This document shows, one piece after another, positions 1-64,000 of a stretch of 64,000 nucleotides of DNA (positions within the stretch are counted from its first letter, which is position 1; the number at the start of each line of letters is the position of its first letter). The notes under the pieces are model-generated. The model did not search any database. It saw only the letters and a program-made list of their open reading frames with translations, and had not been told where the DNA came from. A program made the translations under genes and the position numbers. Source of the DNA: Candidatus Poseidoniaceae archaeon (lineage in GTDB: Archaea; Thermoplasmatota; Poseidoniia; Poseidoniales; Poseidoniaceae); the NCBI GenBank assembly GCA_028822845.1, contig JAPKCS010000001.1, forward strand, positions 1 to 64,000, given 5' to 3'.

Positions 1-67
1 AAATCAGCCTCCTGTCCCGCGAAGGACTCAAACACAAGCGGTGGCTCGATAGGGCTGAGGGGAGTTC

Positions 68-1822
68 ATGGCAGGTCCATCTAAAGTCGAATTTCCCGGG
101 CAGAACAAGCAGCGTATCCGTATGCGAGGCACAAAACACGCCAACGAAGCAACGGCAAATCGCATCAAGCGAGAATTAGCCCAGCTGCTTGAAGATCCTA
201 AAGGCAAACTTCCGCAAATGCTGTGGAGGGGTCGCCTTCGCTGGGGGCGCATGGACCCAGTCACAAAAACACTCAATGAATTGGACAAGGTCATCAAGAA
301 GAAAAACGATGTTCGTTGGCTTGGCAAGCGTATGATGTCGAGGCGCGGTGATCCTGTCGCAAAGGCATTTGCTGGATCATTGCACGCAGCGCATGACGAA
401 GATTTCAGCATGGTTGGAAAGTTCAGTTCAGGGTCGTTCGGCGGCGCCTCGTTCATTCGACGAGGTGACGGGAAACAGGGCTACCTTGCCGGAATTCAGA
501 ACCATTCACACCTCACCCTGCGCATGTTGCCTTGGGAAGATCACGCCAAGCGAGGCATGTACTTCTTCACCTGGAAGGGGGGATTTGTCTGCACCGGTCC
601 CAAACCGTCACCACCTGATGAATGGTTGGAAGACGTGTTGAACCGCTCCCGTTTCAAATTGACAAAGGATGCTGACATCGCATTACCTGTTTGGGTTTCT
701 GAGGGCCTGGACCCCAACGCAGTGCTCGCTTTTGAGTCGAGTTCCGATGGCTATGTCCGATTCTCATTCAAGCACGGGCCAATCGTGGCCATCGGTTTGG
801 ATGCACTCGGTGAAACTGCAAAGAAGGAGTCATCCTTCATTCACCACTTGGCCCTTTCAATGCTGCCACCGTTCCTCCCTTCAATTTTAGACATCGAAGC
901 AAACTGGGCCCCGAAAGGATGGCCTGAAGGGAAGCCTTTGCCTGAAGCAGCAGCGGAAGGTATTGACAAAATCATCGATGCTTGGCAGGGACTCTCGATG
1001 AATGAGGGGCTCATTGCTATGGCCGTTCGACGCGCTGTGCTCGATGCCGTTGACAGCGGCTTGTTGCTCGGTGAGACATGGATCGAGGGTGATGATTTTG
1101 ACGCAATCGAGGCTGGTTTAGCCGGCCATCCCGGCTCCAAAGATGAACGCCATCTTGCTTCTCACATGCTCATGGCATCGATGGCGGAAGGGCCAACAGA
1201 AGAATTCGGAATACGCATCAACTCTCGCGGTGACATCGGCGAGCGGAAGGGTCAGGCTCTCGAAATCATGACGGGGACGAGTTGTGGAAACATCCTCGGT
1301 CCGTTGTGGGAGAAGTGGGGCATGGCTGGTCTTGCTGGCCTCGGTATCGACGGTGATGAAGCAGAAGAGATTTGGAAGAAGCAAAATAAGAAACCACAGC
1401 CGTTTGGAACCTTCCTCAAGAGTTTAGATTCTGCTCGCAGTCAAGCCCAGCGCGTGGCTCGGTTCCCGTCGCGAAGTGGAGACTTCACAGGTGCGGCAGG
1501 GAAAGTGCACGACTTGGTTTTGCAAGGTTTGCTCGAAGGTATGGGGAAAGCAGAACGTGTCGCAACAGCCCGTCATACTTCCATTGATGAAGCAGCGGCT
1601 TCGTGGGCATGGTTGCTCGCTGCTGGTCGTTCAGCAGGCCAAGATTGGCATTTTGAAGTCAACGCACGGGACCGCGCAGGTGCTTGGCTAAGCGCAACGA
1701 AAACACTCTTGTCGTGTGGTGAAGCATTGCTTGGAGCAGATGCTGATGGCTTGGAAGCGTTCCAATCCTCATGGCAGGAAGCCTTTGACGCCCTCCGGAC
1801 CGTCACCGGTGAATCGGTTTAA
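68..1822 (+). CDS. Conserved-looking protein of unknown function, 584 aa
   Basis: I do not recognise a family. The frame is open for 584 codons and looks protein-like throughout. The first 60 residues are strongly basic (many Arg/Lys, with an MRGTKHANEATANRIKREL stretch), which could suit nucleic-acid or membrane-surface contact. The rest is soluble in character, rich in Trp and Ala, with no signal peptide, no transmembrane segment and no P-loop. The middle (about residues 300-480) and the C-terminus look alpha-helical. The ATG at 68 follows a GAGGGGAG ribosome-binding-like stretch; an internal ATG at 121 is a possible later start. It ends 7 bases from the convergent LysE gene. No function can be assigned. 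Confidence 0.7.
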   Translation: MAGPSKVEFPGQNKQRIRMRGTKHANEATANRIKRELAQLLEDPKGKLPQMLWRGRLRWGRMDPVTKTLNELDKVIKKKNDVRWLGKRMMSRRGDPVAKAFAGSLHAAHDEDFSMVGKFSSGSFGGASFIRRGDGKQGYLAGIQNHSHLTLRMLPWEDHAKRGMYFFTWKGGFVCTGPKPSPPDEWLEDVLNRSRFKLTKDADIALPVWVSEGLDPNAVLAFESSSDGYVRFSFKHGPIVAIGLDALGETAKKESSFIHHLALSMLPPFLPSILDIEANWAPKGWPEGKPLPEAAAEGIDKIIDAWQGLSMNEGLIAMAVRRAVLDAVDSGLLLGETWIEGDDFDAIEAGLAGHPGSKDERHLASHMLMASMAEGPTEEFGIRINSRGDIGERKGQALEIMTGTSCGNILGPLWEKWGMAGLAGLGIDGDEAEEIWKKQNKKPQPFGTFLKSLDSARSQAQRVARFPSRSGDFTGAAGKVHDLVLQGLLEGMGKAERVATARHTSIDEAAASWAWLLAAGRSAGQDWHFEVNARDRAGAWLSATKTLLSCGEALLGADADGLEAFQSSWQEAFDALRTVTGESV

Positions 1823-1829
1823 TCGCTCC

Positions 1830-2432
1830 TCAATGGGGCAGAATAATCCAAATCGCTACGCCGATCAACGACAGTCCTAACGCGATGTTCAATCGCTTGG
1901 CATTTTGGGGCGAGGTGAACACTCGGCGAAGACCAACGCCAAAGCCTGCCCAAACAAGGACAGCTGGATAACCAGCAAGGGCATTTAATGCGACAATGGC
2001 TACTTTGCTGAGCAGTCCCGTGCCGAACAATGTCCCCCATGTCGCCATGAGCACGAGGAAGTGAATCCATGCCTTGCCGTTGACGAATTGCAACAGCATA
2101 CCTGTTCGGAATCCGAGGCGATCAGTCTCATCGACTTCATTCAGCGGTTTTGGATCAGCCCGCCCGATGGTGTAACCGAGGTAGGCAATGTAGCCCGCGC
2201 CGACAACGGTCAACGCGTTGAAAATGGTTTGATTTGATTCAATCGCAGCAATCGCCAGACCGACCAAAACGCCGAGGATCGACCAGCCAGTCACCATCCC
2301 AAAGGTGAGTGGAAGGGTGGCCCGAAAGCCGTGCTGCGCTCCGTGTGCTGCGCAAAGCATGTTGTTTGGACCGGGTGTAAAACACATCGGTACGATGAAC
2401 ACGAGCAACGCAAGCAATGCGGTTGTGTCCAT
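1830..2432 (-). CDS. LysE/RhtB-family amino acid exporter
   Basis: This 200-aa membrane protein matches the LysE/RhtB family in length and has about six hydrophobic segments. The family hallmark PGPN is present in MCFTPGPNNML near residue 20, in the first transmembrane helix. The family exports amino acids or their derivatives (lysine, homoserine, threonine, cysteine pathway products). It is the last gene of a minus-strand run: EamA transporter, PLP-dependent sulfur amino acid enzyme, then this exporter 27 bases further on. A role in exporting a sulfur amino acid or homoserine derivative is therefore plausible, but the substrate is inferred from context only. Confidence 0.88.
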   Translation of the reverse strand: MDTTALLALLVFIVPMCFTPGPNNMLCAAHGAQHGFRATLPLTFGMVTGWSILGVLVGLAIAAIESNQTIFNALTVVGAGYIAYLGYTIGRADPKPLNEVDETDRLGFRTGMLLQFVNGKAWIHFLVLMATWGTLFGTGLLSKVAIVALNALAGYPAVLVWAGFGVGLRRVFTSPQNAKRLNIALGLSLIGVAIWIILPH

Positions 2433-2459
2433 GTTTCATTCCCCGTGATGGGTGTGAGA

Positions 2460-3656
2460 TCAAACGTTAGCAAAGCCACGCTCGATGTCGGCCCAAAGGT
2501 CTTCGAGGTCTTCGATTCCAATGCTCATTCGGACGTAGCCAGGGACGAGACCTGCTGCATGTCGCACATCTTCAGGGATCATCATGTGGCTTGAGTTGAA
2601 GGGGCATTCGACAAGTGATTCGACACCGCCGAGGCTTGTTGCTTCGTAGATCATGGTGAGGCCACGCATGAATTTGAGGGCTGCTTCGTCGCCACCTTTG
2701 ACAACGAATCCAATCATGCCGGTGCCCTTGGGCATCACGCGTTGAGCGACTTCGTAATCATCGTGAGAAGGAAGCGATGGGTGGTTGACGCGCTCGATCA
2801 TTGGGTGTGCTTCAAGGCGTTGCGCAAGGGTTGCTGCGTTTTGGCAAAGGGTTGGCATTCGTACGTGGAGGGTGCGCATGCCGCGTTCCAAAAGGTAGCA
2901 GTTGTGAGGGTCTGGACTTCCACCGAAGTGGACCTTACGGGGGAAGATTTGAGCAATGTGTTCCTTGGAACCAACGACGGCGCCCCCGATAATATCGGAG
3001 TGCCCACCGAGGTACTTTGTGGTCGAGTGAATCACCAGATCGACGCCCATGTTGAGCGGTTGGCAGGCCCAAGGTGAGGCGAAGGTGTTGTCGATAATGC
3101 ACAGCAAGTTGTGGCGCTTAGCGACGGCCACCATAGCAGGAATGTCACAGACTTTCAACACCGGGTTGGTCAGCGTTTCGATGTAGAGGATCTTGGTGTT
3201 TGGTTGGATTGCAGCCTCGTAGGAGGCGGGGTCGCGCATGTCTGCCATGGTTGTTGATATTCCAAAACGTGGGAGTTCTTCGGTCAACAGGCCATAGGTC
3301 CCACCGTAGACGTCCGTCGATGCGACGATGTGATCGCCGGAACTCAGCAGAGCCATGAGGGTGGTTGAGATTGCAGACATTCCTGAAGCGAAGGTTTCGG
3401 CATCTTCACCACATTCCATAGCGGTCAACTTCTGTGCGACTGCATCAGAGTTTACCGAAGAAAGGCGAGCGTAGAGGAGGGTGTGTTGTGCGCCAGCAGC
3501 CCATCCAGCATAGCGTTCGTCGGTCAACTTGTATGTCGAAGATTGAAAAATGGGGGTGTTGACGGCGTCACCTACGTGGTTGGTTCCGCTGTGAACTGCC
3601 TTACTGCCAAAGCCAGTGTAGGTGTGTGGTATTTTGTCGCTCATCTCATCCCTCAT
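2460..3656 (-). CDS. Cystathionine gamma-synthase/lyase-type PLP enzyme
   Basis: A 398-aa member of the Cys/Met metabolism PLP-dependent family (cystathionine gamma-synthase, cystathionine gamma-lyase, methionine gamma-lyase). The PLP lysine is K214 in STTKYLGGHSD. Other cofactor-site motifs are SGMSAI (about 91-96), YIETLTNP (158-165) and DNTFASP (189-195). The enzymes make or break C-gamma bonds of homocysteine, cystathionine or O-acylhomoserine derivatives in the cytoplasm. Sequence alone does not separate synthase, lyase and methionine gamma-lyase activities. ATGs at 3656 and 3644 are both possible starts. It lies between two exporter-type permeases on the same strand (24 and 27 bases away), suggesting one transcription unit. 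Confidence 0.92.
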   Translation of the reverse strand: MRDEMSDKIPHTYTGFGSKAVHSGTNHVGDAVNTPIFQSSTYKLTDERYAGWAAGAQHTLLYARLSSVNSDAVAQKLTAMECGEDAETFASGMSAISTTLMALLSSGDHIVASTDVYGGTYGLLTEELPRFGISTTMADMRDPASYEAAIQPNTKILYIETLTNPVLKVCDIPAMVAVAKRHNLLCIIDNTFASPWACQPLNMGVDLVIHSTTKYLGGHSDIIGGAVVGSKEHIAQIFPRKVHFGGSPDPHNCYLLERGMRTLHVRMPTLCQNAATLAQRLEAHPMIERVNHPSLPSHDDYEVAQRVMPKGTGMIGFVVKGGDEAALKFMRGLTMIYEATSLGGVESLVECPFNSSHMMIPEDVRHAAGLVPGYVRMSIGIEDLEDLWADIERGFANV

Positions 3657-3680
3657 TCTTTTCGAGTCGCCGCATGCAAT

Positions 3681-4655
3681 TTAGTCTTCCGAATCCCCTG
3701 GAGTGAAAAATTCGACAACGATGTTCCCCAAAAACAGAGCACTGCCGCCAACGAAGATCCATGTGCTCCACTCAACCAAATCGAGTCCTAAGCCGTAAAT
3801 GGTCGCCCAGACGGGCTCAAAAGCGTAAATGATGGCGGCTTGAATTGGGTGCAGGTACCGCTGGAACATGTTGAGCAGCAGCAAACAAAACAGCGAACCT
3901 CCGATGCCCAAGCACAACACTGGAATCAAAACACCGTCAGCGAAAATGAAGCTCCATTCTTTCGAAGTTCTGCCGCCACCGAGGATGAACGTCAGGGCAA
4001 CCGCTCCAACCGTAACAACGGCGAACGAAGTCAGTGTGACGCCAACCGGATCCATGGCGCGCGTGATTTTCTGAGTGTAGATAATATGAAGGGCGAAAAA
4101 GACGGCGCAGATCACCGTCAACATCTCACCTAACCCCCATGTCAAATGTGGAGGGCCTTGGATGAACCCGGCTCCAAAGGTTGCTAAGACCACGCCAAGG
4201 ATCAGCACCCTCGACGGACGTTTTTTGGTCATCCCGACGGTGATCAGGGCCGTGAAGACCACGTACAAAGAAGTCAAAAAGGCGGAAACTGCGGGATTGA
4301 TTTCGTCCAAACCAACCATTTGTGTGACAAAACCAACGAGCATCAATCCACCGAGGATGACGCCGCCGCCCCACTGTTCGGAGTCGGTGAGCGCAGCACG
4401 CGCTTTTGGGAAGAACGCGAACATCAAGACCGCCGCTACCGCAAACCGAGCCGCGACCAAAACCGCCACAACACGCGTGTTCCCGTATGTTTCAATTTCA
4501 GGTTGGAGTGCATTCAGTGCTTGCTTCATCCAAATGAAGGTCGCACCCCAGACACAGGTGACCGCCAATAAAGCACCAATCGCAAGTTTTCGTTGCTTTG
4601 GATTGAGCGGGTCGATGCCGAAGGCGGGGGCTGTGTCGTGCGAAGCATCCCCCAT
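3681..4655 (-). CDS. EamA/DMT-superfamily permease
   Basis: A 324-aa polytopic membrane protein with about ten hydrophobic helices arranged as two EamA repeats (roughly residues 28-160 and 175-310). The first repeat carries the typical TCVWGATFIWMKQAL start. DMT-family members export amino acids, nucleotides or other metabolites. It is the first gene of the minus-strand set with the cystathionine-type enzyme and LysE exporter, so export of a sulfur or aspartate-family amino acid is a reasonable guess. The C-terminus is short and acidic. The gene diverges from the flavoprotein gene at 4760. Confidence 0.88.
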   Translation of the reverse strand: MGDASHDTAPAFGIDPLNPKQRKLAIGALLAVTCVWGATFIWMKQALNALQPEIETYGNTRVVAVLVAARFAVAAVLMFAFFPKARAALTDSEQWGGGVILGGLMLVGFVTQMVGLDEINPAVSAFLTSLYVVFTALITVGMTKKRPSRVLILGVVLATFGAGFIQGPPHLTWGLGEMLTVICAVFFALHIIYTQKITRAMDPVGVTLTSFAVVTVGAVALTFILGGGRTSKEWSFIFADGVLIPVLCLGIGGSLFCLLLLNMFQRYLHPIQAAIIYAFEPVWATIYGLGLDLVEWSTWIFVGGSALFLGNIVVEFFTPGDSED

Positions 4656-4759
4656 GGCCGGGCCTTAGCCATTCGCCGCATGAGGGTGACGGTGAAGATA
4701 GGGCGTTTGCACCACCTTGAACGCGAACACTCAAGGGGTGAATCGGTTGTGTCACCAGC

Positions 4760-6139
4760 ATGACCGATGCTGATGGTTCTGCCGAGCAAGCCTGGGAGCT
4801 ACCCATCGAAACCGGCGAGGCCCCAGAAAATGGAGCAACCTTTGACGCTATTATTGTCGGCGGCGGCCCTGGTGGAGCGTCCGCTGCAGGGTACTTGGCC
4901 ATGTCCGGTGCCAAGGTGCTCATGATCGAAAAAGACGTCTGGCCAAGAGACAAAGTCTGTGGCGATGCAGTCGGTGGAAAATCCCTGAGCCACGTTGCAG
5001 CACTCGGCGTTAAGGCCGACCTTGAGGCGAGTCCGCATTTCCGCGTGACTGGCATCGTTTTCTCCTCGCCAAAGGGCAAGAGTGTCCGTGTCCCCCTGCC
5101 TGAAGAAGACGTGGCTCGACTCGAGGCTGGTTATGCATTGCCACGCGCTCAATTCGATTCTCTGTTGTTCAACCGCTGCCAAGCCATGGTTCGCGAAGCT
5201 GGTGGTTCAATCATCCAAGGTGGCGACGTTCGAACCGTGTTGTTCGATGATGGAAATGGAGGCGAAGACCCCGGTGAAGGCAGCGGTGATGCACGTCATG
5301 CTGCTGGCGTTGTCGTCCGTATCGGCGGCCGGAAGGGCGAAGAATTCACGTTCTACACGAAGGAACTCGTTGGTGCTGGAGGCTACCGTTGCCCCGTTGC
5401 AAAATCTGTTGTCGAGTCAAGTTACAGTGAACCGATGGTTGATCGCGACCACTATTGTGGCGGCTACCGCGAATATTGGCGCAACGTCAAGGGCTGTGGG
5501 ACAAGCACTGGAGACATCGAAATCCACTTTGTTGACTCTGTGATTCCTGGCTACTTCTGGCTGTTCCCGGTTTCTGAGGACGTCGTCAACGTTGGTATTG
5601 GCATGGTGATGGGCTTGCTCGACAAGCAAAAGAAGAAGCTCAAGGCGCTTCAAGCCGACGTCATCGCAAACCATCATCTGTTCAAGGATCGCTTTGCTGA
5701 AGCAGAGATGATCCCGGGTTCCGCCAAAGGTTGGCAACTTCCGTTCGGCTCTCCAAGGAAGAAATCCAAGTTGAGTCCACGACGGTCGAGCATGAACGGT
5801 GTGCGCCTTGTTGGCGACGCTGCATCGCTTGTTGACCCGTTCTCTGGTGAAGGTGTCGGAAACGCACTCGTCACGGGTGAAATGGCAGCCAATCACATCC
5901 TCGAAAAGAAAACACCACTGGAGTATCAGGAAGAAGTCTGGAAGGTCCTTGGGCCAGAACTCATCAATTCATTCCGAATGCAAAAACTCAGTCGGCGCTC
6001 TTGGCTGCTCAACTGGTTTGTCGGCAAGGCTGAACGAAAGCCTGCCCTGCAAGAAATGATGACTGAAATGATTGCGAGCAAGGAAGCACAAGAAAACCTC
6101 CACTCGCCGTGGTTCATGATGAGAACCCTGCTCTTCTGA
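4760..6139 (+). CDS. Geranylgeranyl-reductase-family FAD oxidoreductase
   Basis: A 459-aa flavoprotein. The N-terminal dinucleotide-binding fold has IIVGGGPGGASAAGYLA (31-47) and an acidic residue at the end of the second strand (IEKD). WPRDKVCGDAVGG (61-73) corresponds to the PxxxxCG active-site region of geranylgeranyl reductases. The second FAD motif is LVGDAASLVDPFSGEGVGNA, about residues 350-370. In archaea this family saturates isoprenoid chains of membrane lipids (digeranylgeranylglycerophospholipid reductase); related members act on quinones or other isoprenoids. About 24 residues precede the FAD domain, so a slightly later start is possible. The next gene follows after 9 bases with an AGGTGAATGT ribosome-binding site. 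Confidence 0.85.
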   Translation: MTDADGSAEQAWELPIETGEAPENGATFDAIIVGGGPGGASAAGYLAMSGAKVLMIEKDVWPRDKVCGDAVGGKSLSHVAALGVKADLEASPHFRVTGIVFSSPKGKSVRVPLPEEDVARLEAGYALPRAQFDSLLFNRCQAMVREAGGSIIQGGDVRTVLFDDGNGGEDPGEGSGDARHAAGVVVRIGGRKGEEFTFYTKELVGAGGYRCPVAKSVVESSYSEPMVDRDHYCGGYREYWRNVKGCGTSTGDIEIHFVDSVIPGYFWLFPVSEDVVNVGIGMVMGLLDKQKKKLKALQADVIANHHLFKDRFAEAEMIPGSAKGWQLPFGSPRKKSKLSPRRSSMNGVRLVGDAASLVDPFSGEGVGNALVTGEMAANHILEKKTPLEYQEEVWKVLGPELINSFRMQKLSRRSWLLNWFVGKAERKPALQEMMTEMIASKEAQENLHSPWFMMRTLLF

Positions 6140-6148
6140 GGTGAATGT

Positions 6149-6937
6149 ATGAACGCAGATCTTGATGGAATCGAAGCGGTGTTCCTCGATCTTGATGGAA
6201 CAATTTACCTTGGTGGCGACCTCATTCCTGGTGCTATGGATTTTCTTCAACGGTGCAAAGATCAAGGTGTCGCACGGTATTTTCTTTCAAATAATTCAAG
6301 CCGTTCCGTAACGCAGTACCTCAAAAAATTACAGGGTTTCGGCATTCCAGCAACACAAGAAGATGTGCTGCTCTCGACCCATGACTTGCTGGCCTGGCTT
6401 CACAAAGAAGCCGTTACAGAAACATGGTTGATCGGAACCGAAGGCATGCGTGAGATGATGGAAGAGGTTGGTATTGCAACCAAATCCGCCACCCCGCAGT
6501 ATGTTGTCCTCGGATACGATACTGAGATCAATTACGAAAAAATCGCCACCGGCAGCATCCATTTGCATACGGGTGTGCCTTTGGTCGCAAGCCATCCAGA
6601 CATGGTATGCCCTTCTCCTGATGGGGGCTTACCTGATGTCGGAGCCTACCTCGCCATGCTCAAAGTCACAACGGGCGTTGACCCTGTTCACATCACTGGG
6701 AAGCCAAACGCTGGGATGATCTTGCATAAAATTGAGGCTTTAGGCCTTGATCCGGCAAAATGCGCCATGGTTGGCGACAGGTTGTACACTGACATCGCCA
6801 TGGCCACGCGCGCTGGCTGTGTTGGCGTCCTGGTCCTTTCTGGTGAAGCAACTCGCGAAGATGTTGCTGCACTGCCCGATGGGGCTGAACAGCAGCCAAC
6901 ATTAATCGTTGAGAGCGTCGACGAACTGCTGCGGTGA
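6149..6937 (+). CDS. NagD-like HAD-superfamily phosphatase
   Basis: A 262-aa HAD hydrolase of the NagD/phosphoglycolate phosphatase-like class. Motif I is FLDLDGTIYLGG with nucleophile D14 and D16. Motif II is SNNSSRS (47-53). The conserved Lys lies in TGKPNAGM, and the magnesium-binding acidic motif is MVGDRLYTDIAMA, both in the C-terminal third. Length and motif spacing fit a full family member with a C2-type cap inserted between motifs II and III. It probably dephosphorylates a small sugar or nucleotide phosphate; substrate unknown. The stop overlaps the GTG start proposed for the next gene, indicating translational coupling. Confidence 0.88.
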   Translation: MNADLDGIEAVFLDLDGTIYLGGDLIPGAMDFLQRCKDQGVARYFLSNNSSRSVTQYLKKLQGFGIPATQEDVLLSTHDLLAWLHKEAVTETWLIGTEGMREMMEEVGIATKSATPQYVVLGYDTEINYEKIATGSIHLHTGVPLVASHPDMVCPSPDGGLPDVGAYLAMLKVTTGVDPVHITGKPNAGMILHKIEALGLDPAKCAMVGDRLYTDIAMATRAGCVGVLVLSGEATREDVAALPDGAEQQPTLIVESVDELLR

Positions 6938-7881
6938 ACAAAAAAATGTCCTTCAGCATCCGGTGGAAATGGTGGCGTGCACGCCGAAAATCATTCCCTC
7001 ATGATGAAATCCACCGGGCGGGCGACTTAGCAGAAACTCGGCTTGCTAAACTTTCTCGTGCGGCTGGAAAAGCCAATGGGTGGAAGATTTACGAATCGGT
7101 TCGCATCCCAGATCCCGATGGAGGACGACGAGAAATCGACATGGTCCTCATCGGCGGTGACATGATGTTGGTCGTGGAACAAAAGCACTGGGCTGGGTCA
7201 TTTGTGATCACCAAGGACCACCACTTTGTCCAACACCGGAACAATGGTTCGGAACACAACCACGACGGAGTGGCTGACCGAATCGCAAGAAAGGCCGACT
7301 TATTGGCTGCGTTGCATAACAAGCGCCTTGGATTATCAGGCGATCAGGCGTTGAAGTATCGCGTTATTGTGGCGATGACACATCAACGGTTGGAATGGCC
7401 CAAGGTTCCAAAAGATCTGAAAGCCGAAATGGTCAATGAAGCTGGTTTTATCGATTTGTTAGAGAAAAACAACCCTGGGCCACCCAATGCAGACCTCACT
7501 GAAACCCTTGAGGGATTCAACACATGGGATGAAGTTCATTTGAACGGGGGCCTGTTGCTCAAGGGTGACGTGTATGGCCTCGGTCTTGGAAAGGAGGCTG
7601 ACGGATGGTTTTCCGAACGTGATTCCGATGTTGATGCTGCGTTAACTCAACGCCGCTCATTGACCTCCTTGTTCTCCAACAACCCAACGCGCGTCCACCT
7701 CACCCGTGGGTCGAAGAACATCGAAGCAAATGTCCCGTATGGGCTTTCACTCGACATGCATGTGGTTGGAGAAAAGCACCGTAGAGCCGTTGATTGGGCC
7801 AACATTGAACGGATTTTTGTCTCAAAGCCGCCTGCAAAATGGGCTATGCACAACAATCCCTTTGAAGAAAAAGACTCATGA
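6934..7881 (+). CDS. NERD-domain (nuclease-related) protein
   Basis: A 315-aa protein with an N-terminal NERD domain (about residues 30-130). The PD-(D/E)xK-like core is visible as GRREIDMVLIGGDMMLVVEQKHW: an Asp after a helix-strand turn, then a Glu-x-Lys. NERD domains are predicted DNA-processing nucleases. The C-terminal half has no recognised domain and no membrane segment. The start is a GTG at 6934 overlapping the upstream stop by four bases; an ATG at 6946 is the alternative. It is coupled to the next gene by ATGA at 7878-7881. Activity is not proven and some NERD proteins lack it. Confidence 0.8.
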   Translation: MNKKMSFSIRWKWWRARRKSFPHDEIHRAGDLAETRLAKLSRAAGKANGWKIYESVRIPDPDGGRREIDMVLIGGDMMLVVEQKHWAGSFVITKDHHFVQHRNNGSEHNHDGVADRIARKADLLAALHNKRLGLSGDQALKYRVIVAMTHQRLEWPKVPKDLKAEMVNEAGFIDLLEKNNPGPPNADLTETLEGFNTWDEVHLNGGLLLKGDVYGLGLGKEADGWFSERDSDVDAALTQRRSLTSLFSNNPTRVHLTRGSKNIEANVPYGLSLDMHVVGEKHRRAVDWANIERIFVSKPPAKWAMHNNPFEEKDS

Positions 7882-8183
7882 GGGTTCGGCAGGCGCTTCC
7901 ATCTATGGCGTCCATGTGGATCGAAGCAATTGGTTTGGTCGCCGGTATCATCGGTATCTTTGCTTGGATCCCTCAAATCAACGAGGTTTGGGTTCACAAG
8001 CGTCACGAAGGTTTGTCATTGACCTCGTTCAGTGTTGTATCGGTCGCTTTGCTTCTCTGGCTGGTGTACGGAATTCTTGTTGGTTCAATTGCTATGATTA
8101 TTGCGAACATCATGACGCTCAGTGTGATTGGCGCCATCATCTTGGGCGCATGGCGCGCTCGCCGAAGTGAAATCATCGCTTGA
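7878..8183 (+). CDS. SemiSWEET (PQ-loop) small sugar transporter
   Basis: A 101-aa protein with three transmembrane helices, the size and topology of a SemiSWEET half-transporter. The PQ-loop signature is in helix 1 (FAWIPQINEVW), followed by HEGLSLTSFSVVSVALLLW and a third helix. SemiSWEETs dimerise to move mono- or disaccharides across the membrane. The ATG at 7878 overlaps the upstream stop; ATGs at 7905 and 7914 would give a shorter N-terminus closer to the usual family start. The substrate cannot be read from sequence. Confidence 0.85.
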   Translation: MRVRQALPSMASMWIEAIGLVAGIIGIFAWIPQINEVWVHKRHEGLSLTSFSVVSVALLLWLVYGILVGSIAMIIANIMTLSVIGAIILGAWRARRSEIIA

Positions 8184-8227
8184 TGCACCAAGCAAAGGAT
8201 GAAAACCGACGGCGGTGAAAGGGAAAC

Positions 8228-9226
8228 ATGAGCGATAATTTTTGGGATACCGTCGCTGATGCGCCGGAAAAAGAACCACCCACATCAGTTCTTGCTCCAA
8301 GTGAGCCCGGAGAAGTTTTCCCTCCCGCCTCACCAGCATTTGATGGCGCACGTTCGTCGTCCGGAATGGTCGACTCTGGCCGTATATACACTGCACAACT
8401 TTCAGATTTTGATGTGTCTGTATGGGACAGTGAAAATGATGCCCAGGAGATTATCGACTGGTTTAATCAAGAATACGCAAAGCAGGGGGGCTCGGGAAAG
8501 AGCCTGAAATTCTTCAAGGAAGCCACGGATATTTCCAGTTTCAATTCAAAGGCAGACGCAAAAACATTTCTCGCACTCGCACTGGGTATTCTCAACGGCA
8601 AGATCAACATCGACAAAAACGGTGACCTGGAAGGATGGATTTCCGGAGACCACCCTCAATGGATGAAGCAGTATGAAGCGTCTGCAACAAAGTGGGCAAA
8701 TAGAGCAGCAGCTTCAGCGTTTACGGTACTGATGATCGGCGTTCTCGTTTCTGGAAGCATCCTCACGGTGAGTTTACTTGGCCAACTGGACGGAGAAAAT
8801 TGGCCAACAGGTGAAGCCGAGGTTGTTGAATTTGAGGAGTGGGTTGAAACTTCGTGCGGCGATGAAGGGTGCTCTGACACTCAATACGCATTTGCTACCT
8901 TTAGACTACATTGCGTCTTGTATGGCGTGGAGTGGAAGTGTGATGGCAACGCGACAGCAAACACGACGGTGTTCGAGTACACCTACGAATCTGGGTTTTT
9001 TGAACACGCACCGGTGGCGTACATGATCGATGAGTTGTCCGGTGAAAAGACGCACGCTATCGCCTACAATCCACTCAATCCCGAAGAGGTTGATTTGCGA
9101 CCCGGGTTTCAAATGAATTGGGAATGGCTCCTCCCTGTCTTCATCCCGTGTGCGATTCTTTTGGTGATCGCTCGAAACCCACATGTGAGTGTCAAAGCCG
9201 GATATTCCAGCATCTTCAGTCGCTGA
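8228..9226 (+). CDS. Membrane protein of unknown function, DUF3592-like C-terminus
   Basis: A 332-aa protein with a soluble acidic N-terminal region (about 1-155), a hydrophobic helix near 160-182, a roughly 125-residue external-looking domain and a second hydrophobic helix near 305-325. The region between the helices contains WPTGEAEVVEFEEWV, paired Cys residues (CGDEGC) and AIAYNPLNPEEVDLRPGF. This pattern resembles DUF3592-type proteins, which carry a beta-rich domain between two helices with a YxPxNP motif. The N-terminal region has EIIDWFNQEYAKQG and matches nothing I recognise. It starts with GAAAGGGAAACATG. Function unknown. Confidence 0.65.
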   Translation: MSDNFWDTVADAPEKEPPTSVLAPSEPGEVFPPASPAFDGARSSSGMVDSGRIYTAQLSDFDVSVWDSENDAQEIIDWFNQEYAKQGGSGKSLKFFKEATDISSFNSKADAKTFLALALGILNGKINIDKNGDLEGWISGDHPQWMKQYEASATKWANRAAASAFTVLMIGVLVSGSILTVSLLGQLDGENWPTGEAEVVEFEEWVETSCGDEGCSDTQYAFATFRLHCVLYGVEWKCDGNATANTTVFEYTYESGFFEHAPVAYMIDELSGEKTHAIAYNPLNPEEVDLRPGFQMNWEWLLPVFIPCAILLVIARNPHVSVKAGYSSIFSR

Positions 9227-9270
9227 GCGGGTGACTCGACGTTTGATTTTACTCAACAAATCAATTCGCT

Positions 9271-10281
9271 TCAATACGCCGACTTTGTCGTTTCGATGAT
9301 CACGGCGCCGATCTTGTATGGGTCGCCGTTCGATGCTGGGCGGCGGTCTTCAAGGCGGCCAATCCAACCATCTTCACGAACGGTGCTGGGGATGCGAATT
9401 GAGGCTCCGCGGTCAGATACACCGTAGGAAAACTGGTCGATGGATTGGGTTTCATGCAGACCCGTGAGGCGCATTTCATTGTGAGCTCCGTAAACGTCCA
9501 TGTGCTTCTTGATGTTGCGTCCAAAGGCTTCGCAAATGGCAATGAATATTTCTTCCTTGCCGCTTGTTCGCATGGCTGTATCGGAAAAGTTTGCGTGCAT
9601 TCCAGATCCATTCCAGTCGCCTTCGACTGGTTTCGGGTGGTACTCGATGTAGAATCCGTAGCTCTCCGTGAGGCGGTCGAGCAAGTAACGAGCAACCCAG
9701 AGTTCATCGCCAGCGCGCTTTGCACCCTTTGCGAACACTTGGAATTCCCATTGTCCACAGGCCACTTCTTGATTGATACCTTCGAAGTTAATCCCTGCTT
9801 CGAGGCATAGATCTGCGTGTTCTTCGACAAAGGCTCGGCCGTGGGTGTTCTTTCCACCGACTGAGCAGTAGTAGAGTCCTTGAGGTCCGGGATAGCCGCC
9901 AACTGGGAAACCAAGAGGAAGGTGTGTGTCTCCATCCATGATGAAGTATTCTTGCTCAAAGCCGAACCAGAAATCTTCGTCATCGTCATCAATCGTTGCA
10001 CGGGCGTTGCTCGGGTGAGGTGTGCCGTCGGCGTTCATCACTTCGCACATCACAAGGAACCCGCTGATGCGCTGAGGGTCTGGGAAAATGGCAACTGGTG
10101 TGAGCAAGCAGTCTGATGACCCTCCTTCCGCTTGTCGAGTCGAGGACCCGTCAAACATCCATCCTGGGCAGTCTTCAAGGTCACCAGAGAAATTCTCTCG
10201 GACCATGGTTTTGCTTCGCATGTTCTGAGTTGGTTCATATCCGTCGAGCCAGATGTATTCTAATTTCGATTTATCGATCAT
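9271..10281 (-). CDS. glnA: Glutamine synthetase, eukaryote-type (GSII)
   Basis: About 336 aa, the length of GSII enzymes and much shorter than the roughly 450-aa GSI usual in archaea. GSII-type landmarks are IWLDGYEPTQNMRSKT at the N-terminus, WMFDGSSTRQA, WFGFEQEYF, GYPGPQGLYYCSVGG, NQEVACGQWEFQVF, WNGSGMHANFS, DRGASIRIP and EDRRPASNGDPYK. It condenses ammonia and glutamate to glutamine using ATP. ATGs lie at 10290 and 10281; AGAGG directly precedes the first, so the second has the better-spaced ribosome-binding site and is chosen here. Upstream on the minus strand is a TTGATATACC TATA-like element. The divergent HTH-CBS gene at 10548 is a candidate regulator. Confidence 0.95.
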   Translation of the reverse strand: MIDKSKLEYIWLDGYEPTQNMRSKTMVRENFSGDLEDCPGWMFDGSSTRQAEGGSSDCLLTPVAIFPDPQRISGFLVMCEVMNADGTPHPSNARATIDDDDEDFWFGFEQEYFIMDGDTHLPLGFPVGGYPGPQGLYYCSVGGKNTHGRAFVEEHADLCLEAGINFEGINQEVACGQWEFQVFAKGAKRAGDELWVARYLLDRLTESYGFYIEYHPKPVEGDWNGSGMHANFSDTAMRTSGKEEIFIAICEAFGRNIKKHMDVYGAHNEMRLTGLHETQSIDQFSYGVSDRGASIRIPSTVREDGWIGRLEDRRPASNGDPYKIGAVIIETTKSAY

Positions 10282-10547
10282 AGGTATCATCCTCTTGCCT
10301 GCCGAGACGGTATATCAACCATACGCACAAGAAAAAGAGATAATTTTGCACTTAATGCACACTAAAAGACCTATGTGGTGCGCGCTTGAACATTATATTG
10401 GCAAAAGTATGCGCTAATGTTTGTTCAAATGTGTGATGGATTTGCCTTTTTTTGTTCGTTTGACCAACCTGCACGTGATTCGCTCTTTCGTTGATTTTTG
10501 AGCGGCCAACCGGTGAACTCATGCCGTTGATGGCCTTGGCTTAGAAC
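10282..10547. promoter_or_regulatory. Divergent control region between glutamine synthetase and HTH-CBS regulator
   Basis: An AT-rich gap of about 265 bases between divergently transcribed genes. A TATA-like GGTATATCAA lies at 10309-10318 for the minus-strand synthetase. TGCACTTAATGCA (about 10347-10359) has TGCA at both ends. A larger inverted repeat runs from TTGAACATTA at 10386-10395 to TAATGTTTGTTCAA at 10415-10428; the arms match except for a two-base insertion. These are plausible regulator-binding sites, possibly for the adjacent HTH protein, but this is inference. Confidence 0.5.
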
Positions 10548-11114
10548 ATGGAGATACCGAGCGGTGGGTTTCTACGCCAATGGCGTAAAACACTCGGTTT
10601 GACCCAAGCTCAACTTGCTCAAGAAAGTGGTTTGACTCAGTCCGTCATCGCCAAAGTGGAACGGGAAAGCGTGGACCCACGTGCCTCGACGTTGCGGAGG
10701 ATGGTCGCTGCTCTCTTGCGGTGCGAGAGCCCAAATCAACCGCACACGGTTGGCGATATCATGGTCAAGGAAGTCGCGGTTCTTTCGCCCGATGACAGTG
10801 CCCAGTCGGCCATTGATCGCATGGTACGGGAAGGCATCAGTCAGCTGCCAGTCGTTTCGGCAAACGGCGCCATCATGGGGTTGGTATCAGAAGCAAGTTT
10901 ACTCGGTCTGCATGTCAAACGGGATGCGCCGGTTCAGTCTGTTATGCAGATGAATTTTGAAGTGGTCAACCTCGGTGTTTCAATCGCTGAAGGGCGTCGC
11001 CTTTTGGTCGAACGAGAAGTCCTGCTCATCACCGATGCTGGGATTTTGTGTGGCCTTGTGAGCCGCATTGACATGGTCAGGGCGCTGAGCAAGGTCGAAT
11101 CCGAACATCACTGA
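10548..11114 (+). CDS. HTH (XRE) plus CBS-pair transcriptional regulator
   Basis: A 188-aa protein with an N-terminal Cro/C1-type helix-turn-helix (about residues 8-58, LRQWRKTLGLTQAQLAQESGLT) joined to two CBS domains (about 65-120 and 125-182; VGDIMVKEV, GISQLPVVSANGAIMGLVSEASLL). CBS pairs typically bind adenosyl nucleotides, so it may sense AMP/ATP or SAM. This HTH-CBS layout is common in euryarchaea. It is divergent from glutamine synthetase across a repeat-bearing region, so control of nitrogen assimilation is a candidate role. The 3' end overlaps the convergent hydrolase by 7 bases. Confidence 0.9.
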   Translation: MEIPSGGFLRQWRKTLGLTQAQLAQESGLTQSVIAKVERESVDPRASTLRRMVAALLRCESPNQPHTVGDIMVKEVAVLSPDDSAQSAIDRMVREGISQLPVVSANGAIMGLVSEASLLGLHVKRDAPVQSVMQMNFEVVNLGVSIAEGRRLLVEREVLLITDAGILCGLVSRIDMVRALSKVESEHH

Positions 11115-12919
11115 TTGTTTGCTGCATCTTCGCCCTGTGGCGTCATCAGCACGTTGCTGCCATCTCGAACCACATTGGGGACTGAAAGAGTTCCACCGTT
11201 CACGGTGATCGGGCATGTGATGCCGCAGGCAGGTGCGAGGTAATCTTCGCCGGTTTCAGTGAGCACAAGACGGATGCCGTGGCCTGCGGGCAGCAGCGCA
11301 TCGATGGCTTGGAATTCCATCATCATGGTCAAACTCTGACCTGGGAGAACGGTTTGGGGGTCGCTGCCACCTTCGTGGTATCGGATGTCCATCGTTGCAT
11401 GGCCAAGCCTGAGGCCGGTTTCTGCATCCTGCAGTTCTGCGAAAATTTGTCCCCCGTCCATTGCTGCTTGGACGTCGAGGTGAAGGGTTGTGAGCCCTGA
11501 GATGAGGATGTCGTTCATCGAATCGAGGGCTTCGCATTCAAAGGTAACAGAAGCAAGTGTTCCACCGCCGCCTGATATTCCCTGGACGCTGTTGCCATTC
11601 TGGACGCAACCATCGAGGGCAACGTCGGCCCATTGACGGTCTTCTGGTGGCCATGTTGGCTCGATGCGCCACTCGCCATCGTTGCGTTGAATCTGGGCGT
11701 GGAGGGCTGGTTTTTCGCCGATGCCCTTGAGGTAATATTCGAACCATTCAAACAAGTCTTGGCCCCAATCCCAACGCGTCATGTTTTGGATTGCTTCGCC
11801 GCCATATCCTGAGTCCTGAGCGTTGTGTTTGCTCCACTGGTCGGGGTAGTTGTGTTCCCACTGGCCGAGCATACCGCGCACATCGAATCCGGCATCGACG
11901 AACTGTTGGTACCACGGGAACACTTGGTGGGGATCGACGTTCCAGTCTTGCATCCCCTGAACCCAATAGACGCTGCCTTTGTAGTTGGTGAGGGCTTTGG
12001 AAATGTGCTCCCGTTCGTCGTAATAATTGGACATGTAAGGATCAAGTTCGCCTGCGCCATAGGTGACTGGGCCTGCGAAGAAGCCCTCGATGATGTCGGG
12101 ACAAATGTTGTCGAAGTCGTCCTCATTGTAATCGACTGTGCTGCTGAAATAATTCATGTGCATCACTTGGCTTCTTGCCTCAGCACTGCCGTTTTTGTAG
12201 AGGAGTGGGTGCAGGCCTGTGGTTCCAGAAATTGGTACGATGGTTGCCAAATGTTCGCTCCCATGGACGGCTGCCTCCCATTGCGTTGCGCCTTCGTATG
12301 ATTTTCCATACAGCCCAACCTTGCCGTTGGACCAATTTTGCTTTCCAAGCCATTCGACGGCCTGATGGATGCCCCAGCCCTCTCCTTCGCCTCGATAGTC
12401 GAAGCAGCCGGAAGATGACTCGGTTCCGAACACTGAAACTTGGGCGAAGGCGTAGCCGTGTGGAATATAATTGTCGTAAATGAACTCGCCGCGGCCACCG
12501 CCAACGACGTTTGTAGCGCCTGATTCGTCACCCGGCTGGCCGAAGGAGAAGTACGGACTAACCACTGCAATCACCGGCACTTGTTCACCCATTTCGGTGT
12601 TGGATGGAAGCCAGTAAGAGAGGTGGACGTTCGAAATGGCAGGGCCGGTTTCCCAAACCTCTGAAGTATCGACTTCAAAGGTTGCTTCTTGAACCTCAAG
12701 AGCGGTGTAGGGACCGGGTTCGAGCACATACGAATAGCTGTCAGTCCAGTTCCAATCCAACTGATGGCGGTCCCAAACCTCAGGGTACATCGGAGCGTCT
12801 TCTGCGTCGGCATCGCCGGTTGATGAAGCGCCCAAGCACCCTGAAAGGGGGCCGAGCAACACCAGAAGGGTCAGCATCCAAGCAACACGCATTGTTTCTG
12901 CGGCGTAGTCGGCCGCCAT
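11108..12919 (-). CDS. Secreted lipoprotein CocE/NonD-family hydrolase (S15-like)
   Basis: A roughly 600-aa alpha/beta hydrolase of the X-Pro dipeptidyl-peptidase/cocaine esterase family. A signal segment MRVAWMLTLLVLLGPLSGC ends in a lipobox-like Cys, so the protein is probably lipid-anchored outside the cell. The nucleophile motif is VGLYGKSYEGA (Ser in GKSYEG), with likely Asp in QGMQDWNVD and His in GQWEHNYPD. The C-terminal third is a beta-sandwich with MTMEFQAIDALLPAGHGIRL-type features typical of the S15 C-terminal domain. Likely acts on extracellular peptides or esters. ATGs at 12919 and 12892 are the realistic starts. Codons upstream to 12949 look less likely. Confidence 0.88.
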   Translation of the reverse strand: MAADYAAETMRVAWMLTLLVLLGPLSGCLGASSTGDADAEDAPMYPEVWDRHQLDWNWTDSYSYVLEPGPYTALEVQEATFEVDTSEVWETGPAISNVHLSYWLPSNTEMGEQVPVIAVVSPYFSFGQPGDESGATNVVGGGRGEFIYDNYIPHGYAFAQVSVFGTESSSGCFDYRGEGEGWGIHQAVEWLGKQNWSNGKVGLYGKSYEGATQWEAAVHGSEHLATIVPISGTTGLHPLLYKNGSAEARSQVMHMNYFSSTVDYNEDDFDNICPDIIEGFFAGPVTYGAGELDPYMSNYYDEREHISKALTNYKGSVYWVQGMQDWNVDPHQVFPWYQQFVDAGFDVRGMLGQWEHNYPDQWSKHNAQDSGYGGEAIQNMTRWDWGQDLFEWFEYYLKGIGEKPALHAQIQRNDGEWRIEPTWPPEDRQWADVALDGCVQNGNSVQGISGGGGTLASVTFECEALDSMNDILISGLTTLHLDVQAAMDGGQIFAELQDAETGLRLGHATMDIRYHEGGSDPQTVLPGQSLTMMMEFQAIDALLPAGHGIRLVLTETGEDYLAPACGITCPITVNGGTLSVPNVVRDGSNVLMTPQGEDAANNQ

Positions 12920-12973
12920 GAAGGTGATGATTGGTTGCTGTAAACTCAAAAGGGTGTTTGGTGTGGGCGGAGC

Positions 12974-13969
12974 ATGGTTGTCCTCGTCACCGGCGCTGCT
13001 GGCTTCATCGGTTCACACGTCGTCGAACGGTTGTTGAAACAAGGCCATCAGGTCCGCGCCACAGCACGTCAAGCCGGCACTGCTCGGTTTTTGGATTCCT
13101 TTTTCTTGGCCGAAGGGGCCTCTCTTGAGATCGTTGAGATGGACTTGCTCGATGCGCCCAGTGTGGACGCTGCCGTTGCGGGTTGCACCACAGTGATCCA
13201 TTGTGCTGCAGTGCTTATGGTCGGCATCAGTGAGGTCCAACGGGATTTAATCAACCCGTCTGTGATTGGAACCAAGAATGTGTGCAGTGCTGTTGCTAAA
13301 AGTGGGACTGTGAAGACGATCATTCACACCTCTTCGGTCGCAGCAATCCGCAGCTCTGTGTACGAAAACGGCCAGGTGTTCGGCGTTGATGATTGGTGTG
13401 AAGATGCTTCGGCTGAGGTCAACCCCTACGGGTTTGCAAAAGCCGAAGGCGAGCGGGTCATGCGGTCTTTTGTTGATGGGCTCGATGCCGAAACACGACC
13501 TCGTTTGATGACCATACACCCTTCGATTGTGTTTGGCCCCATTCACCACCCGCGTCACTTGAAGGGGTCGATGGCTTACCTGAAACATTTCACCACCAAA
13601 CTCCCTTTCGTCCTGAACACTTACTTGAATTTCGTTGATGTTCGGGATGTCGCCGACGCCCACATCGCCGCCATAGAGCACGGGGAAGATGGTGGTCGGA
13701 TGGTGCTGCACACCAGAGGGATGTGGATGAAAGAGATCGGTTATGAATTGCGATCTCTAAAACCGGATGGTTCGTGGCCGGTTCGAACATTGCCAACGTG
13801 GCTCACCATCATCCTTGCAGCGTTCCATCCAAAACTTGGCGTCAAAACCGTTCGTTCAAGCCTTGGACGGTATCTGGATTATGATGTCGGCGCCAGTTTC
13901 ACCGATCTTGGACTTACACCAACCTCAACCGATGTGACATTTGTTGATGCTTTGGAATCCATCTCTTGA
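12974..13969 (+). CDS. NAD(P)-dependent epimerase/dehydratase (extended SDR)
   Basis: A 331-aa extended short-chain dehydrogenase. The nucleotide-binding motif VTGAAGFIGSH (5-15) starts the protein, and the catalytic YGFAK (Y152, K156) follows a Ser in HTSSVAAI (120 region). Its tone resembles dihydroflavonol-4-reductase/3-beta-HSD-like members that reduce ketones or epimerise sugars. It is the plus-strand gene just upstream of the ketosynthase operon but is separated from it by a terminator-like hairpin, so co-transcription is uncertain. A role in reducing a product of that operon is possible. Confidence 0.85.
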   Translation: MVVLVTGAAGFIGSHVVERLLKQGHQVRATARQAGTARFLDSFFLAEGASLEIVEMDLLDAPSVDAAVAGCTTVIHCAAVLMVGISEVQRDLINPSVIGTKNVCSAVAKSGTVKTIIHTSSVAAIRSSVYENGQVFGVDDWCEDASAEVNPYGFAKAEGERVMRSFVDGLDAETRPRLMTIHPSIVFGPIHHPRHLKGSMAYLKHFTTKLPFVLNTYLNFVDVRDVADAHIAAIEHGEDGGRMVLHTRGMWMKEIGYELRSLKPDGSWPVRTLPTWLTIILAAFHPKLGVKTVRSSLGRYLDYDVGASFTDLGLTPTSTDVTFVDALESIS

Positions 13970-13970
13970 A

Positions 13971-13998
13971 CCAAAAAGCCCTTAGGGGCTGTTTTTGG
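13971..13998 (+). terminator. Hairpin with A/T arms after the SDR gene
   Basis: CCAAAAAGCCC and GGGCTGTTTTTGG form an 11-bp stem with a two-base bulge and a TTAG loop, beginning two bases after the SDR stop codon. A second T-tract (CCTTTTTATC) follows at about 14016. It resembles an intrinsic terminator and separates the SDR gene from the lipid operon. Confidence 0.55.
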
Positions 13999-14058
13999 AC
14001 TCGCGCCGGTCCTTCCTTTTTATCGTATGAAGGTCTGAAAATAAAATAGGTGGGGCCT

Positions 14059-14634
14059 ATGGATGAAGCAACCTTGGTTTTGAATGTCATGCTCTATGTC
14101 CTTCTCCCGCTATGGGGCTTTGCCAGCATGTTGGATTGGTGGTGCCACCGAAACACCAACATCGAGGGCACTTCGGGGCTGCGGGAAGCGAACGTACACC
14201 TTCTCATGGGCGCCCAAATTGGACTCCCACTGGTGCTTTCATTGATTTTTGAAGTGAATGTTCTGGTGATGTTAATGTGCTTCGCCGCCCTTATTGCACA
14301 CGAGTTTATCGCCCATTACGACGTGCATTTCACCACTGGAAAGCGCGAGATCAGCATCTGGGAAGTTCATGCGCACAACTACCTCGCAACCCTTCCGTTT
14401 TTCCTCCTATTGCTGATCATTGTCCGAAAATGGGAGGTCTTTGTCAATACGGTCACCTTGAATTGGAGCGGTCAATTTAGCCTCGAATGGCGCCAAGAAC
14501 CGTTGGGCGCATCTGGAAACTATGCTGCCCTCTACATGGCCACAATGGGCCTGCTTGTCGTTGGGCCATACTTCCAAGAGTGGTGGCGTTGCTACACATA
14601 CGAGAAAAGAAACCGGGGCGAGGTGGAGTCATGA
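14059..14634 (+). CDS. His-rich polytopic membrane protein, first gene of lipid-type operon
   Basis: A 191-aa protein from the ATG at 14059, which follows AGGTGGGGCCT. Four to five hydrophobic helices carry conserved-looking His clusters: DWWCHRNTNIEGTSG, REANVHLL, AHEFIAHYDVHF and WEVHAHNYL. This resembles a widespread but poorly characterised bacterial membrane family with DWxxHR, IExTSG and HExxAxxD motifs; I know no established function. The His spacing recalls metal-dependent membrane hydroxylases without matching their boxes exactly. Its stop overlaps the ketosynthase start as ATGA, so the two are translationally coupled. Confidence 0.75.
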   Translation: MDEATLVLNVMLYVLLPLWGFASMLDWWCHRNTNIEGTSGLREANVHLLMGAQIGLPLVLSLIFEVNVLVMLMCFAALIAHEFIAHYDVHFTTGKREISIWEVHAHNYLATLPFFLLLLIIVRKWEVFVNTVTLNWSGQFSLEWRQEPLGASGNYAALYMATMGLLVVGPYFQEWWRCYTYEKRNRGEVES

Positions 14635-15767
14635 GCGTCTACATCACCAGCACGGGTGCTTTTTTGCCAGGACCCCCGATCGCCATCGAGGAAGTAGAGG
14701 GTGTGCTTGGAGCAGTGAATGGGAAGCCCTCGTCGCTCCGAGTCCAAATCCAGAAAGCGAACAAAATTCAAACCAGACACTATGCCATTGACGCAAACCA
14801 GCAAACAACCCATAGCAACACAGAGATGGCAGCCAATGCAGCCTCTCAATGCCTTGACCGGGCGTTTGTAGCGAAAGAAAACGTTGGTATGTTGGCGGTT
14901 GCCACAACCCAAGGGGACCTTCCTGCACCAGGTATGGCGAGCATGGTTCAAGCCGAACTCGGATTGGCCGAACTTGAAATTTTAACGACCCATGGGATCT
15001 GTTCCTCATCGATGATGGCGCTCAAAGCAGCGTGGAACAGCCTGCGCCTCGATGAGCATGAGGCGGCCCTCGTGGTCTCGAGCGAATTGGCCAGCCGTTT
15101 ACTCAAGAAACAACGGTATGAGGCGGCAACAAAATCAACGTTTGCCGAAAAACGAATCGATTTCAACACCGAATTCCTTCGATGGATGCTCTCTGACGGT
15201 GCTGGCGCTTTGTTGTTGCAAAATAAGCCCGCACCGAAGGGCATGAGTTTGCGCATTGATTGGATGAGAGGGTTCTCTCACGCCCACGCCTTCCCAACAT
15301 GCATGAGCGTTGGATCCGCTGGACGGGTTGAAGACGCCCGCACCTGGCAAGATTACGACAGTTATGCGGAGGCCGAAATTGACGGAGCCTTACTGCTGCG
15401 TCAAGATGTTCGATTGTTGGATAACATCCTGCGCATGGGTGTTGATGGCTACTTGCGGCTGGTGCAAGAGGGTGTCTCAAAACCCTTGGACGTTGACCAT
15501 TTTTTGTGCCATTACTCGAGCCATCATTTCCGAGATAAAATATTAGATTTACTCGATGCTGCTGGCGTCGGCATTCCTGAAGAGCGGTGGTGGACCAACC
15601 TTTACACGCGTGGAAACACGGGTGCTGCTTCGTTGTTCATCATGCTGGATGAGTTCCTCCGAACCGATGAAATTGAAGTCAAAGAAGGTGAAAAAATTCT
15701 ATGCTTTGTTCCTGAAAGTGGGCGTTTCAACACGACCTACATGCAACTCACGGTGGTGAAAGGATGA
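14631..15767 (+). CDS. StlD/DarB-like beta-ketoacyl synthase (KAS III fold)
   Basis: A 378-aa thiolase-fold enzyme; start ATG at 14631 after GAGGTGGAGTC. The catalytic Cys is C124 in THGICSSSMMAL. CHYSS (H294) replaces the FabH HQAN motif, and N329 lies in YTRGNTGAASL. The N-terminal block (INGKPS-like VNGKPSSLR, then NKIQTRHYAID and THSNTEMAANA) is the feature that points to the StlD/DarB group. That group condenses two acyl precursors during dialkylresorcinol biosynthesis and related pathways in bacteria. An aromatic lipid product here is speculation, because no aromatase or acyl carrier protein lies beside it. The gene is coupled on both sides by ATGA overlaps. Confidence 0.85.
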   Translation: MSVYITSTGAFLPGPPIAIEEVEGVLGAVNGKPSSLRVQIQKANKIQTRHYAIDANQQTTHSNTEMAANAASQCLDRAFVAKENVGMLAVATTQGDLPAPGMASMVQAELGLAELEILTTHGICSSSMMALKAAWNSLRLDEHEAALVVSSELASRLLKKQRYEAATKSTFAEKRIDFNTEFLRWMLSDGAGALLLQNKPAPKGMSLRIDWMRGFSHAHAFPTCMSVGSAGRVEDARTWQDYDSYAEAEIDGALLLRQDVRLLDNILRMGVDGYLRLVQEGVSKPLDVDHFLCHYSSHHFRDKILDLLDAAGVGIPEERWWTNLYTRGNTGAASLFIMLDEFLRTDEIEVKEGEKILCFVPESGRFNTTYMQLTVVKG

Positions 15768-16513
15768 ATGATGGAGAGATTATGATCAAGGGCGGAACGC
15801 CTGTTGCTTCAATGGATGAAGAAATGGATAGCATGGATTTGAATCCACATGCACAAGTGTGCCTGCAACACCTTTTACGCGTTTGGCTCGGCTTTGAACG
15901 GGACCTCTCGACCGTGCCGTTGTTGCGCCGAATCGATCTTGGCACCTACACGGTTGAAGACCATCTTTGCTTGTTGCGAAACCTTCGCCAACAAGTCATT
16001 GAAGGGTCGCGCTGGATCACTCGCGCTGCCAGCAGTTTTGACCGCAATCATGCAGAAATTAGGTCAACTATCATTTCTCACGCCGTGGATGAACACCGCG
16101 ATTATGAATTGTTAGAACTGGATTACGTTGCTTCTGGTGGACACATCGAGGATGTGCAGGGCATGGAGCGAAACATCGGCTCCGAAGCCTTGCACGGTTA
16201 CTTGATGCACCGTTCTTCGCGCCCAAACCCAATTGATTTGCTCGGAGCAATGTGGATCATTGAGGGCCTCGGTGAGAAGATGGCTCGCTCGTGGGCTGAA
16301 CGGATTCAAGAATTGACTGGACTCTCAGAAGATTCAACTCGGTTCATGAGCTATCATGGACACAACGACAGTGAACACATGCTGCGGTTTTACGAAATGC
16401 TCGATGAAGTCTGCATCGACGAGGCTGGCGTGGCTTCGATTGTCAAAACAGCAAAGGTGGTTGCAAGGCTCTACCGTCTACAATTGGAGGAAGTACAACA
16501 TGGCCTCAAATGA
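15764..16513 (+). CDS. Haem-oxygenase-like (TenA/UndA-type) putative diiron oxidase
   Basis: A 249-aa all-helical protein resembling the iron-containing redox enzyme family with a haem-oxygenase-like fold. Candidate metal ligands are E80 (RQQVIEGSRW), H106/E110/D113 (SHAVDEHRDYELL), E167 (WIIEGLGEKMA) and the H198-H200-D202-H205 region (YHGHNDSEHML). Known relatives decarboxylate or desaturate acyl chains or oxidise nitrogen. Next to a ketosynthase and a desaturase, an acyl substrate is likely. The ATG at 15764 overlaps the upstream stop; an ATG at 15782 preceded by GGAGAG is the alternative. Substrate and cofactor are inferred. Confidence 0.75.
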   Translation: MNDGEIMIKGGTPVASMDEEMDSMDLNPHAQVCLQHLLRVWLGFERDLSTVPLLRRIDLGTYTVEDHLCLLRNLRQQVIEGSRWITRAASSFDRNHAEIRSTIISHAVDEHRDYELLELDYVASGGHIEDVQGMERNIGSEALHGYLMHRSSRPNPIDLLGAMWIIEGLGEKMARSWAERIQELTGLSEDSTRFMSYHGHNDSEHMLRFYEMLDEVCIDEAGVASIVKTAKVVARLYRLQLEEVQHGLK

Positions 16514-17420
16514 ACAAACCCTAACTCGAAAACAACGACGAAATGACCGAAAGCGCGCCAAGGCCATGGCGGCAAATCATGGCCGGATGCCAGCAACCTT
16601 GAGCGATGCTCTGGTCGGTGATGACAGTTTACCGCTCGACGCTGCAGCCAAGGAATACTGGGTCAAGGATCTGAAAAACCCGCTTCGAATCATCGTCTTA
16701 CCAACCCTTCGAATCCTGCTCACCATCACGTTGCACATCACGTATTACCTCAAACGCCTGCTGCCGATTCAGTGGAAAGCGCATGGCTTCTTGCAGTGGC
16801 AGATTTGCTTCTTCATGAAATATTTCGTTCGACCGGAAGCCAATGTACTGATCCTTCGGCATTTCCAAGCGGAAAGCAACCTGCTCAATTTCGTCATCGA
16901 TAATTCTGGGAAAAAGGACATCGCTCCGGTGCTGATCTATCCAAAGATGATTCGTGACTTGATGGTTCAGACCTTCGTTCACCACGACCAAGGTGTGCTG
17001 ATGACGATGCGGGATTTGGAACAACCTGACCGTTCCAATTGGCCGATCGACAAGAGCGATCTCGAATGGACAAACTGGAATCCAGTTCGGATCGATTACA
17101 GCGCCGAACGTAAAAAGTGGACCCAGTTCCTTGATTTCGAAACGGCTCACGAATTGTTCAAGACATCATTCTGTTTTTGGCTCACTTCAAAGGAATACGA
17201 AGCAGCGATCAATTCCTTCCAATTCGACCACTCGGTTGGCTTGCTGATCGACGACATCGTAGGAGCGGCTCACTTTGCTGACATTGCGTACAACAGATTC
17301 CCAATGATCCTCGTTGGCCCTACCGGCCTCTCATATCGTTTCTTAATGCACGGTTTCTTTGTCGAACACGTTCATGCTCACCTCGAACGCATGCGCTTGA
17401 CGGTTGGTTTGGAGAACTGA
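16500..17420 (+). CDS. Unrecognised 306-aa protein of the lipid-type operon
   Basis: No family recognised. From the ATG at 16500 (preceded by GGAGGAAGTACAAC) the protein begins with a very basic segment rich in Arg/Lys (ltrKQRRNDRKRAKAMAANHG). A hydrophobic stretch follows at about residues 62-80 (IIVLPTLRILLTITLHITYYL), then a soluble region with many aromatic residues, and a C-terminal GLIDDIVGAAHFADIAYNRFP-like segment with several His (MHGFFVEHVHAHLERM). The start overlaps the upstream gene by 14 bases, and the desaturase follows after 2 bases, so it belongs firmly to this operon. It may be a membrane-associated enzyme of the same pathway. Confidence 0.75.
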   Translation: MASNEQTLTRKQRRNDRKRAKAMAANHGRMPATLSDALVGDDSLPLDAAAKEYWVKDLKNPLRIIVLPTLRILLTITLHITYYLKRLLPIQWKAHGFLQWQICFFMKYFVRPEANVLILRHFQAESNLLNFVIDNSGKKDIAPVLIYPKMIRDLMVQTFVHHDQGVLMTMRDLEQPDRSNWPIDKSDLEWTNWNPVRIDYSAERKKWTQFLDFETAHELFKTSFCFWLTSKEYEAAINSFQFDHSVGLLIDDIVGAAHFADIAYNRFPMILVGPTGLSYRFLMHGFFVEHVHAHLERMRLTVGLEN

Positions 17421-17422
17421 GC

Positions 17423-18277
17423 ATGTTGCTTCGCCGGGCGGATTTTCTTTCGCTCACCTACATGGTCGGCTACCCTGCTTTGATTGGGTGGCAATGGGTC
17501 AACGGTGTCGAATGGTACCTGTATTTGGCCGTGCTCGTGATGTCGGTTGGGTTGTCCGTTGTTCAGCACAACCACACCCATTTGCGAATGTGGTCTTCAA
17601 AACCACTCAACCGAATCACTGACCTCTGGTTAAGCGTGCTTCAGGCCACCCCTTCGTTCGTGTTCTTCCCCTCGCACATCAGCAACCACCACCGCTACAA
17701 GCATGGCCCGGAGGATGAAACTCGAACCTACCGATTTGGCGGGCATCACAACAACATCATCGGCTACCTCTTGCACCCTTTACAAGCACTCTTTGTGCTG
17801 CCAAATACGTTGATCGCATACGCCAGAAAGCGAGCGAGCACTCGCGATTATTGGCCGCTGGTCGAACTTGGTTTGATCGCTGCTGTCTCCGTAGCGCTAG
17901 CGTGGATGGATGCGTGGCTGTGGCTTACGCTGGTGTTGGTGCCGCAATTGCACGGCCTGCATTGGTTGCTAGGCGCCAATTACCTCCAACACGCTGGAGC
18001 AGACCCTGGAACAGGCCCTGATGCTGCGACGGATGGAAGCCTGGCCTTCTCGCGTAATTTCACCGGATGGGTGAACCTTGTGTGGTTCAACATCGGATAC
18101 CACACTGCACATCATGAGAATGGCCGCACCCATTGGAGCGACCTTCCGGCCCATCACAAGGCGTACGTCGAGCGTGTTCCGGCTCACCTGATGGAACACA
18201 GCCTGTCGTGGTACATGATTCGAGTTCTGATTTTTGGCAAAGCAAAGAGCAGCCTTCAGGTCGCAGAAACCAGGTGA
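17423..18277 (+). CDS. Membrane fatty acid desaturase
   Basis: A 284-aa integral membrane protein with the three histidine boxes of the fatty acid desaturase/hydroxylase superfamily: HNHTH (H49-x3-H53), HISNHH (H85-x3-HH) and YHTAHH (HxxHH near residue 230). Several long hydrophobic helices lie before and between the boxes. Such enzymes use a non-haem diiron centre and O2 to introduce double bonds or hydroxyl groups into acyl or isoprenoid chains. It closes the five-gene operon begun at 14059. Its substrate could be the acyl chain assembled by the ketosynthase, or a carotenoid- or isoprenoid-like lipid. Confidence 0.88.
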   Translation: MLLRRADFLSLTYMVGYPALIGWQWVNGVEWYLYLAVLVMSVGLSVVQHNHTHLRMWSSKPLNRITDLWLSVLQATPSFVFFPSHISNHHRYKHGPEDETRTYRFGGHHNNIIGYLLHPLQALFVLPNTLIAYARKRASTRDYWPLVELGLIAAVSVALAWMDAWLWLTLVLVPQLHGLHWLLGANYLQHAGADPGTGPDAATDGSLAFSRNFTGWVNLVWFNIGYHTAHHENGRTHWSDLPAHHKAYVERVPAHLMEHSLSWYMIRVLIFGKAKSSLQVAETR

Positions 18278-18321
18278 AATTGGCCGCAAGATATGAGGGG
18301 CGGGTCGCCCTCGGTTCAATC

Positions 18322-19116
18322 ATGCAGGCAGCGGAAGTTTGGGGTCAGCGATGGGCAATGAACACCTTGCCCATGGCGCGAACCTACATGGAAGTCGCAT
18401 GCCGCAAGAAGAGCTTGGTCTGCCTCGCAGCGGACCGTTCAACGATGGCTGGATTGAACCAGTTGATCGACCAGGTGGGCCCATATGTGGCTGCTTTGAA
18501 AACCCACGTCGACCTCGTTGACGATTGGACCGCTGGGGCGTGGCATGCGTTCTGTGCCAAAGCGCAGGCAGCCGATTTACTGATTTTTGAAGACCGGAAG
18601 TTCGCTGACATTGGCGGCATCAGTCGAAAGCAAATGGCGGGTGTTTACGACATCCGATCGTGGTCTGATTTGGTGACAGCACACTTGATTTCCGGACCCG
18701 ATATTGTCGATGGTTTGCAAGCAGGATGGGGCGATGTCGGTCGCCAGGGAGGGGTTTTATTGCTCGCACAGATGTCCAGCAGGGGCAACCTCCTTGATCC
18801 AGATTACACCGCACAGGTGGTTGCAAAAGGAAAGGCACATGACGGCGTGTTTGGTTTCATTGGAAACGGTTCACGCCCTGAAGAACTCACCCGCCTGCGC
18901 GATGCGGTTGGCGATGGAAAGATGATTTGGACACCGGGGGTCAATCTAGAGGTCGGTGACGGTGAGATGGGTCAACGATACGGGCACCCTCGAGAAGCGG
19001 TGCTTGCAGGCTCAGATTGCATTATTGTTGGGTCTGGTATTCACAAGGCAGATGACCCAGCAGCTCAAGCAAAGGCCTACGCCGATGCATCGTGGCAAGC
19101 CTTGTCTCTTCGTTGA
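18322..19116 (+). CDS. pyrF: Orotidine 5'-phosphate decarboxylase, URA3-type
   Basis: Makes UMP from OMP in pyrimidine synthesis. The protein is close in length and motif order to fungal Ura3 rather than the roughly 220-aa archaeal enzyme: LVCLAADRS (nucleotide-binding start), ALKTHVDLVDDW (catalytic Lys), LLIFEDRKFADIGG (the D-x-K-xx-D catalytic array), AGVYDIRSWSDLVTAH, TPGVNLEVGDG and DCIIVGSGI. From the ATG at 18322 it has 264 residues. An in-frame GTG at 18274, overlapping the desaturase stop, would add 16 residues. The eukaryote-like form in an archaeon suggests transfer or retention of an unusual lineage. Confidence 0.92.
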   Translation: MQAAEVWGQRWAMNTLPMARTYMEVACRKKSLVCLAADRSTMAGLNQLIDQVGPYVAALKTHVDLVDDWTAGAWHAFCAKAQAADLLIFEDRKFADIGGISRKQMAGVYDIRSWSDLVTAHLISGPDIVDGLQAGWGDVGRQGGVLLLAQMSSRGNLLDPDYTAQVVAKGKAHDGVFGFIGNGSRPEELTRLRDAVGDGKMIWTPGVNLEVGDGEMGQRYGHPREAVLAGSDCIIVGSGIHKADDPAAQAKAYADASWQALSLR

Positions 19117-19148
19117 AGAGGCATGTTCTTGTGGACGTGGGTGTTCCT

Positions 19149-19424
19149 GTGAGCGTGGTCACCATCATCGGTTGGATTTTGGCATTGCTCGCCACTTCTG
19201 TCCCCGGTTACATGATTTGGTCCTATGCAAAGCGCGCTGCAACCCTCGATCGACGCATTGCTGAATGTGATTTGAGTTTGCTTGAAGACGATGGTTTGCG
19301 CATCTCACGTTTGATGGCCGCCCCAGAAGGGACTCAATACATTGAGAATGCTCAAGTCGTGTTAGCGTCAACCCTTCCTGAGCCTGTTTTGGCTCAGAGT
19401 GGTGATCCGTATTCAAACAAATAG
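19149..19424 (+). CDS. Small single-helix membrane protein
   Basis: About 91 aa from a GTG at 19149; an in-frame GTG at 19092 would overlap pyrF. It has one N-terminal hydrophobic helix (VVTIIGWILALLATSVPGYMIW) followed by a basic patch (YAKRAATLDRR) and a polar tail with DLSLLEDDGLRISRLM. No family recognised. It lies 32 bases after pyrF and its end overlaps the convergent receiver-domain gene by 31 bases. The composition is protein-like but the start is uncertain and no function can be given. Confidence 0.5.
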   Translation: MSVVTIIGWILALLATSVPGYMIWSYAKRAATLDRRIAECDLSLLEDDGLRISRLMAAPEGTQYIENAQVVLASTLPEPVLAQSGDPYSNK

Positions 19425-20083
19425 TATCCGAGTGCAGTAAGGGCCAAGAGCATCACAATGATTTTTGGTGAACGACTTTTCTTTCGATTGGTGGATTCGC
19501 CTTCGATTGTGGCGACAACCAATTCTGGTTCCAAAGGTTCCGCTAGGCTTGCGACTGGAAGCGGCAACCCCGGGAGGGCTGGAAGACCGGGCAAAGCAGG
19601 AAGAGGCATGAGGCCTTCATCTGGTTGTGGTTTGATTCGATCTTCAGGATAGAGTTCGTCGAGGTCTTCGAGCCCTGGTGCTTCGGGGATTGGGCCGAGA
19701 ACCTGCGTCCAAATTTCTTCAAGGGCGGCTGATGAGACTGGCTTTTCCAACCAAGCCACCGCTCCAGCTGAATGTGTTGCATCCTTAGCAAGGGAGGAAA
19801 GTCGACGGGGTGTGATGAACACAATTCGGCCCTCGCCGCCGTGTTCTCGCATTTCAAGAGCAGCCAAATGACCGTTGAGGGAGGGGATGTCGAGGGCGAT
19901 CACCACGAGTTCGGGGTCGAGTCGAATGTATTCGTCGACAGCTTTGTCGCCATCCTCGCACACTTCGACATGGAATTCCTTCACACGGAACACTTCGGAA
20001 AGTCGCCGTGTGGACATCGGATTGTTGTCCACAATAAGCACGGTCGGGGCTGAATCTTGGTCTGCCGCGGTGACATATGCCAT
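19394..20083 (-). CDS. Receiver-domain protein with C-terminal membrane anchor
   Basis: About 229 aa from the ATG at 20083 (MAYVTAADQD). Residues 12-125 form a CheY-like receiver: VLIVDNNP (D19; the second acidic position is Asn20), phospho-acceptor D65 in VVIALDIPSLNG, T91 in VFITP and K114 in WLEKPVS. A Pro/Leu-rich linker follows (LPALPGLPALPGLPLP), then a basic stretch and a terminal hydrophobic helix (IIVMLLALTALGYYLFEYG). A tail-anchored receiver without an output domain is unusual. It sits at the end of the LX-prefoldin-FtsY-DUF1844 run. The loss of one acidic pocket residue may weaken phosphorylation. Confidence 0.82.
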   Translation of the reverse strand: MAYVTAADQDSAPTVLIVDNNPMSTRRLSEVFRVKEFHVEVCEDGDKAVDEYIRLDPELVVIALDIPSLNGHLAALEMREHGGEGRIVFITPRRLSSLAKDATHSAGAVAWLEKPVSSAALEEIWTQVLGPIPEAPGLEDLDELYPEDRIKPQPDEGLMPLPALPGLPALPGLPLPVASLAEPLEPELVVATIEGESTNRKKSRSPKIIVMLLALTALGYYLFEYGSPL

Positions 20084-20137
20084 GTGAATCAATCCCCTGA
20101 AGTCGCCCTTCCACATCAATCATGCGCACAAGAGCGG

Positions 20138-20515
20138 TCATTCCTCGTCGTCTTTTGATGTTGACAAGTCTTCCACTGGTCCTGATTGTGGATTGGTGAA
20201 TGTCTCGCGCACTGTTTCGGATTGTGCGGCGGCGTCTTCCATTTCGCGGTTGCGTTTTGGGGCTTTGAGGAATTGGAGTTGGAGTTCACTGACGACGCCT
20301 CTGAACATTCGCTCTTCTTGGTCGGAGATGTTGCCCTTGGTTTTGTTTTGCAGCACCTGGAGCATGTCGATGCCTGCCTTGGCCTCTGCCAAATTGAAGA
20401 TGTGGTTGCCTTCATTGTCTGGGATCATGCCCATGTGGAGCAGGGCTGAACGCTGAAACATGTGGACGAGTTGGAAGAGTTGTTCTGTTTCTTCGTCTTT
20501 GAAGGTGGCCGACAT
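20138..20515 (-). CDS. DUF1844-family protein
   Basis: A 125-aa protein whose residues 10-95 match the DUF1844 pattern: FQLVHMFQRSALLHMGMIP, FNLAEAKAGIDMLQVLQNKTKGN and a helical SDQEERMFRGVVSELQLQFL. The KTKGN motif is the clearest marker. The family is small, helical and functionally uncharacterised, mostly reported from bacteria. The C-terminal 30 residues are acidic and disordered-looking. It lies 48 bases after ftsY and 54 bases before the receiver gene on the same strand, so a link to membrane protein targeting is possible but unproven. Confidence 0.8.
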   Translation of the reverse strand: MSATFKDEETEQLFQLVHMFQRSALLHMGMIPDNEGNHIFNLAEAKAGIDMLQVLQNKTKGNISDQEERMFRGVVSELQLQFLKAPKRNREMEDAAAQSETVRETFTNPQSGPVEDLSTSKDDEE

Positions 20516-20563
20516 GTTTTCTTCGATGGGGTCGAAGCATATCGCTTCATCGCTGAGGATTGT

Positions 20564-21994
20564 TCAATCGAACATTTGTTCGAGCAGCCAATCGGGGTCA
20601 AACTGTTTGAGGTCGTCATAGCCTTGCCCTACGCCTGCAAACACGATCGGGCGGCCTGTTGCAAACGCAATTGATAGCCCTGCTCCGCCCTTTGCATCGG
20701 TGTCAACTTTGGTCAAAACCGCTCCATCGAATTTCATAATTTCTTGGAACATACGCGCCTGGTCGACAGCGTCGTTTCCAGCAAGGGAATCACCAACGAA
20801 AAGGGTCAGATGGGGGTCTGCGACCCGGCGTACCTTGTTCAGTTCGTTCATCAGATTGACTTTGTTTTGCATGCGACCTGCCGTATCGACAAGAACGACG
20901 TCGACGCCTTTTGCACGAGCCGAGTCAATGGCGTCTCGGGCGATGGCGGCGGTATCGCCACCGCGTTGACTTGAAACACAGCGGATACCAAGTGCATCAC
21001 AGTGAGCTTCGAGTTGCTGAATAGCGCCAGCACGGAAGGTGTCGCCGGCCGCAGCGATCACTGTGCGGCCACTTTGGAGCAAACGATGGGCAATCTTGGC
21101 AGCCGTCGTCGTTTTGCCGGTTCCATTGACACCAACGAGCATGATGACAACGGGTGTGTCGCCGGCTTCGATGAAGCCGTTCACCGTGGCGTCGAAATCC
21201 CAGTACCCTGCGGAGAGCAGGGCGCGGAGGGCACGCTTGAGTGCTGCTTCGAGGACTTTGGCGAGGTCTGCCCCTTTTCGGAGACGGGAGCCAACCAGGC
21301 TGTTGCGAAGCGCTTCGATGATGGCAGTCACGGCGTCGCTCGATATGTCTGATTCCAAAAGAACCCACTCTAATTCTTCCAGTAAAGCGTCAAGGGCCCC
21401 ACCGGCTTTGATGATACGGCCGCCTTCATCGACAACACCGCCACCAAGTTCGACTTCGACTTTTGTTCCAGCTTGAGTTTCAACCTCTGCTTTCTTGACT
21501 GAGCCCTTTGGAGCGGATGCCACGCTGACGAGTTGCCGGCCTGTTGTGGTGCGCATCATTGCGAGGTCGACTTTGGAGCCTTCGGGGCGTGCAACGGCAA
21601 CTGCTCCGCGCTTTTTCATTTCTTTTTGATGCAAACGTTCCCGCTTGGTATCGGCTTTTTTGGCCTTCTCAACTATTTTGCGTTCGCGGCGGGAAAGTTC
21701 GCGGGGGAGTTCGACTTCTTCTTCATCATCCCACTCATCCCATTCCTCGGAAGCAGCTTCTACGATTGGTTCGGCCTCATCGAGGTCTTCCCAATCGTCT
21801 TCGGACGGTGCCGTTGGTGCAGGTTCGGCTGGGAGTGGGGTTGTTGGGACAGGTTCTGGGCGCGATGCATGTTCTTTGGCTGCAGCGAGGGCTGCTTTTG
21901 CCTCAGGGGAATCTTCAGCGGCAGACAGAGCATCTGCATCTGTTTGTTCAGCGACTTCGTTCACGCGTTTTTTGAAACGATCGAACAAACCCAC
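20564..21994 (-). CDS. ftsY: Signal recognition particle receptor FtsY
   Basis: A 476-aa SRP receptor GTPase that docks SRP-ribosome complexes at the membrane. The C-terminal NG domain shows G1 GVNGTGKTTTAAK (288-300), DTFRAGAIQQLEAH, G3 DTAGRM, G4 TKVDTDAKGG and the closing FDPDWLLEQMF. An unusually long N-terminal region (about 1-190) is Glu/Asp- and Ala/Pro-rich with a Lys/Arg-rich helix (SRRERKIVEKAKKADTKRER). Such acidic A-domains help membrane association in some FtsY proteins. Gene order LX, prefoldin alpha, ftsY is typical of archaea. The start lies 9 bases after the prefoldin stop. Confidence 0.96.
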   Translation of the reverse strand: MGLFDRFKKRVNEVAEQTDADALSAAEDSPEAKAALAAAKEHASRPEPVPTTPLPAEPAPTAPSEDDWEDLDEAEPIVEAASEEWDEWDDEEEVELPRELSRRERKIVEKAKKADTKRERLHQKEMKKRGAVAVARPEGSKVDLAMMRTTTGRQLVSVASAPKGSVKKAEVETQAGTKVEVELGGGVVDEGGRIIKAGGALDALLEELEWVLLESDISSDAVTAIIEALRNSLVGSRLRKGADLAKVLEAALKRALRALLSAGYWDFDATVNGFIEAGDTPVVIMLVGVNGTGKTTTAAKIAHRLLQSGRTVIAAAGDTFRAGAIQQLEAHCDALGIRCVSSQRGGDTAAIARDAIDSARAKGVDVVLVDTAGRMQNKVNLMNELNKVRRVADPHLTLFVGDSLAGNDAVDQARMFQEIMKFDGAVLTKVDTDAKGGAGLSIAFATGRPIVFAGVGQGYDDLKQFDPDWLLEQMFD

Positions 21995-22003
21995 TTTTCC
22001 ACC

Positions 22004-22588
22004 TCAGTCGTCCAGTGTGAGTTCCTTTCCAATGCGTCCTTTACGTCGGGGGGGGCGTCGATCCGACTCTGGCGCAGGTGGTGTGTTGTCGGATTCTGGT
22101 TGTGGTTGGTTTTCAGGAGGGGGTGGTTGTGACTCTGGTTGTGGTTGGGATGCCGTCAACTGGCCGGCAGCTTCGTTGAAGGCTTCGGCGAGGGTGGTGA
22201 TTTTTTCCTCAAGCGATGACGACTGTTCTTTCAACTCTTCTTGGAGCATCTTGATGCCATCTAAGCGTTCGTTGGTGATCGTTTCAGCAACGCCCCAGGG
22301 TTTCTCTCCAAACACCCCACTGCCGAGATCGACGAGGGCTGTGCCTTCCTCTTTCTCCGAGTGAGTGTAACGCAACGTCACACCCGAACCAATGCTCAGC
22401 CGAGCGTTTGTGGCGCCGGTGCTGACACCTTTTTGTAAATGCGATAGGATGCCTGATGTGACTTCGTGTTCCTCGATAACCTTGGAGACGCGATCGATTT
22501 GCGTATGGAGGTCGTCAAGTTGTTTTCTATGGGCATCGATGGTGCGAGCCATGCGTTGCAATTCGGAACGATCGACCATGGTGCTCAT
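22004..22588 (-). CDS. pfdA: Prefoldin alpha subunit with proline-rich tail
   Basis: About 194 aa from the ATG at 22588 (MSTMVDRSELQ). Two long amphipathic helices (about 5-55 and 95-145) flank a short beta region (LSIGSGVTLRYTHSE), the alpha-prefoldin layout. Prefoldin holds unfolded proteins for the thermosome. The family is normally about 140 aa. Here a roughly 50-residue extension rich in Pro, Gln and Glu (QPQPESQPPPPENQPQ) ends in a basic patch (RRPPRRKGRIGK). The operon position between ribosomal protein LX and ftsY supports the assignment. Confidence 0.88.
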   Translation of the reverse strand: MSTMVDRSELQRMARTIDAHRKQLDDLHTQIDRVSKVIEEHEVTSGILSHLQKGVSTGATNARLSIGSGVTLRYTHSEKEEGTALVDLGSGVFGEKPWGVAETITNERLDGIKMLQEELKEQSSSLEEKITTLAEAFNEAAGQLTASQPQPESQPPPPENQPQPESDNTPPAPESDRRPPRRKGRIGKELTLDD

Positions 22589-22635
22589 GCCTCCGACAAC
22601 GGGGTCATAAAAGAATCCGGCGCTGCCGGATAACC

Positions 22636-22908
22636 TCACTCTTCTTTGGCCACTGACGTAATTGAACCACCGGCTGCGGCGATTTCTTCACGGAAGTGGT
22701 GGGTTACACGAGGTTCCTTTGAGGTTCGTGGGTCGATTTCGTTGACAGAGTTGATGTCAATTGCACGGCGGTTTGCCTTGTGCCGAGAGCCCATAATCGA
22801 ATAAGTTCGGTGTTCTGCATCGGCCTTGCTGTCAGCAGGGAGGTCAATGGAAAATTCTTGGCGCATGCTGCCGAAGGGAGCGATTCCTGTTACACGGTAA
22901 GCCTTCAT
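22636..22908 (-). CDS. Ribosomal protein LX (eL20 family)
   Basis: A 90-aa protein matching archaeal large-subunit protein LX, the counterpart of eukaryotic eL20 (old name L18A). The N-terminus MKAYRVTGIAPFG and the basic segment SIMGSRHKANRRAIDINSV are typical of the family. It is the first gene of the minus-strand LX-prefoldin-ftsY group and diverges from the large subtilase gene. It strongly supports archaeal origin. Confidence 0.9.
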   Translation of the reverse strand: MKAYRVTGIAPFGSMRQEFSIDLPADSKADAEHRTYSIMGSRHKANRRAIDINSVNEIDPRTSKEPRVTHHFREEIAAAGGSITSVAKEE

Positions 22909-23008
22909 CGAGATGGGCGACTCGCAAACCCGACTTAAACGCGCTGGCGCGGCTTATCCACCGAATATGGGCGTGGGATTGACAAAGTTTGACGCTACAA
23001 GGCGGTTT

Positions 23009-26000
23009 ATGCGGCGGGCTCTTGTGATGGTTTTGCTGCTTTTTTTGCCAGCGGCAAACGCCTACGTGGCCCCCGAGCCGTCCTTCGCCGAGCCATCTGT
23101 TTTTCTTGATGGTGAAATAATTCTTGAGCGCATCGATGGATTTTGGACTCATGAAGATTGGATGGATTTAGAACGCCGGGGCCTCGAACCTCTCAGGATC
23201 ATGTCGCCAACGCACCTCCTCGCCTGGGGTGACGCCTCGATTGAAGTGCCCGGTCTAATGCACTTGGATGCACCTGCTGCTCTTTGGAAAGACGGGGGTG
23301 ATGGCGGAACCAATCCTCATGGGTTGGTCAAGATTCTTCTTGAACCACGACTGCCGGTTGATGGATTCAATTTTGTCTCAAGTGAACTCGCAACGTTGGG
23401 CATCGATATTGGAACAGAACACGTGCCCTCCCCTCTCGCAGCAGCCCATGTTGTCGAATGGCCGGCCCACCTTGGCGTCGAAGTGGTTCTTTCCTTAGAT
23501 GGGGTTCTCTGGCTTGAACCGGTGCTTGAAACCGAGGCTCGAAACATCCAGGCCGCGGCTTTAATGCAACACGGCCTCACCACCGAACACCCTGCATGGA
23601 TGCTTGGAATCAACGGTGAAGGGGTTGTAGTCGGCGTCGCTGATTCTGGACTCGATGCTGATCACGCCTGTTTTCGCAACGCTACAACCACCGGAGGCGT
23701 TGGAAGCGAGGGTGTCAATGGCACCCTATTGGTCGGGACACCCGGTGATGAACACCGGAAGGTCATGGTGCTAAACACCACCATCGATGGTGGCGACACG
23801 CAGGGGCATGCCGATTACAAACATGGGACCCACGTCGCTGGCTCACTCGCCTGTTTCAACGTCGATGATGCCCGTGCAGGACTCTATCCCTCTAATGGAT
23901 CTGCGCTCGCTCATGGTTCCACGCTTGTTTTCCAAGACATTGTTTCTGATGAGGGGTGGGTTCCACCTGAAGTCGATTTGTTGTTGGTTGAGGCAGGTAT
24001 GAACGGTGCCGTCATCCATTCGAATTCGTGGGGGGACGACACCACCGCCTACACTGCACGTACCTCGGACTTTGATGCGTGGGCATTGGCCTTCCCATGG
24101 TCTCTGGCTTTCATCGCGCCAGGTAACACGGGCTCCAGCTTGCTCGAACCAGCAAATGGACGGAATGTTGCGGCAATCGGTGCTTCGGTCAAATCTGAAG
24201 ACGGTGAGCGATGGTCTGCGTCAGCTATCGGCCCGACCGAGGCTGGGACAAACGGTATTTTTGCGCTATCGATTGGCACATTGATTCAATCTGCAAGCGC
24301 CGACAATCTCCCCGATTCATACAATGATGGTTTGCGGACCTCAAGCGGAACAAGCATGGCCACCCCAGGTGCAGCGGGTGTTGCTGCATTGATTCAGCAA
24401 TTGGTCGAAGAAGGTTGGATTTCTGGCCAAGAAGAACGGACCAACACCTCGATGAGTTTGGTGGTTCCAGAATGGGCAGATGATTCCTTAGACAATTCCA
24501 CTCTTGAAGTCGGCGTTGGTTTCACTCCCTCGGGTGCCCTATTGAGGGCCCTTCTCGCGTTGTCAACAACGCCGCTTCCAAATGCTCAACGCAACGGCGG
24601 GAACGGGGGTGACGATCTCCAGAACACATACGATGGGTGGGGGCAATTGAATCTCTCAGCTTTGCTTGATTTTACCTCACTGCGCACCGAACTGGAACAA
24701 GGGCATGCCTCACCAGCCAACGACGTATGGATTCACGACTCGTACCGATTAACAGATTCGACGCCACAACAGTGGCTGTCCCAACGGCAGGGCGGCGAAG
24801 CGCCACTCGAGAACTTGATTGCGAGCCCCTGGAACGGAAGTGGCGCCAATGGCCCGTTCCTACAGACCGGTGAAACATGGGTTCAGCGGTTCACGCCTGG
24901 ACCGAACGCTGATCTGAATGTCCGAATGGCCCATATCGCCTCACCAGAACCAACCGCTGTGAACGATTTGCAACTTATCGCCCGTCTTTCTGATGGGCGC
25001 ATTGCTGTTGGCGGCATCGCTGACAATGATGGCAGTGCCACGCTGTTCTACAGCGATGCTGATTTGAACAACGACTCAACCTTCCCCTCGAGCGATGAAA
25101 CAACACATGCCCTCCGTTTAGACGCCGCCTCACTTGTTGGTGTTGATTGGATTGAAATTGAAGTTCGTGCCCGTTTCGTTGCTCCCGGTAATGTTTCTGA
25201 TGGCGTAGGGCTCGATGGGACGCGAACTGGTTTTGCGCTTGCTGTCAAAGGCGTGGTTCGCGATGCCGTTGATTGGAACGACGCTGATGGTGATGCAGTG
25301 CCTAACATTGAGGATGGTTGTCCAAATCAAAACGCAACTGGATGGGATCAAGACCAGGATGGTTGTTTGGACGATGCAGATGGCGATCAAGTGACTGATG
25401 ACCTCGATGTGTGCCCCACGGTCAATGCTTCGATGTACGACGCCAACAGCGATGGGTGCATTGACGATACGGATGGTGACGGCGTTCCTGACAACTTGGA
25501 TGGGTGCCTGACAACCGTTGTCGATGATGCTTGGCCGATAGATGATACCGGCTGCCGCCCCCTCGACATACGTCCGCAAATTGATCTTATTTTCACACCA
25601 GCGAACGGCTCCATGTGGGAATCTGAAGTGCGCGTCAAATGGTCTGTGGTCGATGGCGATAATGACAGTTTTTACACCGGAGCGCAAATTATGGTGCTTG
25701 GCCAACAATCAGATGCGGAAGCATACAGCATTGCAGAATGTGAATACCAGCCCGGAAATGGGACGTTGTTTGAATGTACCTGGAATGCTGAAACCTCATT
25801 GCCGATTTGGAGCATTGAAGAATCGTTGTTGAGGATCGATGTCTTTGTCCAAAGTTCAAACGAATCGCCCGAAGCGAGGAACGAGCGAATTGTGGTTCAG
25901 TCGAGCAACCTCTTCCAAGCAAAATACGACAACGAATTCTTTGATGGGGATGAAGTCACAAATCCTTCGGAAAAGCAAGGGGTTGCATCTCAAGGACGAG

Positions 26001-26158
26001 CGATGTTCTGGGGCATCGGTGGACTTCTTGTGGCATGCCTGATGGCTTACCGTCTCGGATCACAGAACCTACGACCGCAAACGCAGCCCGAGGTTGCTTC
26101 GCCCTTCGTTGAGTCGGTCCGCGGCACCAGTTTAGATGGGTCGACAGAAAATGAGTGA
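23009..26158 (+). CDS. Cell-surface subtilisin-like (S8) protease with Ca-binding repeats
   Basis: About 1,049 aa from the ATG at 23009, which begins a signal peptide (MRRALVMVLLLFLPAANAY). The S8 triad is visible: Asp in VVVGVADSGLDADH, His in HGTHVAGSLA and Ser in SSGTSMATPGAAGV. A beta-rich region follows, then three acidic thrombospondin-type-3-like repeats (DADGDAVPNIEDGCPNQ, DQDQDGCLDDADGDQVTDD, DTDGDGVPDNLDGC) that should bind calcium. A second beta domain and a C-terminal hydrophobic anchor (GIGGLLVACLMAYRLG) follow. It probably degrades proteins outside the cell while membrane-tethered. In-frame codons to 22913 precede the signal peptide and are unlikely to be translated. Confidence 0.92.
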   Translation: MRRALVMVLLLFLPAANAYVAPEPSFAEPSVFLDGEIILERIDGFWTHEDWMDLERRGLEPLRIMSPTHLLAWGDASIEVPGLMHLDAPAALWKDGGDGGTNPHGLVKILLEPRLPVDGFNFVSSELATLGIDIGTEHVPSPLAAAHVVEWPAHLGVEVVLSLDGVLWLEPVLETEARNIQAAALMQHGLTTEHPAWMLGINGEGVVVGVADSGLDADHACFRNATTTGGVGSEGVNGTLLVGTPGDEHRKVMVLNTTIDGGDTQGHADYKHGTHVAGSLACFNVDDARAGLYPSNGSALAHGSTLVFQDIVSDEGWVPPEVDLLLVEAGMNGAVIHSNSWGDDTTAYTARTSDFDAWALAFPWSLAFIAPGNTGSSLLEPANGRNVAAIGASVKSEDGERWSASAIGPTEAGTNGIFALSIGTLIQSASADNLPDSYNDGLRTSSGTSMATPGAAGVAALIQQLVEEGWISGQEERTNTSMSLVVPEWADDSLDNSTLEVGVGFTPSGALLRALLALSTTPLPNAQRNGGNGGDDLQNTYDGWGQLNLSALLDFTSLRTELEQGHASPANDVWIHDSYRLTDSTPQQWLSQRQGGEAPLENLIASPWNGSGANGPFLQTGETWVQRFTPGPNADLNVRMAHIASPEPTAVNDLQLIARLSDGRIAVGGIADNDGSATLFYSDADLNNDSTFPSSDETTHALRLDAASLVGVDWIEIEVRARFVAPGNVSDGVGLDGTRTGFALAVKGVVRDAVDWNDADGDAVPNIEDGCPNQNATGWDQDQDGCLDDADGDQVTDDLDVCPTVNASMYDANSDGCIDDTDGDGVPDNLDGCLTTVVDDAWPIDDTGCRPLDIRPQIDLIFTPANGSMWESEVRVKWSVVDGDNDSFYTGAQIMVLGQQSDAEAYSIAECEYQPGNGTLFECTWNAETSLPIWSIEESLLRIDVFVQSSNESPEARNERIVVQSSNLFQAKYDNEFFDGDEVTNPSEKQGVASQGRAMFWGIGGLLVACLMAYRLGSQNLRPQTQPEVASPFVESVRGTSLDGSTENE

Positions 26159-26245
26159 TTTTGGGCTGTATGGCCCGGTTTCGACATGGTGGGTCCGTTC
26201 ATTACCAAGGTGAACCTTGAAGGGTGGTGGCATCCTCGCCAGCAT

Positions 26246-26260
26246 GTCCGCATTGCGGAC
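26246..26260. promoter_or_regulatory. 15-nt perfect palindrome before the actin-like gene
   Basis: GTCCGCA-T-TGCGGAC is a perfect inverted repeat ending 10 bases before the ATG at 26271 and touching the GGTGAT ribosome-binding-like site. A second one, AAGGT-GA-ACCTT, lies at 26207-26218. Either could be an operator or a short hairpin limiting ribosome access. Chance occurrence cannot be excluded. Confidence 0.4.
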
Positions 26261-26270
26261 GGTGATGAAT

Positions 26271-27275
26271 ATGAGTGACCGCCTTTATGTTGGAATTGAC
26301 CTTGGTACCTACCAATCGACCATTGCCTCGAGCGCCGGAGAACGACACACGATCGAAACTGTCGTGGGCCGACCAAAGGACCCTGTAGCACGAAACTTCC
26401 TCGGCCGAGATGTGCTGTTTGGAAGCGACGCCCTCAAGAACAAACTCGCTTGCAACCTTTACCGCCCAATGGCTGCCGGTGTTGCTCAAGACGACGAAGC
26501 AAACTTGGCAGCTGCCAAGGCCTTCGTGTCCCACCTCCTCGAAACAGTTGATCCTGAAGAATACGACGAGGTCTTCGGCGTCATCTGCTCGCCAAGTCAC
26601 GTCTCGTTCACTGACAAGAGCAACCTCGTTGCTACGCTCCGTGGCCAAGTCAACGCCATCATGGTCGTGACCGAACCCTTCGCTACCGCCTACGGTATTG
26701 GTGAAATTGCAAGTTCCATCGTTGTCGATATCGGCGCAGGAACCACAGACATTGCCCGTATCTACGGAACATTCCCTACCGATGAAGACCAAGTCACCAT
26801 CCAAGAAGCTGGCGACTGGCTCGACCACGAATTGATGGGCCTCATCCGAAAGAAATTCACAGGCGCTCAAATCACCAAGGACATGGTCCGAAAGTGGAAG
26901 GAAGAAGTCTCCTATGTTGGTGGCGAAGTCCGAGAAGCAACTGTTGAACTCTCCGTTGAAGGAAAGAAGCAAGTTGTCGACATCGGCGACTTGGTCTCAC
27001 AAGCCTGCGAATTGATCGTGCCAAAGATTGGCAACGCAATCAAGCGCATTGTGGCTGAAGCTGACCCTGAGTACCAACCTGTCCTCCGCAACAACATCAT
27101 CCTCTCCGGTGGCGGCTCCCTCATCGACGGTATTGCAGCTCGCATGACCGATGAAATCTCCGATATTGGCGACGTCACTGTATGGTGCGTTGAAGACCCA
27201 ATTAACGCCGTTGCAAACGGTGCTTTGCTGCTCGCTGGCGAAATGCCAGACGACATGTACACTGCCATCAACTGA
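26271..27275 (+). CDS. Actin-like ATPase (MreB/MamK-type)
   Basis: A 334-aa actin/Hsp70-fold protein from the ATG at 26271 after GGTGATGAAT; the ATG at 26265 is the alternative. Phosphate-1 is GIDLGTYQSTI (8-18), the connecting Glu is in VVTEPFATAYGIG (E135), phosphate-2 is VVDIGAGTTDIARI (151-164) and the adenosine motif is IILSGGGSLIDGI (276-288). Length matches bacterial MreB/MamK rather than the longer crenactins or Hsp70, and there is no substrate-binding domain. It probably forms ATP-dependent filaments. No amphipathic N-terminal helix is apparent. It is followed, past a hairpin, by a long coiled-coil protein. An MreB-like role in an archaeon would be notable. Confidence 0.85.
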   Translation: MSDRLYVGIDLGTYQSTIASSAGERHTIETVVGRPKDPVARNFLGRDVLFGSDALKNKLACNLYRPMAAGVAQDDEANLAAAKAFVSHLLETVDPEEYDEVFGVICSPSHVSFTDKSNLVATLRGQVNAIMVVTEPFATAYGIGEIASSIVVDIGAGTTDIARIYGTFPTDEDQVTIQEAGDWLDHELMGLIRKKFTGAQITKDMVRKWKEEVSYVGGEVREATVELSVEGKKQVVDIGDLVSQACELIVPKIGNAIKRIVAEADPEYQPVLRNNIILSGGGSLIDGIAARMTDEISDIGDVTVWCVEDPINAVANGALLLAGEMPDDMYTAIN

Positions 27276-27295
27276 GCACGGTCGTATCCAAAGGG

Positions 27296-27324
27296 TACAA
27301 AACCACCCTTGGTGGTGCTGTTTT
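27296..27324 (+). terminator. GC hairpin plus T-run after the actin-like gene
   Basis: ACCACC-CTT-GGTGGT (27302-27316) is a perfect 6-bp stem, extended by flanking AAAA and TTTT, and followed by GCTGTTTT. It resembles an intrinsic terminator or attenuator between the actin-like and coiled-coil genes, so the two may be only partly co-transcribed. Confidence 0.5.
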
Positions 27325-27368
27325 GACTGGGAAAGTTCAAGTGCAGTTGGGCGTGGATAGTCACCTGT

Positions 27369-28640
27369 ATGACCATCGACTCGACTGGAACAAGCGGCAT
27401 TCGCCGACTCGATGACGCATCTGGGGACGAACGAGCAGCCCTTGAAGGGATGCTCAAAGGCTACCCCGTAGAGCAACTCGTAGAAGAGGTGCTCATTGCA
27501 TGGCAAGAGCTTGCCGCTCGGAACGAAGAGATGGTGACTGTCAAGCAACGGCTCCGTGTGCTCGAACTCGATCTCGCTGAACGAGAAGATATGGTTGCAC
27601 CCGAAGTAGCGCGACTGAACCAAGTCGAAGCAACGCTCCAAGAGAGCGAAGCAAAAATCATCCACCTCGACCGACTTTTGGCAGACGCCCGAAAAGAGTT
27701 GGCAAGTCAACAATCCTCTCTATCACAAGAAGAGCGAGATTCAATGTTCACTGAAAATGGACAACTAAGGAATTTGTCTGTTGAACAAGACGAAGTGATT
27801 GCAGAACTTGAAGGTCGAATTAACCAGATGGTCGAAGCATTGGAGCGAGCTGCTGAGGCCGGCCTCACCTCGGTCACAGCAGAAGAAGTTCGCAGTCTCA
27901 AATCAAAGCTCGATGCTGCCTTGATGCAGAACGACGCTGAACAAGCCGCCAACAAGGCGCTCGAAGAAGAGCGTCAACGCCTTCGAGACATTGCCGACCG
28001 ATTGCGCGGTCTGCTCGATGCCCGTGATGGACGGCTTGGTGAACTTGAAGAGCAGATTGAGCGGGTGATGCAAGGTCCCCGTTCTGTTTCCGCTGAACAC
28101 GATTACCTCGTCGAACAGATTGAAGAATTGAAGCGACGGTTGCTCGAACGAAACCGAGAATACGAGTCGCTGCGACGCCGTGAGCGCCGCTTGCACAACG
28201 ACGTGTTTGAGCGCGATGAACGGGTTCAACAAATCACACTGACACTCACCGACATGGAATCAGCCCTTCAGGATCGAACCGCTGAACTACGAGAACTTGA
28301 GGGCCAACGTGAATCAATGTCTCATGAATTGGATTCCGTGCGCCGCGGAGAACGAACTCGAGAAGTTGTTGGGCGTGTCTTCGCAGATTCGCTTTCACTC
28401 GTTCGTACGCATGATGCACGAGATGCAAAGCGCGAGGCTTACAGCAACCAACCTGACAAAACACGAACACTCTCGACCCCTGAACCGAGTGACATGGCCG
28501 GCCTAGCAGATGGTGGCCGCGTTGATTTGTCTGTTTCAGAAAAGGACATCACCCCCGGCATGGATGTCGACGGTGTTCGACCACCATCTCCTGGTGGCTC
28601 CGGCGACCCAGTCATCTATGATGACGAGGACCAAAGTTGA
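27369..28640 (+). CDS. Long coiled-coil protein, cytoskeleton-like
   Basis: A 423-aa acidic protein that is heptad-rich almost throughout residues 45-345 (for example RVLELDLAERED, LRGLLDARDGRLGELEEQIERV, LKRRLLERNREYESLRRRERR), predicting a long parallel coiled coil. The first 45 residues (KGYPVEQLVEEVLIAWQELAARN) look like a separate short helical cap. The C-terminal 80 residues are low-complexity, Pro/Asp/Ser-rich and probably disordered. No signal peptide or membrane helix. It directly follows the actin-like gene with 93 bases between. A filament-associated or structural role is inferred; SMC-type heads are absent. Confidence 0.8.
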   Translation: MTIDSTGTSGIRRLDDASGDERAALEGMLKGYPVEQLVEEVLIAWQELAARNEEMVTVKQRLRVLELDLAEREDMVAPEVARLNQVEATLQESEAKIIHLDRLLADARKELASQQSSLSQEERDSMFTENGQLRNLSVEQDEVIAELEGRINQMVEALERAAEAGLTSVTAEEVRSLKSKLDAALMQNDAEQAANKALEEERQRLRDIADRLRGLLDARDGRLGELEEQIERVMQGPRSVSAEHDYLVEQIEELKRRLLERNREYESLRRRERRLHNDVFERDERVQQITLTLTDMESALQDRTAELRELEGQRESMSHELDSVRRGERTREVVGRVFADSLSLVRTHDARDAKREAYSNQPDKTRTLSTPEPSDMAGLADGGRVDLSVSEKDITPGMDVDGVRPPSPGGSGDPVIYDDEDQS

Positions 28641-28659
28641 GGTGGTCTCGTTGGAACCA

Positions 28660-29247
28660 ATGAGTGCCTTGGGTGGGCTCGTAGCCGTCTCACTTGGCCT
28701 TGGGCTTGCTGCTGCAAGCGGTTTCAGAGTCTTCCTCCCCCCTATGCTTCTGAGCGGAGGCATCAACCTCGGCTGGATCAGCCCCGTTGGCCAATTATCA
28801 TTGCTCGATGGGTGGGGTGCTTTTGCAGTGCTCTTTGCGGCGGTCATACTCGAAGTTGGATCTTACCTTATTCCCTGGATTGACAACCTCCTCGACGTGA
28901 TTGCAACCCCTGCAGCCGTGTTGGCTGGGGTCGGGATGATGGGGTCGGTGTTAGGGGACTTTGACCCAATCGTACAGTGGACCCTTGCCATCGTTGGTGG
29001 TGGTGGCGTTGCTGGTACGGTTCAAGTTGGAACCGTGGCAACGAGAGCGGTTTCAACTGGAACGACTGGTGGTCTTGCAAACCCAATTATCTCAATCTTT
29101 GAAGCGATTATGGCTGTCTTTGTCACCCTGCTCGCACTGATGGCGCCTCTTATTGGATTGGTGTTGGTGATTGCCGGCACAGTCTATGCCGTACGGATGA
29201 TCGGTCGGCGAAAGAAGACTTTGCCGATGACTGCGCCAATGGCGTGA
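28660..29247 (+). CDS. DUF4126-family membrane protein
   Basis: About 195 aa from the ATG at 28660; a TTG at 28651 is better spaced from the GAGGTGG at 28640. Hydrophobic helices start with LGLGLAAASGFRVFLPPMLL, the usual beginning of DUF4126 proteins. A Gly-rich middle (GGGGVAGTVQVGTVATRAVSTGTTGG) and two further long hydrophobic segments follow, with a basic C-terminus (RMIGRRKK). The function of this family is unknown. It ends exactly one base before the convergent GGGP synthase gene, showing how compact the genome is. Confidence 0.78.
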   Translation: MSALGGLVAVSLGLGLAAASGFRVFLPPMLLSGGINLGWISPVGQLSLLDGWGAFAVLFAAVILEVGSYLIPWIDNLLDVIATPAAVLAGVGMMGSVLGDFDPIVQWTLAIVGGGGVAGTVQVGTVATRAVSTGTTGGLANPIISIFEAIMAVFVTLLALMAPLIGLVLVIAGTVYAVRMIGRRKKTLPMTAPMA

Positions 29248-30105
29248 TCAGTTGATGGCGTCGACAATACCGCTGATGCGTGTACGAAGTTCTTCCAGAT
29301 TTGCTGCATCTTCTGTGAGCGTCCCCGTGACGATCCAATCTGCGCCGGCTTCAGCCGCAATCTTCGCCTGTTCAGGCGTCCGGATGCCTCCACCAACGAC
29401 GAGGGTGAGCCCCTCGACGGTTCGGGCACGTTCGATGAGTTTAGGACTCACTTGAGTTGATGCACCGCTTCCAGCTTCGAGATAGAGCAGTTTGAATCCG
29501 TACATTTGGGCCGTAAGGGCGTAGGCGTGAACGAGGTCGTGGTCGTCTGGCTGAATCAATTCCGCTCCACCGACTTCACCCACCCTGCCACCAGGTGCGC
29601 ACACAACATAGCCGGTTGGCAATGCCTCGACATCGAATTTATTCAAGTACGGAGCACCTCGGATTTGTTCTCCAACAAGGAAGCGTCGTTCTGTCGAATT
29701 CATCAGCATCATGAACGTGATAGCGTCTGCTGCCGGGGAAAGAGCGTGTGCCCCGCCAGGGAACAGCACAACAGGAATGTGCCACATTGACTCGACACCG
29801 TTTGGGTCTTGACTTGCTGCAAAGGCACGAAGTTCGAACGCTTCCTGAATGGCGACGCATGTTGCATGAACCACTTCGTCCGGCGTGTCGGTGGAACCCC
29901 CAACAAAAATCATCGAAGAACCTGCCTCGACGGCAATCATTGCGCGGTTTGCTGCCGTGTTTGAATCTTGTTTGGCAGGATCGATCAGTGTCACGTGGCG
30001 GGTGTGTCCTGTGGTGTTGGCCGTGTATTCGAGCGTGGTTTCTTCACTGCGACGCATGGCTATCCCGCCTTGCGCTTTTGCGGCCACAGCATAGGGGTTG
30101 CGCAT
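29248..30105 (-). CDS. Geranylgeranylglyceryl phosphate synthase
   Basis: Makes the first ether bond of archaeal membrane lipids by joining sn-glycerol-1-phosphate to geranylgeranyl diphosphate. The TIM-barrel landmarks are HVTLIDPAKQ, IFVGGSTDTP, VVLFPGGAHAL, LLYLEAGSGAS and LVVGGGIRTPEQA, the last forming the phosphate-binding end. Several starts are possible: GTG 30132, ATG 30108/30105 just after GAGGGG, and ATG 30057, which gives the family-typical short N-terminus. It diverges from the ABC exporter. Together with the reductase at 4760 it supplies part of the archaeal lipid pathway in this window. Confidence 0.92.
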   Translation of the reverse strand: MRNPYAVAAKAQGGIAMRRSEETTLEYTANTTGHTRHVTLIDPAKQDSNTAANRAMIAVEAGSSMIFVGGSTDTPDEVVHATCVAIQEAFELRAFAASQDPNGVESMWHIPVVLFPGGAHALSPAADAITFMMLMNSTERRFLVGEQIRGAPYLNKFDVEALPTGYVVCAPGGRVGEVGGAELIQPDDHDLVHAYALTAQMYGFKLLYLEAGSGASTQVSPKLIERARTVEGLTLVVGGGIRTPEQAKIAAEAGADWIVTGTLTEDAANLEELRTRISGIVDAIN

Positions 30106-30165
30106 CATCCCCTCGCTGGAAGAGGGAATCACAGACTACTCATACCTCGCCGTAGTGGCCGGTGC

Positions 30166-31938
30166 ATGGGTGAATCCGGTCCGTTTCGTCGCCTGCTTGG
30201 GCACATGGGGAGTCATAGAGGTACAATTCGACTGGCTTCGTTTTGTTCAGTCACCAATAAAATTTGGGATTTGGCCCCTCCTCTGCTGATCGGTTTAGCC
30301 GTTGACGTGGTTGTTGAGCGTGAAGATTCGTTTCTTGCCTCATTGGGTTTCGTTGACCCTTGGCATCAGTTAATCTTGCTCTCAGTGCTCACGTTCTTCA
30401 TTTGGGGGCTCGAATCATTGTTCGAATATTTCTACGGCATTCTATGGCGAAACCTAGCCCAGACGGTGCAGCATGAATTGCGAATTGATACGTTTGCACA
30501 TGTTCAGCGCCAAGGCATGGGTTGGTTTGATGAACGTCAAAAAGGAGATATTCTCGCCATCCTCAACGATGACGTCAATCAATTAGAGCGCTTTCTCGAC
30601 AAAGGTGCCAACGATCTGTTGCAAGTCTCGACAACGGTGGTCGTAGTTGGAGCCGTCTTTATCGCAATCTCGTGGCAAGTCGCTCTGTTTGCCGTGCTAC
30701 CAATCCCGCTGATTGTTTGGGGCTCGTTCCGATATCAACGAAGCCTCGAGCCACGTTATGCCGAGGTTCGCCGGGCTGCTGGGGCAATGAATGCCTTGTT
30801 GGAAAATGACCTCTCCGGAATGTCAACCATTCAGTCCTTCACAGCCGAAGACCGCGAAATCAAACGCGTTGAAGATTTGAGCAACGTCTACCGCGAATCA
30901 AACCGTCAAGCAATTCGCTTGTCTGCAGCATTCACTCCGTTGATTCGGATGGCTATTTTGTGTGGTTTTACTGCAACGCTGCTGCTTGGTGGCTGGATGA
31001 CGCTCGAGAACGAACTGGCTGTTGGTGCCTATTCCGTGCTCGTTTTCATGACGCAACGGTTGTTGTGGCCCCTCACTCGCTTGGGGGAAACATTCGATTT
31101 GTACCAACGCGCAATGGCGTCGTCGACGCGTGTGCTCGATGTTCTCACTTCGCCGACCGAGGTCGAGCAGGGCGACTATGCACCTGATTCTGATGCTGTC
31201 GAATCAAGTCCGATTGTATTTTCAGATGTCGATTTCTCTTACCCTGGCCGGGATCCGGTGTTTTCTAAATTAAATCTAGAATTACGCTCGGGAGAAACAG
31301 TCGGGGTTGTGGGCTCCACTGGTGCAGGAAAGACAACGCTGATCCGCTTGTTGCTTCGATTTGCAGAACCAACCAAAGGCACAATTCAATGGGCGGGTCA
31401 ACCACTTCATGAATGGAGTTTGGAGCGGTTGCGTTCCTCGATGGCCCTCGTCGATCAGCACATCACCCTGTTCCCGACAACCATCATGGAAAATATCCGC
31501 TATGGCGACCCCTCAGCAACCGATGCTTCGGTCAAGGAAGCGGCGAAGCTTGCCGAAGTGACTGAGTTTGTGGAATCGCTCCCAATGGGTTGGGAGACGT
31601 TGGTTGGCGAAGGCGGTCACCGCCTATCTGGTGGCCAGCGTCAACGCCTTGCAATTGCAAGAGCCGTTCTCAAGAACGCCCCCCTCCTCATCTTAGACGA
31701 GGCAACGTCTTCAGTCGATAACGAAACTGAAGCGGCCCTTCAACGATCAATCAACAAAATTTCTCGAGACCGCACTGCTGTGATCATCGCACACCGGTTG
31801 TCAACCGTTCGCAATGCTGACAGAATCCTTGTCCTCGACCAAGGTTGTATTGTTGAGGACGGCGCACACGAAGCACTCGTGAAATTGAATGGCATCTATG
31901 CCCGGATGTGGGCTGTTCAAACCGGCGAAAGTGTGTGA
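30166..31938 (+). CDS. ABC exporter, fused membrane and ATPase domains (MsbA-like)
   Basis: A 590-aa half-transporter from the ATG at 30166. Six transmembrane helices occupy about residues 25-310, including a FEYFYGILWRNLAQTVQHELR stretch typical of type IV exporters. The nucleotide-binding domain has Walker A VGSTGAGKTTLIRLLL, Q-loop LVDQHITLF, signature LSGGQRQRLAIARA, Walker B LLILDEATSSVD and the H-loop IIAHRLSTV. It likely works as a homodimer exporting lipids, peptides or drugs. In-frame codons as far back as 29968 overlap the divergent GGGP synthase gene and are not expected to be used. Confidence 0.93.
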   Translation: MGESGPFRRLLGHMGSHRGTIRLASFCSVTNKIWDLAPPLLIGLAVDVVVEREDSFLASLGFVDPWHQLILLSVLTFFIWGLESLFEYFYGILWRNLAQTVQHELRIDTFAHVQRQGMGWFDERQKGDILAILNDDVNQLERFLDKGANDLLQVSTTVVVVGAVFIAISWQVALFAVLPIPLIVWGSFRYQRSLEPRYAEVRRAAGAMNALLENDLSGMSTIQSFTAEDREIKRVEDLSNVYRESNRQAIRLSAAFTPLIRMAILCGFTATLLLGGWMTLENELAVGAYSVLVFMTQRLLWPLTRLGETFDLYQRAMASSTRVLDVLTSPTEVEQGDYAPDSDAVESSPIVFSDVDFSYPGRDPVFSKLNLELRSGETVGVVGSTGAGKTTLIRLLLRFAEPTKGTIQWAGQPLHEWSLERLRSSMALVDQHITLFPTTIMENIRYGDPSATDASVKEAAKLAEVTEFVESLPMGWETLVGEGGHRLSGGQRQRLAIARAVLKNAPLLILDEATSSVDNETEAALQRSINKISRDRTAVIIAHRLSTVRNADRILVLDQGCIVEDGAHEALVKLNGIYARMWAVQTGESV

Positions 31939-31989
31939 CTGCGAAGTTGTATCTCCTGTTTTGATTTGGGTAAAATGCGCGACGGGAAT

Positions 31990-32035
31990 TTACATGAACT
32001 TATAGCGGCTGGGTGCTGGATTTAATTTGAGTCCA
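31990..32035 (+). promoter_or_regulatory. Probable rhodopsin promoter and leader
   Basis: GAACTTATAGC (about 31996-32006) is a TATA-like element about 30 bases before the rhodopsin ATG at 32036, leaving room for only a very short leader. No GAGGTG-type site precedes the ATG, so the mRNA may be nearly leaderless. The 97 bases between the ABC gene and the rhodopsin hold nothing else visible. Confidence 0.4.
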
Positions 32036-32899
32036 ATGATAAATCAAAAATTTTCGAAGACCTCAAGCCTGCTTATAGTCGCAACCTTTGCTCTTGCAAT
32101 GGCCTCAACGGTCAGTGCAGCGGCCGTAGGTGAAATGGGTGAAACCGGTCTGCCGGCATTCCTCGAAGATGGTACGAATGATGGTCTTGAAACATTGACG
32201 TTCTTCTTGTTCTTCGTAGGTTACATCGCAATGGGAGCAGCCTTTGTCTTCTTCATGAGCGAGCGGAGCAACGTTGCACCTCAATACCGCACAACAATGA
32301 CCATCTCTGCACTCATTGTCGGTATTGCTGCTTTCCACTACTACTACATGCGTGGAGTTTACGCTGATTTCGGCGTCGTCTCTGTCGAGTACCGTTACAT
32401 GGACTGGATCATTACTGTCCCGTTGATGGCCCTCAAGTTCCCTTCCCTCGTCGGCAAGGGCGCCATCACTGACACAAAGTTCGCCGGTCTTGGATTCACT
32501 GGAATCTGTTTCACAGGCGCACTTATCATGGTTGGATTTGGCTACGCTGGAGAAGCTGGTCTCATGAACGGTATGGCCGCTCTCATTCTTGGTGGAATGG
32601 GCTGGGCTATGATCATCGTCGCAACAGGAACGCCATGGACCTCTGGTCTTGGTGTTGACAACTCAAAGATCGCTCCTGAGTTGATCTGGTCGACAAACGC
32701 ACTCCGCTGGTTCATCGTCGTTGGATGGGTCATCTACCCAATCGGCTACCTCTTCAGCCCTGGTGCAGATATCCTTGACGGAAACCAAGAAGCAATGGCT
32801 GTTGCTTACAACATTGCAGACATCATCAACAAGATCGGCTTCGGTGTCGTTGCTTGGATGGGTGCTAAGAAAGCAACAGAAGCCTTGGCTTCCAAGTGA
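32036..32899 (+). CDS. Proteorhodopsin-type light-driven pump
   Basis: A microbial rhodopsin of about 287 aa with an N-terminal signal-like segment (LLIVATFALAMASTVSAAA) and seven helices. Retinal binds Lys in ADIINKIGFG of helix G. Counting from an upstream TTG at 32027 as residue 1, that Lys is 269. Helix C reads YRYMDWIITVPLMALKF, so the acceptor Asp (126) and Thr (130) are kept, the tuning position carries Met (134), and the usual donor Glu is Lys (137): a D-T-K motif. The His corresponding to proteorhodopsin H75 is present (FHYYYMRG). It should be a green-absorbing outward proton pump. Retinal synthesis genes are not in the window. Confidence 0.95.
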   Translation: MINQKFSKTSSLLIVATFALAMASTVSAAAVGEMGETGLPAFLEDGTNDGLETLTFFLFFVGYIAMGAAFVFFMSERSNVAPQYRTTMTISALIVGIAAFHYYYMRGVYADFGVVSVEYRYMDWIITVPLMALKFPSLVGKGAITDTKFAGLGFTGICFTGALIMVGFGYAGEAGLMNGMAALILGGMGWAMIIVATGTPWTSGLGVDNSKIAPELIWSTNALRWFIVVGWVIYPIGYLFSPGADILDGNQEAMAVAYNIADIINKIGFGVVAWMGAKKATEALASK

Positions 32900-32901
32900 G
32901 A

Positions 32902-33936
32902 CTAACGTTTCACTGCCCAAGCTAAAGCATGCTCAACGTCCCTGCGTGGGGCCAATCGGCCCCACGCATTGGCGATTGGCCACCAGATAACAGTGTACAA
33001 CAGCACGACCACCATCGACTGTGCTAGGCTGAACCCATGTGCCTCATCGATTGAATGAAACAATCCAATCGGAATGAAGTGCACGAGGTAAACACTCAGT
33101 GACCGCTGACTTAGAGAAGTGAGCCCATGAACAGGTGTGTTTTGTAAGATCAGCCAAACAAGTGCTACGCCTGTAAGTGCTGCAACAAGGAATGGGCCGT
33201 TTGCTGGAAAGAACGTCAGCAAAGCAGCACCAGTTGGTGCAGCCCAAGCTATTCCGGAAGACTGAGCATAGATAAGCGAAAAAACACAGCATGCAAGACC
33301 CCCTCCGATCAGCGAAAGCGGGAGTGGTTTGTGCGGGTATGTGCGCTCCTCTCCCTTTTGTGCCCCAATCCATGCCCCAAAAGATGCAAACAACACCCAC
33401 GGCATCAGTGGATAGGTTCCTGTGAGCAATGCATGCCCAGCCCATTGGCTGATGCTTGAAGTTTGAACTCGAAGATCCCAAACACTTGGCCCTTGGGCGA
33501 GGGGGAAGAGAGTAACGAACACGAGGGTCGCTGAAAGAGACAAGGCCAGGAGTTCATGGCTTCGTTGAGGCCATCGGAGAAACGGTGCAAGCCACAATGG
33601 CTGGGTGAGAATAAGAGCGCCAAAAAGCGTGAGCACGCCCGGAGTAAAGGGTTCAAACAGATGAGGTGATGAGATGTTAATCGCTGTTTGCGCAGTGAAA
33701 AAGAAGGTCGCTCTTATCACGCGTTGTTTCGATGTAGAACGCGTTCGTAGGCACCCCCATCCAAAAATGGTCACGAACAAGGGGGCAGCAAGCCCGCCAA
33801 GGCCCGATACAACATAGACGAGTGCTGTTGGTTGGGTTGTTGCTGGCGGGCCCCATGTGGCCGCCGCATGGACCATGACCATCAGAAGCACTGCTATGGC
33901 TCGAATCGAATCGATGTGTTCGATTCGTTTGCTCAC
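32902..33936 (-). CDS. Membrane acyltransferase (DUF1624/HGSNAT-like)
   Basis: A 344-aa protein with about ten transmembrane helices. The N-terminus RIEHIDSIRAIAVLLMVMVHAAATW matches the helix-1 signature of acyltransferase-3/heparan-N-acetyltransferase-like families, with the conserved His in MVHA. A late segment, SLSVYLVHFIPIG, is also typical. Members acetylate sugars or other polar groups across the membrane using acetyl-CoA. It lies 9 bases after purQ on the same strand and may simply be co-transcribed. Its 3' end contains a strong hairpin shared with the convergent rhodopsin gene. Confidence 0.75.
   Translation of the reverse strand: MSKRIEHIDSIRAIAVLLMVMVHAAATWGPPATTQPTALVYVVSGLGGLAAPLFVTIFGWGCLRTRSTSKQRVIRATFFFTAQTAINISSPHLFEPFTPGVLTLFGALILTQPLWLAPFLRWPQRSHELLALSLSATLVFVTLFPLAQGPSVWDLRVQTSSISQWAGHALLTGTYPLMPWVLFASFGAWIGAQKGEERTYPHKPLPLSLIGGGLACCVFSLIYAQSSGIAWAAPTGAALLTFFPANGPFLVAALTGVALVWLILQNTPVHGLTSLSQRSLSVYLVHFIPIGLFHSIDEAHGFSLAQSMVVVLLYTVIWWPIANAWGRLAPRRDVEHALAWAVKR
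32943..32968. terminator. Strong 11-bp hairpin between rhodopsin and convergent gene
   Basis: TGCGTGGGGCC-AATC-GGCCCCACGCA is a perfect 11-bp stem with a 4-base loop. It begins 43 bases after the rhodopsin stop and lies within the last codons of the convergent acyltransferase gene. It is a candidate transcript-end or mRNA-stabilising structure for the rhodopsin mRNA. No long T-run follows. Confidence 0.5.
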
Positions 33937-33945
33937 ACACAGCCC

Positions 33946-34797
33946 TCAGAGGTTTGTTTTCACGTACTCCACTGCGTTGCGGAACATCTGGAGTCCTTCG
34001 CCTTCCCAAGCACCCAATGCTTCGCTGTGCTCTGGGCCTGGGGCAGTGTTTCGGGTGTGATCTGGATGAAGCCATTTTGCGTAGACTGCTTCAGGGTGAG
34101 GCATCAGTCCGAAAACGAGCCCGGTCGTATCGCAGACGCCAGCAATGTTGCGCATGCTTCCATTGGGTGACAGCGGGAAGGGGAGTGGTTCATCGGTCAT
34201 TCCTGAACCAACTTCTGTTGCCGGATCGACGTATCGTACGGTCAGTTGGTGGCCTGCTGCAAGCGCATCGAAATCGGTGGTTGAAGGCATGACAAACTTG
34301 CCTTCACCATGTCGGACGGGGCAATCCATTCGAGTCATTCCCTTGGTCCAAATGCACGGGCTGTTGCCGTCGAATTCGAGGGTGACCCAACGGTCTTCGT
34401 ATCGCCCTGAATCATTGAGGGTGAGGCTAGCGCGCTGAACAAAGTCAGGAAGTGGTGCGTTTGGCCCGGGGAGCAATCCGGTCTTCACCAGCACTTGGAA
34501 TCCATTACAAATTCCGATGATTGGTTTGCCTGCAGCCACGAAAGCATGGAGTTGATCGCGCAATGCAAAACGCATACGGTTGCCCATGAGGCGCCCACTG
34601 CCAAGGTGATCGCCGAAGGAGAAACCACCAGGGACGGCGAGGATTTGGAATTCCTCCATCGACCTTTCACCGGAAATAAAGTGGTTGACGTGAACGCGTT
34701 CTGCGTCACCTCCAACGAGGTTGAACACAGCGGCGGTTTCATGGTCGCAATTGATGCCGAAACCAAACAGGACGGCTACTTTTGGAGCGGACATCAT
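33946..34797 (-). CDS. purQ: Phosphoribosylformylglycinamidine synthase, glutaminase subunit
   Basis: A 283-aa class I glutamine amidotransferase that supplies ammonia to PurL in purine synthesis. It starts VAVLFGFGINCDHETA, has LAVPGGFSFGDHLGSGR and the nucleophile Cys in GKPIIGICNGFQVL, with the His/Glu pair in FGLMPHPEAVY. It is longer than the roughly 225-aa small PurQ, and the extra residues look like the extension seen in some archaeal and eukaryote-type domains. The ATG overlaps the purL stop by four bases (34794-34797), giving translational coupling. Confidence 0.94.
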   Translation of the reverse strand: MMSAPKVAVLFGFGINCDHETAAVFNLVGGDAERVHVNHFISGERSMEEFQILAVPGGFSFGDHLGSGRLMGNRMRFALRDQLHAFVAAGKPIIGICNGFQVLVKTGLLPGPNAPLPDFVQRASLTLNDSGRYEDRWVTLEFDGNSPCIWTKGMTRMDCPVRHGEGKFVMPSTTDFDALAAGHQLTVRYVDPATEVGSGMTDEPLPFPLSPNGSMRNIAGVCDTTGLVFGLMPHPEAVYAKWLHPDHTRNTAPGPEHSEALGAWEGEGLQMFRNAVEYVKTNL

Positions 34798-37700
34798 TCA
34801 ACCCCTCCAGTCATGTCGAGTGCCCCTTGCCAAGAAGCGACCATGGCCTCGACGTCTGCGGTGAGGATCTCATCATAGCCGTCGTTGATGGTCAGGTTAG
34901 GGCCCTCCACTGCTTCGCCGAGGAAGGTGATTGGTTGGCCTGACATCCAAGCAATGAATTCGTGTTCTTTTTCCGGCTTCACGGCGACGACGAAGCGCCC
35001 CAATGATTCGCCCCAAAGACGAGCCCAGAGGTTTTCATCGCCTGTGCCATCTAAGTCGATGGTTGCACCGAGGCGACCGCCGATGCACATTTCTGCAACA
35101 GCAACACCAACGCCACCTTCAGAGCAGTCGTGGGCGGTTTGGATGAGTCCTGTTTGAATTGCAGTTGAAAGAGCGCGATACGTAGCAAGATTGCGTTCTG
35201 GGTGTTCGAGCTGCGGGGGTGTGCCTCCAACGCCGGATGCCTCTCCGCTTTCTTTGAGCATAAAGGAAATCTCAGAAGCGCCAAGTTCGTTATGAGACCG
35301 GCCCACAAGATACAGACGTTCGCCAGGTTGCTTGAGGTCGCTTGTAGCAGTGAACCGAACATCCGGCTGATCGCCAAAGACTGAAAACAGCAAGGTCGGA
35401 GGAATCGATATTTTCTTCTCCCCTGTGCCATAATCGTTCTTCATCGAATCTTTTCCACTGACGCAAGGCAAGCGGTAGGCTCGGCATACACGCTCTAACT
35501 CGCGGTTCGCTCGAACGAGTTGTGCAAGTTTGAATCTGCCATCAGGTGTTTTGACTGATTCAATGGAGTCTGGCCAGCAGAAGTTGTCGAGGCCTGCGAT
35601 CTTGTCAACGTCGACGCCTGCACATACTGCATTCCGAACTGCTTCGTCAATGGACGCTGCGGCCATAGCGCCTGCATCAATGTCAGAATAACGCGGTGCA
35701 ATACCGCATGAAATCACGAGTCCGTGTGGGTCGCCGTGGATTGGGGCAATAAGTCCGGCATCACCAGGGCCGTCTCGCTTTACGCCTACGAAGGGTTTGA
35801 TCGCTGTTTGGGCAATCACTTCATGATCGTACTGGCGCACCCAGGTTTCCTTGCTAGCGATGTTTGGCCTGGCAAGCATTCGGAGCATGAGGTCAGCGTG
35901 GTTGGCGGCTTGGGGTGGGACAAATGCCTCCACCTTTGGGGGGATCCACTCGGATTCAAGTTGGAGTTGGGGGACGCCGTCGTGAAGGAATTCGATTGGG
36001 AGGTAAGCAACGGTTGCTGCCTCATACTTCACGTGGAAGATCCCTGTGTCGGTGAACGTCGCCACAGGGGTTGCTTCGACTTCGTGGAGGGTAGCAAGGG
36101 CGTCGAACGCAGCGCAATCTTCTGCTTTGACGGCAATGGTCATGCGTTCTTGGCTTTCGGAAACTAAAATCTCCCATGCGGAAAGTCCTGCCTGCTTGAG
36201 GGGGACCTTGGCCAAATCAATTTCACATCCGTTGGTGTATTCAGCCATCTCACCGATTGATGAAGAAAGTCCGCCTGCTCCGTTGTCAGTGATGCATGTG
36301 ATGAGCCCAGTGTCTCGGGCTTCAAGCACCATGTCAACCATCTTTTTCTGAGTAATTGGATCGCCAATTTGAACTGCACTTGATGGTGATTCTTCGGTTA
36401 ATTCAAGGGAAGAAAAGGTTGCACCGTGGATGCCATCGTAACCGACTTTTCCGCCAACCATGTAGACGATATCGCCAGCGACTGGCGTCTTGATGTGGCT
36501 TTCTCGGCCGTCTGGGAGGCGGCGTGGCATGATACCAATCGTGCCGCAGTACACCAGCGGCTTTCCGATGTAGCGATCGTCGAACACAATCGCTCCATTC
36601 ACTGTCGGGATGCCTGATTCGTTTCCACCGACGCGAACACCAGCGTGGACGCCACGGAAAACCCGTGAAGGGTGGAAGAGGTTGTCTGGTAGGTCGCCTT
36701 CCCAGTCTGGAGGGCCGAAGCAGAACACGTCGGTGTTAGCAATCGGTCGAGCGCCGAGCCCGGTTCCAAGGATGTCACGGTTGACGCCAACGATCCCAGT
36801 CATTGCGCCGCCGTACGGGTCGAGGGCTGAGGGGGAGTTGTGGGTTTCTGCTTTCATGCAGACGCTCCAATCGTCATCCCAGGCAATAACGCCAGAGTTG
36901 TCGTGGAACACCGAGAGAAGCCAATCAACTTCGTTTTGCATGTCGTGGGTTGGCTTCATGATGTAGGTTTTGAAGATGGAATCGATGATGGTGTCTTCAC
37001 CTGTTTCGGTGTCGATGTGGTGTATTTTTGAGGCGAAAATCTTGTGCTTGCAGTGTTCACTCCATGTTTGAGCGAGGCATTCCAATTCAACATCCGTTGG
37101 GGCGTCAGCCACAATGCCTGCAGCGGTACGTGCTGCTCGTACATCCGCATCCCGGTAGTGTGCCTGAATGGTTTGCATTTCTTCGAGGTTGAGTGCGAGA
37201 AGGCCGGTTTCGGACAAATCAATCAGGTCTTGGTCGGGGATTTCCATGTTCACGTGTAGGGGTGCTTCGAATTCTTGAGGGGGTTTCTCAGTGTACTCGA
37301 TTGCTGGCCATTGGCCCGCAGTGCATGCGTTCTGGTCCGCTACAAGCGCGCGTTGGATCAGGTTGTTGTGAAGTGTCTTTGCTAACCATTGCACATCAAC
37401 CTCGTGTGGAAGGCCGAAGAAGGCATAGGTGATGTATGTTGAAATTGCAGATTTCTCTGAAGTGGGGAAAATCGTTTTGAAACCATCCAGGGCTGCAGCA
37501 CCAGGGTTATCGGTGACGCCGGCCTTGAAACCTACAGTCACGACGGTTGAGGGGCATGAGGGGAAGTGCTCTTTGTTCGAAAGAAGGAGGGTGTTGGTCG
37601 CTCCGTCTTCGATGATCGGGTCTGCGAAGAGGTCGTCGACACGAAGGGCGATGGCCCCTGGATCGATTTCAGACTTGATTAAAAATCCAACAATGCTGCG

Positions 37701-37817
37701 AACATCGTCGATGTTGATGTTGTGATCTGCTGCGAGTTGTCTTCGGACAACATCACCGCGAACATCGCGCATGCCGGGTCCTATTTTGGGCGTCACTTCG
37801 ACACGGGTTACGGCCAT
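34794..37817 (-). CDS. purL: Phosphoribosylformylglycinamidine synthase, PurS-PurL fusion
   Basis: About 1,007 aa from the ATG at 37817 (MAVTRVEVTPKIG). It converts FGAR to FGAM with ATP and ammonia from PurQ. Residues 1-85 look like a PurS domain (TPKIGPGMRDVRGDVVRRQL) fused to the synthetase. Synthetase landmarks are TWSEHCKHKIF, MKAETHNSPSALDPYGGA, GGKVGYDGIHGATFSS and SGKDSMKNDYG. Free PurS plus PurL is the common archaeal arrangement, so the fusion is notable. A CGCCCCC-TAA-GGGGGCG hairpin sits directly upstream. purQ follows immediately. Confidence 0.93.
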   Translation of the reverse strand: MAVTRVEVTPKIGPGMRDVRGDVVRRQLAADHNINIDDVRSIVGFLIKSEIDPGAIALRVDDLFADPIIEDGATNTLLLSNKEHFPSCPSTVVTVGFKAGVTDNPGAAALDGFKTIFPTSEKSAISTYITYAFFGLPHEVDVQWLAKTLHNNLIQRALVADQNACTAGQWPAIEYTEKPPQEFEAPLHVNMEIPDQDLIDLSETGLLALNLEEMQTIQAHYRDADVRAARTAAGIVADAPTDVELECLAQTWSEHCKHKIFASKIHHIDTETGEDTIIDSIFKTYIMKPTHDMQNEVDWLLSVFHDNSGVIAWDDDWSVCMKAETHNSPSALDPYGGAMTGIVGVNRDILGTGLGARPIANTDVFCFGPPDWEGDLPDNLFHPSRVFRGVHAGVRVGGNESGIPTVNGAIVFDDRYIGKPLVYCGTIGIMPRRLPDGRESHIKTPVAGDIVYMVGGKVGYDGIHGATFSSLELTEESPSSAVQIGDPITQKKMVDMVLEARDTGLITCITDNGAGGLSSSIGEMAEYTNGCEIDLAKVPLKQAGLSAWEILVSESQERMTIAVKAEDCAAFDALATLHEVEATPVATFTDTGIFHVKYEAATVAYLPIEFLHDGVPQLQLESEWIPPKVEAFVPPQAANHADLMLRMLARPNIASKETWVRQYDHEVIAQTAIKPFVGVKRDGPGDAGLIAPIHGDPHGLVISCGIAPRYSDIDAGAMAAASIDEAVRNAVCAGVDVDKIAGLDNFCWPDSIESVKTPDGRFKLAQLVRANRELERVCRAYRLPCVSGKDSMKNDYGTGEKKISIPPTLLFSVFGDQPDVRFTATSDLKQPGERLYLVGRSHNELGASEISFMLKESGEASGVGGTPPQLEHPERNLATYRALSTAIQTGLIQTAHDCSEGGVGVAVAEMCIGGRLGATIDLDGTGDENLWARLWGESLGRFVVAVKPEKEHEFIAWMSGQPITFLGEAVEGPNLTINDGYDEILTADVEAMVASWQGALDMTGGVE

Positions 37818-37820
37818 GGG

Positions 37821-37846
37821 GTTCACCGCCCCCTAAGGGGGCGAAC
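37821..37846. terminator. GC hairpin between uvrA and purL
   Basis: GTTCacCGCCCCC-TAA-GGGGGCGAAC forms a 7-bp GC stem with outer GTTC/GAAC pairing. It lies 42 bases beyond the uvrA stop and just before the purL start, all on the minus strand. It could end uvrA transcripts or act in the purL leader. There is no T-run, so the call is tentative. Confidence 0.45.
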
Positions 37847-37887
37847 TGACTGCCATTGCCTACGACCTTTGAACAATACGGAAGGGA

Positions 37888-40827
37888 TTAGGGTAGCATA
37901 TTGGCTAAAAACTGTCCTGTAAAGCTCGTTTCACAGGCTGCAATGTCTTCTGGTGTGCCTTCTACGAGGATGAGCCCCCCTCGTTCGCCGCCTTCGGGCC
38001 CAAGGTCGATGACCCAGTCCGCGGACTTCACCACATCGAGGTGATGTTCGATGACAATGACCGTATGTCCCTTCGTTCTTAGTTCGAGTAAAACTTCAAT
38101 CAAGAGTTGAACATCTGAAAACGAAAGACCGGTGGTTGGCTCGTCGAGAATGTACACGGTGTGTTTTGTTGGTGGGCGTCGTAATTCACTGGCGAGCTTG
38201 ACCCGTTGTGCTTCGCCGCCGGAAAGGGTGGTTGCTGGTTGGCCAAGTCGGACGTAAGAAAGGCCAACTATGCGAAGGGTGTCGAGTGTTCTGAAGATCT
38301 TGCGATGGGTTCCGAAGAATTCCACGGCCACGCCAATCGGCATTTCGAGAATTTCATGGATGTTCTTGCCCTTCCATGTAACTTCGAGGCATTCTCTGGT
38401 GTACCTTTTGCCATGGCAGATGTCGCATGTGATCCATACATCGGGGAGGAAATTCATTTCAAGCTTGATCGAGCCTGCTCCTTTACATGATTCACAGCGG
38501 CCGCCCTTGACGTTGAAACTGAAATGGCCTGGTGTGTAGCCGCGTTCCTTTGCGAGCGTGGTTTTGGAAAATAAGCCCCTGATTTCATCGAAGACTTTGG
38601 TGTAGGTCGCTGGGTTTGAACGCGGTGTTCGGCCAATTGGCGACTGATCGATGATGATGGCTTTGTCCGTGTGTTCAAGCCCTTTGACTTCTCGGTGTTT
38701 GCCCGGCACGGTTTCTGCTTTGTGTAAATGGCGTTGGAGAACGGGGGCCAGGATGCCAGACACAAGCGATGATTTTCCAGATCCTGATACACCGGTCACC
38801 GCAGTCATGCAACCAACTGGGAACGAAGCTGTGACGTTCTGAAGGTTGTTGTGTGTGGCTCCTTTGACTGTGATGCGTTTCTTTGTGGCTTTTTTCCGCT
38901 TTTCGGGCACAGGGATGCTTCTCCGGCCGCTGAGGAATGCTCCTGTGACGGAGTCTTCTGCCGCCATAGCCACTTCTGGGGGCCCGTTCGCAACGATGGT
39001 TCCGCCTTCGAGGCCCGCACCGGGCCCGAGGTCGCAGAGCCAATCGGCCTGACGGAGGGTGTCTTCATCGTGTTCAACAACGATGAGGGTGTTTCCAAGA
39101 TCGCTTAATTCACGGAGTGTTGCCAGCAACCGTTCGTTGTCGCGTTGGTGCAGCCCTATCGACGGTTCGTCCAAGACATACATGACCCCGGTGAGGCGGC
39201 TTCCAATTTGAGTTGCCAGGCGGATGCGTTGGCTTTCACCACCGGAAAGGGTGTTTGCTTTTCGATCAAGGGTGAGGTAGTCGAGGCCAACGCTGTCAAG
39301 GAAGCCCAACCTGTTGTCTATTTCTTTGAGGATCTCATTGCCGATGAACATGCTTCGTTCGTCGAGTGTTTCCAGTGAGTCGGCGAAATGTTCTGGGGCG
39401 CCTGGCCCATCTGGTGACCATGCCCGGATGACGGCGAGGGCGTCGTGGACTGAGCAATGACTGACTTCTGGCAAACGAATACCGCCGACGGAAACATACC
39501 GTGCAGCAGCGTTCAATTTTTCACCGTGGCATTCGCTGCAATCTAAATCGGTCATGCATGAGATCAACCGGCTCCGTGTACGTTCGGAAGTCGTCTCTGT
39601 GTAGGTGCGTTGTAGGCGAGCAATGATGCCTTCCCATGGCCGGTTCATCTTGTAAACTGAACCGTTATCAGATTCAAAGTGGAAGTTGATCACCGTCGAT
39701 CCTGAACCATTGAGAAGAATGTCCCGGTCGTCATCATCGAGAAGTTCGAACGGCGTGTTCTTTGGAATTGCGTAATGTTCGCAGACCTGTTCCATTAGCC
39801 GCCGGTACCAAGACGGAGACATCGATTGGCGCCACGGTCGAACGCAGCCGTTGCTGATTGTTAGGGTGCCATCGACAATGAGTTCGATGTTGAATTGGCG
39901 CTGGACACCTAGCCCCTGGCATGAGCCACAGGCTCCAAGCGGGGAGTTGAAGGAAAAGACTCTAGGGGACAGTTCTGGCATGAAAGCGCCGTGTTCTGGG
40001 CAGGCAAAATCCTCAGACCATGCAACCGTTTCGCCAACCACCGTTAGGCGTGAACGGGTGCCCTCTGAAAGTTCAGCATCTTCTGCTGGACCTTCGAGGC
40101 TCTGAATAGCAGTGGCGCCGCCTCCCAAACGAAGGGCGCCTTCTACGGCTTCTGTCAAGCGTTGGCGTCGATCTCGCGTGCACAGGATTCGATCGATTCG
40201 CACATCGATGTCGTGTCGGAAGTTTTTGTCGAGGTCGGGGGGTGATTCAAAACCAACCTCGTGCCCGTTGACTTTCCCATGCAGGTATCCTTGTTCGACG
40301 AGTTGCCGGAACAGGTCTGCGTGCGTTCCCTTCCGGGCTCGGACTGCTGGCGACCAAACGGCAATAGCGTGGCCTTCCATGTGCCAAATAACGTCATCAA
40401 CAATTTCTTGAACCGTCCGACGGGCAACTTCTCGGCCGCATGTTGGGCAGTGTGGCTTTCCAATTCTGGCCCAGAGAAGGCGAAGATAATCTTGGATTTC
40501 TGTCACTGTTGCTACGGTTGAACGGGGGTTGTGAGAACCTTGTTTCTGATCGATTGAAATCGCTGGTGAGAGGCCTTCTATTCCATCGCAGTCGGCTTTT
40601 TTCATCTGCCCGATAAACTGCCGAGCGTACGAGGATAAACTCTCCACATAGCGGCGCTGCCCTTCGGCGTAGAGGGTATCAAAAGCGAGGCTTGACTTTC
40701 CAGATCCTGAAACGCCTGAGATGACAACAAATTGGCCCCGGGGGAGCTTGACGTTGATGTCTTGGAGGTTGTGGGTTCGGGCACCCCGAACCTCAATCCA
40801 ACCATGATCTCCTGCATCCCCACTCAT
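37888..40827 (-). CDS. uvrA: Excinuclease ABC subunit A
   Basis: A 979-aa DNA damage recognition ATPase of nucleotide excision repair. The first ABC unit has ISGVSGSGKSSLAFDTLYAE and the second TGVSGSGKSSLVSGIL; signatures are LSGGESQRIRLATQ and LSGGEAQRVKLASEL. Zinc-module Cys clusters are CPTCGREV, CGSCQGLG and CESCKGAG with CDICHGKRY. It is full length (the usual size is about 940-970). UvrA in archaea is regarded as acquired from bacteria, and uvrB and uvrC are not in this window. It is followed by purL on the same strand. Confidence 0.97.
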   Translation of the reverse strand: MSGDAGDHGWIEVRGARTHNLQDINVKLPRGQFVVISGVSGSGKSSLAFDTLYAEGQRRYVESLSSYARQFIGQMKKADCDGIEGLSPAISIDQKQGSHNPRSTVATVTEIQDYLRLLWARIGKPHCPTCGREVARRTVQEIVDDVIWHMEGHAIAVWSPAVRARKGTHADLFRQLVEQGYLHGKVNGHEVGFESPPDLDKNFRHDIDVRIDRILCTRDRRQRLTEAVEGALRLGGGATAIQSLEGPAEDAELSEGTRSRLTVVGETVAWSEDFACPEHGAFMPELSPRVFSFNSPLGACGSCQGLGVQRQFNIELIVDGTLTISNGCVRPWRQSMSPSWYRRLMEQVCEHYAIPKNTPFELLDDDDRDILLNGSGSTVINFHFESDNGSVYKMNRPWEGIIARLQRTYTETTSERTRSRLISCMTDLDCSECHGEKLNAAARYVSVGGIRLPEVSHCSVHDALAVIRAWSPDGPGAPEHFADSLETLDERSMFIGNEILKEIDNRLGFLDSVGLDYLTLDRKANTLSGGESQRIRLATQIGSRLTGVMYVLDEPSIGLHQRDNERLLATLRELSDLGNTLIVVEHDEDTLRQADWLCDLGPGAGLEGGTIVANGPPEVAMAAEDSVTGAFLSGRRSIPVPEKRKKATKKRITVKGATHNNLQNVTASFPVGCMTAVTGVSGSGKSSLVSGILAPVLQRHLHKAETVPGKHREVKGLEHTDKAIIIDQSPIGRTPRSNPATYTKVFDEIRGLFSKTTLAKERGYTPGHFSFNVKGGRCESCKGAGSIKLEMNFLPDVWITCDICHGKRYTRECLEVTWKGKNIHEILEMPIGVAVEFFGTHRKIFRTLDTLRIVGLSYVRLGQPATTLSGGEAQRVKLASELRRPPTKHTVYILDEPTTGLSFSDVQLLIEVLLELRTKGHTVIVIEHHLDVVKSADWVIDLGPEGGERGGLILVEGTPEDIAACETSFTGQFLANMLP

Positions 40828-40888
40828 GCTATCGTTTCATTGGGCGCGCCAGCGGTTCAAGAAGGCACGCATTTGCCCACAATTTCCA

Positions 40889-41770
40889 TCAGTCCCGCAT
40901 AAACGGAATTTTTGCTTCAAAGCGAACTGGTTCGTCGCTATCAGGGTGGAGAAATTCGAGCGATGAAGCGTGAAGAGCGATGCGGCTCAGGGGGTTGGTC
41001 TCGGCACCGTGTAGATCGTCACCAACAACAGGGCAATCCAGTGCCTTCATTGCCATTCGGATTTGGTGACGCCGTCCGGTTTCAATGGTGATATGAATCA
41101 AAGAAACTTCGTCATCGGTGTCCTCGATTTTCCAATGGGTGATGGCTTCTTTAGCGCCTTGTGCTGAAGGTTTGACTTCTTTCACGCGAAGGTTCCGATC
41201 CTCGACCAGCCAGGCTTTTTCTGTGCCTTTGCTTTCTTCGGGTCGGCCTTCGACAAGAGCGTGGTATGTTCGGTGGACTGCGCGCTGGGCAAATTGGGAT
41301 TGGAGGTAGGTTTTGGCCTGTTCGTGCTTGGCAAAAACCATCACGCCTGAAGTGTCTCTGTCCAACCGATGAACAATATGGATCCATGCACGTTCGTTGC
41401 CGAGTCGTACGTAATTGACGCAGCGGGTGTGAAGGGTATCGTCTTCCAGTTTATTGGTTGCAATTGAGAGGAGGCCCGCCGGCTTGTCAACAACAAGAAT
41501 AGCGTCGTCTTCATACACGATTGAAAGGCGATGGAGTTTCTTACTTGGCGCAGGGGGCGGCGCGGCTTCCTTGCCTTTTGCCCGATCTGTGACTTCGATG
41601 GTCTGTCCTGTTTCGACCATGTGTTTGGCTTTGTGTTCCACTGCACCTTCAACTAAAACACGGCCTTCTGTCAACATTTTCCGAACCTTAGCGCGGGTTG
41701 ATTTGGGGAAGAGGGCGGCCAGTGCATCGAGCAAAATGGTTGGTTCGGTAACGGTTGTTTTCATTGTCAT
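40889..41770 (-). CDS. RluA-family pseudouridine synthase with S4 domain
   Basis: A 293-aa enzyme that isomerises uridine in rRNA or tRNA. An N-terminal S4 RNA-binding domain (about 10-62, with VRKMLTEGRVLVEGAV) is linked to a catalytic domain whose motif I is IVHRLDRDTSGVMVFAK, catalytic Asp D137. GRRHQIRMAMKALDCPVVGD is the conserved C-terminal motif. RluA-type enzymes are mainly bacterial, so transfer is possible. The gene starts 3 bases after moeA on the same strand. Confidence 0.92.
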   Translation of the reverse strand: MTMKTTVTEPTILLDALAALFPKSTRAKVRKMLTEGRVLVEGAVEHKAKHMVETGQTIEVTDRAKGKEAAPPPAPSKKLHRLSIVYEDDAILVVDKPAGLLSIATNKLEDDTLHTRCVNYVRLGNERAWIHIVHRLDRDTSGVMVFAKHEQAKTYLQSQFAQRAVHRTYHALVEGRPEESKGTEKAWLVEDRNLRVKEVKPSAQGAKEAITHWKIEDTDDEVSLIHITIETGRRHQIRMAMKALDCPVVGDDLHGAETNPLSRIALHASSLEFLHPDSDEPVRFEAKIPFMRD

Positions 41771-41773
41771 ACC

Positions 41774-42985
41774 TCAGAGGAGTATCGCATCGCACCAGTC
41801 GCCTTTGTTTGACGCTTGTCCGGGAGAAAGAAGGGTGAGGCCGTCTGCTTGGGCCACGCTGTTTAGGTTTCCAGAACCTTGTGGTCCTGTCGAATACGCT
41901 ACGGGGTGATCGCCTGTTGTGTCAATCCGGATTCGCCGGAGGGACAAACATGTATCATCGCCCTTGAGGCGGTCGGCAAGTTGGACTCGGAGACGGTGTT
42001 CTTTCGGCCCACCACCTGCTGTACAGGCGCGAAGGTAAGGTGCGACAAGCACCCGAAACACGACGTGGCTGCTGGCTGGGTTGCCTGGTAAACCGAACAG
42101 AGGCGTACCGTTCCAAAGGCCGAACAGAGGAGGTGACCCTGGGCGGATTTTCACCCGCCAATAATGCACGTCGCCTTCTTCCTCCATGATCTTCCGAACA
42201 TAATCCCAATCACCCATCGAAACACCGCCGGAGGTCAACACCAAATCGCATTCTTCTGTGGCCGTGTTCAATGCTTGCCTGAGGCTGTCCATTGAATCGG
42301 CTACGGCTTGGTAGCGCACTGCTTCATGGCCCATCCACTGAACCAAACTTGCAAGTCCGAAGGAATTGGATTCGTAGATTTGGTGCGCTTCGAGGGGCTC
42401 TCCCGGGAATTTTAATTCATCCCCTGTTGAGATAATTGCGACTCGAGCCTTTTTGTAAACGGGGACGGTTGGCCACCCCATCGTTGCACACAACCCTACT
42501 TTTGCTGGCGTGAGTGTCGTGCCTTGGGTGAGGTTTGTTTCGCCTTGCCGGAGGTTCTCACCGCGTTTTCTAATGAAATGGGGACGGCCTTGTTCAAGCA
42601 GTGTTACTTCGGTTCCATCGTCGTTCACCTCACAGCGTTCAATTGGAAGAATGGATGTGGCCCCAAGAGGCATTGGGGCCCCGGTCATGATCCTCGTGGC
42701 TTGACCTGATGACAGGTTTTGAGCTGGGTTTGCGTCGCCTGCCTGAATGGTTTGAATGATGGTCAAGGTTGCAGGAGGCTCGAGGCTGTCGTTGTGGATG
42801 AAAGCAAAACCATCCATTGCTGAGTTGTCAAAGGGTGGGTCGTCGACCTTCGAAGCAAGGTCGTGAGACAGCACGCGCCCGTGTGCAGCATCAAGCTCAA
42901 CCTGCTCGGTGGCGAGGAGGATTGGTGAAGCGGCAGCGATGCGTTGGGCAGCCTCGTGGTCGATGAAATAGGGTACCTCGGCCAC
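41774..42985 (-). CDS. moeA: Molybdopterin molybdenumtransferase MoeA
   Basis: A 403-aa MoeA/Glp-like enzyme inserting molybdate into adenylated molybdopterin. Domain landmarks are DPPFDNSAMDGFAF (the PxxxxSxMDGFA motif), RIMTGAPMPLGA, RVAIISTGDEL and TSGGVSMGDWDYV in the molybdopterin-binding domain, and GLPGNPASSHVVFRV before the C-terminal beta domain. Length and motif order are complete. It heads a minus-strand pair with the pseudouridine synthase and lies 44 bases after a TauE-type permease. Confidence 0.94.
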   Translation of the reverse strand: MAEVPYFIDHEAAQRIAAASPILLATEQVELDAAHGRVLSHDLASKVDDPPFDNSAMDGFAFIHNDSLEPPATLTIIQTIQAGDANPAQNLSSGQATRIMTGAPMPLGATSILPIERCEVNDDGTEVTLLEQGRPHFIRKRGENLRQGETNLTQGTTLTPAKVGLCATMGWPTVPVYKKARVAIISTGDELKFPGEPLEAHQIYESNSFGLASLVQWMGHEAVRYQAVADSMDSLRQALNTATEECDLVLTSGGVSMGDWDYVRKIMEEEGDVHYWRVKIRPGSPPLFGLWNGTPLFGLPGNPASSHVVFRVLVAPYLRACTAGGGPKEHRLRVQLADRLKGDDTCLSLRRIRIDTTGDHPVAYSTGPQGSGNLNSVAQADGLTLLSPGQASNKGDWCDAILL

Positions 42986-43029
42986 ATCTTAACCAAACGC
43001 CACTGTGGTTTGAGGTTCGCGGTACCGAC

Positions 43030-43794
43030 TCAGAGAAGGACGTCCGCAATGCGTTTGATTGAAGCGAGCACGAGAACCCCGATCAACAACCATCGAACGG
43101 TGGTTTGTGGGGCGTGCTGCGCGCCGTATTTCGAACCTACAAAACCACCACATGCAACGGCAATCACAAACGAAGCAAGGGGGGAAAAAGAGAGATCGAG
43201 TTGCCCCGATAGGTGTGCCCCAAATAGCCCAGCAGCTGAATTTACCCAGATGAACAGTGCTGCAGTTGCGGCTGCCGCTTTCGGTGTTGCCCAGCGTTTT
43301 AGAACCAGAATAGGTGAGAGGAAAATCCCCCCTCCTACGCCGATCATACCACTTAGAAGTCCAATCGATGCTCCGATTGGAACGGTTGTTTGGAGCGAGG
43401 GCAATGGGGCTTCTTCGGTGACTTCGTCTGGATGAACCGTCCGAGCAAGTCGGTAAGCAGCGAACAGAAGGGCCAGTGAGAGAAGGGTGTCATACATCGG
43501 TTCATCCAAAGTCAGCGTACCGCCTAAAAAGGCCGCAGGGAGGCTGGCGATGATGAAAATAAGAGAGAGTTTTGGCCGGTGGTATCCTGCTTTTTGATAG
43601 TGATAAAAAGCAAGGCTTGCTACAACAAGGTTCAGGACCCAAGCATGTTGTTTGAGCCAGGAGTTTCCCAGCATTGAGAAACTGGAGAGGGCCAGAAGAG
43701 CAAGATAGCCTGATGCGCCGCCGTGGCCAACAGAAGCGTACAATGCTGCAACGAGAAACAGTGCAAAACACACACTCAGTGTTTCAGCGTCCAT
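43030..43794 (-). CDS. TauE/SafE-family anion permease
   Basis: A 254-aa membrane protein with about eight hydrophobic helices. The N-terminal helix has LYASVGHGGASGYLALLAL and the second half has IGLLSGMIGVGGGIFLSPILVL, the two GxGGG-type repeats of the TauE/SafE (DUF81) family. Members export sulfite, sulfoacetate or related organosulfur anions. Its position near the molybdopterin gene moeA and on the same strand may hint at sulfite metabolism, but that is conjecture. Confidence 0.88.
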   Translation of the reverse strand: MDAETLSVCFALFLVAALYASVGHGGASGYLALLALSSFSMLGNSWLKQHAWVLNLVVASLAFYHYQKAGYHRPKLSLIFIIASLPAAFLGGTLTLDEPMYDTLLSLALLFAAYRLARTVHPDEVTEEAPLPSLQTTVPIGASIGLLSGMIGVGGGIFLSPILVLKRWATPKAAAATAALFIWVNSAAGLFGAHLSGQLDLSFSPLASFVIAVACGGFVGSKYGAQHAPQTTVRWLLIGVLVLASIKRIADVLL

Positions 43795-43813
43795 GAAGAA
43801 TCGTTCCAGTGGT

Positions 43814-44116
43814 TCAAGGGAATTTCATTTCATACCCACATTCAGGGTAGGAACACGTTACGGTGTAACGGGACTTCTTTGGTTTTGGAATTTTGAGCAT
43901 CGATCCGCATTGGTCGCATTGGACCCGGAGGGTTTCAGGCCCCTTTACTTCAGGTGCATCGCCAAGGGTTCGGCCGATGTCTGTCGACCATCCTATGTTG
44001 TCTTTGTAGGAATCTCCCGTGGGGTTCATCTTCTTTTGTTTCAACGAAAGACGCATCTTTCGCTTCCGCTTTTTCGGTTGGGGTTTCTTGCCGCCTGCTG
44101 GTGCCTTTGCCGCCAT
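43814..44116 (-). CDS. Small basic zinc-ribbon protein
   Basis: A 100-aa protein from the ATG at 44116. The first 30 residues are extremely Lys/Arg-rich (GGKKPQPKKRKRKMR), suggesting nucleic acid contact. The C-terminus has a zinc-ribbon-like Cys set: C67-x2-C70 (VQCDQCGSM) and C88-x4-C93 (TCSYPECGYEM). No specific family is recognised. Candidates include a ribosome- or RNA-associated factor. It lies 19 bases upstream of the TauE gene on the same strand. Confidence 0.72.
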   Translation of the reverse strand: MAAKAPAGGKKPQPKKRKRKMRLSLKQKKMNPTGDSYKDNIGWSTDIGRTLGDAPEVKGPETLRVQCDQCGSMLKIPKPKKSRYTVTCSYPECGYEMKFP

Positions 44117-44147
44117 GTGAATCGTTCTTCGCTTAGCGTCGTTATAT

Positions 44148-45512
44148 TCAATGACTTCGGCTGTATTCCTCACCAAGGTATTCAGAAATGCCATTTACTG
44201 GGTTGTGAACAATGTGGCCGTTCTTTTCGAGCGCAGCTGCGAGAGGAGGGCGCGCTTTGACTGGATCTGTGTGGTACACAATGACTTCTTCTGCTTCACA
44301 AGCGGCGGCGAAATCAACAATTTCTTTGTGGCCAGCGTGAGTAGAGAACGAATAGGTGTCCCATTCGAGGGGAATATCAACATCGTTCCCAAAAATTCGG
44401 AGTTTTCCTTCGGTTTGAAGTTTCCTTCCTCCGGTTTCTCGCGCTTGGTAACCTGTGAACAGAATGGCGTTTTTGGTATCGTGGCGCAATCGGTTGAGGT
44501 ACCAGATGGAGGGGCCGCCTTGAAGCATCCCTGAAGTTGATACAATGACGTCCGCTTCAAGCGCACGCTTGCGATCAGATTTGCTTGAAACACGGCGACA
44601 CCAGGACCATGCAGCACGAAGTGCGGCTGGATCTCGAAGGGTTTCTGGGTGATTCATCTGCATCTTTGCAATTCGCTTCCCCATGCCGTCGACGTGAACG
44701 TTGAGGTGGGGGAGATGTTTGTGCAAACGCATGACGACATCTTGAGTCCGTCCATTTGCAAACGCTGGGATAAGGACCGTTCCACCGCGATCGACAACGC
44801 GTTGCACATGTTCCACAAACCGCTGAATTTCTTCATCGAGGTTTGGGTGTTCTCGGCCACCGTATGTGCCTTCGATAAACAGAGTGTCTGTTTTTTGTGG
44901 CTTTGCTCCAGTGGTAAGGGGTGAGTCTCGGGTGTCAAAGTCTCCGGTAATCAGGACCTTTCGGTTTGGTGTTTCGAGATCAAGCATTGCTGCACCAGGG
45001 ATATGGCCTGCCTTACGTAGGGTTAGTTTCCAATCATCGTGATCCCATGGGTCATCGAAAGCGTGCACTCGCCAAGCGTCGATGGCGGTATCGATGTCGC
45101 GCTTATCCCAGGCGAGTGGGTAGTGTTCAATCGAACTAACTTTGTGGCAATCATACCACATCATTTCTGAGATTTCAGCCGTTAAAGCTGTTCCGTGGAG
45201 CAGTGTTCGGTGGTTTGAACAAAGCCATGGAGCCATACCAAGGTGGTCGACATGTGAATGCGTGATCACCGCATCTTTCACTTTTGGAGCTTCGGAAGGA
45301 TAGCGTGGTGGGTTGGTTGGGGCAAGACCGTAATCGAGGAGGAGTTTTGTTTGGAGTTCACTCTCGAACATGATCCCGACGTTTCCAACTTCATCTCCGC
45401 CACCAAGGCAGTGGTAACGGAGACCTTTCTTTGGGGGTTCTTCGGGGTACGAAGTTGTTCTTCCTGGTGAGTAAAGTACCATGGTCTTCGATGACTGGTC
45501 CATTCGATACAT
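44148..45512 (-). CDS. Metallo-beta-lactamase/beta-CASP ribonuclease (CPSF-like)
   Basis: About 454 aa from the ATG at 45512 (another ATG at 45503). The MBL core has CLGGGDEVGNVGIMF and the metal motif TTHSHVDHLGM-like HSHVDHLGMAPW, with later ligands in KAGHIPGAAML and LITGDFDTRDSPL. The beta-CASP part has VLIPAFANGRTQDVV and a C-terminal STHAGHKEIVDF. Such archaeal proteins are 3'-end-forming or 5'-3' ribonucleases. No N-terminal KH domains are present, so it resembles the KH-less aCPSF2/RNase-J-like class. Its promoter region is shared with a divergent gap. Confidence 0.9.
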   Translation of the reverse strand: MYRMDQSSKTMVLYSPGRTTSYPEEPPKKGLRYHCLGGGDEVGNVGIMFESELQTKLLLDYGLAPTNPPRYPSEAPKVKDAVITHSHVDHLGMAPWLCSNHRTLLHGTALTAEISEMMWYDCHKVSSIEHYPLAWDKRDIDTAIDAWRVHAFDDPWDHDDWKLTLRKAGHIPGAAMLDLETPNRKVLITGDFDTRDSPLTTGAKPQKTDTLFIEGTYGGREHPNLDEEIQRFVEHVQRVVDRGGTVLIPAFANGRTQDVVMRLHKHLPHLNVHVDGMGKRIAKMQMNHPETLRDPAALRAAWSWCRRVSSKSDRKRALEADVIVSTSGMLQGGPSIWYLNRLRHDTKNAILFTGYQARETGGRKLQTEGKLRIFGNDVDIPLEWDTYSFSTHAGHKEIVDFAAACEAEEVIVYHTDPVKARPPLAAALEKNGHIVHNPVNGISEYLGEEYSRSH

Positions 45513-45607
45513 GAAGAAGATGTGCCTTGATTGGGACAGACACCCCCTCGTTTCCATTGGAGTTGATTTAGAGGGAGTTGATGGAATTTTTCTATTGATT
45601 GTTAGGT

Positions 45608-45655
45608 GGTAGTATTATGTGCTTGTCGCGACCATATTCTACGGGGCATACTACC
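45608..45655. promoter_or_regulatory. 8-bp inverted repeat GGTAGTAT/ATACTACC in intergenic gap
   Basis: GGTAGTAT at 45608-45615 and ATACTACC at 45648-45655 are perfect inverted copies separated by 32 bases, in the 420-base gap between the divergent nuclease and ferredoxin genes. They may be paired regulator half-sites. The gap otherwise holds a putative short reading frame (45735-45854) and a 19-nt palindrome (45876-45894). Confidence 0.35.
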
Positions 45656-45734
45656 GTTTCCTACAATCCCATTCTACAACATACAACCTTCGATCGTTGT
45701 TGAATGCGTGCAGTGGAAATGGAGGGGTGTCGGT

Positions 45735-45854
45735 ATGGTCATCTCTTTGAAAGACCAAATCGAGTCAAAGCGTTTCCTTTCCACAGCGAATTCTCATTAT
45801 CTCACTGTGAAATTCTTCAGCTTTGAAGGGAAAGAAAATTCACTGGCTCCATGA
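45735..45854 (+). CDS. Possible 39-aa small protein
   Basis: ATG at 45735 follows a strong GGAGGGG ribosome-binding-like site at 45721-45727 with 7-base spacing. The product begins MVISLKDQIESKRFLST and includes YLTVKFFSFEGKEN, an amphipathic, protein-like sequence. It ends 21 bases before the 19-nt palindrome. There is no known family. The frame extends upstream to 45606, but the earlier codons look non-coding. The evidence is only the ribosome-binding site and composition. Confidence 0.35.
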   Translation: MVISLKDQIESKRFLSTANSHYLTVKFFSFEGKENSLAP

Positions 45855-45875
45855 ATCACAATCATCATCATTTCC

Positions 45876-45894
45876 ACATGAAATGATTTCATGT
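45876..45894. promoter_or_regulatory. 19-nt perfect palindrome upstream of ferredoxin operon
   Basis: ACATGAAAT-G-ATTTCATGT is a perfect 9-bp inverted repeat with a one-base centre, 39 bases before the ferredoxin ATG at 45934. Its symmetry and position suit a dimeric repressor operator at or just after the promoter. Confidence 0.5.
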
Positions 45895-45933
45895 CTGCGA
45901 AGGAGACTTGAACTATCGTCTCTTGGTTTGAGC

Positions 45934-46146
45934 ATGGCCCGACAACAGAACCATGCGTTCGTTGTCGATGCAGATCGATGTTTTGGTTGCGCTGCCTGCA
46001 TTGCGTTATGCCCAGTGAACGTGCTTACACTCATCGATCGTCTTGCGGTTGTCGATGAAGAAGGTTGCACCCATTGTGAACTATGTATTCCCTCATGCCC
46101 CGTTTTTGCCCTGGATATTAAATCACAAACCCCGGTGGAAGCATGA
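45934..46146 (+). CDS. Two-cluster [4Fe-4S] ferredoxin
   Basis: A 70-aa ferredoxin from the ATG at 45934. Two CxxCxxCxxxCP motifs are complete: CFGCAACIALCP and CTHCELCIPSCP, so it should carry two [4Fe-4S] clusters and transfer low-potential electrons in the cytoplasm. Its stop overlaps the next gene as ATGA (46143-46146), so the flavoprotein downstream is the likely redox partner. In-frame codons to 45823 span the palindrome and are not expected to be translated. Confidence 0.9.
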   Translation: MARQQNHAFVVDADRCFGCAACIALCPVNVLTLIDRLAVVDEEGCTHCELCIPSCPVFALDIKSQTPVEA

Positions 46147-46862
46147 AAAAGATTCTTTGCATCGGCGGTTCAATTTCGAACTTAGTCACCGCCCACCACC
46201 TTTCAAAGAACTACGAAGTTCATTTAATCGAGATTCATGCTGAATTAGGTATGCCATCATCTCACCCAGGTTTTCTTTCTGACCTCGAGAAGCTTTCACC
46301 TTACACAACAGAGGACCAAATCAAATTCCTCCGACCCTACGCCAATGAACCAGGATGGGGTTTGCGCAGTGAATGGCTGTGCAAGCACCTGGCTATGAAT
46401 GCAGCACAGCAAGGCGTTCTTATCCACACCCGTACACGAATTGTTTCAATCCTCCAACAGGGAGAACACTATCTTGTTGAATACCAAGGCGGTGGACCTA
46501 CATCGAGTGACACGCTTCTGGTTGACCATATCATCGATGGATCCGCGGGTGTACCAGATGCACCAGGAAGCAGAACACACGAAATCGATGCCACGCTCAA
46601 TTTAACTCGGCCAGATTTTGGCATGACAACGGCTTGGTTTGGTGGTACAGCTCTCACTACAGATTGCACCGCACTCCCAGAACAGGCATGGGGGTTCCAA
46701 CGAGCGGAGGGACTGAGTGAAGTTTGGTTTGATGGCACACCATCATGGACTCCAGAACACGGATGGATCGAACAAATTCAATCTTCTCTTTCTTCCACCG
46801 CAGCCCAGCGAACAATCGATGCTCAAATCGATGAAGGAAAGCGCTTAGCCGAGGCTTTCTAA
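46143..46862 (+). CDS. Small FAD/NAD-binding-like oxidoreductase
   Basis: A 239-aa protein with an N-terminal Rossmann start (KKILCIGGSISNLVTAHHL, then VHLIEIHAELG), resembling the beginning of geranylgeranyl-reductase or lycopene-cyclase-type flavoproteins. The usual GxGxxG is degenerate (GGSISN). The protein is about half the usual length and lacks a clear second FAD motif such as GDAA. A late GFQRAEGLSEVWFDGTPSW stretch may be a reduced substrate domain. It is coupled to the ferredoxin upstream and to alaX downstream (TAATG). It may be a reduced flavoprotein or only a structural relative; FAD binding is uncertain. Confidence 0.65.
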   Translation: MKKILCIGGSISNLVTAHHLSKNYEVHLIEIHAELGMPSSHPGFLSDLEKLSPYTTEDQIKFLRPYANEPGWGLRSEWLCKHLAMNAAQQGVLIHTRTRIVSILQQGEHYLVEYQGGGPTSSDTLLVDHIIDGSAGVPDAPGSRTHEIDATLNLTRPDFGMTTAWFGGTALTTDCTALPEQAWGFQRAEGLSEVWFDGTPSWTPEHGWIEQIQSSLSSTAAQRTIDAQIDEGKRLAEAF

Positions 46863-47623
46863 TGACTGAAAAACTCTACCTTCAGAGCATTGAAGCAGGG
46901 TATTTTCAGAATTTTAATGCGACCATCACCCATGTTGAAGATGAGCATGTGGTCCTTGATCGGACCCTATTCTACCCACTTGGCGGCGGTCAAAATTGGG
47001 ATACCGGGCACCTCGAAGGACCGAATGGAGGCTTGGAAGTGACTGAGGTTCGGGGTCGTGAAGACGTGATGCACACGGTTGGCGAAAATCACCAACTCTC
47101 AGTCGGCGATGAAGTGCGGGGCACAATTGATTGGGAACGTCGCCACGCTCACATGCGAATGCACACCGCTCAACACCTTGTCTCCGGCATTGTCTACGAA
47201 ATGTTTGACGGGGCTCGAACCGTCGGAAATCAAATTCACAGCGACCGCTCCCGAATCGATTTTAATCCAATTTCTTTCGATGAGGAAATGTTGAATTCAC
47301 TTGTGGAGCGAACAAATGAAATTATTCAGCAAGATTTAGCGGTGACAGACACCGTCATGACCCGCGAACAGGTCAATGAAATTATGCCGCCAGAACGAAC
47401 CAATATGGACCTTCTACCCGCAAGTATTCGGGAACTCAGGGTTGTTCAAATCGATGACGGCTTCGACCTTTGCCCGTGCGCGGGCACCCATGTCCAACGG
47501 CTTGGAGAGATTGGAAATATTCAGATCCTCGGGAAGAAATCAAAAGGCAAAGGCACCCAGAGAGTGTCCTATGATCTGCTCACACCAAACATCACAGCCT
47601 CGCCAAATCAAGACCTTGTCTAA
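46862..47623 (+). CDS. alaX: Alanyl-tRNA editing protein AlaX
   Basis: A 253-aa stand-alone homologue of the AlaRS editing domain that removes Ser or Gly from mischarged tRNA-Ala. The Zn ligands are H101 and H105 in HTAQHLVSG, with the downstream CPCAGTHVQ motif. FYPLGGGQNWDTG (38-50) is the conserved substrate-site block. Length fits the AlaX-M type, without the AlaRS C-terminal domain. The start overlaps the upstream stop by one base (TAATG). Confidence 0.93.
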   Translation: MTEKLYLQSIEAGYFQNFNATITHVEDEHVVLDRTLFYPLGGGQNWDTGHLEGPNGGLEVTEVRGREDVMHTVGENHQLSVGDEVRGTIDWERRHAHMRMHTAQHLVSGIVYEMFDGARTVGNQIHSDRSRIDFNPISFDEEMLNSLVERTNEIIQQDLAVTDTVMTREQVNEIMPPERTNMDLLPASIRELRVVQIDDGFDLCPCAGTHVQRLGEIGNIQILGKKSKGKGTQRVSYDLLTPNITASPNQDLV

Positions 47624-47709
47624 GGAGAGTTGAGACTTCGCCAAAACACCTATTCACATTCTGAAAAACGGGGAATATTATTTTCTTCTCGAAAACAATT
47701 AATCAATCT

Positions 47710-48375
47710 TCACAAATCGAGGTCGTCACCGAGCAAATCTTTGACATCAGAAAGTGTATCTTTCCATGCTGCACGGTTCTTCTGGCGCTCCTCAAAGACG
47801 ATTTCTTCTACAATTTCAACGAGTTCTTCCGGTGCCGCTTGGGCTTCAGTGGCTGCTTCAAGACGGTCAGTGAGTTCCGTATCTTCACCCACCCTGTCCG
47901 TTCGGTCGACTTGGTCGATGGAACGACTGGGGACGGTTCTTGATCCGTACTGTTCTAATTGGGTTTGATCGACGTACATAGCGGCGTTCCCCTGTTCAAT
48001 GCCCTGATTGCTCGGCGCATCAAAAACATCGTTCTTTAGAGCTCGTTGCCGTTCAAAGACCTCCACAATTTCCTCACTGCTCGGCATTGGTTTACGTTCA
48101 CCAAGGTCAGCAGCCAGGCGTTGTTGATGGGTAAGGGCGGGGCCATGAACATCGTCATGATCGTGACGGTGCGGCGCCGCCGCCATCATCAAAATCTCCT
48201 TTGCGAATTGATACAGCGAATCGTCAGCAGGAGCCTTTGCAATCTCGTCTCTGACACCACGATGGTGAGTGATGCATGATTTACATCGCTTCTCCGCCGC
48301 AGTATCAGGCGCATCGCACAATAAGCAACAGGCCTGAAAACCCATTTCTTTCATGGCACGACGGGGCATTGACAT
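47710..48375 (-). CDS. Zinc-ribbon-bearing protein of unknown function
   Basis: About 220 aa from the ATG at 48375 (or 48369). The N-terminus has a CxxC...CxxC set: CCLLCDAPD and KRCKSCITHH, plus a His/Asp run (PHRHDHDDVHG). The rest is acidic and largely helical with EELVEIVEEIVFEERQKNRA near the end. No family recognised. Codons before 48375 run into the divergent M50 promoter and are unlikely to be used. The product could be a chaperone-like or regulatory adaptor, but the sequence does not decide. Confidence 0.65.
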   Translation of the reverse strand: MSMPRRAMKEMGFQACCLLCDAPDTAAEKRCKSCITHHRGVRDEIAKAPADDSLYQFAKEILMMAAAPHRHDHDDVHGPALTHQQRLAADLGERKPMPSSEEIVEVFERQRALKNDVFDAPSNQGIEQGNAAMYVDQTQLEQYGSRTVPSRSIDQVDRTDRVGEDTELTDRLEAATEAQAAPEELVEIVEEIVFEERQKNRAAWKDTLSDVKDLLGDDLDL

Positions 48376-48456
48376 GGGACTCAGGTTGAGGTTGGGCCCC
48401 AACCGCATCAATCTTCGGGAGCGAGGCTTCAAAGCGTATCGAGCGGAACCAATGGT

Positions 48457-49392
48457 ATGGCAGGGCGTGACCCACGTGCGGACATCGTTGACGATGATCC
48501 ATTCAAACAACGCCCCAAGGTGCACAAGGTCCATGCACGGCAAGGCAACGATGGCACCCTCCATTTCGAAATGAATCAAGGCGGGGCGATGAACCCCTTG
48601 CTCGCCCAGTTTATGGGGATGCAAGCCAACAAACCAGCTCAAATGCATACGGGTGGCATTTGGCACTTCAGTGATGAAGAGAAAAAACACCTCCGTCTCG
48701 CTACAGCCGCGTTTACCCTTGCCCTCGGTTTCATGTGGGTCGGTGGCCTTGGAAGCTTGCTTGGTTCAAACCCCTCATCGTGGGTGATCCAACTTCTCCT
48801 TTCCATGCCAGTGATGCTTTTAGCAGTCGGCCCCGCTTTCCTTCTTCATGAAATAGGCCACAAAATAATCGCTCGAAAAAACGGGTGTTGGGCGGAGTTT
48901 AGAGCCGATCCAAGCGGGCTTCGGTTTGGTGTATTCCTTGCCTTCTTCCTTGGTTTCTTATTCATGGCACCAGGTGCGGTGATGGTTGCAGGACTTGTCA
49001 CCCGAAGGCAAAACGGGCACATTGCAGTGGCGGGGCCTTTGGTGAACTTTGGCTTGTTTGTCATTGGGATCCCAGTATGGGGGCTCATTCTTGGACTCAC
49101 AGGTGCATTTGACACCGCCCTTCCAAACTCAGATTTAGGGTACCTTGTGGGTGGATCATTGATTTGGCAACAAATGTTGATCGACGCAGGAGTGTTCTGG
49201 TTGGGTGCAAACTTAGTTCTCGGTTTGTTTAACATGATTCCATGGGGCCCACTTGACGGTGCAAAAGTCAAGGATTGGAACGAGAATGTGTTCTACGGCG
49301 TCATTTCAGTGTTCGCAGTTTTTGTCTTCACATGGTTCCTCGGTGGATGGTCACCTGTACGGTTATTGGAGTACATTGCAGGACTGATTTGA
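48457..49392 (+). CDS. Site-2-protease-family (M50) membrane protease
   Basis: A 311-aa polytopic protein. HEIGHKIIARKNG supplies the HExxH zinc motif within a hydrophobic helix, and LFNMIPWGPLDGAKV near residue 270 supplies the (N/G)xxPxxxxDG-type third ligand. About six hydrophobic segments surround these. Site-2 proteases cut within membranes, for example to release transcription factors. The first 60 residues are soluble and hydrophilic (QRPKVHKVHARQGNDG), a cytoplasmic extension. It diverges from the zinc-ribbon gene, with an 81-base gap between starts. Confidence 0.85.
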   Translation: MAGRDPRADIVDDDPFKQRPKVHKVHARQGNDGTLHFEMNQGGAMNPLLAQFMGMQANKPAQMHTGGIWHFSDEEKKHLRLATAAFTLALGFMWVGGLGSLLGSNPSSWVIQLLLSMPVMLLAVGPAFLLHEIGHKIIARKNGCWAEFRADPSGLRFGVFLAFFLGFLFMAPGAVMVAGLVTRRQNGHIAVAGPLVNFGLFVIGIPVWGLILGLTGAFDTALPNSDLGYLVGGSLIWQQMLIDAGVFWLGANLVLGLFNMIPWGPLDGAKVKDWNENVFYGVISVFAVFVFTWFLGGWSPVRLLEYIAGLI

Positions 49393-49428
49393 GATCAGCG
49401 AGGCCATCTCCTTCGGAGAAAATGACCT

Positions 49429-51156
49429 TCAAAGGTAAGCGTTTAACACTGGCTTTTCATCCAAGTGGAAGAAAGAGAACGCTGCCCACCATGTGATGAT
49501 GTCGAGGCTATCGACGAGGTTCGAAACACCTGTGTGCTCTTCACCGTAGTCTTTTCCAGTCGTGTCCATCCAGTCTTCCATCTCTTCAAGCGTATCGCAG
49601 GTCTGATGGTAACACCAGTACCCATCGACAAGGCCGCCGAAACCAATGGTCACGGTGCCGAGGTTATCTTGGAAACTTGCGTGATCTGATCGAGCCGTGA
49701 TGTCTTCATAGACGATGATTTCAGGCCGTCCACGCTCAAGCCAGTCGTCAACCTTCCACGTGTCTTCACCAAAGCCTTCTCCGATGAGGACGCTCTGTTG
49801 TTGTTCAACGCCAATGGCATCAGCACCGATCCAAAGCGTCAAGCCAACCATTTCTGGCTGGTTAATGACATCGTGATCAAGCGACGGGCCGAGGTAAACT
49901 CGCATTGGCCAGACTTCCTCGTCCTTCGGATACCCGTCTGCATCGATGGCGGTTGCGGGGTCGCCGTGTGGGGCACCGCCGCCACCTGGCCAGTTTACGC
50001 CAGCCATGTCGAGGTTGATGTAATTGGTAACGGTGGCCTGAGGGTTGTCTTCCTTGACGTAATAATCGGTCCAATAATCGCTTCCACGCTTGCCACCTTC
50101 TTCTCCAGACCAGAAGCAGAACACCATGGTTCGGCGAGTTTCGAAAGAAGACATGGCTTCTGCGACAGTCAGCACCATGCTTGTCCCTGCCGTGTTGTCA
50201 TAGGCGCCGACACGGGTGCCGTAGCTGCGGACACCGGTCACGTGAGGGTCATCAAGAATCAAGTTTGCAGGGGGGGCAACGTCGAAGTGAGCGCCAAACA
50301 CCATCCATTCATCAGGCACTTCGTTGCCGTATCGAAAGCCACAGATGTTGTATGCCTCGGGGTTTTGATTTCCAAAAACATCTGTGAACGCATACCGCTG
50401 TGTGACAACTTCCAAACCAAACGATTCCAAACGATCCATGAGGTAGACTGCACCTTCTTCGAAGGCGGTGTTTCCTTGACCAGCCCATCGGTTAAGATAG
50501 CCAACAGCACCATCGGACAAATCCAATGGATCAACGGTCTGATCGGTGAGGTGGTGGAGGTAGTTGTAGGTTGTACGACCAGCGACAAGGCCGGTTGAAT
50601 GACGACCACCTTCATCGGTCGAGTAAGCGGGAGCGGTAGGGCGGACGATGGTAAGAGGGTAAGCTGCGACAGGCCCGCCGGTCTCTTGGCTTGCGTTGAG
50701 GGTTGCGTTCTCACCAGCGAGGCGAACGATGGCCCCACCATCAGCAGATTTGTGCCCATCTTGTCCATACCATGTGGCCCAGGACTCATTTGCATCCCGA
50801 ATTGGCCAGTTATCCCGGCCATATTCACCGAGTAAAATCAAACCCATGTCGGCCCGGGGTGGGGCGAGCATGGACAACTGCACTTGTTCTCCAGCGCGTA
50901 GGTCAACAACGGTGGAATTGACAACAAAGCCACTTTCATCATCCTTCACAAGGTAGGGGACAAAGGCAGAGAGGTCGCTCTCGGCAATGATCGTGACGCC
51001 TTGAAACACACCGGCAGTCATGACTTGAGGTGTGATTATCGCATCTTCGATGGTGACCTTTCCAGCCCCATCGTTTTCACCAAAACATCCAGCGAGTGGA
51101 GCCATGAACATGATCAACACCAGCATGAGAGCGTGGAGTCCTCGGGTGCCTGCCAT
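49429..51156 (-). CDS. Secreted M28-family metallopeptidase lipoprotein (copy 1)
   Basis: A 575-aa zinc aminopeptidase-like protein with a lipoprotein signal (ALMLVLIMFMAPLAGC, Cys24). The two-metal site is visible: H290 (FGAHFDVAPP), D320 (GAYDNTAGTS), E352/E353 (WSGEEGGKRGSDYW), D383 (NLDMAGVNW) and a final His in RSDHASFQD. Residues 30-190 form a beta-rich N-terminal part. It should trim extracellular peptides. It is a clear paralogue of the gene at 54765-56360 (shared motifs SMVLTVA/RTMVFC, YDNTAGTS and NLDMAG). Confidence 0.92.
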   Translation of the reverse strand: MAGTRGLHALMLVLIMFMAPLAGCFGENDGAGKVTIEDAIITPQVMTAGVFQGVTIIAESDLSAFVPYLVKDDESGFVVNSTVVDLRAGEQVQLSMLAPPRADMGLILLGEYGRDNWPIRDANESWATWYGQDGHKSADGGAIVRLAGENATLNASQETGGPVAAYPLTIVRPTAPAYSTDEGGRHSTGLVAGRTTYNYLHHLTDQTVDPLDLSDGAVGYLNRWAGQGNTAFEEGAVYLMDRLESFGLEVVTQRYAFTDVFGNQNPEAYNICGFRYGNEVPDEWMVFGAHFDVAPPANLILDDPHVTGVRSYGTRVGAYDNTAGTSMVLTVAEAMSSFETRRTMVFCFWSGEEGGKRGSDYWTDYYVKEDNPQATVTNYINLDMAGVNWPGGGGAPHGDPATAIDADGYPKDEEVWPMRVYLGPSLDHDVINQPEMVGLTLWIGADAIGVEQQQSVLIGEGFGEDTWKVDDWLERGRPEIIVYEDITARSDHASFQDNLGTVTIGFGGLVDGYWCYHQTCDTLEEMEDWMDTTGKDYGEEHTGVSNLVDSLDIITWWAAFSFFHLDEKPVLNAYL

Positions 51157-51374
51157 GCACCACCCTCACGGCCGGACTTTCTCAAGCCTACTACAGATTG
51201 TGAACATTAGCCGAAGTTCGATAACTTCATGTTTATGACGCCATAATGAAAATTCGATTCTTAAATTTCCGATTTACCCATTAAAATTACCGGATAATGT
51301 AAAAATAATACAAAAACCCATAAAAATCCGAGCATTGTTTGATAAAGGTTCAAGTCCAAGGGATAACCGATACC

Positions 51375-51512
51375 ATGGAACAGCAAACGAACATCTTTGA
51401 CGTGCTCATTACCCTAAAATCAAAACCAAAACCAAACCGAACCCAATACCTGTGGGCGAACGCAGTGATCATCGATGATGAAGACGCTCGTTGCCCCGTC
51501 ATTGAGGGGTAA
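51375..51512 (+). CDS. Possible 45-aa small protein
   Basis: A short frame starting MEQQTNIFDVLITLK, with a Lys/Pro-rich middle (KSKPKPNRTQYLW) and an acidic end (VIIDDEDARCPVIEG). Its TAA at 51510-51512 abuts the stop of the convergent gene at 51513 exactly, as seen for other convergent genes here. AT-rich promoter-like sequence (CCCATAAAAATCC at about 51319-51331) lies upstream. There is no clear ribosome-binding site. The 218-base gap before it (51157-51374) is AT-rich and otherwise empty. Confidence 0.45.
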   Translation: MEQQTNIFDVLITLKSKPKPNRTQYLWANAVIIDDEDARCPVIEG

Positions 51513-52181
51513 TCATTCCTCTTCGAGGGCCAAGGCATCATTTTGTTTTGAATCTCTGAGGATGCTCACTGCAAGGCCGAAGGTGCCGATTGCAGCAACC
51601 GCTGCAACCACCAACAACGCTTCTTCTCTCGTGGTTTCATCCGACGCTGCTTCGATCACTTCTTCATCACACCCAATGCCAAAGCATTCACCCATATTCG
51701 GGACGCCAGGCTCTTCATGGACATCTTTCCAAAGGGTGATGTTGTATTCCCCAGTGGTGACAACACTGTCGTTGATGGCCCGTTCTAACCTGTAAGTGTA
51801 GGTGCCGGGCGGAGCATCCAAAGCAAATTCATAGGCATGCGACACGGCACAGTTTTCGTCAAGGAGGGTGCCGTTTTCAGTTAACTCACACGACTCAACC
51901 AGCCAAACAGAGGTGGCGTTGGTTGTGTTCTCATAGACTCCATTTTGGTCCACATCGATGCTAATTCTGATTGAAGCGTTCTCAGTCGTGTCCTTCATTC
52001 GGAACACGACGGCGTTTCCTTGAACAAAATCACTGTCCGTGATGTTGGCAGGCATCGGCCCGTCAGCAACGACAATGACGTTGTAGGTCTCTTGTTCGTG
52101 AGCAGTGGCCTGACCCAAGGACATCAGCCCCACCAGCACCACCATCGAAAGCACGACGCCTTTGCGGCCCCATTCGGACAT
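51513..52181 (-). CDS. Secreted or membrane-anchored protein of unknown function
   Basis: About 222 aa from the ATG at 52181. A signal peptide (GVVLSMVVLVGLMSLGQATA) is followed by a beta-rich region with many Asn/Thr and two Cys pairs (SCELT...ENCAVS and ECFGIGCDEEV), then a C-terminal hydrophobic helix (LLVVAAVAAIGTFGLAVSIL). It is therefore probably anchored outside the membrane with a short cytoplasmic tail. The fold may be immunoglobulin-like (APPGTYTYRLERAIN), but no family is recognised. It shares the divergent region with the beta-propeller gene at 52239. Confidence 0.72.
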   Translation of the reverse strand: MSEWGRKGVVLSMVVLVGLMSLGQATAHEQETYNVIVVADGPMPANITDSDFVQGNAVVFRMKDTTENASIRISIDVDQNGVYENTTNATSVWLVESCELTENGTLLDENCAVSHAYEFALDAPPGTYTYRLERAINDSVVTTGEYNITLWKDVHEEPGVPNMGECFGIGCDEEVIEAASDETTREEALLVVAAVAAIGTFGLAVSILRDSKQNDALALEEE

Positions 52182-52238
52182 GCTTTCTCCTTCACAGCAT
52201 AACATAAAGACAAAACGGAACAGCGAGTCCCCCCAACC

Positions 52239-54026
52239 ATGGGCGCGAAGGAGACTGGTTTGGGTATCTTCATCGTGGTGCTGCTCTGTTCGGCGACTTT
52301 ATTGGTCATCGGCCCGGCAACATCAACGAAAAATACAGCTGTAAGCGGATTTGACACAGAGGATCCACTGTTCCAATATGAGGGCCATGATCATTCAAAC
52401 GCCACGCAACACGTTGCGGGAACCGACAACATGGACCTCGTCGATTTCAACCCCCTCACCACTCCCGGGAACGCAGAGGTGCAGGTTGCAACAACACCGG
52501 ACGGTGAAACCTACGCTTACCTCGCCGGCTGGAACGACATGCACATCGTCGATGTCACCGACCCCAACAACACCACGGTAACCGGCGTTTACACAGACCC
52601 AAACACCCAGGTTTTGGACGTCAAGTACCTCGAATACAACGGGCGAGAATACATTCTTCAGCAAAACCAACTCATCGACCCTGGAAACTCAGATCCGAAC
52701 ATTGGTGAATGGAATGACCCGGCCCAGGTCACCGTGACTCTGATTGATGTCACGGACAAGACAAACCCGACATGGATCGATTCTTGGTACGATGTTGACC
52801 ATCCGACTGGACCTCACAACCTCTACACGCAAATGATCGATGGAGAATGGTACGTGTTCGTGGCCAACCCTGAGTATGAACAATGCAACGATGCAATCGG
52901 AGAAGCATGCGGCGGTGTCACGATCGCTCACCTCAACCTCGACGGTTCCGCGGCTCGAAACCTCCCCGGCGTGCCCGCATCAGGACTCGGTCACACCATC
53001 ATCAAGGTCGGTGAATACGAAGTGGCTTGGGAAACAACCCGTGGCGGCTGGATTTACATTCACGACATGACGGTTCAATTGTGGCCTGGAGAAGATCCAA
53101 ACGATCCGCGGTACGGTCACACATTCATTTACGGAAGTTATTGGGAAGCAGGCTTGAGAATTGGCGATGTGACCGATGTCCCCCACCCTGTGAATTCACC
53201 CGAGGAATATGTTGTCCATGCAACCTTGTGCAAAACAGGCCTCGGCAACCCAATCCAATGCCGATGGCGAGCCGAAGAAGTCGGCTTGTGGATGGATTTC
53301 TTGGATCTCAACGGTGACGGCGAACCCGACAGTGGAACAACCGGCAATGAAAACGGTGGACGCGTTTCTTACATCCACTATGCTGAACCGTTCCCGTCCA
53401 TGGTAGATCTTTCTCACCTTGGTTACTCTGACGAACCAGTCCACATGGTCACAGCAGCCGTTGAAGTTCTTTCCACCAATGTTGGCACGGGCATCATCTA
53501 CCTGCTCGATACCACAGAGTACACCATGGAAGATGGACAATTCAAGTTCAAACCAAAACTCATTCGAGATTGGGAGATTCCCTACGGTGAAGATCACTGC
53601 TATGGCGCAGATTGTGAAGCATTCCCTAGCGATGAAGAATGGCTTCTCTTCTCTCCACACAACCTCGACAGTGCTTATTTCGAAACCGATGAAACAACCG
53701 ATCAAAGCCACGGCGGGGGCTGGGATGGACGCCTCTACATCTCTCACTATCACGCCGGACTTTGGGTGCTCGACATCGAGACCCTCGTTGCACCAACCAA
53801 TCCAGACGACCGAAGAGCGACCAATTTCGAAGCAACAGTGGGCTGGTACCTTCCGCATGGTGAAGACGGCGAAGCATTGCAGTCGAGCTTCTATGACTTT
53901 GGTTGGGTTCCGTTCCTCTGGGCGGTTGAACACCACAATGGTTTGACCTACGCCTCCTGTATTTCCACCGGGTTGTACATCATACAACTCGAAGCAGACC
54001 TCCCCTACCTGGGCACATCTGTGTGA
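52239..54026 (+). CDS. Secreted beta-propeller-like (LVIVD-type) protein
   Basis: A 595-aa protein with an N-terminal hydrophobic export segment (LGIFIVVLLCSATLLVIGPA). The mature part contains repeated short motifs of the LVIVD kind (MHIVDVTDPNNTT, VTLIDVTDKTNPTWI, LRIGDVTDVPHP, LWVLDIETLVAP), each a propeller blade edge. Many Asp/Asn residues and aromatics suggest a Ca-stabilised surface protein. No catalytic motif is visible. Its neighbour is a SCO1-like lipoprotein 9 bases downstream, suggesting a shared extracytoplasmic role. Ligand unknown. Confidence 0.8.
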   Translation: MGAKETGLGIFIVVLLCSATLLVIGPATSTKNTAVSGFDTEDPLFQYEGHDHSNATQHVAGTDNMDLVDFNPLTTPGNAEVQVATTPDGETYAYLAGWNDMHIVDVTDPNNTTVTGVYTDPNTQVLDVKYLEYNGREYILQQNQLIDPGNSDPNIGEWNDPAQVTVTLIDVTDKTNPTWIDSWYDVDHPTGPHNLYTQMIDGEWYVFVANPEYEQCNDAIGEACGGVTIAHLNLDGSAARNLPGVPASGLGHTIIKVGEYEVAWETTRGGWIYIHDMTVQLWPGEDPNDPRYGHTFIYGSYWEAGLRIGDVTDVPHPVNSPEEYVVHATLCKTGLGNPIQCRWRAEEVGLWMDFLDLNGDGEPDSGTTGNENGGRVSYIHYAEPFPSMVDLSHLGYSDEPVHMVTAAVEVLSTNVGTGIIYLLDTTEYTMEDGQFKFKPKLIRDWEIPYGEDHCYGADCEAFPSDEEWLLFSPHNLDSAYFETDETTDQSHGGGWDGRLYISHYHAGLWVLDIETLVAPTNPDDRRATNFEATVGWYLPHGEDGEALQSSFYDFGWVPFLWAVEHHNGLTYASCISTGLYIIQLEADLPYLGTSV

Positions 54027-54035
54027 GGTGTTCGT

Positions 54036-54761
54036 GTGAGAAAAGTCGTTACCGCTCTTTTCTTTACAGCGTCAATGATGCTGTCCGGATGCTTTGCACC
54101 AGAACCATTCGCACCAGAATCGCCATACTATGGTGAAGACATCGACCCGACCATGGCCGTGAATGATTTTACACTCTCCAACGCGACTGGGGCCTTGTGG
54201 AATTTTGAAGAACAAACCGAAGGCAAAGTCGTCGTCATCGCCTTTCTTTTCACCAATTGCCTCGATATTTGCCCGATTGTGACTGAAAACCTTCGTTGGA
54301 TGTCCAGTCAGCTGACCGAAGAGGAGCACAACGCTACGGAATTCATCACGGTGACTGTTGACCCGTGGCGCGACGATCCAGCCGCCATGCTTTCTTGGAA
54401 AGACAGCAGGGGGACGAATTGGACCCACCTCTCAATCAACGATGTCGACAATGAATCTCAAATGACCGCCATCACTGATGTATGGGTTAACTTCGGCGTT
54501 GGTCTTTGGATTGAAGAAACTCCTTCTGACCAATCGACCAATCAGTCAGAAAATGATTCGAACAACGAATCAGGCAACGGATCTGAAACCACAACAGGCG
54601 GAAGGCACCACCCAGATGCCTACAATGTCAACCACAGCACTGGAACGGTTCTTGTTGATCACACCGGCCTTCAACAAGTCTGGTGGGGCGACAACGACTG
54701 GTTCCCTGATCTCGTTCTCGAAGACGTCCGCACGCTCATTGGCGCCAACGAACAGTCGTGA
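54036..54761 (+). CDS. SCO1/SenC-like lipoprotein thioredoxin
   Basis: A 241-aa lipoprotein from a GTG at 54036; the signal MRKVVTALFFTASMMLSGC ends at Cys19. The thioredoxin-like fold has the SCO copper motif CLDIC (C75-x3-C79, LFTNCLDICP), and a distal His in VLVDHTG probably completes the site. SCO proteins deliver copper to cytochrome oxidase CuA or act as thiol reductases. A Ser/Asn/Glu-rich insert (about 165-192, QSTNQSENDSNNESGNGSE) lies before the last strand, which is unusual. No oxidase genes lie nearby. Confidence 0.85.
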   Translation: MRKVVTALFFTASMMLSGCFAPEPFAPESPYYGEDIDPTMAVNDFTLSNATGALWNFEEQTEGKVVVIAFLFTNCLDICPIVTENLRWMSSQLTEEEHNATEFITVTVDPWRDDPAAMLSWKDSRGTNWTHLSINDVDNESQMTAITDVWVNFGVGLWIEETPSDQSTNQSENDSNNESGNGSETTTGGRHHPDAYNVNHSTGTVLVDHTGLQQVWWGDNDWFPDLVLEDVRTLIGANEQS

Positions 54762-54764
54762 TTT

Positions 54765-56360
54765 TCACAGTTCGTTTGGAACGGGTGATTGATCCATGTG
54801 GAGGAACGCATAGACGGCCCACCATGTGACGATGTCCCAAGAATGAACCAAATTTGCTTCACCCGTGGCGTTGTCTGTCACCATGTAGTCTTCCATCGTG
54901 GTTAGTTTATCACAGGTCTTGTGGTAACAAGGATACCCGTCAACAACTCCGTTCCAACCCAATGTCGCTACACCAAGTTGCTGGAATGAATCGTGATCGC
55001 TGCGGGCGGTTGGACTTTCATAAATCGCAACCATGTCTTGGTAGTTGTTCTGCCACAACGGGCTTTCACCTGCTACGGCCCACTCGTCTCGTCCTCGCTC
55101 GATTTGGTAGGCGAGATCGAATGCGTCTGCACCAATCCATTCTGCTAAGTGGTACATACCGGGCTGATCGATAACATCGCCGCTGCCATCAGGTCCGAGG
55201 TAGACCGAGAGTGCGAAATCGCCAGGATAGTTGATCCCGGCCATGTCGAGGTTGAGGTAATTGCTCACGGTGACGCCGTCAGGAAGGTCGCCGGCAAATG
55301 CACCAGATCCCCAAAGGCCTTCTTCTTCAGATGACCACAAGCAGAACACCATGGTTCGGCGAGCGTCAAAATCTGCCAGCACGCTTGCAGTGGTCAAGAC
55401 CATCGAAGTTCCTGCAGTGTTGTCATATGCGCCGGTTCTCGTTCCGTACCCTTGTTCATCGGTTCCTGGAATAAGTCCAATCGGAGATGCGTATGGTGCG
55501 ATGTCGAAGTGAGCACCAAACACCAACCATTCGTCAGGGTAGACGGTGCCGGTTTTGTAACCACAAATGTTCACTGCCCACAAGGTGCCAGATTGGAATC
55601 TGTGAACCTCAACATCAAGGTCGTAGCCAACCATGACCCCTTCGAAGTAGGTGATTGCGTCTTCATAGGCGGGGTTTCCGTTGCCAATCCATCGATCGAG
55701 GTAGCCAACAGCTCCATCGGCTAAATCCAATGGATCCGCCGTTTCGTCCGTGATGAAATCGACCCATTCATACACGTCCCTTCCGTTTAGCCAGCCACCG
55801 CTTGCATTGACGCCGTTTTCTTCAGTGAGATCGGCGCGTTGTGCTCGAACCGTTGTCATGTGCTTGACAACAACCCCTTCGCCCCGTGAATCACCGGGTA
55901 CAATCCATGAGAAAAGACCACCTTCATCTTCGTTGGCGGAACTCATAACGGCAGAACCACTCGATCGGTCCATGTCCCAATCCATCCACGATTCATCCGC
56001 AGCACGGATTGGCCAATCAGTTCGACCATAGTCGCCCAAAAGAAACACAATGTCGCTGTTTCGAGGAGGGAATAGAATTGTGAGGCTCACAGATTCACCC
56101 TCGGCCAAGTCAAGTATGGTGCCGTTTTGGGCACGAAGTGATCCCGGATCTTGGATGAAGTATGGGATAAAGACGCTCATATCTCGGTCTGCGTTGAGCA
56201 CAATCGTGGTCCATTCACCACCAGGGATTTCTTCTGGAAGGATGGAAAGATCGTTTGCACTCGGCAAACCCCCACCATCATTTTCTCCAAAGCATCCTGC
56301 AAAAGGGGCGGTAAACATCAGCAGAACCAGCAATCCTGCACGTGCGTATTGGGGGCGCAT
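54765..56360 (-). CDS. Secreted M28-family metallopeptidase lipoprotein (copy 2)
   Basis: A 531-aa paralogue of the gene at 49429-51156. The signal has LLVLLMFTAPFAGC (Cys23). The same metal-site motifs are present: FGAHFDIAPY, GAYDNTAGTS, SSEEEGLWGSG, NLDMAGINYP and RSDHDSFQQ. The N-terminal beta-rich part again contains a DYGRTDWPIRAADESWMDW-like segment. The copies share domain order but have clearly diverged, which argues against a very recent duplication. It should cleave extracellular peptides. It diverges from the DDAH-like gene. Confidence 0.92.
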   Translation of the reverse strand: MRPQYARAGLLVLLMFTAPFAGCFGENDGGGLPSANDLSILPEEIPGGEWTTIVLNADRDMSVFIPYFIQDPGSLRAQNGTILDLAEGESVSLTILFPPRNSDIVFLLGDYGRTDWPIRAADESWMDWDMDRSSGSAVMSSANEDEGGLFSWIVPGDSRGEGVVVKHMTTVRAQRADLTEENGVNASGGWLNGRDVYEWVDFITDETADPLDLADGAVGYLDRWIGNGNPAYEDAITYFEGVMVGYDLDVEVHRFQSGTLWAVNICGYKTGTVYPDEWLVFGAHFDIAPYASPIGLIPGTDEQGYGTRTGAYDNTAGTSMVLTTASVLADFDARRTMVFCLWSSEEEGLWGSGAFAGDLPDGVTVSNYLNLDMAGINYPGDFALSVYLGPDGSGDVIDQPGMYHLAEWIGADAFDLAYQIERGRDEWAVAGESPLWQNNYQDMVAIYESPTARSDHDSFQQLGVATLGWNGVVDGYPCYHKTCDKLTTMEDYMVTDNATGEANLVHSWDIVTWWAVYAFLHMDQSPVPNEL

Positions 56361-56438
56361 ATCAGGGCGTATCCGCTTTCGTTGTTGAACCCAACGGCCA
56401 AAAACCCCTCCTTTTTACAGGGCCAACAGCATAAATGG

Positions 56439-56453
56439 TTCCGGTCACCGGAA
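56439..56453. promoter_or_regulatory. 15-nt perfect palindrome in M28/DDAH divergent region
   Basis: TTCCGGT-C-ACCGGAA is a perfect 7-bp inverted repeat with a one-base centre, about 55 bases before the DDAH-like ATG and 80 bases before the M28 start on the other strand. A CATAAATGG TATA-like run lies just upstream. Suggestive of an operator. Confidence 0.45.
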
Positions 56454-56508
56454 ATCGAATTCCTAGAAAGGGCGAACGGTTAAGGGGGGTCAGGCGTCCG
56501 GTTTGAAC

Positions 56509-57318
56509 ATGGCAACGGTTCGTTTGGACCAAAAAGGCCGGGCACTGACCCGCGCAATTCCTGCCTCGTTCGACAAGGCATTGGCGAAGTTTTTCGGCTC
56601 TGGACCAACGAACATCGAACTCGCCAAGGCCCAACACCTCGCTTACCGTGAAGCACTCTTAGCGGCAAACGTCGAGGTGACAGTGCTGCCATCAGATGAT
56701 AATTTACCCGACTCTGTCTTTGTTGAAGACCAAGCCGTTGTGATCGACGGGCATGTTCTCCTCCCCGTCCCAGGCCACCCTGCACGGGTTGCCGAACAAC
56801 CACCAATCGCAGAATTTGTGACCCGTCAATTATCAGGCACACAGGTGTGCAGCATGAACGGAGAAGCACGAATGGACGGGGGCGACATCATTCGACTTGG
56901 CGACCTGTTCTTCGTTGGACGGTCTTCCAGAACCAACGATGCCGGAATTAAAGAGCTCCGAGACCTCCTCACTCACCTCGGGCACCAACTCCGAGTGGTC
57001 GAGATCCCAGGCCATGCCCTGCATCTTACAAGCATCAGTTCAACACCAACCGACTCTGTGATTTTTGCCCCAGAAGGTTACCTTCCAGAGGACGCTTTCG
57101 GCGTTCTACCCGAAGGTTGCGAAATTAAGTGGATGCCAAAGGACGAAGCCTACGGCTGCAACACAATCGGCTTACCAAACGGCCAAGTGCTCGTTGCAGA
57201 AGGTTACCCAAACGTGCTCGCGACCGTCGAAGCAATGGGCCTCCAACCAATTGTATTGGACATGAGTCAAATCAGGGCTGCAGACGGTTCACTCACCTGC
57301 TGCTCACTGTTCTACTAA
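56509..57318 (+). CDS. Dimethylarginine dimethylaminohydrolase (DDAH)-like
   Basis: A 269-aa amidinotransferase-fold enzyme from the ATG at 56509. DDAH-type landmarks are TRAIPASF near the N-terminus, LPDSVFVEDQAVV, RMDGGDIIRLG, the catalytic His in LHLTSISSTP and the nucleophilic Cys near the C-terminus (GSLTCCSLFY). DDAH hydrolyses methylated arginines to citrulline and methylamines; relatives act on arginine or other guanidines. It could serve arginine scavenging. The distinction between DDAH and arginine deiminase relatives rests on length and the late Cys. Confidence 0.88.
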   Translation: MATVRLDQKGRALTRAIPASFDKALAKFFGSGPTNIELAKAQHLAYREALLAANVEVTVLPSDDNLPDSVFVEDQAVVIDGHVLLPVPGHPARVAEQPPIAEFVTRQLSGTQVCSMNGEARMDGGDIIRLGDLFFVGRSSRTNDAGIKELRDLLTHLGHQLRVVEIPGHALHLTSISSTPTDSVIFAPEGYLPEDAFGVLPEGCEIKWMPKDEAYGCNTIGLPNGQVLVAEGYPNVLATVEAMGLQPIVLDMSQIRAADGSLTCCSLFY

Positions 57319-57319
57319 A

Positions 57320-57718
57320 TCAGGAAAACCGATTTTCAGGGCTGTACGCAGCATTGTACCAGTGATTAATCTGATGTTTCGCATCCGTTTGGTCGAGAAC
57401 ATTGTGAATGTTTTCTGGGAAGACGCCTAAATTTTGCTCATCCACCAAAATCAAACCTTCCTTAGAGGGCATTAGCTTCAGGGTTTTTGTGTGATCTAAA
57501 AAGAGACCAATTTCGAACACGATGAACAGGTTTCTCTGAGCGGTCAATTCCTGAAACTTTGATGAAAACAGGAAACTTGCAAAATCGTCAATTGAATAAA
57601 AAGAGCAAAGCGTCGAGAGGGTGTGCACCAAACCCTGCTCTTCGTTAGATAGCGGAATGGTTGGCTCATCAAGAACTTCTGATTTCACTAATGTGAGCAA
57701 TGGACGGTCTTCGCTCAT
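57320..57718 (-). CDS. Small protein of unknown function
   Basis: About 132 aa from the ATG at 57718 (another ATG at 57724). The frame is protein-like, with VHTLSTLCSFYSIDDFASFLF and LFIVFEIGLFLDHTKTLKLM in a helical pattern, and no membrane segment. It ends one base from the convergent DDAH-like gene, a compact arrangement typical of real genes here. It follows the SDR gene on the same strand with about 100 bases between. No family recognised. Confidence 0.55.
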   Translation of the reverse strand: MSEDRPLLTLVKSEVLDEPTIPLSNEEQGLVHTLSTLCSFYSIDDFASFLFSSKFQELTAQRNLFIVFEIGLFLDHTKTLKLMPSKEGLILVDEQNLGVFPENIHNVLDQTDAKHQINHWYNAAYSPENRFS

Positions 57719-57817
57719 GGTCATATCAACAGCGCCTCATCGATAATTGTATGTTCTTTTATTTTTCTTCTCCAGTGGTGTTTCCACCAAAAAGAGTCGA
57801 GGCAAATCACTGAAAAT

Positions 57818-58495
57818 TCACCAGGGCAAATGTTTGCCATCGTATTGAATGAATTGACCGCTGTTCTCCAACGTGAGTTCTTCCACAACCTTGCGCATAC
57901 CTTCAACGCTTTCCGGCATTTCAACAGGGGCGCTGTCACCACCCATGTTCGTTTTCACCCAACCAGGGTGCAAGATGACGAAACTTATGTTTCGCTCAGC
58001 CGCTTCCTTCTTCATTGCTACAGTAAACATGTTGAGGGCGGTTTTACTTGCTCGATAGGCATACGATCGCCCCATTTCGCAATCGTCAATCGAAGCCATC
58101 AAACTGCTCGTCATGGCTACTTTTACCAAACCGTCATGGCTCATTTTTGGATAGAGGGCCTGAACAACCCTTACCGGGCCAAGAGCGTTGATGTCGATGA
58201 CCTCAAGGGCCCACTTATGGTCGATTTCAGTAAGATCGCGCCATCGCCCGTCAGCCACACCAGCGTTGTTGACAAGCAGGTCGATGCGCCCGGGAGCGCC
58301 GTCAGCAAAGGAGTGTACAGATTCCATGTTTTGTACATCGAGTTGATTGATGCTCAACGAGTCACAGGCCAGTGAACCAAGCCGTCCTATTTCGGTCCGA
58401 TAGCCAGCGTAGACCGTCCACCCAGCATCGAGCAATTGCGCCACCCATTCAGCACCAAGTCCGCGGTTGGCTCCAGTGATCACAGCAACGCCCAT
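57818..58495 (-). CDS. Classical short-chain dehydrogenase/reductase
   Basis: A 225-aa NAD(P)-dependent oxidoreductase. Cofactor motif ITGANRGLGAEW (6-17), NNAG at 76-79, catalytic Ser in MTSSLMAS and YxxxK with Y147 and K151 (AYRASKTALNM). It is typical of the carbonyl reductase/C-factor-like SDR subgroup that reduces small ketones or aldehydes. Substrate unknown. The C-terminus is complete. Confidence 0.88.
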   Translation of the reverse strand: MGVAVITGANRGLGAEWVAQLLDAGWTVYAGYRTEIGRLGSLACDSLSINQLDVQNMESVHSFADGAPGRIDLLVNNAGVADGRWRDLTEIDHKWALEVIDINALGPVRVVQALYPKMSHDGLVKVAMTSSLMASIDDCEMGRSYAYRASKTALNMFTVAMKKEAAERNISFVILHPGWVKTNMGGDSAPVEMPESVEGMRKVVEELTLENSGQFIQYDGKHLPW

Positions 58496-58595
58496 AATTG
58501 AGATGAATAGAGGTTGATTGAAGAACCTTTCAACCCCGTAGGTATGGGTGAATGTTCATGTATCACTTCGCTTTGTAAGATTTATGCAGCCCAAC

Positions 58596-58916
58596 ATGAC
58601 CATGCCGTTTTCGAACACAGAGACGCTTCCAGGATCAACCATTGTTCAGTCCCATGGTGTTGTAACCGGCTCAACAGTCCGTGCAAAAAACGTCTTCAAA
58701 GACATCGGCGCCGGGTTCAAAAACATCGTTGGCGGTGAATTGAAAGCCTACACAGAACTTCTCCAAGAATCGAGGAACGAAGCCCTGTACCGCATGTGCG
58801 CCGAAGCCTCACAGCGCGGTGCGAATGCGGTTGTAAATGTCCGCTTTGCAACGTCCTCTGTTGCTGGTGGAGCGGCCGAATTACTCGCCTATGGCACAGC
58901 TGTAACCGTCGAGTGA
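58596..58916 (+). CDS. YbjQ/UPF0145-family protein
   Basis: About 106 aa from the ATG at 58596 (58584 and 58602 also possible). It matches YbjQ proteins: TETLPGSTIVQSHGVVTGS, then IVGGELKAYTELLQESRNEAL, GANAVVNVRFATSSV and LAYGTAVTVE at the end. The family forms pentameric ring-like assemblies and is sometimes annotated as heavy-metal binding; its function is unresolved. A second related gene follows 10 bases later. Confidence 0.88.
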   Translation: MTMPFSNTETLPGSTIVQSHGVVTGSTVRAKNVFKDIGAGFKNIVGGELKAYTELLQESRNEALYRMCAEASQRGANAVVNVRFATSSVAGGAAELLAYGTAVTVE

Positions 58917-58926
58917 GGTGCCTTTT

Positions 58927-59403
58927 ATGGTCTCATTCAATCTTTTGTGGAACATCGCAGTGAATGGTGCGTGGATCGTAAGTCTTTTTGGCGTTCTTGT
59001 TTACCAGCCAGGAAAGAAAAAGGCCTTGCTGAAGCGAGAGCAAGCCAGTCTCATTTCGTGCGGCGCTAACGCGCTTACCACGCTCAGCACCCCTTCTAAA
59101 AAGAGCGAAATCCAAGGATACACGGTTTTGGTGGCCAACGTTGTCATGTCGCCCAGTTGGATTCAGCTCTTTGGAGGCTGGTTTCGTGCCTTCTTTGGAG
59201 GCCGCATCAACACATTCTCAAAATTACTCGAATGGGCCCGACGGGAAGCCAAGCAGCGACTTTTGGAAGAACTCGAAGCATCGGATTACGACGAGGTCAT
59301 CAACGTCCGTTTTGAGACGACCACCCTCACCAAATCCAAAGGAAGCAACGACAAGACCGCAGGCTTTGAAATTCTCATTTATGGCACCGCTGTGAAGTAC
59401 TGA
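58927..59403 (+). CDS. Membrane-tethered YbjQ-like protein
   Basis: About 158 aa from the ATG at 58927, six bases after a GAGGTG site. An N-terminal hydrophobic helix (NLLWNIAVNGAWIVSLFGVLVY) is followed by a YbjQ-like domain. Parallels to the gene upstream are IQGYTVLVANVVMS, INTFSKLLEWARREAKQRLLEE, YDEVINVRFETT and EILIYGTAVKY. So the pair is one soluble and one membrane-attached relative, probably a divergent tandem duplication or two interacting subunits. Function unknown. Confidence 0.78.
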   Translation: MVSFNLLWNIAVNGAWIVSLFGVLVYQPGKKKALLKREQASLISCGANALTTLSTPSKKSEIQGYTVLVANVVMSPSWIQLFGGWFRAFFGGRINTFSKLLEWARREAKQRLLEELEASDYDEVINVRFETTTLTKSKGSNDKTAGFEILIYGTAVKY

Positions 59404-59457
59404 GTGTCGGCGCTCTTCGGGCTCAAATCATAGGTGGAGTTCTTGAGGGGCCGGCTT

Positions 59458-60075
59458 GTGGCTGAACTCGATACTATGTCACAATCTTCTCAAAGCAGTT
59501 CGTTTTTCCGAAAGTGGGCCATGCGCCAGTACTGGCGAATGCAACAAAGCCAAGCCGTGGTCAGTTTGTTGCTCTGGGGCACCACAATCACGCTTTTGGT
59601 TTGGCCCTATCTATCGTGGCGTTTTTCGGCGCAATGTGAAGGTGGGTTTTGCTTTTCAGATGCGATCATCGGGATCCCTTCGACGTACATCGGGCTCAGC
59701 GTCATTTTCTTTTCAGTGATGTTCGCAGTCCTTTTCATCGGCTTTCTTTATGATCGAGTGTTCTCACTTTGGACAGAGTGGCGCAGCGTCGACATGGAGC
59801 GCAACCCCTATGCCACATACGCACTCTCTCCAAATTGGGTCATGATTGTTGCACTTCAGGCTGAAACACTGAAGCGAACCTCACAAGACGATCCAAAGAT
59901 GCTGGCTCAGGCTGACTGGTACCTCAAGTGGTGCGAGTCTTACACTGAAGGCGAAATGTTTGCACGTTCCGTGCAGCGTTGGGACGCTGATATGGGCGCA
60001 ACCCCGACGTTTTGGTTCACCTCTGACGAAGCAATGCAGCGAGCCCGTGAATCGGTGTTCGATGACGATGCTTGA
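59458..60075 (+). CDS. Two-helix membrane protein of unknown function
   Basis: About 205 aa from a GTG at 59458 (after TTGAGGGG). ATG 59476, TTG 59443 and GTG 59434 are alternative starts. Two hydrophobic helices (SLLLWGTTITLLVWPYLSW and IGLSVIFFSVMFAVLFIGFLY) are separated by a short loop with paired Cys (AQCEGGFCFSD). The C-terminal half is soluble and rich in aromatic and acidic residues. No family recognised. It ends exactly one base before the convergent small basic protein gene. Confidence 0.65.
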   Translation: MAELDTMSQSSQSSSFFRKWAMRQYWRMQQSQAVVSLLLWGTTITLLVWPYLSWRFSAQCEGGFCFSDAIIGIPSTYIGLSVIFFSVMFAVLFIGFLYDRVFSLWTEWRSVDMERNPYATYALSPNWVMIVALQAETLKRTSQDDPKMLAQADWYLKWCESYTEGEMFARSVQRWDADMGATPTFWFTSDEAMQRARESVFDDDA

Positions 60076-60387
60076 TCAGCGGTTTCGACCGGTCAATGAT
60101 GACCACCATCGACCAAGCATTTCCCAGAGAGTTTCTTTTCGGAAGTATTCTCCAGTATCAGGATCATACCATGTACCATCGCCCTGACGAATAGGTCCAT
60201 TCTGGTACTGGTTGGAGTTTTGCCTATGCCTGCGAGATCTGAAAAACCCTTGATTGTTTGATCTACCCCTGCGAGGTTTATACCCGCGGTTCATCGAAGA
60301 AGACCCCCGTTGACTGCGTGTGCTGGAAGAAGACCTTCGTCCCCCACTGCGGGGTTTGTGTGTGCGGCGACCACGAGAGGAACCCAT
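60076..60387 (-). CDS. Small Arg/Ser-rich basic protein with C-terminal WYDPDTGEYF motif
   Basis: A 103-aa protein. The first 60 residues are a low-complexity Arg/Ser/Gly tract (RRTHKPRSGGRRSSSSTRS). The C-terminus has GTWYDPDTGEYFRKETLWEMLGRWW, a compact aromatic block. The base composition and the exact abutment with the upstream convergent gene support a real gene. Its promoter region shows CAACATATGTTG (60416-60427) near a TTATATCC TATA-like element. It may bind RNA or DNA; no family recognised. Confidence 0.6.
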   Translation of the reverse strand: MGSSRGRRTHKPRSGGRRSSSSTRSQRGSSSMNRGYKPRRGRSNNQGFFRSRRHRQNSNQYQNGPIRQGDGTWYDPDTGEYFRKETLWEMLGRWWSSLTGRNR

Positions 60388-60473
60388 GCTAACCCCTGCA
60401 TGTTTGCGGATATAACAACATATGTTGCGAAGATTTCTTCTGTCTGGGCCCTGCTCACAAGGGGCGTCACCGG

Positions 60474-61328
60474 TCAGATTGAACGTTGAAACGCTTCAAT
60501 TTCGACCAAAACGGCTGCCTCGTGCGCATACTGGTTGGATGGAACTTCGATCATCTGTGCACCAGGAATTTTTCCGACGATGATTTTTACATTTTCCAAC
60601 CCGTGCAATTTGTCCGATTTTGCAGATATGATGCCACATGGAACACTGATCTTGGACAAACTCTTCGGAAGTTCATAGCGAATCAAAGATCGAGCAGACA
60701 ACCTCGTTCGAACCGGGTCTTGGGACAACAAGGTTCGCCTGTATCGAATCCGTTGACCTTCTTCCTTCACCTTCCGTTCAATGGTCCATATTGCCACCCA
60801 GGTTAGGGTGTTTAACATAAAGTTAGGAAAGGGCATCTTCAACAACATCCGTGAGAAAAAAGGTAATTTAAAATGTTGATTCGGAGCGACACAGATTGAA
60901 CTGTTGGCATCGATAATGTTGTGCTGCATTGCATCGATGAGGATTGTCGAACCAAGAGAGGAAGAGAACAGATCAAACCTGTTGCCGAGCCTGTAAAAAT
61001 CGATGACTTCCACAAGGTCATTCGAGAATTTGTCGATTGTAAAGTCTTGAACAGATATCTTAGGATTGTCAAACACAGCGCTTGCCTTTTCCCTCGTTTC
61101 AATGTAAATAATCGGCCTTCGTGTGACCCATTCCGTGATCAAAGACCTCCAGCCTTCAAACACCGAACCCCACCCCGGGACGACGACCACAGGATCGATG
61201 TTCTTCAGCGATTCATCAGCGGGCTTCCAAAGCAGCACGCGCAACGAAACACCACCCGAGACCCGAACCCATTCCTCCACACATGTGGAGTGGGGGAGCT
61301 CAGGTGCGCCTTTCCAATGTTCACCCAT
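60474..61328 (-). CDS. Alpha/beta hydrolase
   Basis: A 284-aa alpha/beta hydrolase-fold protein. The oxyanion-side motif VVVVPGWGSVFEGW (about 47-60) is followed by the nucleophile elbow FSSSLGSTI, where the usual GxSxG is SSSLGS. The acid and His would be in IISAKSDKL and SNQYAHEAAVL. Lipase/esterase or acyl hydrolase activity is likely. There is no signal peptide. The 152-base gap between its start and the tRNA contains an AT-rich promoter-like run (minus strand CCTTGTAAAAATAAAACC) and nothing else visible. Confidence 0.78.
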   Translation of the reverse strand: MGEHWKGAPELPHSTCVEEWVRVSGGVSLRVLLWKPADESLKNIDPVVVVPGWGSVFEGWRSLITEWVTRRPIIYIETREKASAVFDNPKISVQDFTIDKFSNDLVEVIDFYRLGNRFDLFSSSLGSTILIDAMQHNIIDANSSICVAPNQHFKLPFFSRMLLKMPFPNFMLNTLTWVAIWTIERKVKEEGQRIRYRRTLLSQDPVRTRLSARSLIRYELPKSLSKISVPCGIISAKSDKLHGLENVKIIVGKIPGAQMIEVPSNQYAHEAAVLVEIEAFQRSI

Positions 61329-61480
61329 TCGAAGTGAAAGAGCCGGTAATGGTGGATAAGGGTTTAGCCGGTTTTATTTTTACAAGGATGCTTTTCGTTG
61401 ATTGCTCACGGCACGGGCCTACCAAAAAAACAAGAACGGGACACTCAAAGCCAGTTTTGCTGTGTTTTTTACCTTGAGAG

Positions 61481-61564
61481 TGCAGAGGGCAGGATTCGAA
61501 CCTGCGAACTCATAGAGACTGGGACCTCATCCCAGCGCCGTTGACCAAGCTTGGCAACCCCTGC
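61481..61564 (-). tRNA. tRNA-Leu, anticodon GAG
   Basis: A class II cloverleaf read on the minus strand. Acceptor GCAGGGG pairs with CCTCTGC (one G-U); the D-arm stem is GCC/GGC. The anticodon stem CTGGG/CCCAG encloses loop ATGAGGT, giving GAG. A long variable arm (TCTCTATGAGTTC) and T-arm GCAGG-TTCGAAT-CCTGC follow. CCA is not encoded. A TATA-like TGATATAC lies at 61588-61595, about 27 bases before the 5' end, and a T-run about 55 bases past the 3' end may end transcription. No intron is seen. Confidence 0.95.
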
Positions 61565-61587
61565 TTCAGCCGTCCCTTATGCCGCGC

Positions 61588-61595
61588 GTATATCA
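61588..61595 (-). promoter_or_regulatory. TATA-like element of tRNA-Leu
   Basis: TGATATAC on the minus strand, 24-31 bases before the mature tRNA 5' end. The same octamer is found 27-34 bases before the glutamine synthetase start, suggesting a local TATA consensus. Confidence 0.5.
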
Positions 61596-61614
61596 ATGAC
61601 GCGACCGGGCATCG

Positions 61615-62304
61615 TCACTCCTTCAAATCAAGTTCTTGTTCCAAGAAAACAGCGATTTCATCTAACGGTTTCCGATGAATGTTTGGAACCATTGCACTTG
61701 GTTCAGGATACCCAACCGGCATGACAAGCATGGCTTCTTCATGAGCAGGCCGCTCCAACAATTCTCCCAGGAATTTCATAGGCGAAGGCGTATGGGTCAG
61801 TGTAACCAAACCCATTCGGTGGACTGCGTTGATGAACAAACCCGCAGCAATGCCGCATGATTCTGTTGCATAGTATGTTGGACCCCATGCACCGTTCGGG
61901 CGATGGCGCTTCTTTTGCTTAAACAAAACAACAATCCACGGTGCATCCGTGAGGTGTTGTTTGACAGCGTCTGTTCCAAGAGGTGCAAGAACTTCAGCCC
62001 AAGCCTCTGGCATACGGTGCTGATATGTTCGTTCTTCTTCTTCCTCAGCAGCGACCCGAATCTTCTGTTTCAACAGAGGGTTCGAAACAGCCACCCAGGT
62101 CCACGGTTGAAGATGGGCTCCATTCGGCGCGGTACCCGCTGATAAAATTGCTAACTCGATCAGCCGACGTTCAACACCACGGGTGGAGAAATGACGCGTA
62201 GTGCGGCGCGTCTGGTTTTCCTCATAGACGGCTTCACCTTTGGCGAGCATGTCAGAAGGAGACAGTTCAGACCAGTCGAGAGCGATGAACGCAGCATCTT
62301 CCAT
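61615..62304 (-). CDS. Nitroreductase-family flavoprotein, iodotyrosine-deiodinase-like
   Basis: About 229 aa from the ATG at 62304. It has the FMN-binding nitroreductase core (RRTTRHFS near the N-terminus; SAGTAPNGAHLQPWTWVAV in the centre) and the distinctive block YYATESCGIAAGLFINAVHRMG followed by LTHTPSPMKFLGELLERP and MLVMPVGYP. These resemble iodotyrosine deiodinase (IYD) and its bacterial/archaeal homologues, which reductively remove halogens from halotyrosines. Activity is inferred from sequence likeness; it could be a related nitroreductase. A longer frame to 62385 overlaps the next gene. Confidence 0.82.
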   Translation of the reverse strand: MEDAAFIALDWSELSPSDMLAKGEAVYEENQTRRTTRHFSTRGVERRLIELAILSAGTAPNGAHLQPWTWVAVSNPLLKQKIRVAAEEEEERTYQHRMPEAWAEVLAPLGTDAVKQHLTDAPWIVVLFKQKKRHRPNGAWGPTYYATESCGIAAGLFINAVHRMGLVTLTHTPSPMKFLGELLERPAHEEAMLVMPVGYPEPSAMVPNIHRKPLDEIAVFLEQELDLKE

Positions 62305-62348
62305 ACAACGCCCATACAGAGCGAGTCTATCAGTGCTTTTCGTTCGCG

Positions 62349-64000
62349 TTAAGCGTTTGGCATTCTGCCCCGCATGCGCAGCCACGACTCACTGCCAAAC
62401 ATCAATGCATACACGGCAGCAAGCCACAATGTTGGCCGGCCCCAGCCCTCAATGCTCATCGAATCAGGGAGCAGTCCCTGCCCAAAGGCAAGCATCACAC
62501 AGAGCCAAACCAACGTGAACCCGTGCAAGCCCCAGCGCACACTTGACATGATCTGGGAAGAATTTGCTTTCATCTCAGTGATTTCAACTTCGGTAAGAAC
62601 GGCGGTCACACCGCGCAACTTGTCAAGCGCCGTACCTCCGTTCCAACGAATGCGCCCCAAGCGGAAACGGCTGGCAAATTCGACGGCTGTAAACATGGTG
62701 ACCCACACCACAACAACTTCGAGAAACGGTTCAGCCCCCCTGAGGTTCAGTGAACCTTCAGCCGACCAGAGAAGCAAGCCCCATAACCAAGAAACGAGGA
62801 CCAACTGAAACGTTCGAGCAAACCGCGTGATTCGATGCAGCAGTTCGGCATCGTGGGAGAGCAACATTTCCAAGGCAATCACCATTGCAGTTGTGCCGGA
62901 TAAACCGACGCTGATCAACAACCACCACCAGTCCAAATCGCCGTCGCGCCAGGCAAACATCAGCGCCACCATCGTCCAAACAAGGGCGATGACAGATGCG
63001 ACATTGGCTGCAGCTTGCATGGTGTAAAGCGGGTCTCGACCGTCTTTGAGTACTGCAAAGCCCCCCATGAGTCGGGTTTCAAATGCAGAATCATCGACGA
63101 GGCCGTGTGCGGCAGCGGTCATGCCACCGACTGCTTTGATTCGGGCGTTTCCGACAATGGATTGGGCTTCACCTTGGGCCCATTCCTCATCCAAGCCCCC
63201 ACTGTTCCAAGAAGAACCCCGGCTTGCAGCATGTGCTGCCTCAGCACCACGGTTTTTACTGGTGCCCGATGAACGGGTTTTGGCCCAAGCACGAATTTCT
63301 TCTGACGTGATCGACTCGACCTGATCTTCACTGAGCGGAGCGCCGTGATCGGTGTAGAGCCAACGGCATTGAATTGGAACAGGAGCGGGGTCAACGTCAG
63401 GCGCTACCATTTGGAATTGTCCAGGCCCCAAGGTTGGAAGCTGGGCCACAAGGTCCTGGTCACCACCGCTCTCTTTCAGCAAATGTCGAACCTTTTCGAC
63501 GTCTTGCGGTTGTGTGAAACGCCCGATGAACGTGGTGTTTGCCTGCGCGAGGATTTTGTAATCCACATCGCTGACGTTTTGAGTCGCCAGAACGCACGCT
63601 ACCCCGTACTTCCTCGCTTGTTTGAAAATAAGTTTAATCAGATCTTTTGCCGGAGGGTTTCGTGGATGGGGTGGGAGGTAAGGCGCCACTTCATCCATGA
63701 AGAATAGAAGTTTTATTTCGCCTTCAGCGGGCTGTTGAGTCAACATCCAGTCGTACAACTCCCGGGACAGTTCTTGGACAAAATACTGCTTTTGAGCTTC
63801 ATCTTGGATGGTGTTGAGGTAGACAATGTTGAGTGGGATTTTTCCTGGGACGGCCGGCGTGACAAAGGAATCGATGTCGATGGGAACGCCGTTTGAAAAC
63901 AACAATTGATTGACACCAGAAGAGTATGCTGAAAGCCGTCGTGCCAAGTCGTTGCGTGTTGTTTTTGGCAGCCGCTCCTCGAAGTCAGTAAGGCGATGTT
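62349..64000 (-). CDS. HerA/FtsK-like ATPase with C-terminal membrane region, partial
   Basis: The 5' end lies beyond the window; the frame stays open to base 64000 (HRLTDFEERLPKTTRNDLARR precedes). The visible 550 codons begin after Walker A. Walker B is LLFFMDEVAPYLPPHP, and a sensor-like VACVLATQNVSDVDYKIL follows, as in HerA/VirB4-type P-loop ATPases (DUF87/DUF853). After a polar linker (about 240-280) comes a hydrophobic C-terminal part with five or six helices (IALVWTMVALMFAW, TFQLVLVSWLWGLLLW, FTLVWLCVMLAFGQGLL). An ATPase domain fused to a membrane domain on the C-terminal side is unusual. Confidence 0.8.
   Translation of the reverse strand, partial: HRLTDFEERLPKTTRNDLARRLSAYSSGVNQLLFSNGVPIDIDSFVTPAVPGKIPLNIVYLNTIQDEAQKQYFVQELSRELYDWMLTQQPAEGEIKLLFFMDEVAPYLPPHPRNPPAKDLIKLIFKQARKYGVACVLATQNVSDVDYKILAQANTTFIGRFTQPQDVEKVRHLLKESGGDQDLVAQLPTLGPGQFQMVAPDVDPAPVPIQCRWLYTDHGAPLSEDQVESITSEEIRAWAKTRSSGTSKNRGAEAAHAASRGSSWNSGGLDEEWAQGEAQSIVGNARIKAVGGMTAAAHGLVDDSAFETRLMGGFAVLKDGRDPLYTMQAAANVASVIALVWTMVALMFAWRDGDLDWWWLLISVGLSGTTAMVIALEMLLSHDAELLHRITRFARTFQLVLVSWLWGLLLWSAEGSLNLRGAEPFLEVVVVWVTMFTAVEFASRFRLGRIRWNGGTALDKLRGVTAVLTEVEITEMKANSSQIMSSVRWGLHGFTLVWLCVMLAFGQGLLPDSMSIEGWGRPTLWLAAVYALMFGSESWLRMRGRMPNA

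Follow-up and report, generated by a model that had tools for sequence, protein, structure and literature searches.

The locus considered here lies in a 64-kb window (the whole stretch of 64,000 nucleotides that was analysed) and consists of five genes, denoted A to E, all on the + strand. The A/B and B/C junctions are 4-nt overlaps (ATGA in both), C and D overlap by 14 nt, and D and E are separated by a 2-nt gap, in agreement with the operon of five contiguous genes recognised in the preliminary description. Gene A (14059..14634) encodes a 191-aa helical membrane protein, a candidate membrane metallo-oxygenase, for which the ORF finder also gives an alternative GTG start at 14050 that would yield a 194-aa protein. 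It is followed by the genes for an StlD/DarB-superfamily ketosynthase (KS; B, 14631..15767), a haem-oxygenase-like diiron oxidase (HDO; C, 15764..16513), a DUF6999 protein (D, 16500..17420) and an accessory membrane fatty-acid desaturase (E, 17423..18277). A terminator-like hairpin on the + strand (13977..13990, AGCCC-TTAG-GGGCT followed by GTTTTTGG) separates the operon from an upstream SDR gene (12974-13969); hairpin-type sites around the locus are no more common than in shuffled sequences, so that this one is suggestive only. Inclusion of the SDR as an OleD-like sixth gene was considered but dismissed because the SDR does not accompany the module elsewhere and the hairpin intervenes. The base composition of the five genes is not distinct from that of the window and thus gives no transfer signal. 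The source genome (1.92 Mb) is 92% complete with 0.08% contamination and carries the module on a 253-kb contig; its closest relatives that bear a name belong to Candidatus Poseidoniales.

The closest NCBIfam model to B is the StlD/DarB ketosynthase model NF005293 (E 7e-115), and its best PDB match, which is full-length and by far the top one, is StlD (5gk0, E 4e-73), the isopropylstilbene ketosynthase of Photorhabdus. OleA is not among the significant PDB matches, and HMG-CoA synthase models score below 30 bits in the NCBIfam scan. B falls under the curated cut-offs of both relevant models, with 384 bits against 450 for NF005293 and 332 bits against 550 for NF053539 (DarB); a KS encoded beside an aryl-polyene cluster also falls short of the latter cut-off, with 500 bits. 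The catalytic triad Cys124-His294-Asn329 is the same as in StlD, and the residues that are specific to StlD/DarB relative to FabH (E152, R184, FLRWMLSDG and PESxR) are kept. The triad, E152 and R184 are invariant in the compared KSs of the module and of the fusion proteins discussed below, and are also present in StlD and the DarB-like reference, whereas R156 is invariant in, and found only in, the compared module and fusion KSs. In the KS tree, B is placed with StlD/DarB and away from FabH (99/99), although the very long FabH branches, together with the long branches of the Streptomyces and L158 sequences, limit statements on deep relationships. The archaeal KSs form a single clade (100/98), with the bacterial module KSs as the sister group (98/93), followed by the fusions (96/84); StlD, the aryl-polyene-linked DarB and the Bacteroidetes KSs are outside the module and fusion group, and FabH is far off. 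Thus, B belongs to the StlD/DarB ketosynthase superfamily, in a clade of its own, and the StlD/DarB-type assignment of the preliminary description is supported; the alternative placements named beforehand as contrary to it, with FabH or with HMG-CoA synthase, were not observed. Similarity to StlD and to DarB of dialkylresorcinol synthesis extends over the full length of B, whereas the partners of B (HDO, DUF6999 and membrane oxygenases) are different. In one Granulosicoccaceae genome, the module coexists with a distinct DarB gene next to an aryl-polyene cluster, which identifies the two as different systems.

The haem-oxygenase-like protein noticed previously is C, a member of the Haem_oxygenas_2 family (PF14518, E 1.1e-7 in Pfam) with profile matches to 3dde (E 3e-10) and to MboA, which is involved in mangotoxin biosynthesis (9ypi, E 0.002). 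Residues E80, H106, E110, H111, E118, E167, H198, D202 and H205 are invariant in all 19 homologues and make up a full set of candidate iron ligands for a diiron HDO. C is in the same Pfam family as the HDOs 3dde, MboA and UndA and has an invariant His/Glu/Asp set of the expected type, but it has no close characterised relative, and other bacteria encode HDOs of this type as fusions with a ketosynthase. Fatty acids are converted to alkenes by known HDOs such as UndA.

Protein A, previously noted as a His-rich membrane protein, is indeed small, helical and rich in His, Glu and Asp, and has no match in Pfam or NCBIfam. Among 32-33 homologues, six His and six acidic residues are invariant (D26, H30, E36, E43, H47, H81, E82, H86, D88, E102, H104 and H106). 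In the AlphaFold model (pLDDT 91), these residues cluster where helices 1 and 3 end and where helices 2 and 4 begin, which would bring the ligand-type residues to one face of the membrane, as in other membrane diiron enzymes. A structure search detected no significant fold match to A in PDB. The position of A is occupied in other bacteria by a fatty-acid hydroxylase (FA_hydroxylase, PF04116), suggesting that A is a membrane oxygenase; A holds the slot of this family in the module and has ligand-type residues, but shows no detectable homology to it and differs in the residue pattern. A can be considered a candidate new membrane metalloenzyme. The 'unknown basic protein' of the preliminary description is D, a DUF6999 protein (PF22523, E 3.6e-89 in Pfam), a family for which no paper was found in the open-licence literature. 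The AlphaFold model of D (pLDDT 87) is all-helical and has no significant fold match in searches against PDB and viral structures. A PolF-like identity (PolF matches, TM about 0.14) and a relationship to HDOs (negative profile comparison with the HDO family) were considered and rejected, and a search for viral carriage detected no relative of D in viral contigs. Because neither A nor D has a significant sequence or fold relative in PDB, the roles proposed for them rest on context and residue pattern. Finally, the three-box desaturase is E, a clear member of the FA_desaturase family (PF00487, E 2.3e-25) with the boxes HNHTH, HISNHH and HTAHH.

The A-B-C-D order is kept in 75 loci (44 from Poseidoniales and 31 bacterial) wherever the sequence spans the module, with loci that reach the end of a sequence counted as cut and not as broken order; such conservation across two domains is far beyond chance. 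The four genes are adjacent and in order in 20 loci that were taken with their flanks. The bacterial loci are from Rheinheimera, Arsukibacterium, Alkalimonas, Shewanella, Vibrio rumoiensis, Endozoicomonas, Reinekea, Gynuella, Cellvibrionaceae, Granulosicoccaceae and one Myxococcales metagenome-assembled genome (MAG), and a Pseudoalteromonas megaplasmid also carries A-B-C-D, with a KS 58% identical. No further neighbour is common across genera at the module loci. Thus, the order predicted to recur in related genomes does recur, and its absence, which had been named as counter-evidence, was not encountered. The original notion of a five-gene unit holds for the fixed core A-B-C-D, whereas the desaturase in fifth position can be exchanged or absent: in the 44 archaeal loci, D is followed by an orthologue of E in 20, by another type of desaturase (E2) in 12 and by neither in 8, and the sequence is cut off in 4. 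Both desaturases have bacterial counterparts. Desaturases beside a KS::HDO fusion in five Pseudomonadota loci are 44-49% identical to E, and E2-like desaturases recur beside the module in Myxococcota, so that desaturation is a recurrent accessory step, provided by two types of desaturase.

A different architecture of the same functional core is found in other bacteria. DUF6999 is present in 9 of 399 Pseudomonadota genomes, and in six of the eight examined loci it follows a KS::HDO fusion of about 630-655 aa, with a desaturase and a PF04116 fatty-acid hydroxylase usually encoded ahead of the fusion; Caulobacter vibrioides, included as a control genome, also has DUF6999. Among the 193 genomes of the phylum containing the Myxococcota reference, DUF6999 matches were detected in 22 (21 above the cut-off). 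Here, the predominant arrangement consists of long ORFs that match the fusion at 36-39% together with an E2-type desaturase and DUF6999, although one of them was matched in Pfam at 1e-10 in its KS part only. Two more Myxococcota loci have genes of the archaeal A-B-C-D type, in one case with D on the opposite strand beside A. These loci of Pseudomonadota and Myxococcota have in common with the module the KS, HDO and DUF6999 core, a desaturase and a membrane oxygenase, but differ from it in the fusion of KS and HDO, the presence of FA_hydroxylase instead of A, and the gene order. The fusion points to a common substrate for KS and HDO, and D is the constant partner of both.

Within Poseidoniales, DUF6999 was identified in 24 of 146 genomes, representing 4 of 21 genera and a single family, and a separate search for the KS recovered the identical 24 genomes with one copy each. 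Among 243 sampled genomes of the whole phylum, DUF6999 is confined to that one family. This distribution points to an accessory cassette and not to core membrane synthesis; the module is too patchy to be responsible for the bulk membrane. In Poseidoniaceae, the module occupies at least five chromosomal sites, with an SDR, PolD DP2, ribonucleotide reductase, UbiA-type or P-type ATPase gene as the upstream neighbour. Given the single archaeal KS clade and the exclusively bacterial outgroups, the simplest history is a single acquisition from bacteria, after which the module moved and was lost within the family. The best reading, for which a single protein tree, with long branches in the outgroup, gives the direction of transfer, is that the module entered the ancestor of Poseidoniaceae once, from bacteria, and probably was moved or lost repeatedly thereafter. 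The archaeal host is supported by the 44 named Poseidoniales loci and the PolD DP2 neighbour, whereas the system itself is not particular to archaea but is a widespread bacterial module. We found no description of this module in the open-licence literature; it is a conserved, bacterial-type and apparently uncharacterised module present in a minority of Poseidoniaceae.

The premise of the preliminary description that the bulk lipids of the host are isoprenoid is not established for Poseidoniales. The membrane lipids of Poseidoniales (MGII) are an open question, and known archaeal lipids have not been found where MGII dominate (PMC6962369). In one survey, the enzyme that makes G1P was detected in 0 of 270 MAGs, while genes for G3P dehydrogenase and for the degradation of fatty acids were present (PMC6461757). 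The source genome encodes a 2,941-aa KS-AT-ACP-ACP-KR-DH protein, a PfaA-like megasynthase whose best multi-domain NCBIfam match is PfaA (838 bits, against a cut-off of 1010), with a FabI-like reductase gene upstream and a PPTase gene downstream. Its KS part was found in 90 of the 146 Poseidoniales genomes, including nearly all of those in the family of the module. The megasynthase could feed acyl units to the module.

Taken with the gene set and order, catalytic residues, co-occurrence, fusion, phylogeny and insertion sites, from which the reactions, the cyclisation and the product are predicted, these observations are best accommodated by a self-contained, mobile module of bacterial origin that condenses acyl chains and oxidises the product to a lipid (we put the probability of this reading at about 0.6). 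Under this scheme, an acyl thioester would be loaded on Cys124 of the KS and condensed with another one, probably a beta-keto form, and the KS might, like StlD, close a cyclohexanedione-like ring. The diiron HDO might then oxidise the KS-bound or just-released product, and the alkyl chains would be oxygenated or desaturated at the membrane by A together with E or E2. DUF6999 would be an obligate partner, perhaps involved in product release or transfer, and the PfaA-like megasynthase or beta-oxidation, through its acyl-CoA, might supply the acyl units in the archaeon. We infer with good reason that an unsaturated or oxidised lipid of acyl origin is produced, as originally suggested; specifically, it could be an O2-dependent, non-isoprenoid lipid of the dialkyl type.

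A plain dialkylresorcinol or cyclohexanedione pathway of the DarABC or Stl type, in which the HDO replaces the aromatase, is suggested by the StlD/DarB-specific residues and by the prominence of StlD among the PDB matches. We nevertheless regard it as unlikely, given the sub-threshold NCBIfam scores of B and its separation from the aryl-polyene-linked KS encoded in a module-bearing genome. Furthermore, the module includes neither a dedicated ACP gene nor a release enzyme. In the source genome, which is 92% complete, no free ACP was found, with PP-binding domains present only inside the megasynthase, and a search with the putative aromatase encoded next to DarB, for which the query itself was the sole positive control, detected no relative. 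A resorcinol end product is thus unsupported, and the same evidence counts against B being a DarB of the resorcinol pathway. Formation of an open-chain beta-ketoacyl product or ketone by the KS, from which the HDO would remove a carbon or which it would desaturate, giving a ketone or alkene lipid in the manner of OleA and UndA, is compatible with the KS::HDO fusions and with the alkene-forming activity of UndA-type HDOs. This route is unlikely given that the KS is of the StlD type, with OleA missing from its significant PDB matches; the module has no OleA-type thiolase, OleB or OleC, which places it outside the OleABCD olefin pathway, and the upstream SDR, although distantly OleD-like, is not conserved with the module.

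Alternatively, the genes could form a fatty-acid remodelling operon in which the KS is a chain-initiating or elongating substitute for FabH and the oxidases tune membrane fluidity. The desaturase and hydroxylase partners are in line with such a function, and a starter unit could be used by the host megasynthase, but this explanation is quite improbable considering the distance between the KS and FabH in the tree and the lack of fab genes in the module; moreover, most genomes that encode the megasynthase do not have the module (90 versus 24 of 146), so that fatty-acid synthesis is independent of it. The bacterial character of the genes could also indicate a bacterial contaminant contig in an archaeal bin. 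The probability of this is close to negligible: contamination is refuted by archaeal neighbours such as PolD DP2 in the 44 named Poseidoniales loci, and runs counter to the length of the contig, the 0.08% contamination of the bin and the strongly supported archaeal KS clade.

The mobile acyl-condensing and lipid-oxidising module of bacterial origin hence remains the preferred reading, and it gives DUF6999 a defined context. Its chemistry is accessible in bacteria because cultured strains of Rheinheimera, Arsukibacterium, Alkalimonas, Shewanella and Vibrio carry A-B-C-D. A broader proposal, which we consider possible rather than probable, is that KS, HDO and DUF6999 together with a membrane oxygenase represent a new class of lipid pathway in Bacteria and Poseidoniaceae, and that in Poseidoniaceae acyl chains from their own PfaA-like synthase might be converted to a non-isoprenoid ring or ketone lipid, a possible O2-dependent biomarker for part of MGIIa. 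The uncultured MGII/Poseidoniales rank with the most abundant archaea of the surface ocean, and their membrane lipids are at issue (PMC6962369). For these organisms, a conserved module with an enzyme that condenses acyl units and up to three candidate iron enzymes that depend on O2, combined with a PfaA-like synthase encoded in most of the family, would provide a testable route to non-isoprenoid archaeal lipids.

Immediately 5' of the operon, a gene for an SDR/epimerase (window 12974-13969) encodes an HpnA-like, distantly OleD-like protein and is common only to those genomes that have the cassette at the same site as the window. In six loci of Pseudomonadota (L152-L157), the ketosynthase and the haem-oxygenase-like oxidase form a single fused protein that adjoins DUF6999, usually with FA_desaturase and FA_hydroxylase adjacent as well. 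Ketosynthase and DUF6999 genes are also mutually adjacent in a locus from the phylum of the Myxococcota reference (L188:7389-11124), where no haem-oxygenase-like oxidase was detected at the pair and a cytochrome P450 gene is located nearby on the opposite strand.

Several StlD/DarB-type ketosynthases are encoded outside the module. The Granulosicoccaceae genome G154 contains, in addition to the module, a separate locus (L164:7167-9284) at which genes for a DarB-like ketosynthase and a putative aromatase of flavodoxin-like type adjoin an aryl-polyene-like cluster. On Bacteroidetes plasmids (L162:7995-9137 and L163:7992-9128), solitary StlD/DarB-type ketosynthase genes adjoin a transcription regulator, with no further pathway genes in the vicinity, and the cluster around the StlD/DarB-like ketosynthase of a Streptomyces linear plasmid (L047:4376-18282) includes two ACPs, FabF, FabG, a P450 and a PPTase.

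Outside the window, the same archaeal genome encodes a PfaA-like type I fatty-acid/polyketide megasynthase of 2,941 aa (G000:C1:104736-113561, equivalent to L165:4737-13562; plus strand; domains KS-AT-ACP-ACP-KR-DH), flanked by a FabI-like reductase (5') and a PPTase (3'). Its ketosynthase part is present in 90 of the 146 Poseidoniales genomes (15 of 21 genera), and the megasynthase may bear directly on the lipids of MGII.

Follow-up and report, generated by a model that had tools for sequence, protein, structure and literature searches.

A Candidatus Poseidoniaceae archaeon carries an actin gene, actB, whose product represents, judged by its sequence, a new subfamily within a known actin clade. 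The gene that follows it encodes a long coiled-coil protein, ccB, and the arrangement of the two as actin and partner appears to be undescribed. No description of MamK-type actins in Poseidoniales was found in the literature searched, outside which lie most subscription journals and preprints. Poseidoniales (Marine Group II) are abundant in surface oceans and, to our knowledge, uncultured. For this order there is now a concrete system of two actins, with a candidate partner for one of them, a segment of that partner predicted to be linked to actin, and a naturally truncated form. The MamK-salactin clade is also widened in archaea.

The actB-ccB locus

The gene pair lies in a window of 64,000 nucleotides, which is the whole stretch of DNA analyzed, and the features relevant to it are as follows.

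22913..26158 (+): S8 subtilase (1081 aa), hydrophobic segment close to its C-terminal end (PF00082, 1.4e-21)
26271..27275 (+): actB, a 334-aa actin-like ATPase of the MamK-salactin clade, ATG start (profiles, trees, model)
26673..26675 (+): actB Glu135 in TEPF (connect-1), aligned with MamK Glu143 of PDB 5jyg and invariant
26727..26750 (+): actB phosphate-2 motif DIGAGTTD (residues 153-160), with Asp153 aligned with MamK Asp161
27108..27113 (+): actB adenosine motif, Gly280-Gly281, invariant in a 38-sequence alignment
27369..28640 (+): ccB, a 423-aa coiled-coil protein, proposed partner of actB (heptads, model, conservation)
27369..27854 (+): ccB N-terminal module, residues ~1-162, stand-alone in actin-less genera
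27966..28403 (+): ccB C-terminal core, residues 200-345, near-invariant and found only in actin-bearing genomes
28449..28637 (+): ccB disordered C-terminal tail, residues 361-423 (pLDDT <50 over 360-420)

The actB protein contains phosphate-1 (GIDLGT), connect-1 (TEPF), phosphate-2 (DIGAGTTD) and adenosine (GGG) motifs, wherein the key residues are invariant across the 38 aligned sequences. Glu135 and Asp153, likewise aligned and invariant, are the equivalents of MamK Glu143 and Asp161, which we take to be functionally important positions. Starting instead from a TTG at 26217 would lengthen the protein by 18 aa. Pfam matches are to MreB_Mbl (2.8e-24) and Actin (1.7e-16), and the AlphaFold model is an actin fold over its full length (pLDDT 93.7). 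Because all 334 aa are modeled as actin fold, the substrate-binding C-terminal domain of Hsp70/DnaK is absent from actB; a 632-aa Hsp70-sized ORF is a separate gene.

The ccB gene starts 93 nt downstream of actB on the same strand. Its heptad-like fraction is 0.63 versus a mean of 0.20 for shuffled sequences, and an AlphaFold model of one chain from a single sequence (pTM 0.23) places helices at residues 34-115, 120-163, 171-234, 242-325 and 332-359, followed by a disordered tail at 360-420. A sequence-only reading of this DNA had described a 334-aa actin with complete motifs and no Hsp70 C-terminal domain, followed by a 423-aa near-continuous coiled coil with a disordered tail, and both descriptions are borne out by the profiles, alignment, heptads and models. 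Pfam returned nothing significant for ccB, and a PDB sequence search gave no match at E 0.001. Homologs are 92% down to 46% identical to the window copy. Among scorable pairs, dN/dS for actB and ccB is 0.02-0.10 (dS is saturated in several ccB pairs), which indicates strong purifying selection and thus argues that this pair of ORFs is not a product of chance. Some 3.4 kb downstream of ccB, at window positions 32027-32899, the same contig encodes a bacteriorhodopsin-family protein (PF01036, 1.2e-31).

Family assignment of actB

The best NCBIfam model for actB is MamK (NF040964; 5.8e-101, 337.9 bits), followed by BeeR (2.6e-61), MreB (3.5e-23) and salactin (3.9e-8). None of the curated cut-offs for the MamK, BeeR, MreB, salactin and crenactin models is reached by actB, and the MamK cut-off of 400 bits also exceeds the 363.2 bits of the second actin of the home genome, actA. 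The closest PDB sequences are MamK filaments (1.5e-63). The actB model is matched best by MamK 5ljv (Z 44.0, rmsd 1.5 Å over 324 residues) and next by BeeR 8r2n (Z 42.1, rmsd 2.6 Å over 329 residues).

In trees, actB shares a clade with MamK-like and salactin-type proteins, and MreB is set apart at full support. Within that clade, the Poseidoniales actins branch outside every one of the bacterial MamK-like, the Methanoperedens-type and the salactin-type sequences that were sampled. How the deepest branches are ordered is uncertain, since MreB sits on a long branch and the last tree took in only three salactin-type sequences, and the root placement beside actB may be a long-branch effect. On this sequence evidence, actB is a separate subfamily within the MamK-salactin clade and is neither an MreB nor an Hsp70. 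The earlier label of an MreB/MamK-like actin therefore holds for the MamK-salactin clade and fails for MreB, as judged by both NCBIfam and the trees. A placement within DnaK/Hsp70 or Ta0583-like monomers, named beforehand as one refuting outcome, was not seen. The accompanying generalization that actins of this size are mainly bacterial does not stand, as salactin (PMC10746226) and the Methanoperedens-type actins are archaeal relatives.

Distribution and gene order

We surveyed 145 genomes of the order, which we take to be Poseidoniales, comprising 72 of the home family (f1, presumably Poseidoniaceae) and 73 of the sister family (f2, presumably Thalassarchaeaceae), along with 389 genomes of the phylum. 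MamK-like genes, usually two, occur in 85 of the 145 genomes, which include every home-family genome (72/72) and 13 of the 73 from the sister family. The sole further match among the 389 phylum genomes is in a 5-Mb Thermoplasmata bin, SG225.bin14. Viral contigs yielded no match to the window actin when searched with close-relative patterns. Full-length ccB, or fragments of the full type, is present in 80 genomes, all of which carry MamK-like genes, and in 0 of the 60 genomes that lack them.

The order and orientation S8-actB-ccB is kept in 21 of 22 actB loci, counting the window, and these loci span genera of the two families. One of the 21 has ccB split into two ORFs. The exception is genus g9, in which a full-length ccB is retained ~63 kb from actB. 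The other refuting outcome named beforehand, a coiled-coil gene not conserved beside the actin, was not observed. In every locus examined, the S8 protease lies directly upstream of actB, and it is missing where actB is missing. The tail of the protease beyond the hydrophobic segment is not conserved. Besides the protease, the conserved neighbors of the pair are housekeeping genes.

The second actin, actA (344 aa; G000:C12), is a paralog ~46% identical to actB. Each family has the two paralogs, which dates their split to before the families separated. Preceding actA is a conserved gene for a zinc-ribbon protein of ~340 aa (L002:275-1318), which is found in 83 genomes of the order, all of them actin-bearing. 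A 93-aa coiled-coil ORF downstream of actA in the home genome was considered as a parallel pair and rejected, as it has no counterpart at 20 other actA-side loci; across those loci and the home genome, actA has no conserved coiled-coil neighbor.

Natural truncation of ccB

In 22 actin-less genomes of the sister family, a short ccB homolog covering residues ~12 to ~162-166 forms an independent protein of 153-183 aa. We fetched 18 of these 22 loci and called the homolog in 17. Most are located at a syntenic site between a ribosomal L18A/LX gene (PF01775) and a gene of the PcrB/GGGP-synthase family (PF01884), and in the actin-less genera this site is devoid of both S8 and actB. Homology to ccB stops near residue 162; in the full-length protein a conserved AAEAGLTSVTAEEVR motif comes shortly after this point, followed by the near-invariant core of residues 200-345. 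The retained piece of ccB thus sits between a lost actin and a lost ccB C-terminus, a pattern that a single deletion cannot explain. The absence of the C-terminal core from actin-less loci suggests that this core is probably the actin-linked part of ccB, dependent on actin. A GGGP-synthase tree unites the actin-less genera in a single group (SH-aLRT 89), and for this reason the loss of actin together with the ccB C-terminus was probably a single evolutionary event. The actin-less lineage has smaller genomes, and streamlining could explain the co-loss.

Actin and coiled-coil gene pairs in other organisms

In the same strand orientation, coiled-coil genes directly follow related actins in Ca. 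Methanoperedens and two relatives as well, where the encoded proteins are 203, 888 and at least 1654 aa long. Two further Halobacteriota groups have downstream coiled-coil genes encoding 447-556 aa (four loci) and 168-207 aa (five loci), and the SG225.bin14 actin is directly followed by a partly coiled protein of 618 aa (167 residues by a crude measure). The remaining salactin loci, taken as mostly haloarchaeal, have no adjoining downstream coiled-coil gene. With partner genes set aside, ~3% of the surrounding archaeal genes reach an equal coiled-coil score, and most of these are a prefoldin gene that recurs in actB loci. Two Methanoperedens partners (L199:6086-6694 and L197:1321-3984) begin with an N-terminal archaellum FlaD/E domain (PF04659; 3.5e-14 and 2e-8), and no domain common to ccB and the other archaeal partners was detected. 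The SG225.bin14 MamK, which lies with the 618-aa protein in L082:9828-12979, exceeds the family cut-off at 435 bits. Bacterial contamination was considered as its source and rejected, as the contig carries, on reading its sequence, archaeal-type RNA polymerase B and Kae1-like genes.

In bacteria, a gene for N-acetylmuramoyl-L-alanine amidase stands immediately before 32 MamK-like genes (within L085-L160) from Nitrospirota, Desulfobulbaceae, Acidobacteriota and other groups, and it often overlaps the actin gene by ~30 nt (one member matches Amidase_3 at 1.3e-47). Some MamK-like genes of Planctomycetota and Latescibacterota have coiled-coil neighbors either upstream or downstream (L113, L121, L131, L155, L142).

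The recurrence of actin and coiled-coil pairs in archaea suggests an overlooked cytoskeleton module, and this recurring archaeal arrangement is approachable in tractable methanogens. We raise only tentatively the broader and rather doubtful idea that a MamK/salactin-type actin with a downstream coiled-coil gene is an old euryarchaeal module, wherein the partners evolve rapidly or are exchanged for others and connect a conserved filament to varied cargo, including archaellum-type machinery in Methanoperedens.

Possible functions of the actB-ccB system

We lean, with modest conviction, toward a positioning or segregating cytoskeletal system that is unrelated to magnetosomes. An ATP-driven filament organized by ccB is proposed by analogy with MamK, BeeR, salactin and MamK/Mad28. 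As a distinct archaeal branch of the MamK-salactin clade, actB would be the ATP-driven, filament-forming actin, and ccB would be its dedicated partner. The C-terminal coiled-coil core of ccB (residues ~163-360) would bind or cross-link the filament. The N-terminal module (~1-162), which may be able to work without actin, would bind another target, for example an envelope or polar anchor. Together with actA and the membrane-linked S8 protease, actB and ccB would position or segregate some component of the cell in those members of the order that have larger genomes. The computed basis of this model comprises the family and fold, the conserved motifs, the order and co-occurrence of the genes, and the truncation of ccB along module lines; polymerization, physical binding, the actin-binding end of ccB and the cellular role are what we infer from it.

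Other roles can be envisioned for the same genes. The actin filament might move chromosomes as in salactin or ParM systems, with ccB serving as an adaptor between filament and DNA. Salactin filaments grow from the poles and affect DNA distribution in low-phosphate, low-ploidy cells, and the nearest family to salactin is MamK (PMC10746226); moreover, salactin-type and Methanoperedens-type actins share the clade of actB. However, NCBIfam and Pfam profile searches found no recognizable DNA-binding domain in ccB, the conserved neighbors are a protease and housekeeping genes, and actin-less relatives manage without the system, such that we regard DNA partition as unlikely. We would give about the same low weight to a cell-shape or envelope system, wherein a ccB-anchored filament guides envelope remodeling with the membrane-linked S8 protease. 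The constant position of this protease upstream of actB and its absence together with actB are consistent with such a role, as is the comparison with the bacterial MamK-like genes adjoining a cell-wall amidase, but a protease tail that is not conserved past the hydrophobic segment argues against it.

The FlaD/E domain of the Methanoperedens partners brings to mind a device that positions the archaellum or a chemotaxis pole. This seems very improbable for actB-ccB, as a PF04659 search found no FlaD/E match in ccB and archaellin does not track actin within the order: genus g16 has actin without archaellin, whereas g13 and g20 have archaellin without actin. The proposed co-occurrence is therefore unsupported, and the conservation of actB-ccB in archaellum-free g16 suggests a functional system there. 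There might also be no dedicated partnership at all, with ccB a chance neighbor that was shortened through genome reduction. A co-loss that probably happened only once and the broken linkage in g9 would both fit this explanation. We nevertheless consider it quite unlikely, given that adjacency spans two families, that one ccB module was selectively retained between two lost stretches, and that the actin and coiled-coil arrangement recurs in other archaea.

Comparison with known systems

MamK filaments align magnetosomes in bacteria. With MamK, actB shares the actin fold, size, catalytic motifs and its best sequence and structure match, but it does not group with Magnetospirillum MamK in the trees and falls below the family cut-off. 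No magnetosome genes were recognized among the neighbors of actB, and the magnetochrome profile PF18509 had no match anywhere, including in the controls. Salactin resembles actB in being archaeal, of similar size and from the same wider clade. It differs in that actB scores 32.8 bits against a salactin cut-off of 400 (NF053533) and occupies a separate branch, and in that haloarchaeal-type loci lack the adjoining coiled-coil gene of the actB locus.

BeeR of Verrucomicrobiota (PDB 8r2n) is the second-best family and structure match, although actB reaches 207.5 bits against a cut-off of 530 (NF053558). BeeR forms three-stranded tubes and is marked by an N-terminal extension of 30-50 aa (PMC11929497), which actB lacks, as its profile match begins at residue 5 of 334. 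The fold and motifs of actB are common to MreB as well, yet with MreB models actB attains only 82 bits (cut-off 293) and 72 bits (cut-off 365.75) and lies outside the fully supported MreB clade. Crenactin is more remote in sequence (14.4 bits against a cut-off of 630; NF053560) but is likewise an archaeal actin, accompanied by arcadins and regulated by an accessory protein (PMC5173319), which may be comparable to the proposed pairing of actB with ccB. A similar parallel is offered by Desulfovibrio magneticus, in which coiled-coil Mad proteins that interact in two-hybrid tests work alongside MamK and Mad28 (PMC12748827), much as ccB may serve as the coiled-coil partner of actB.
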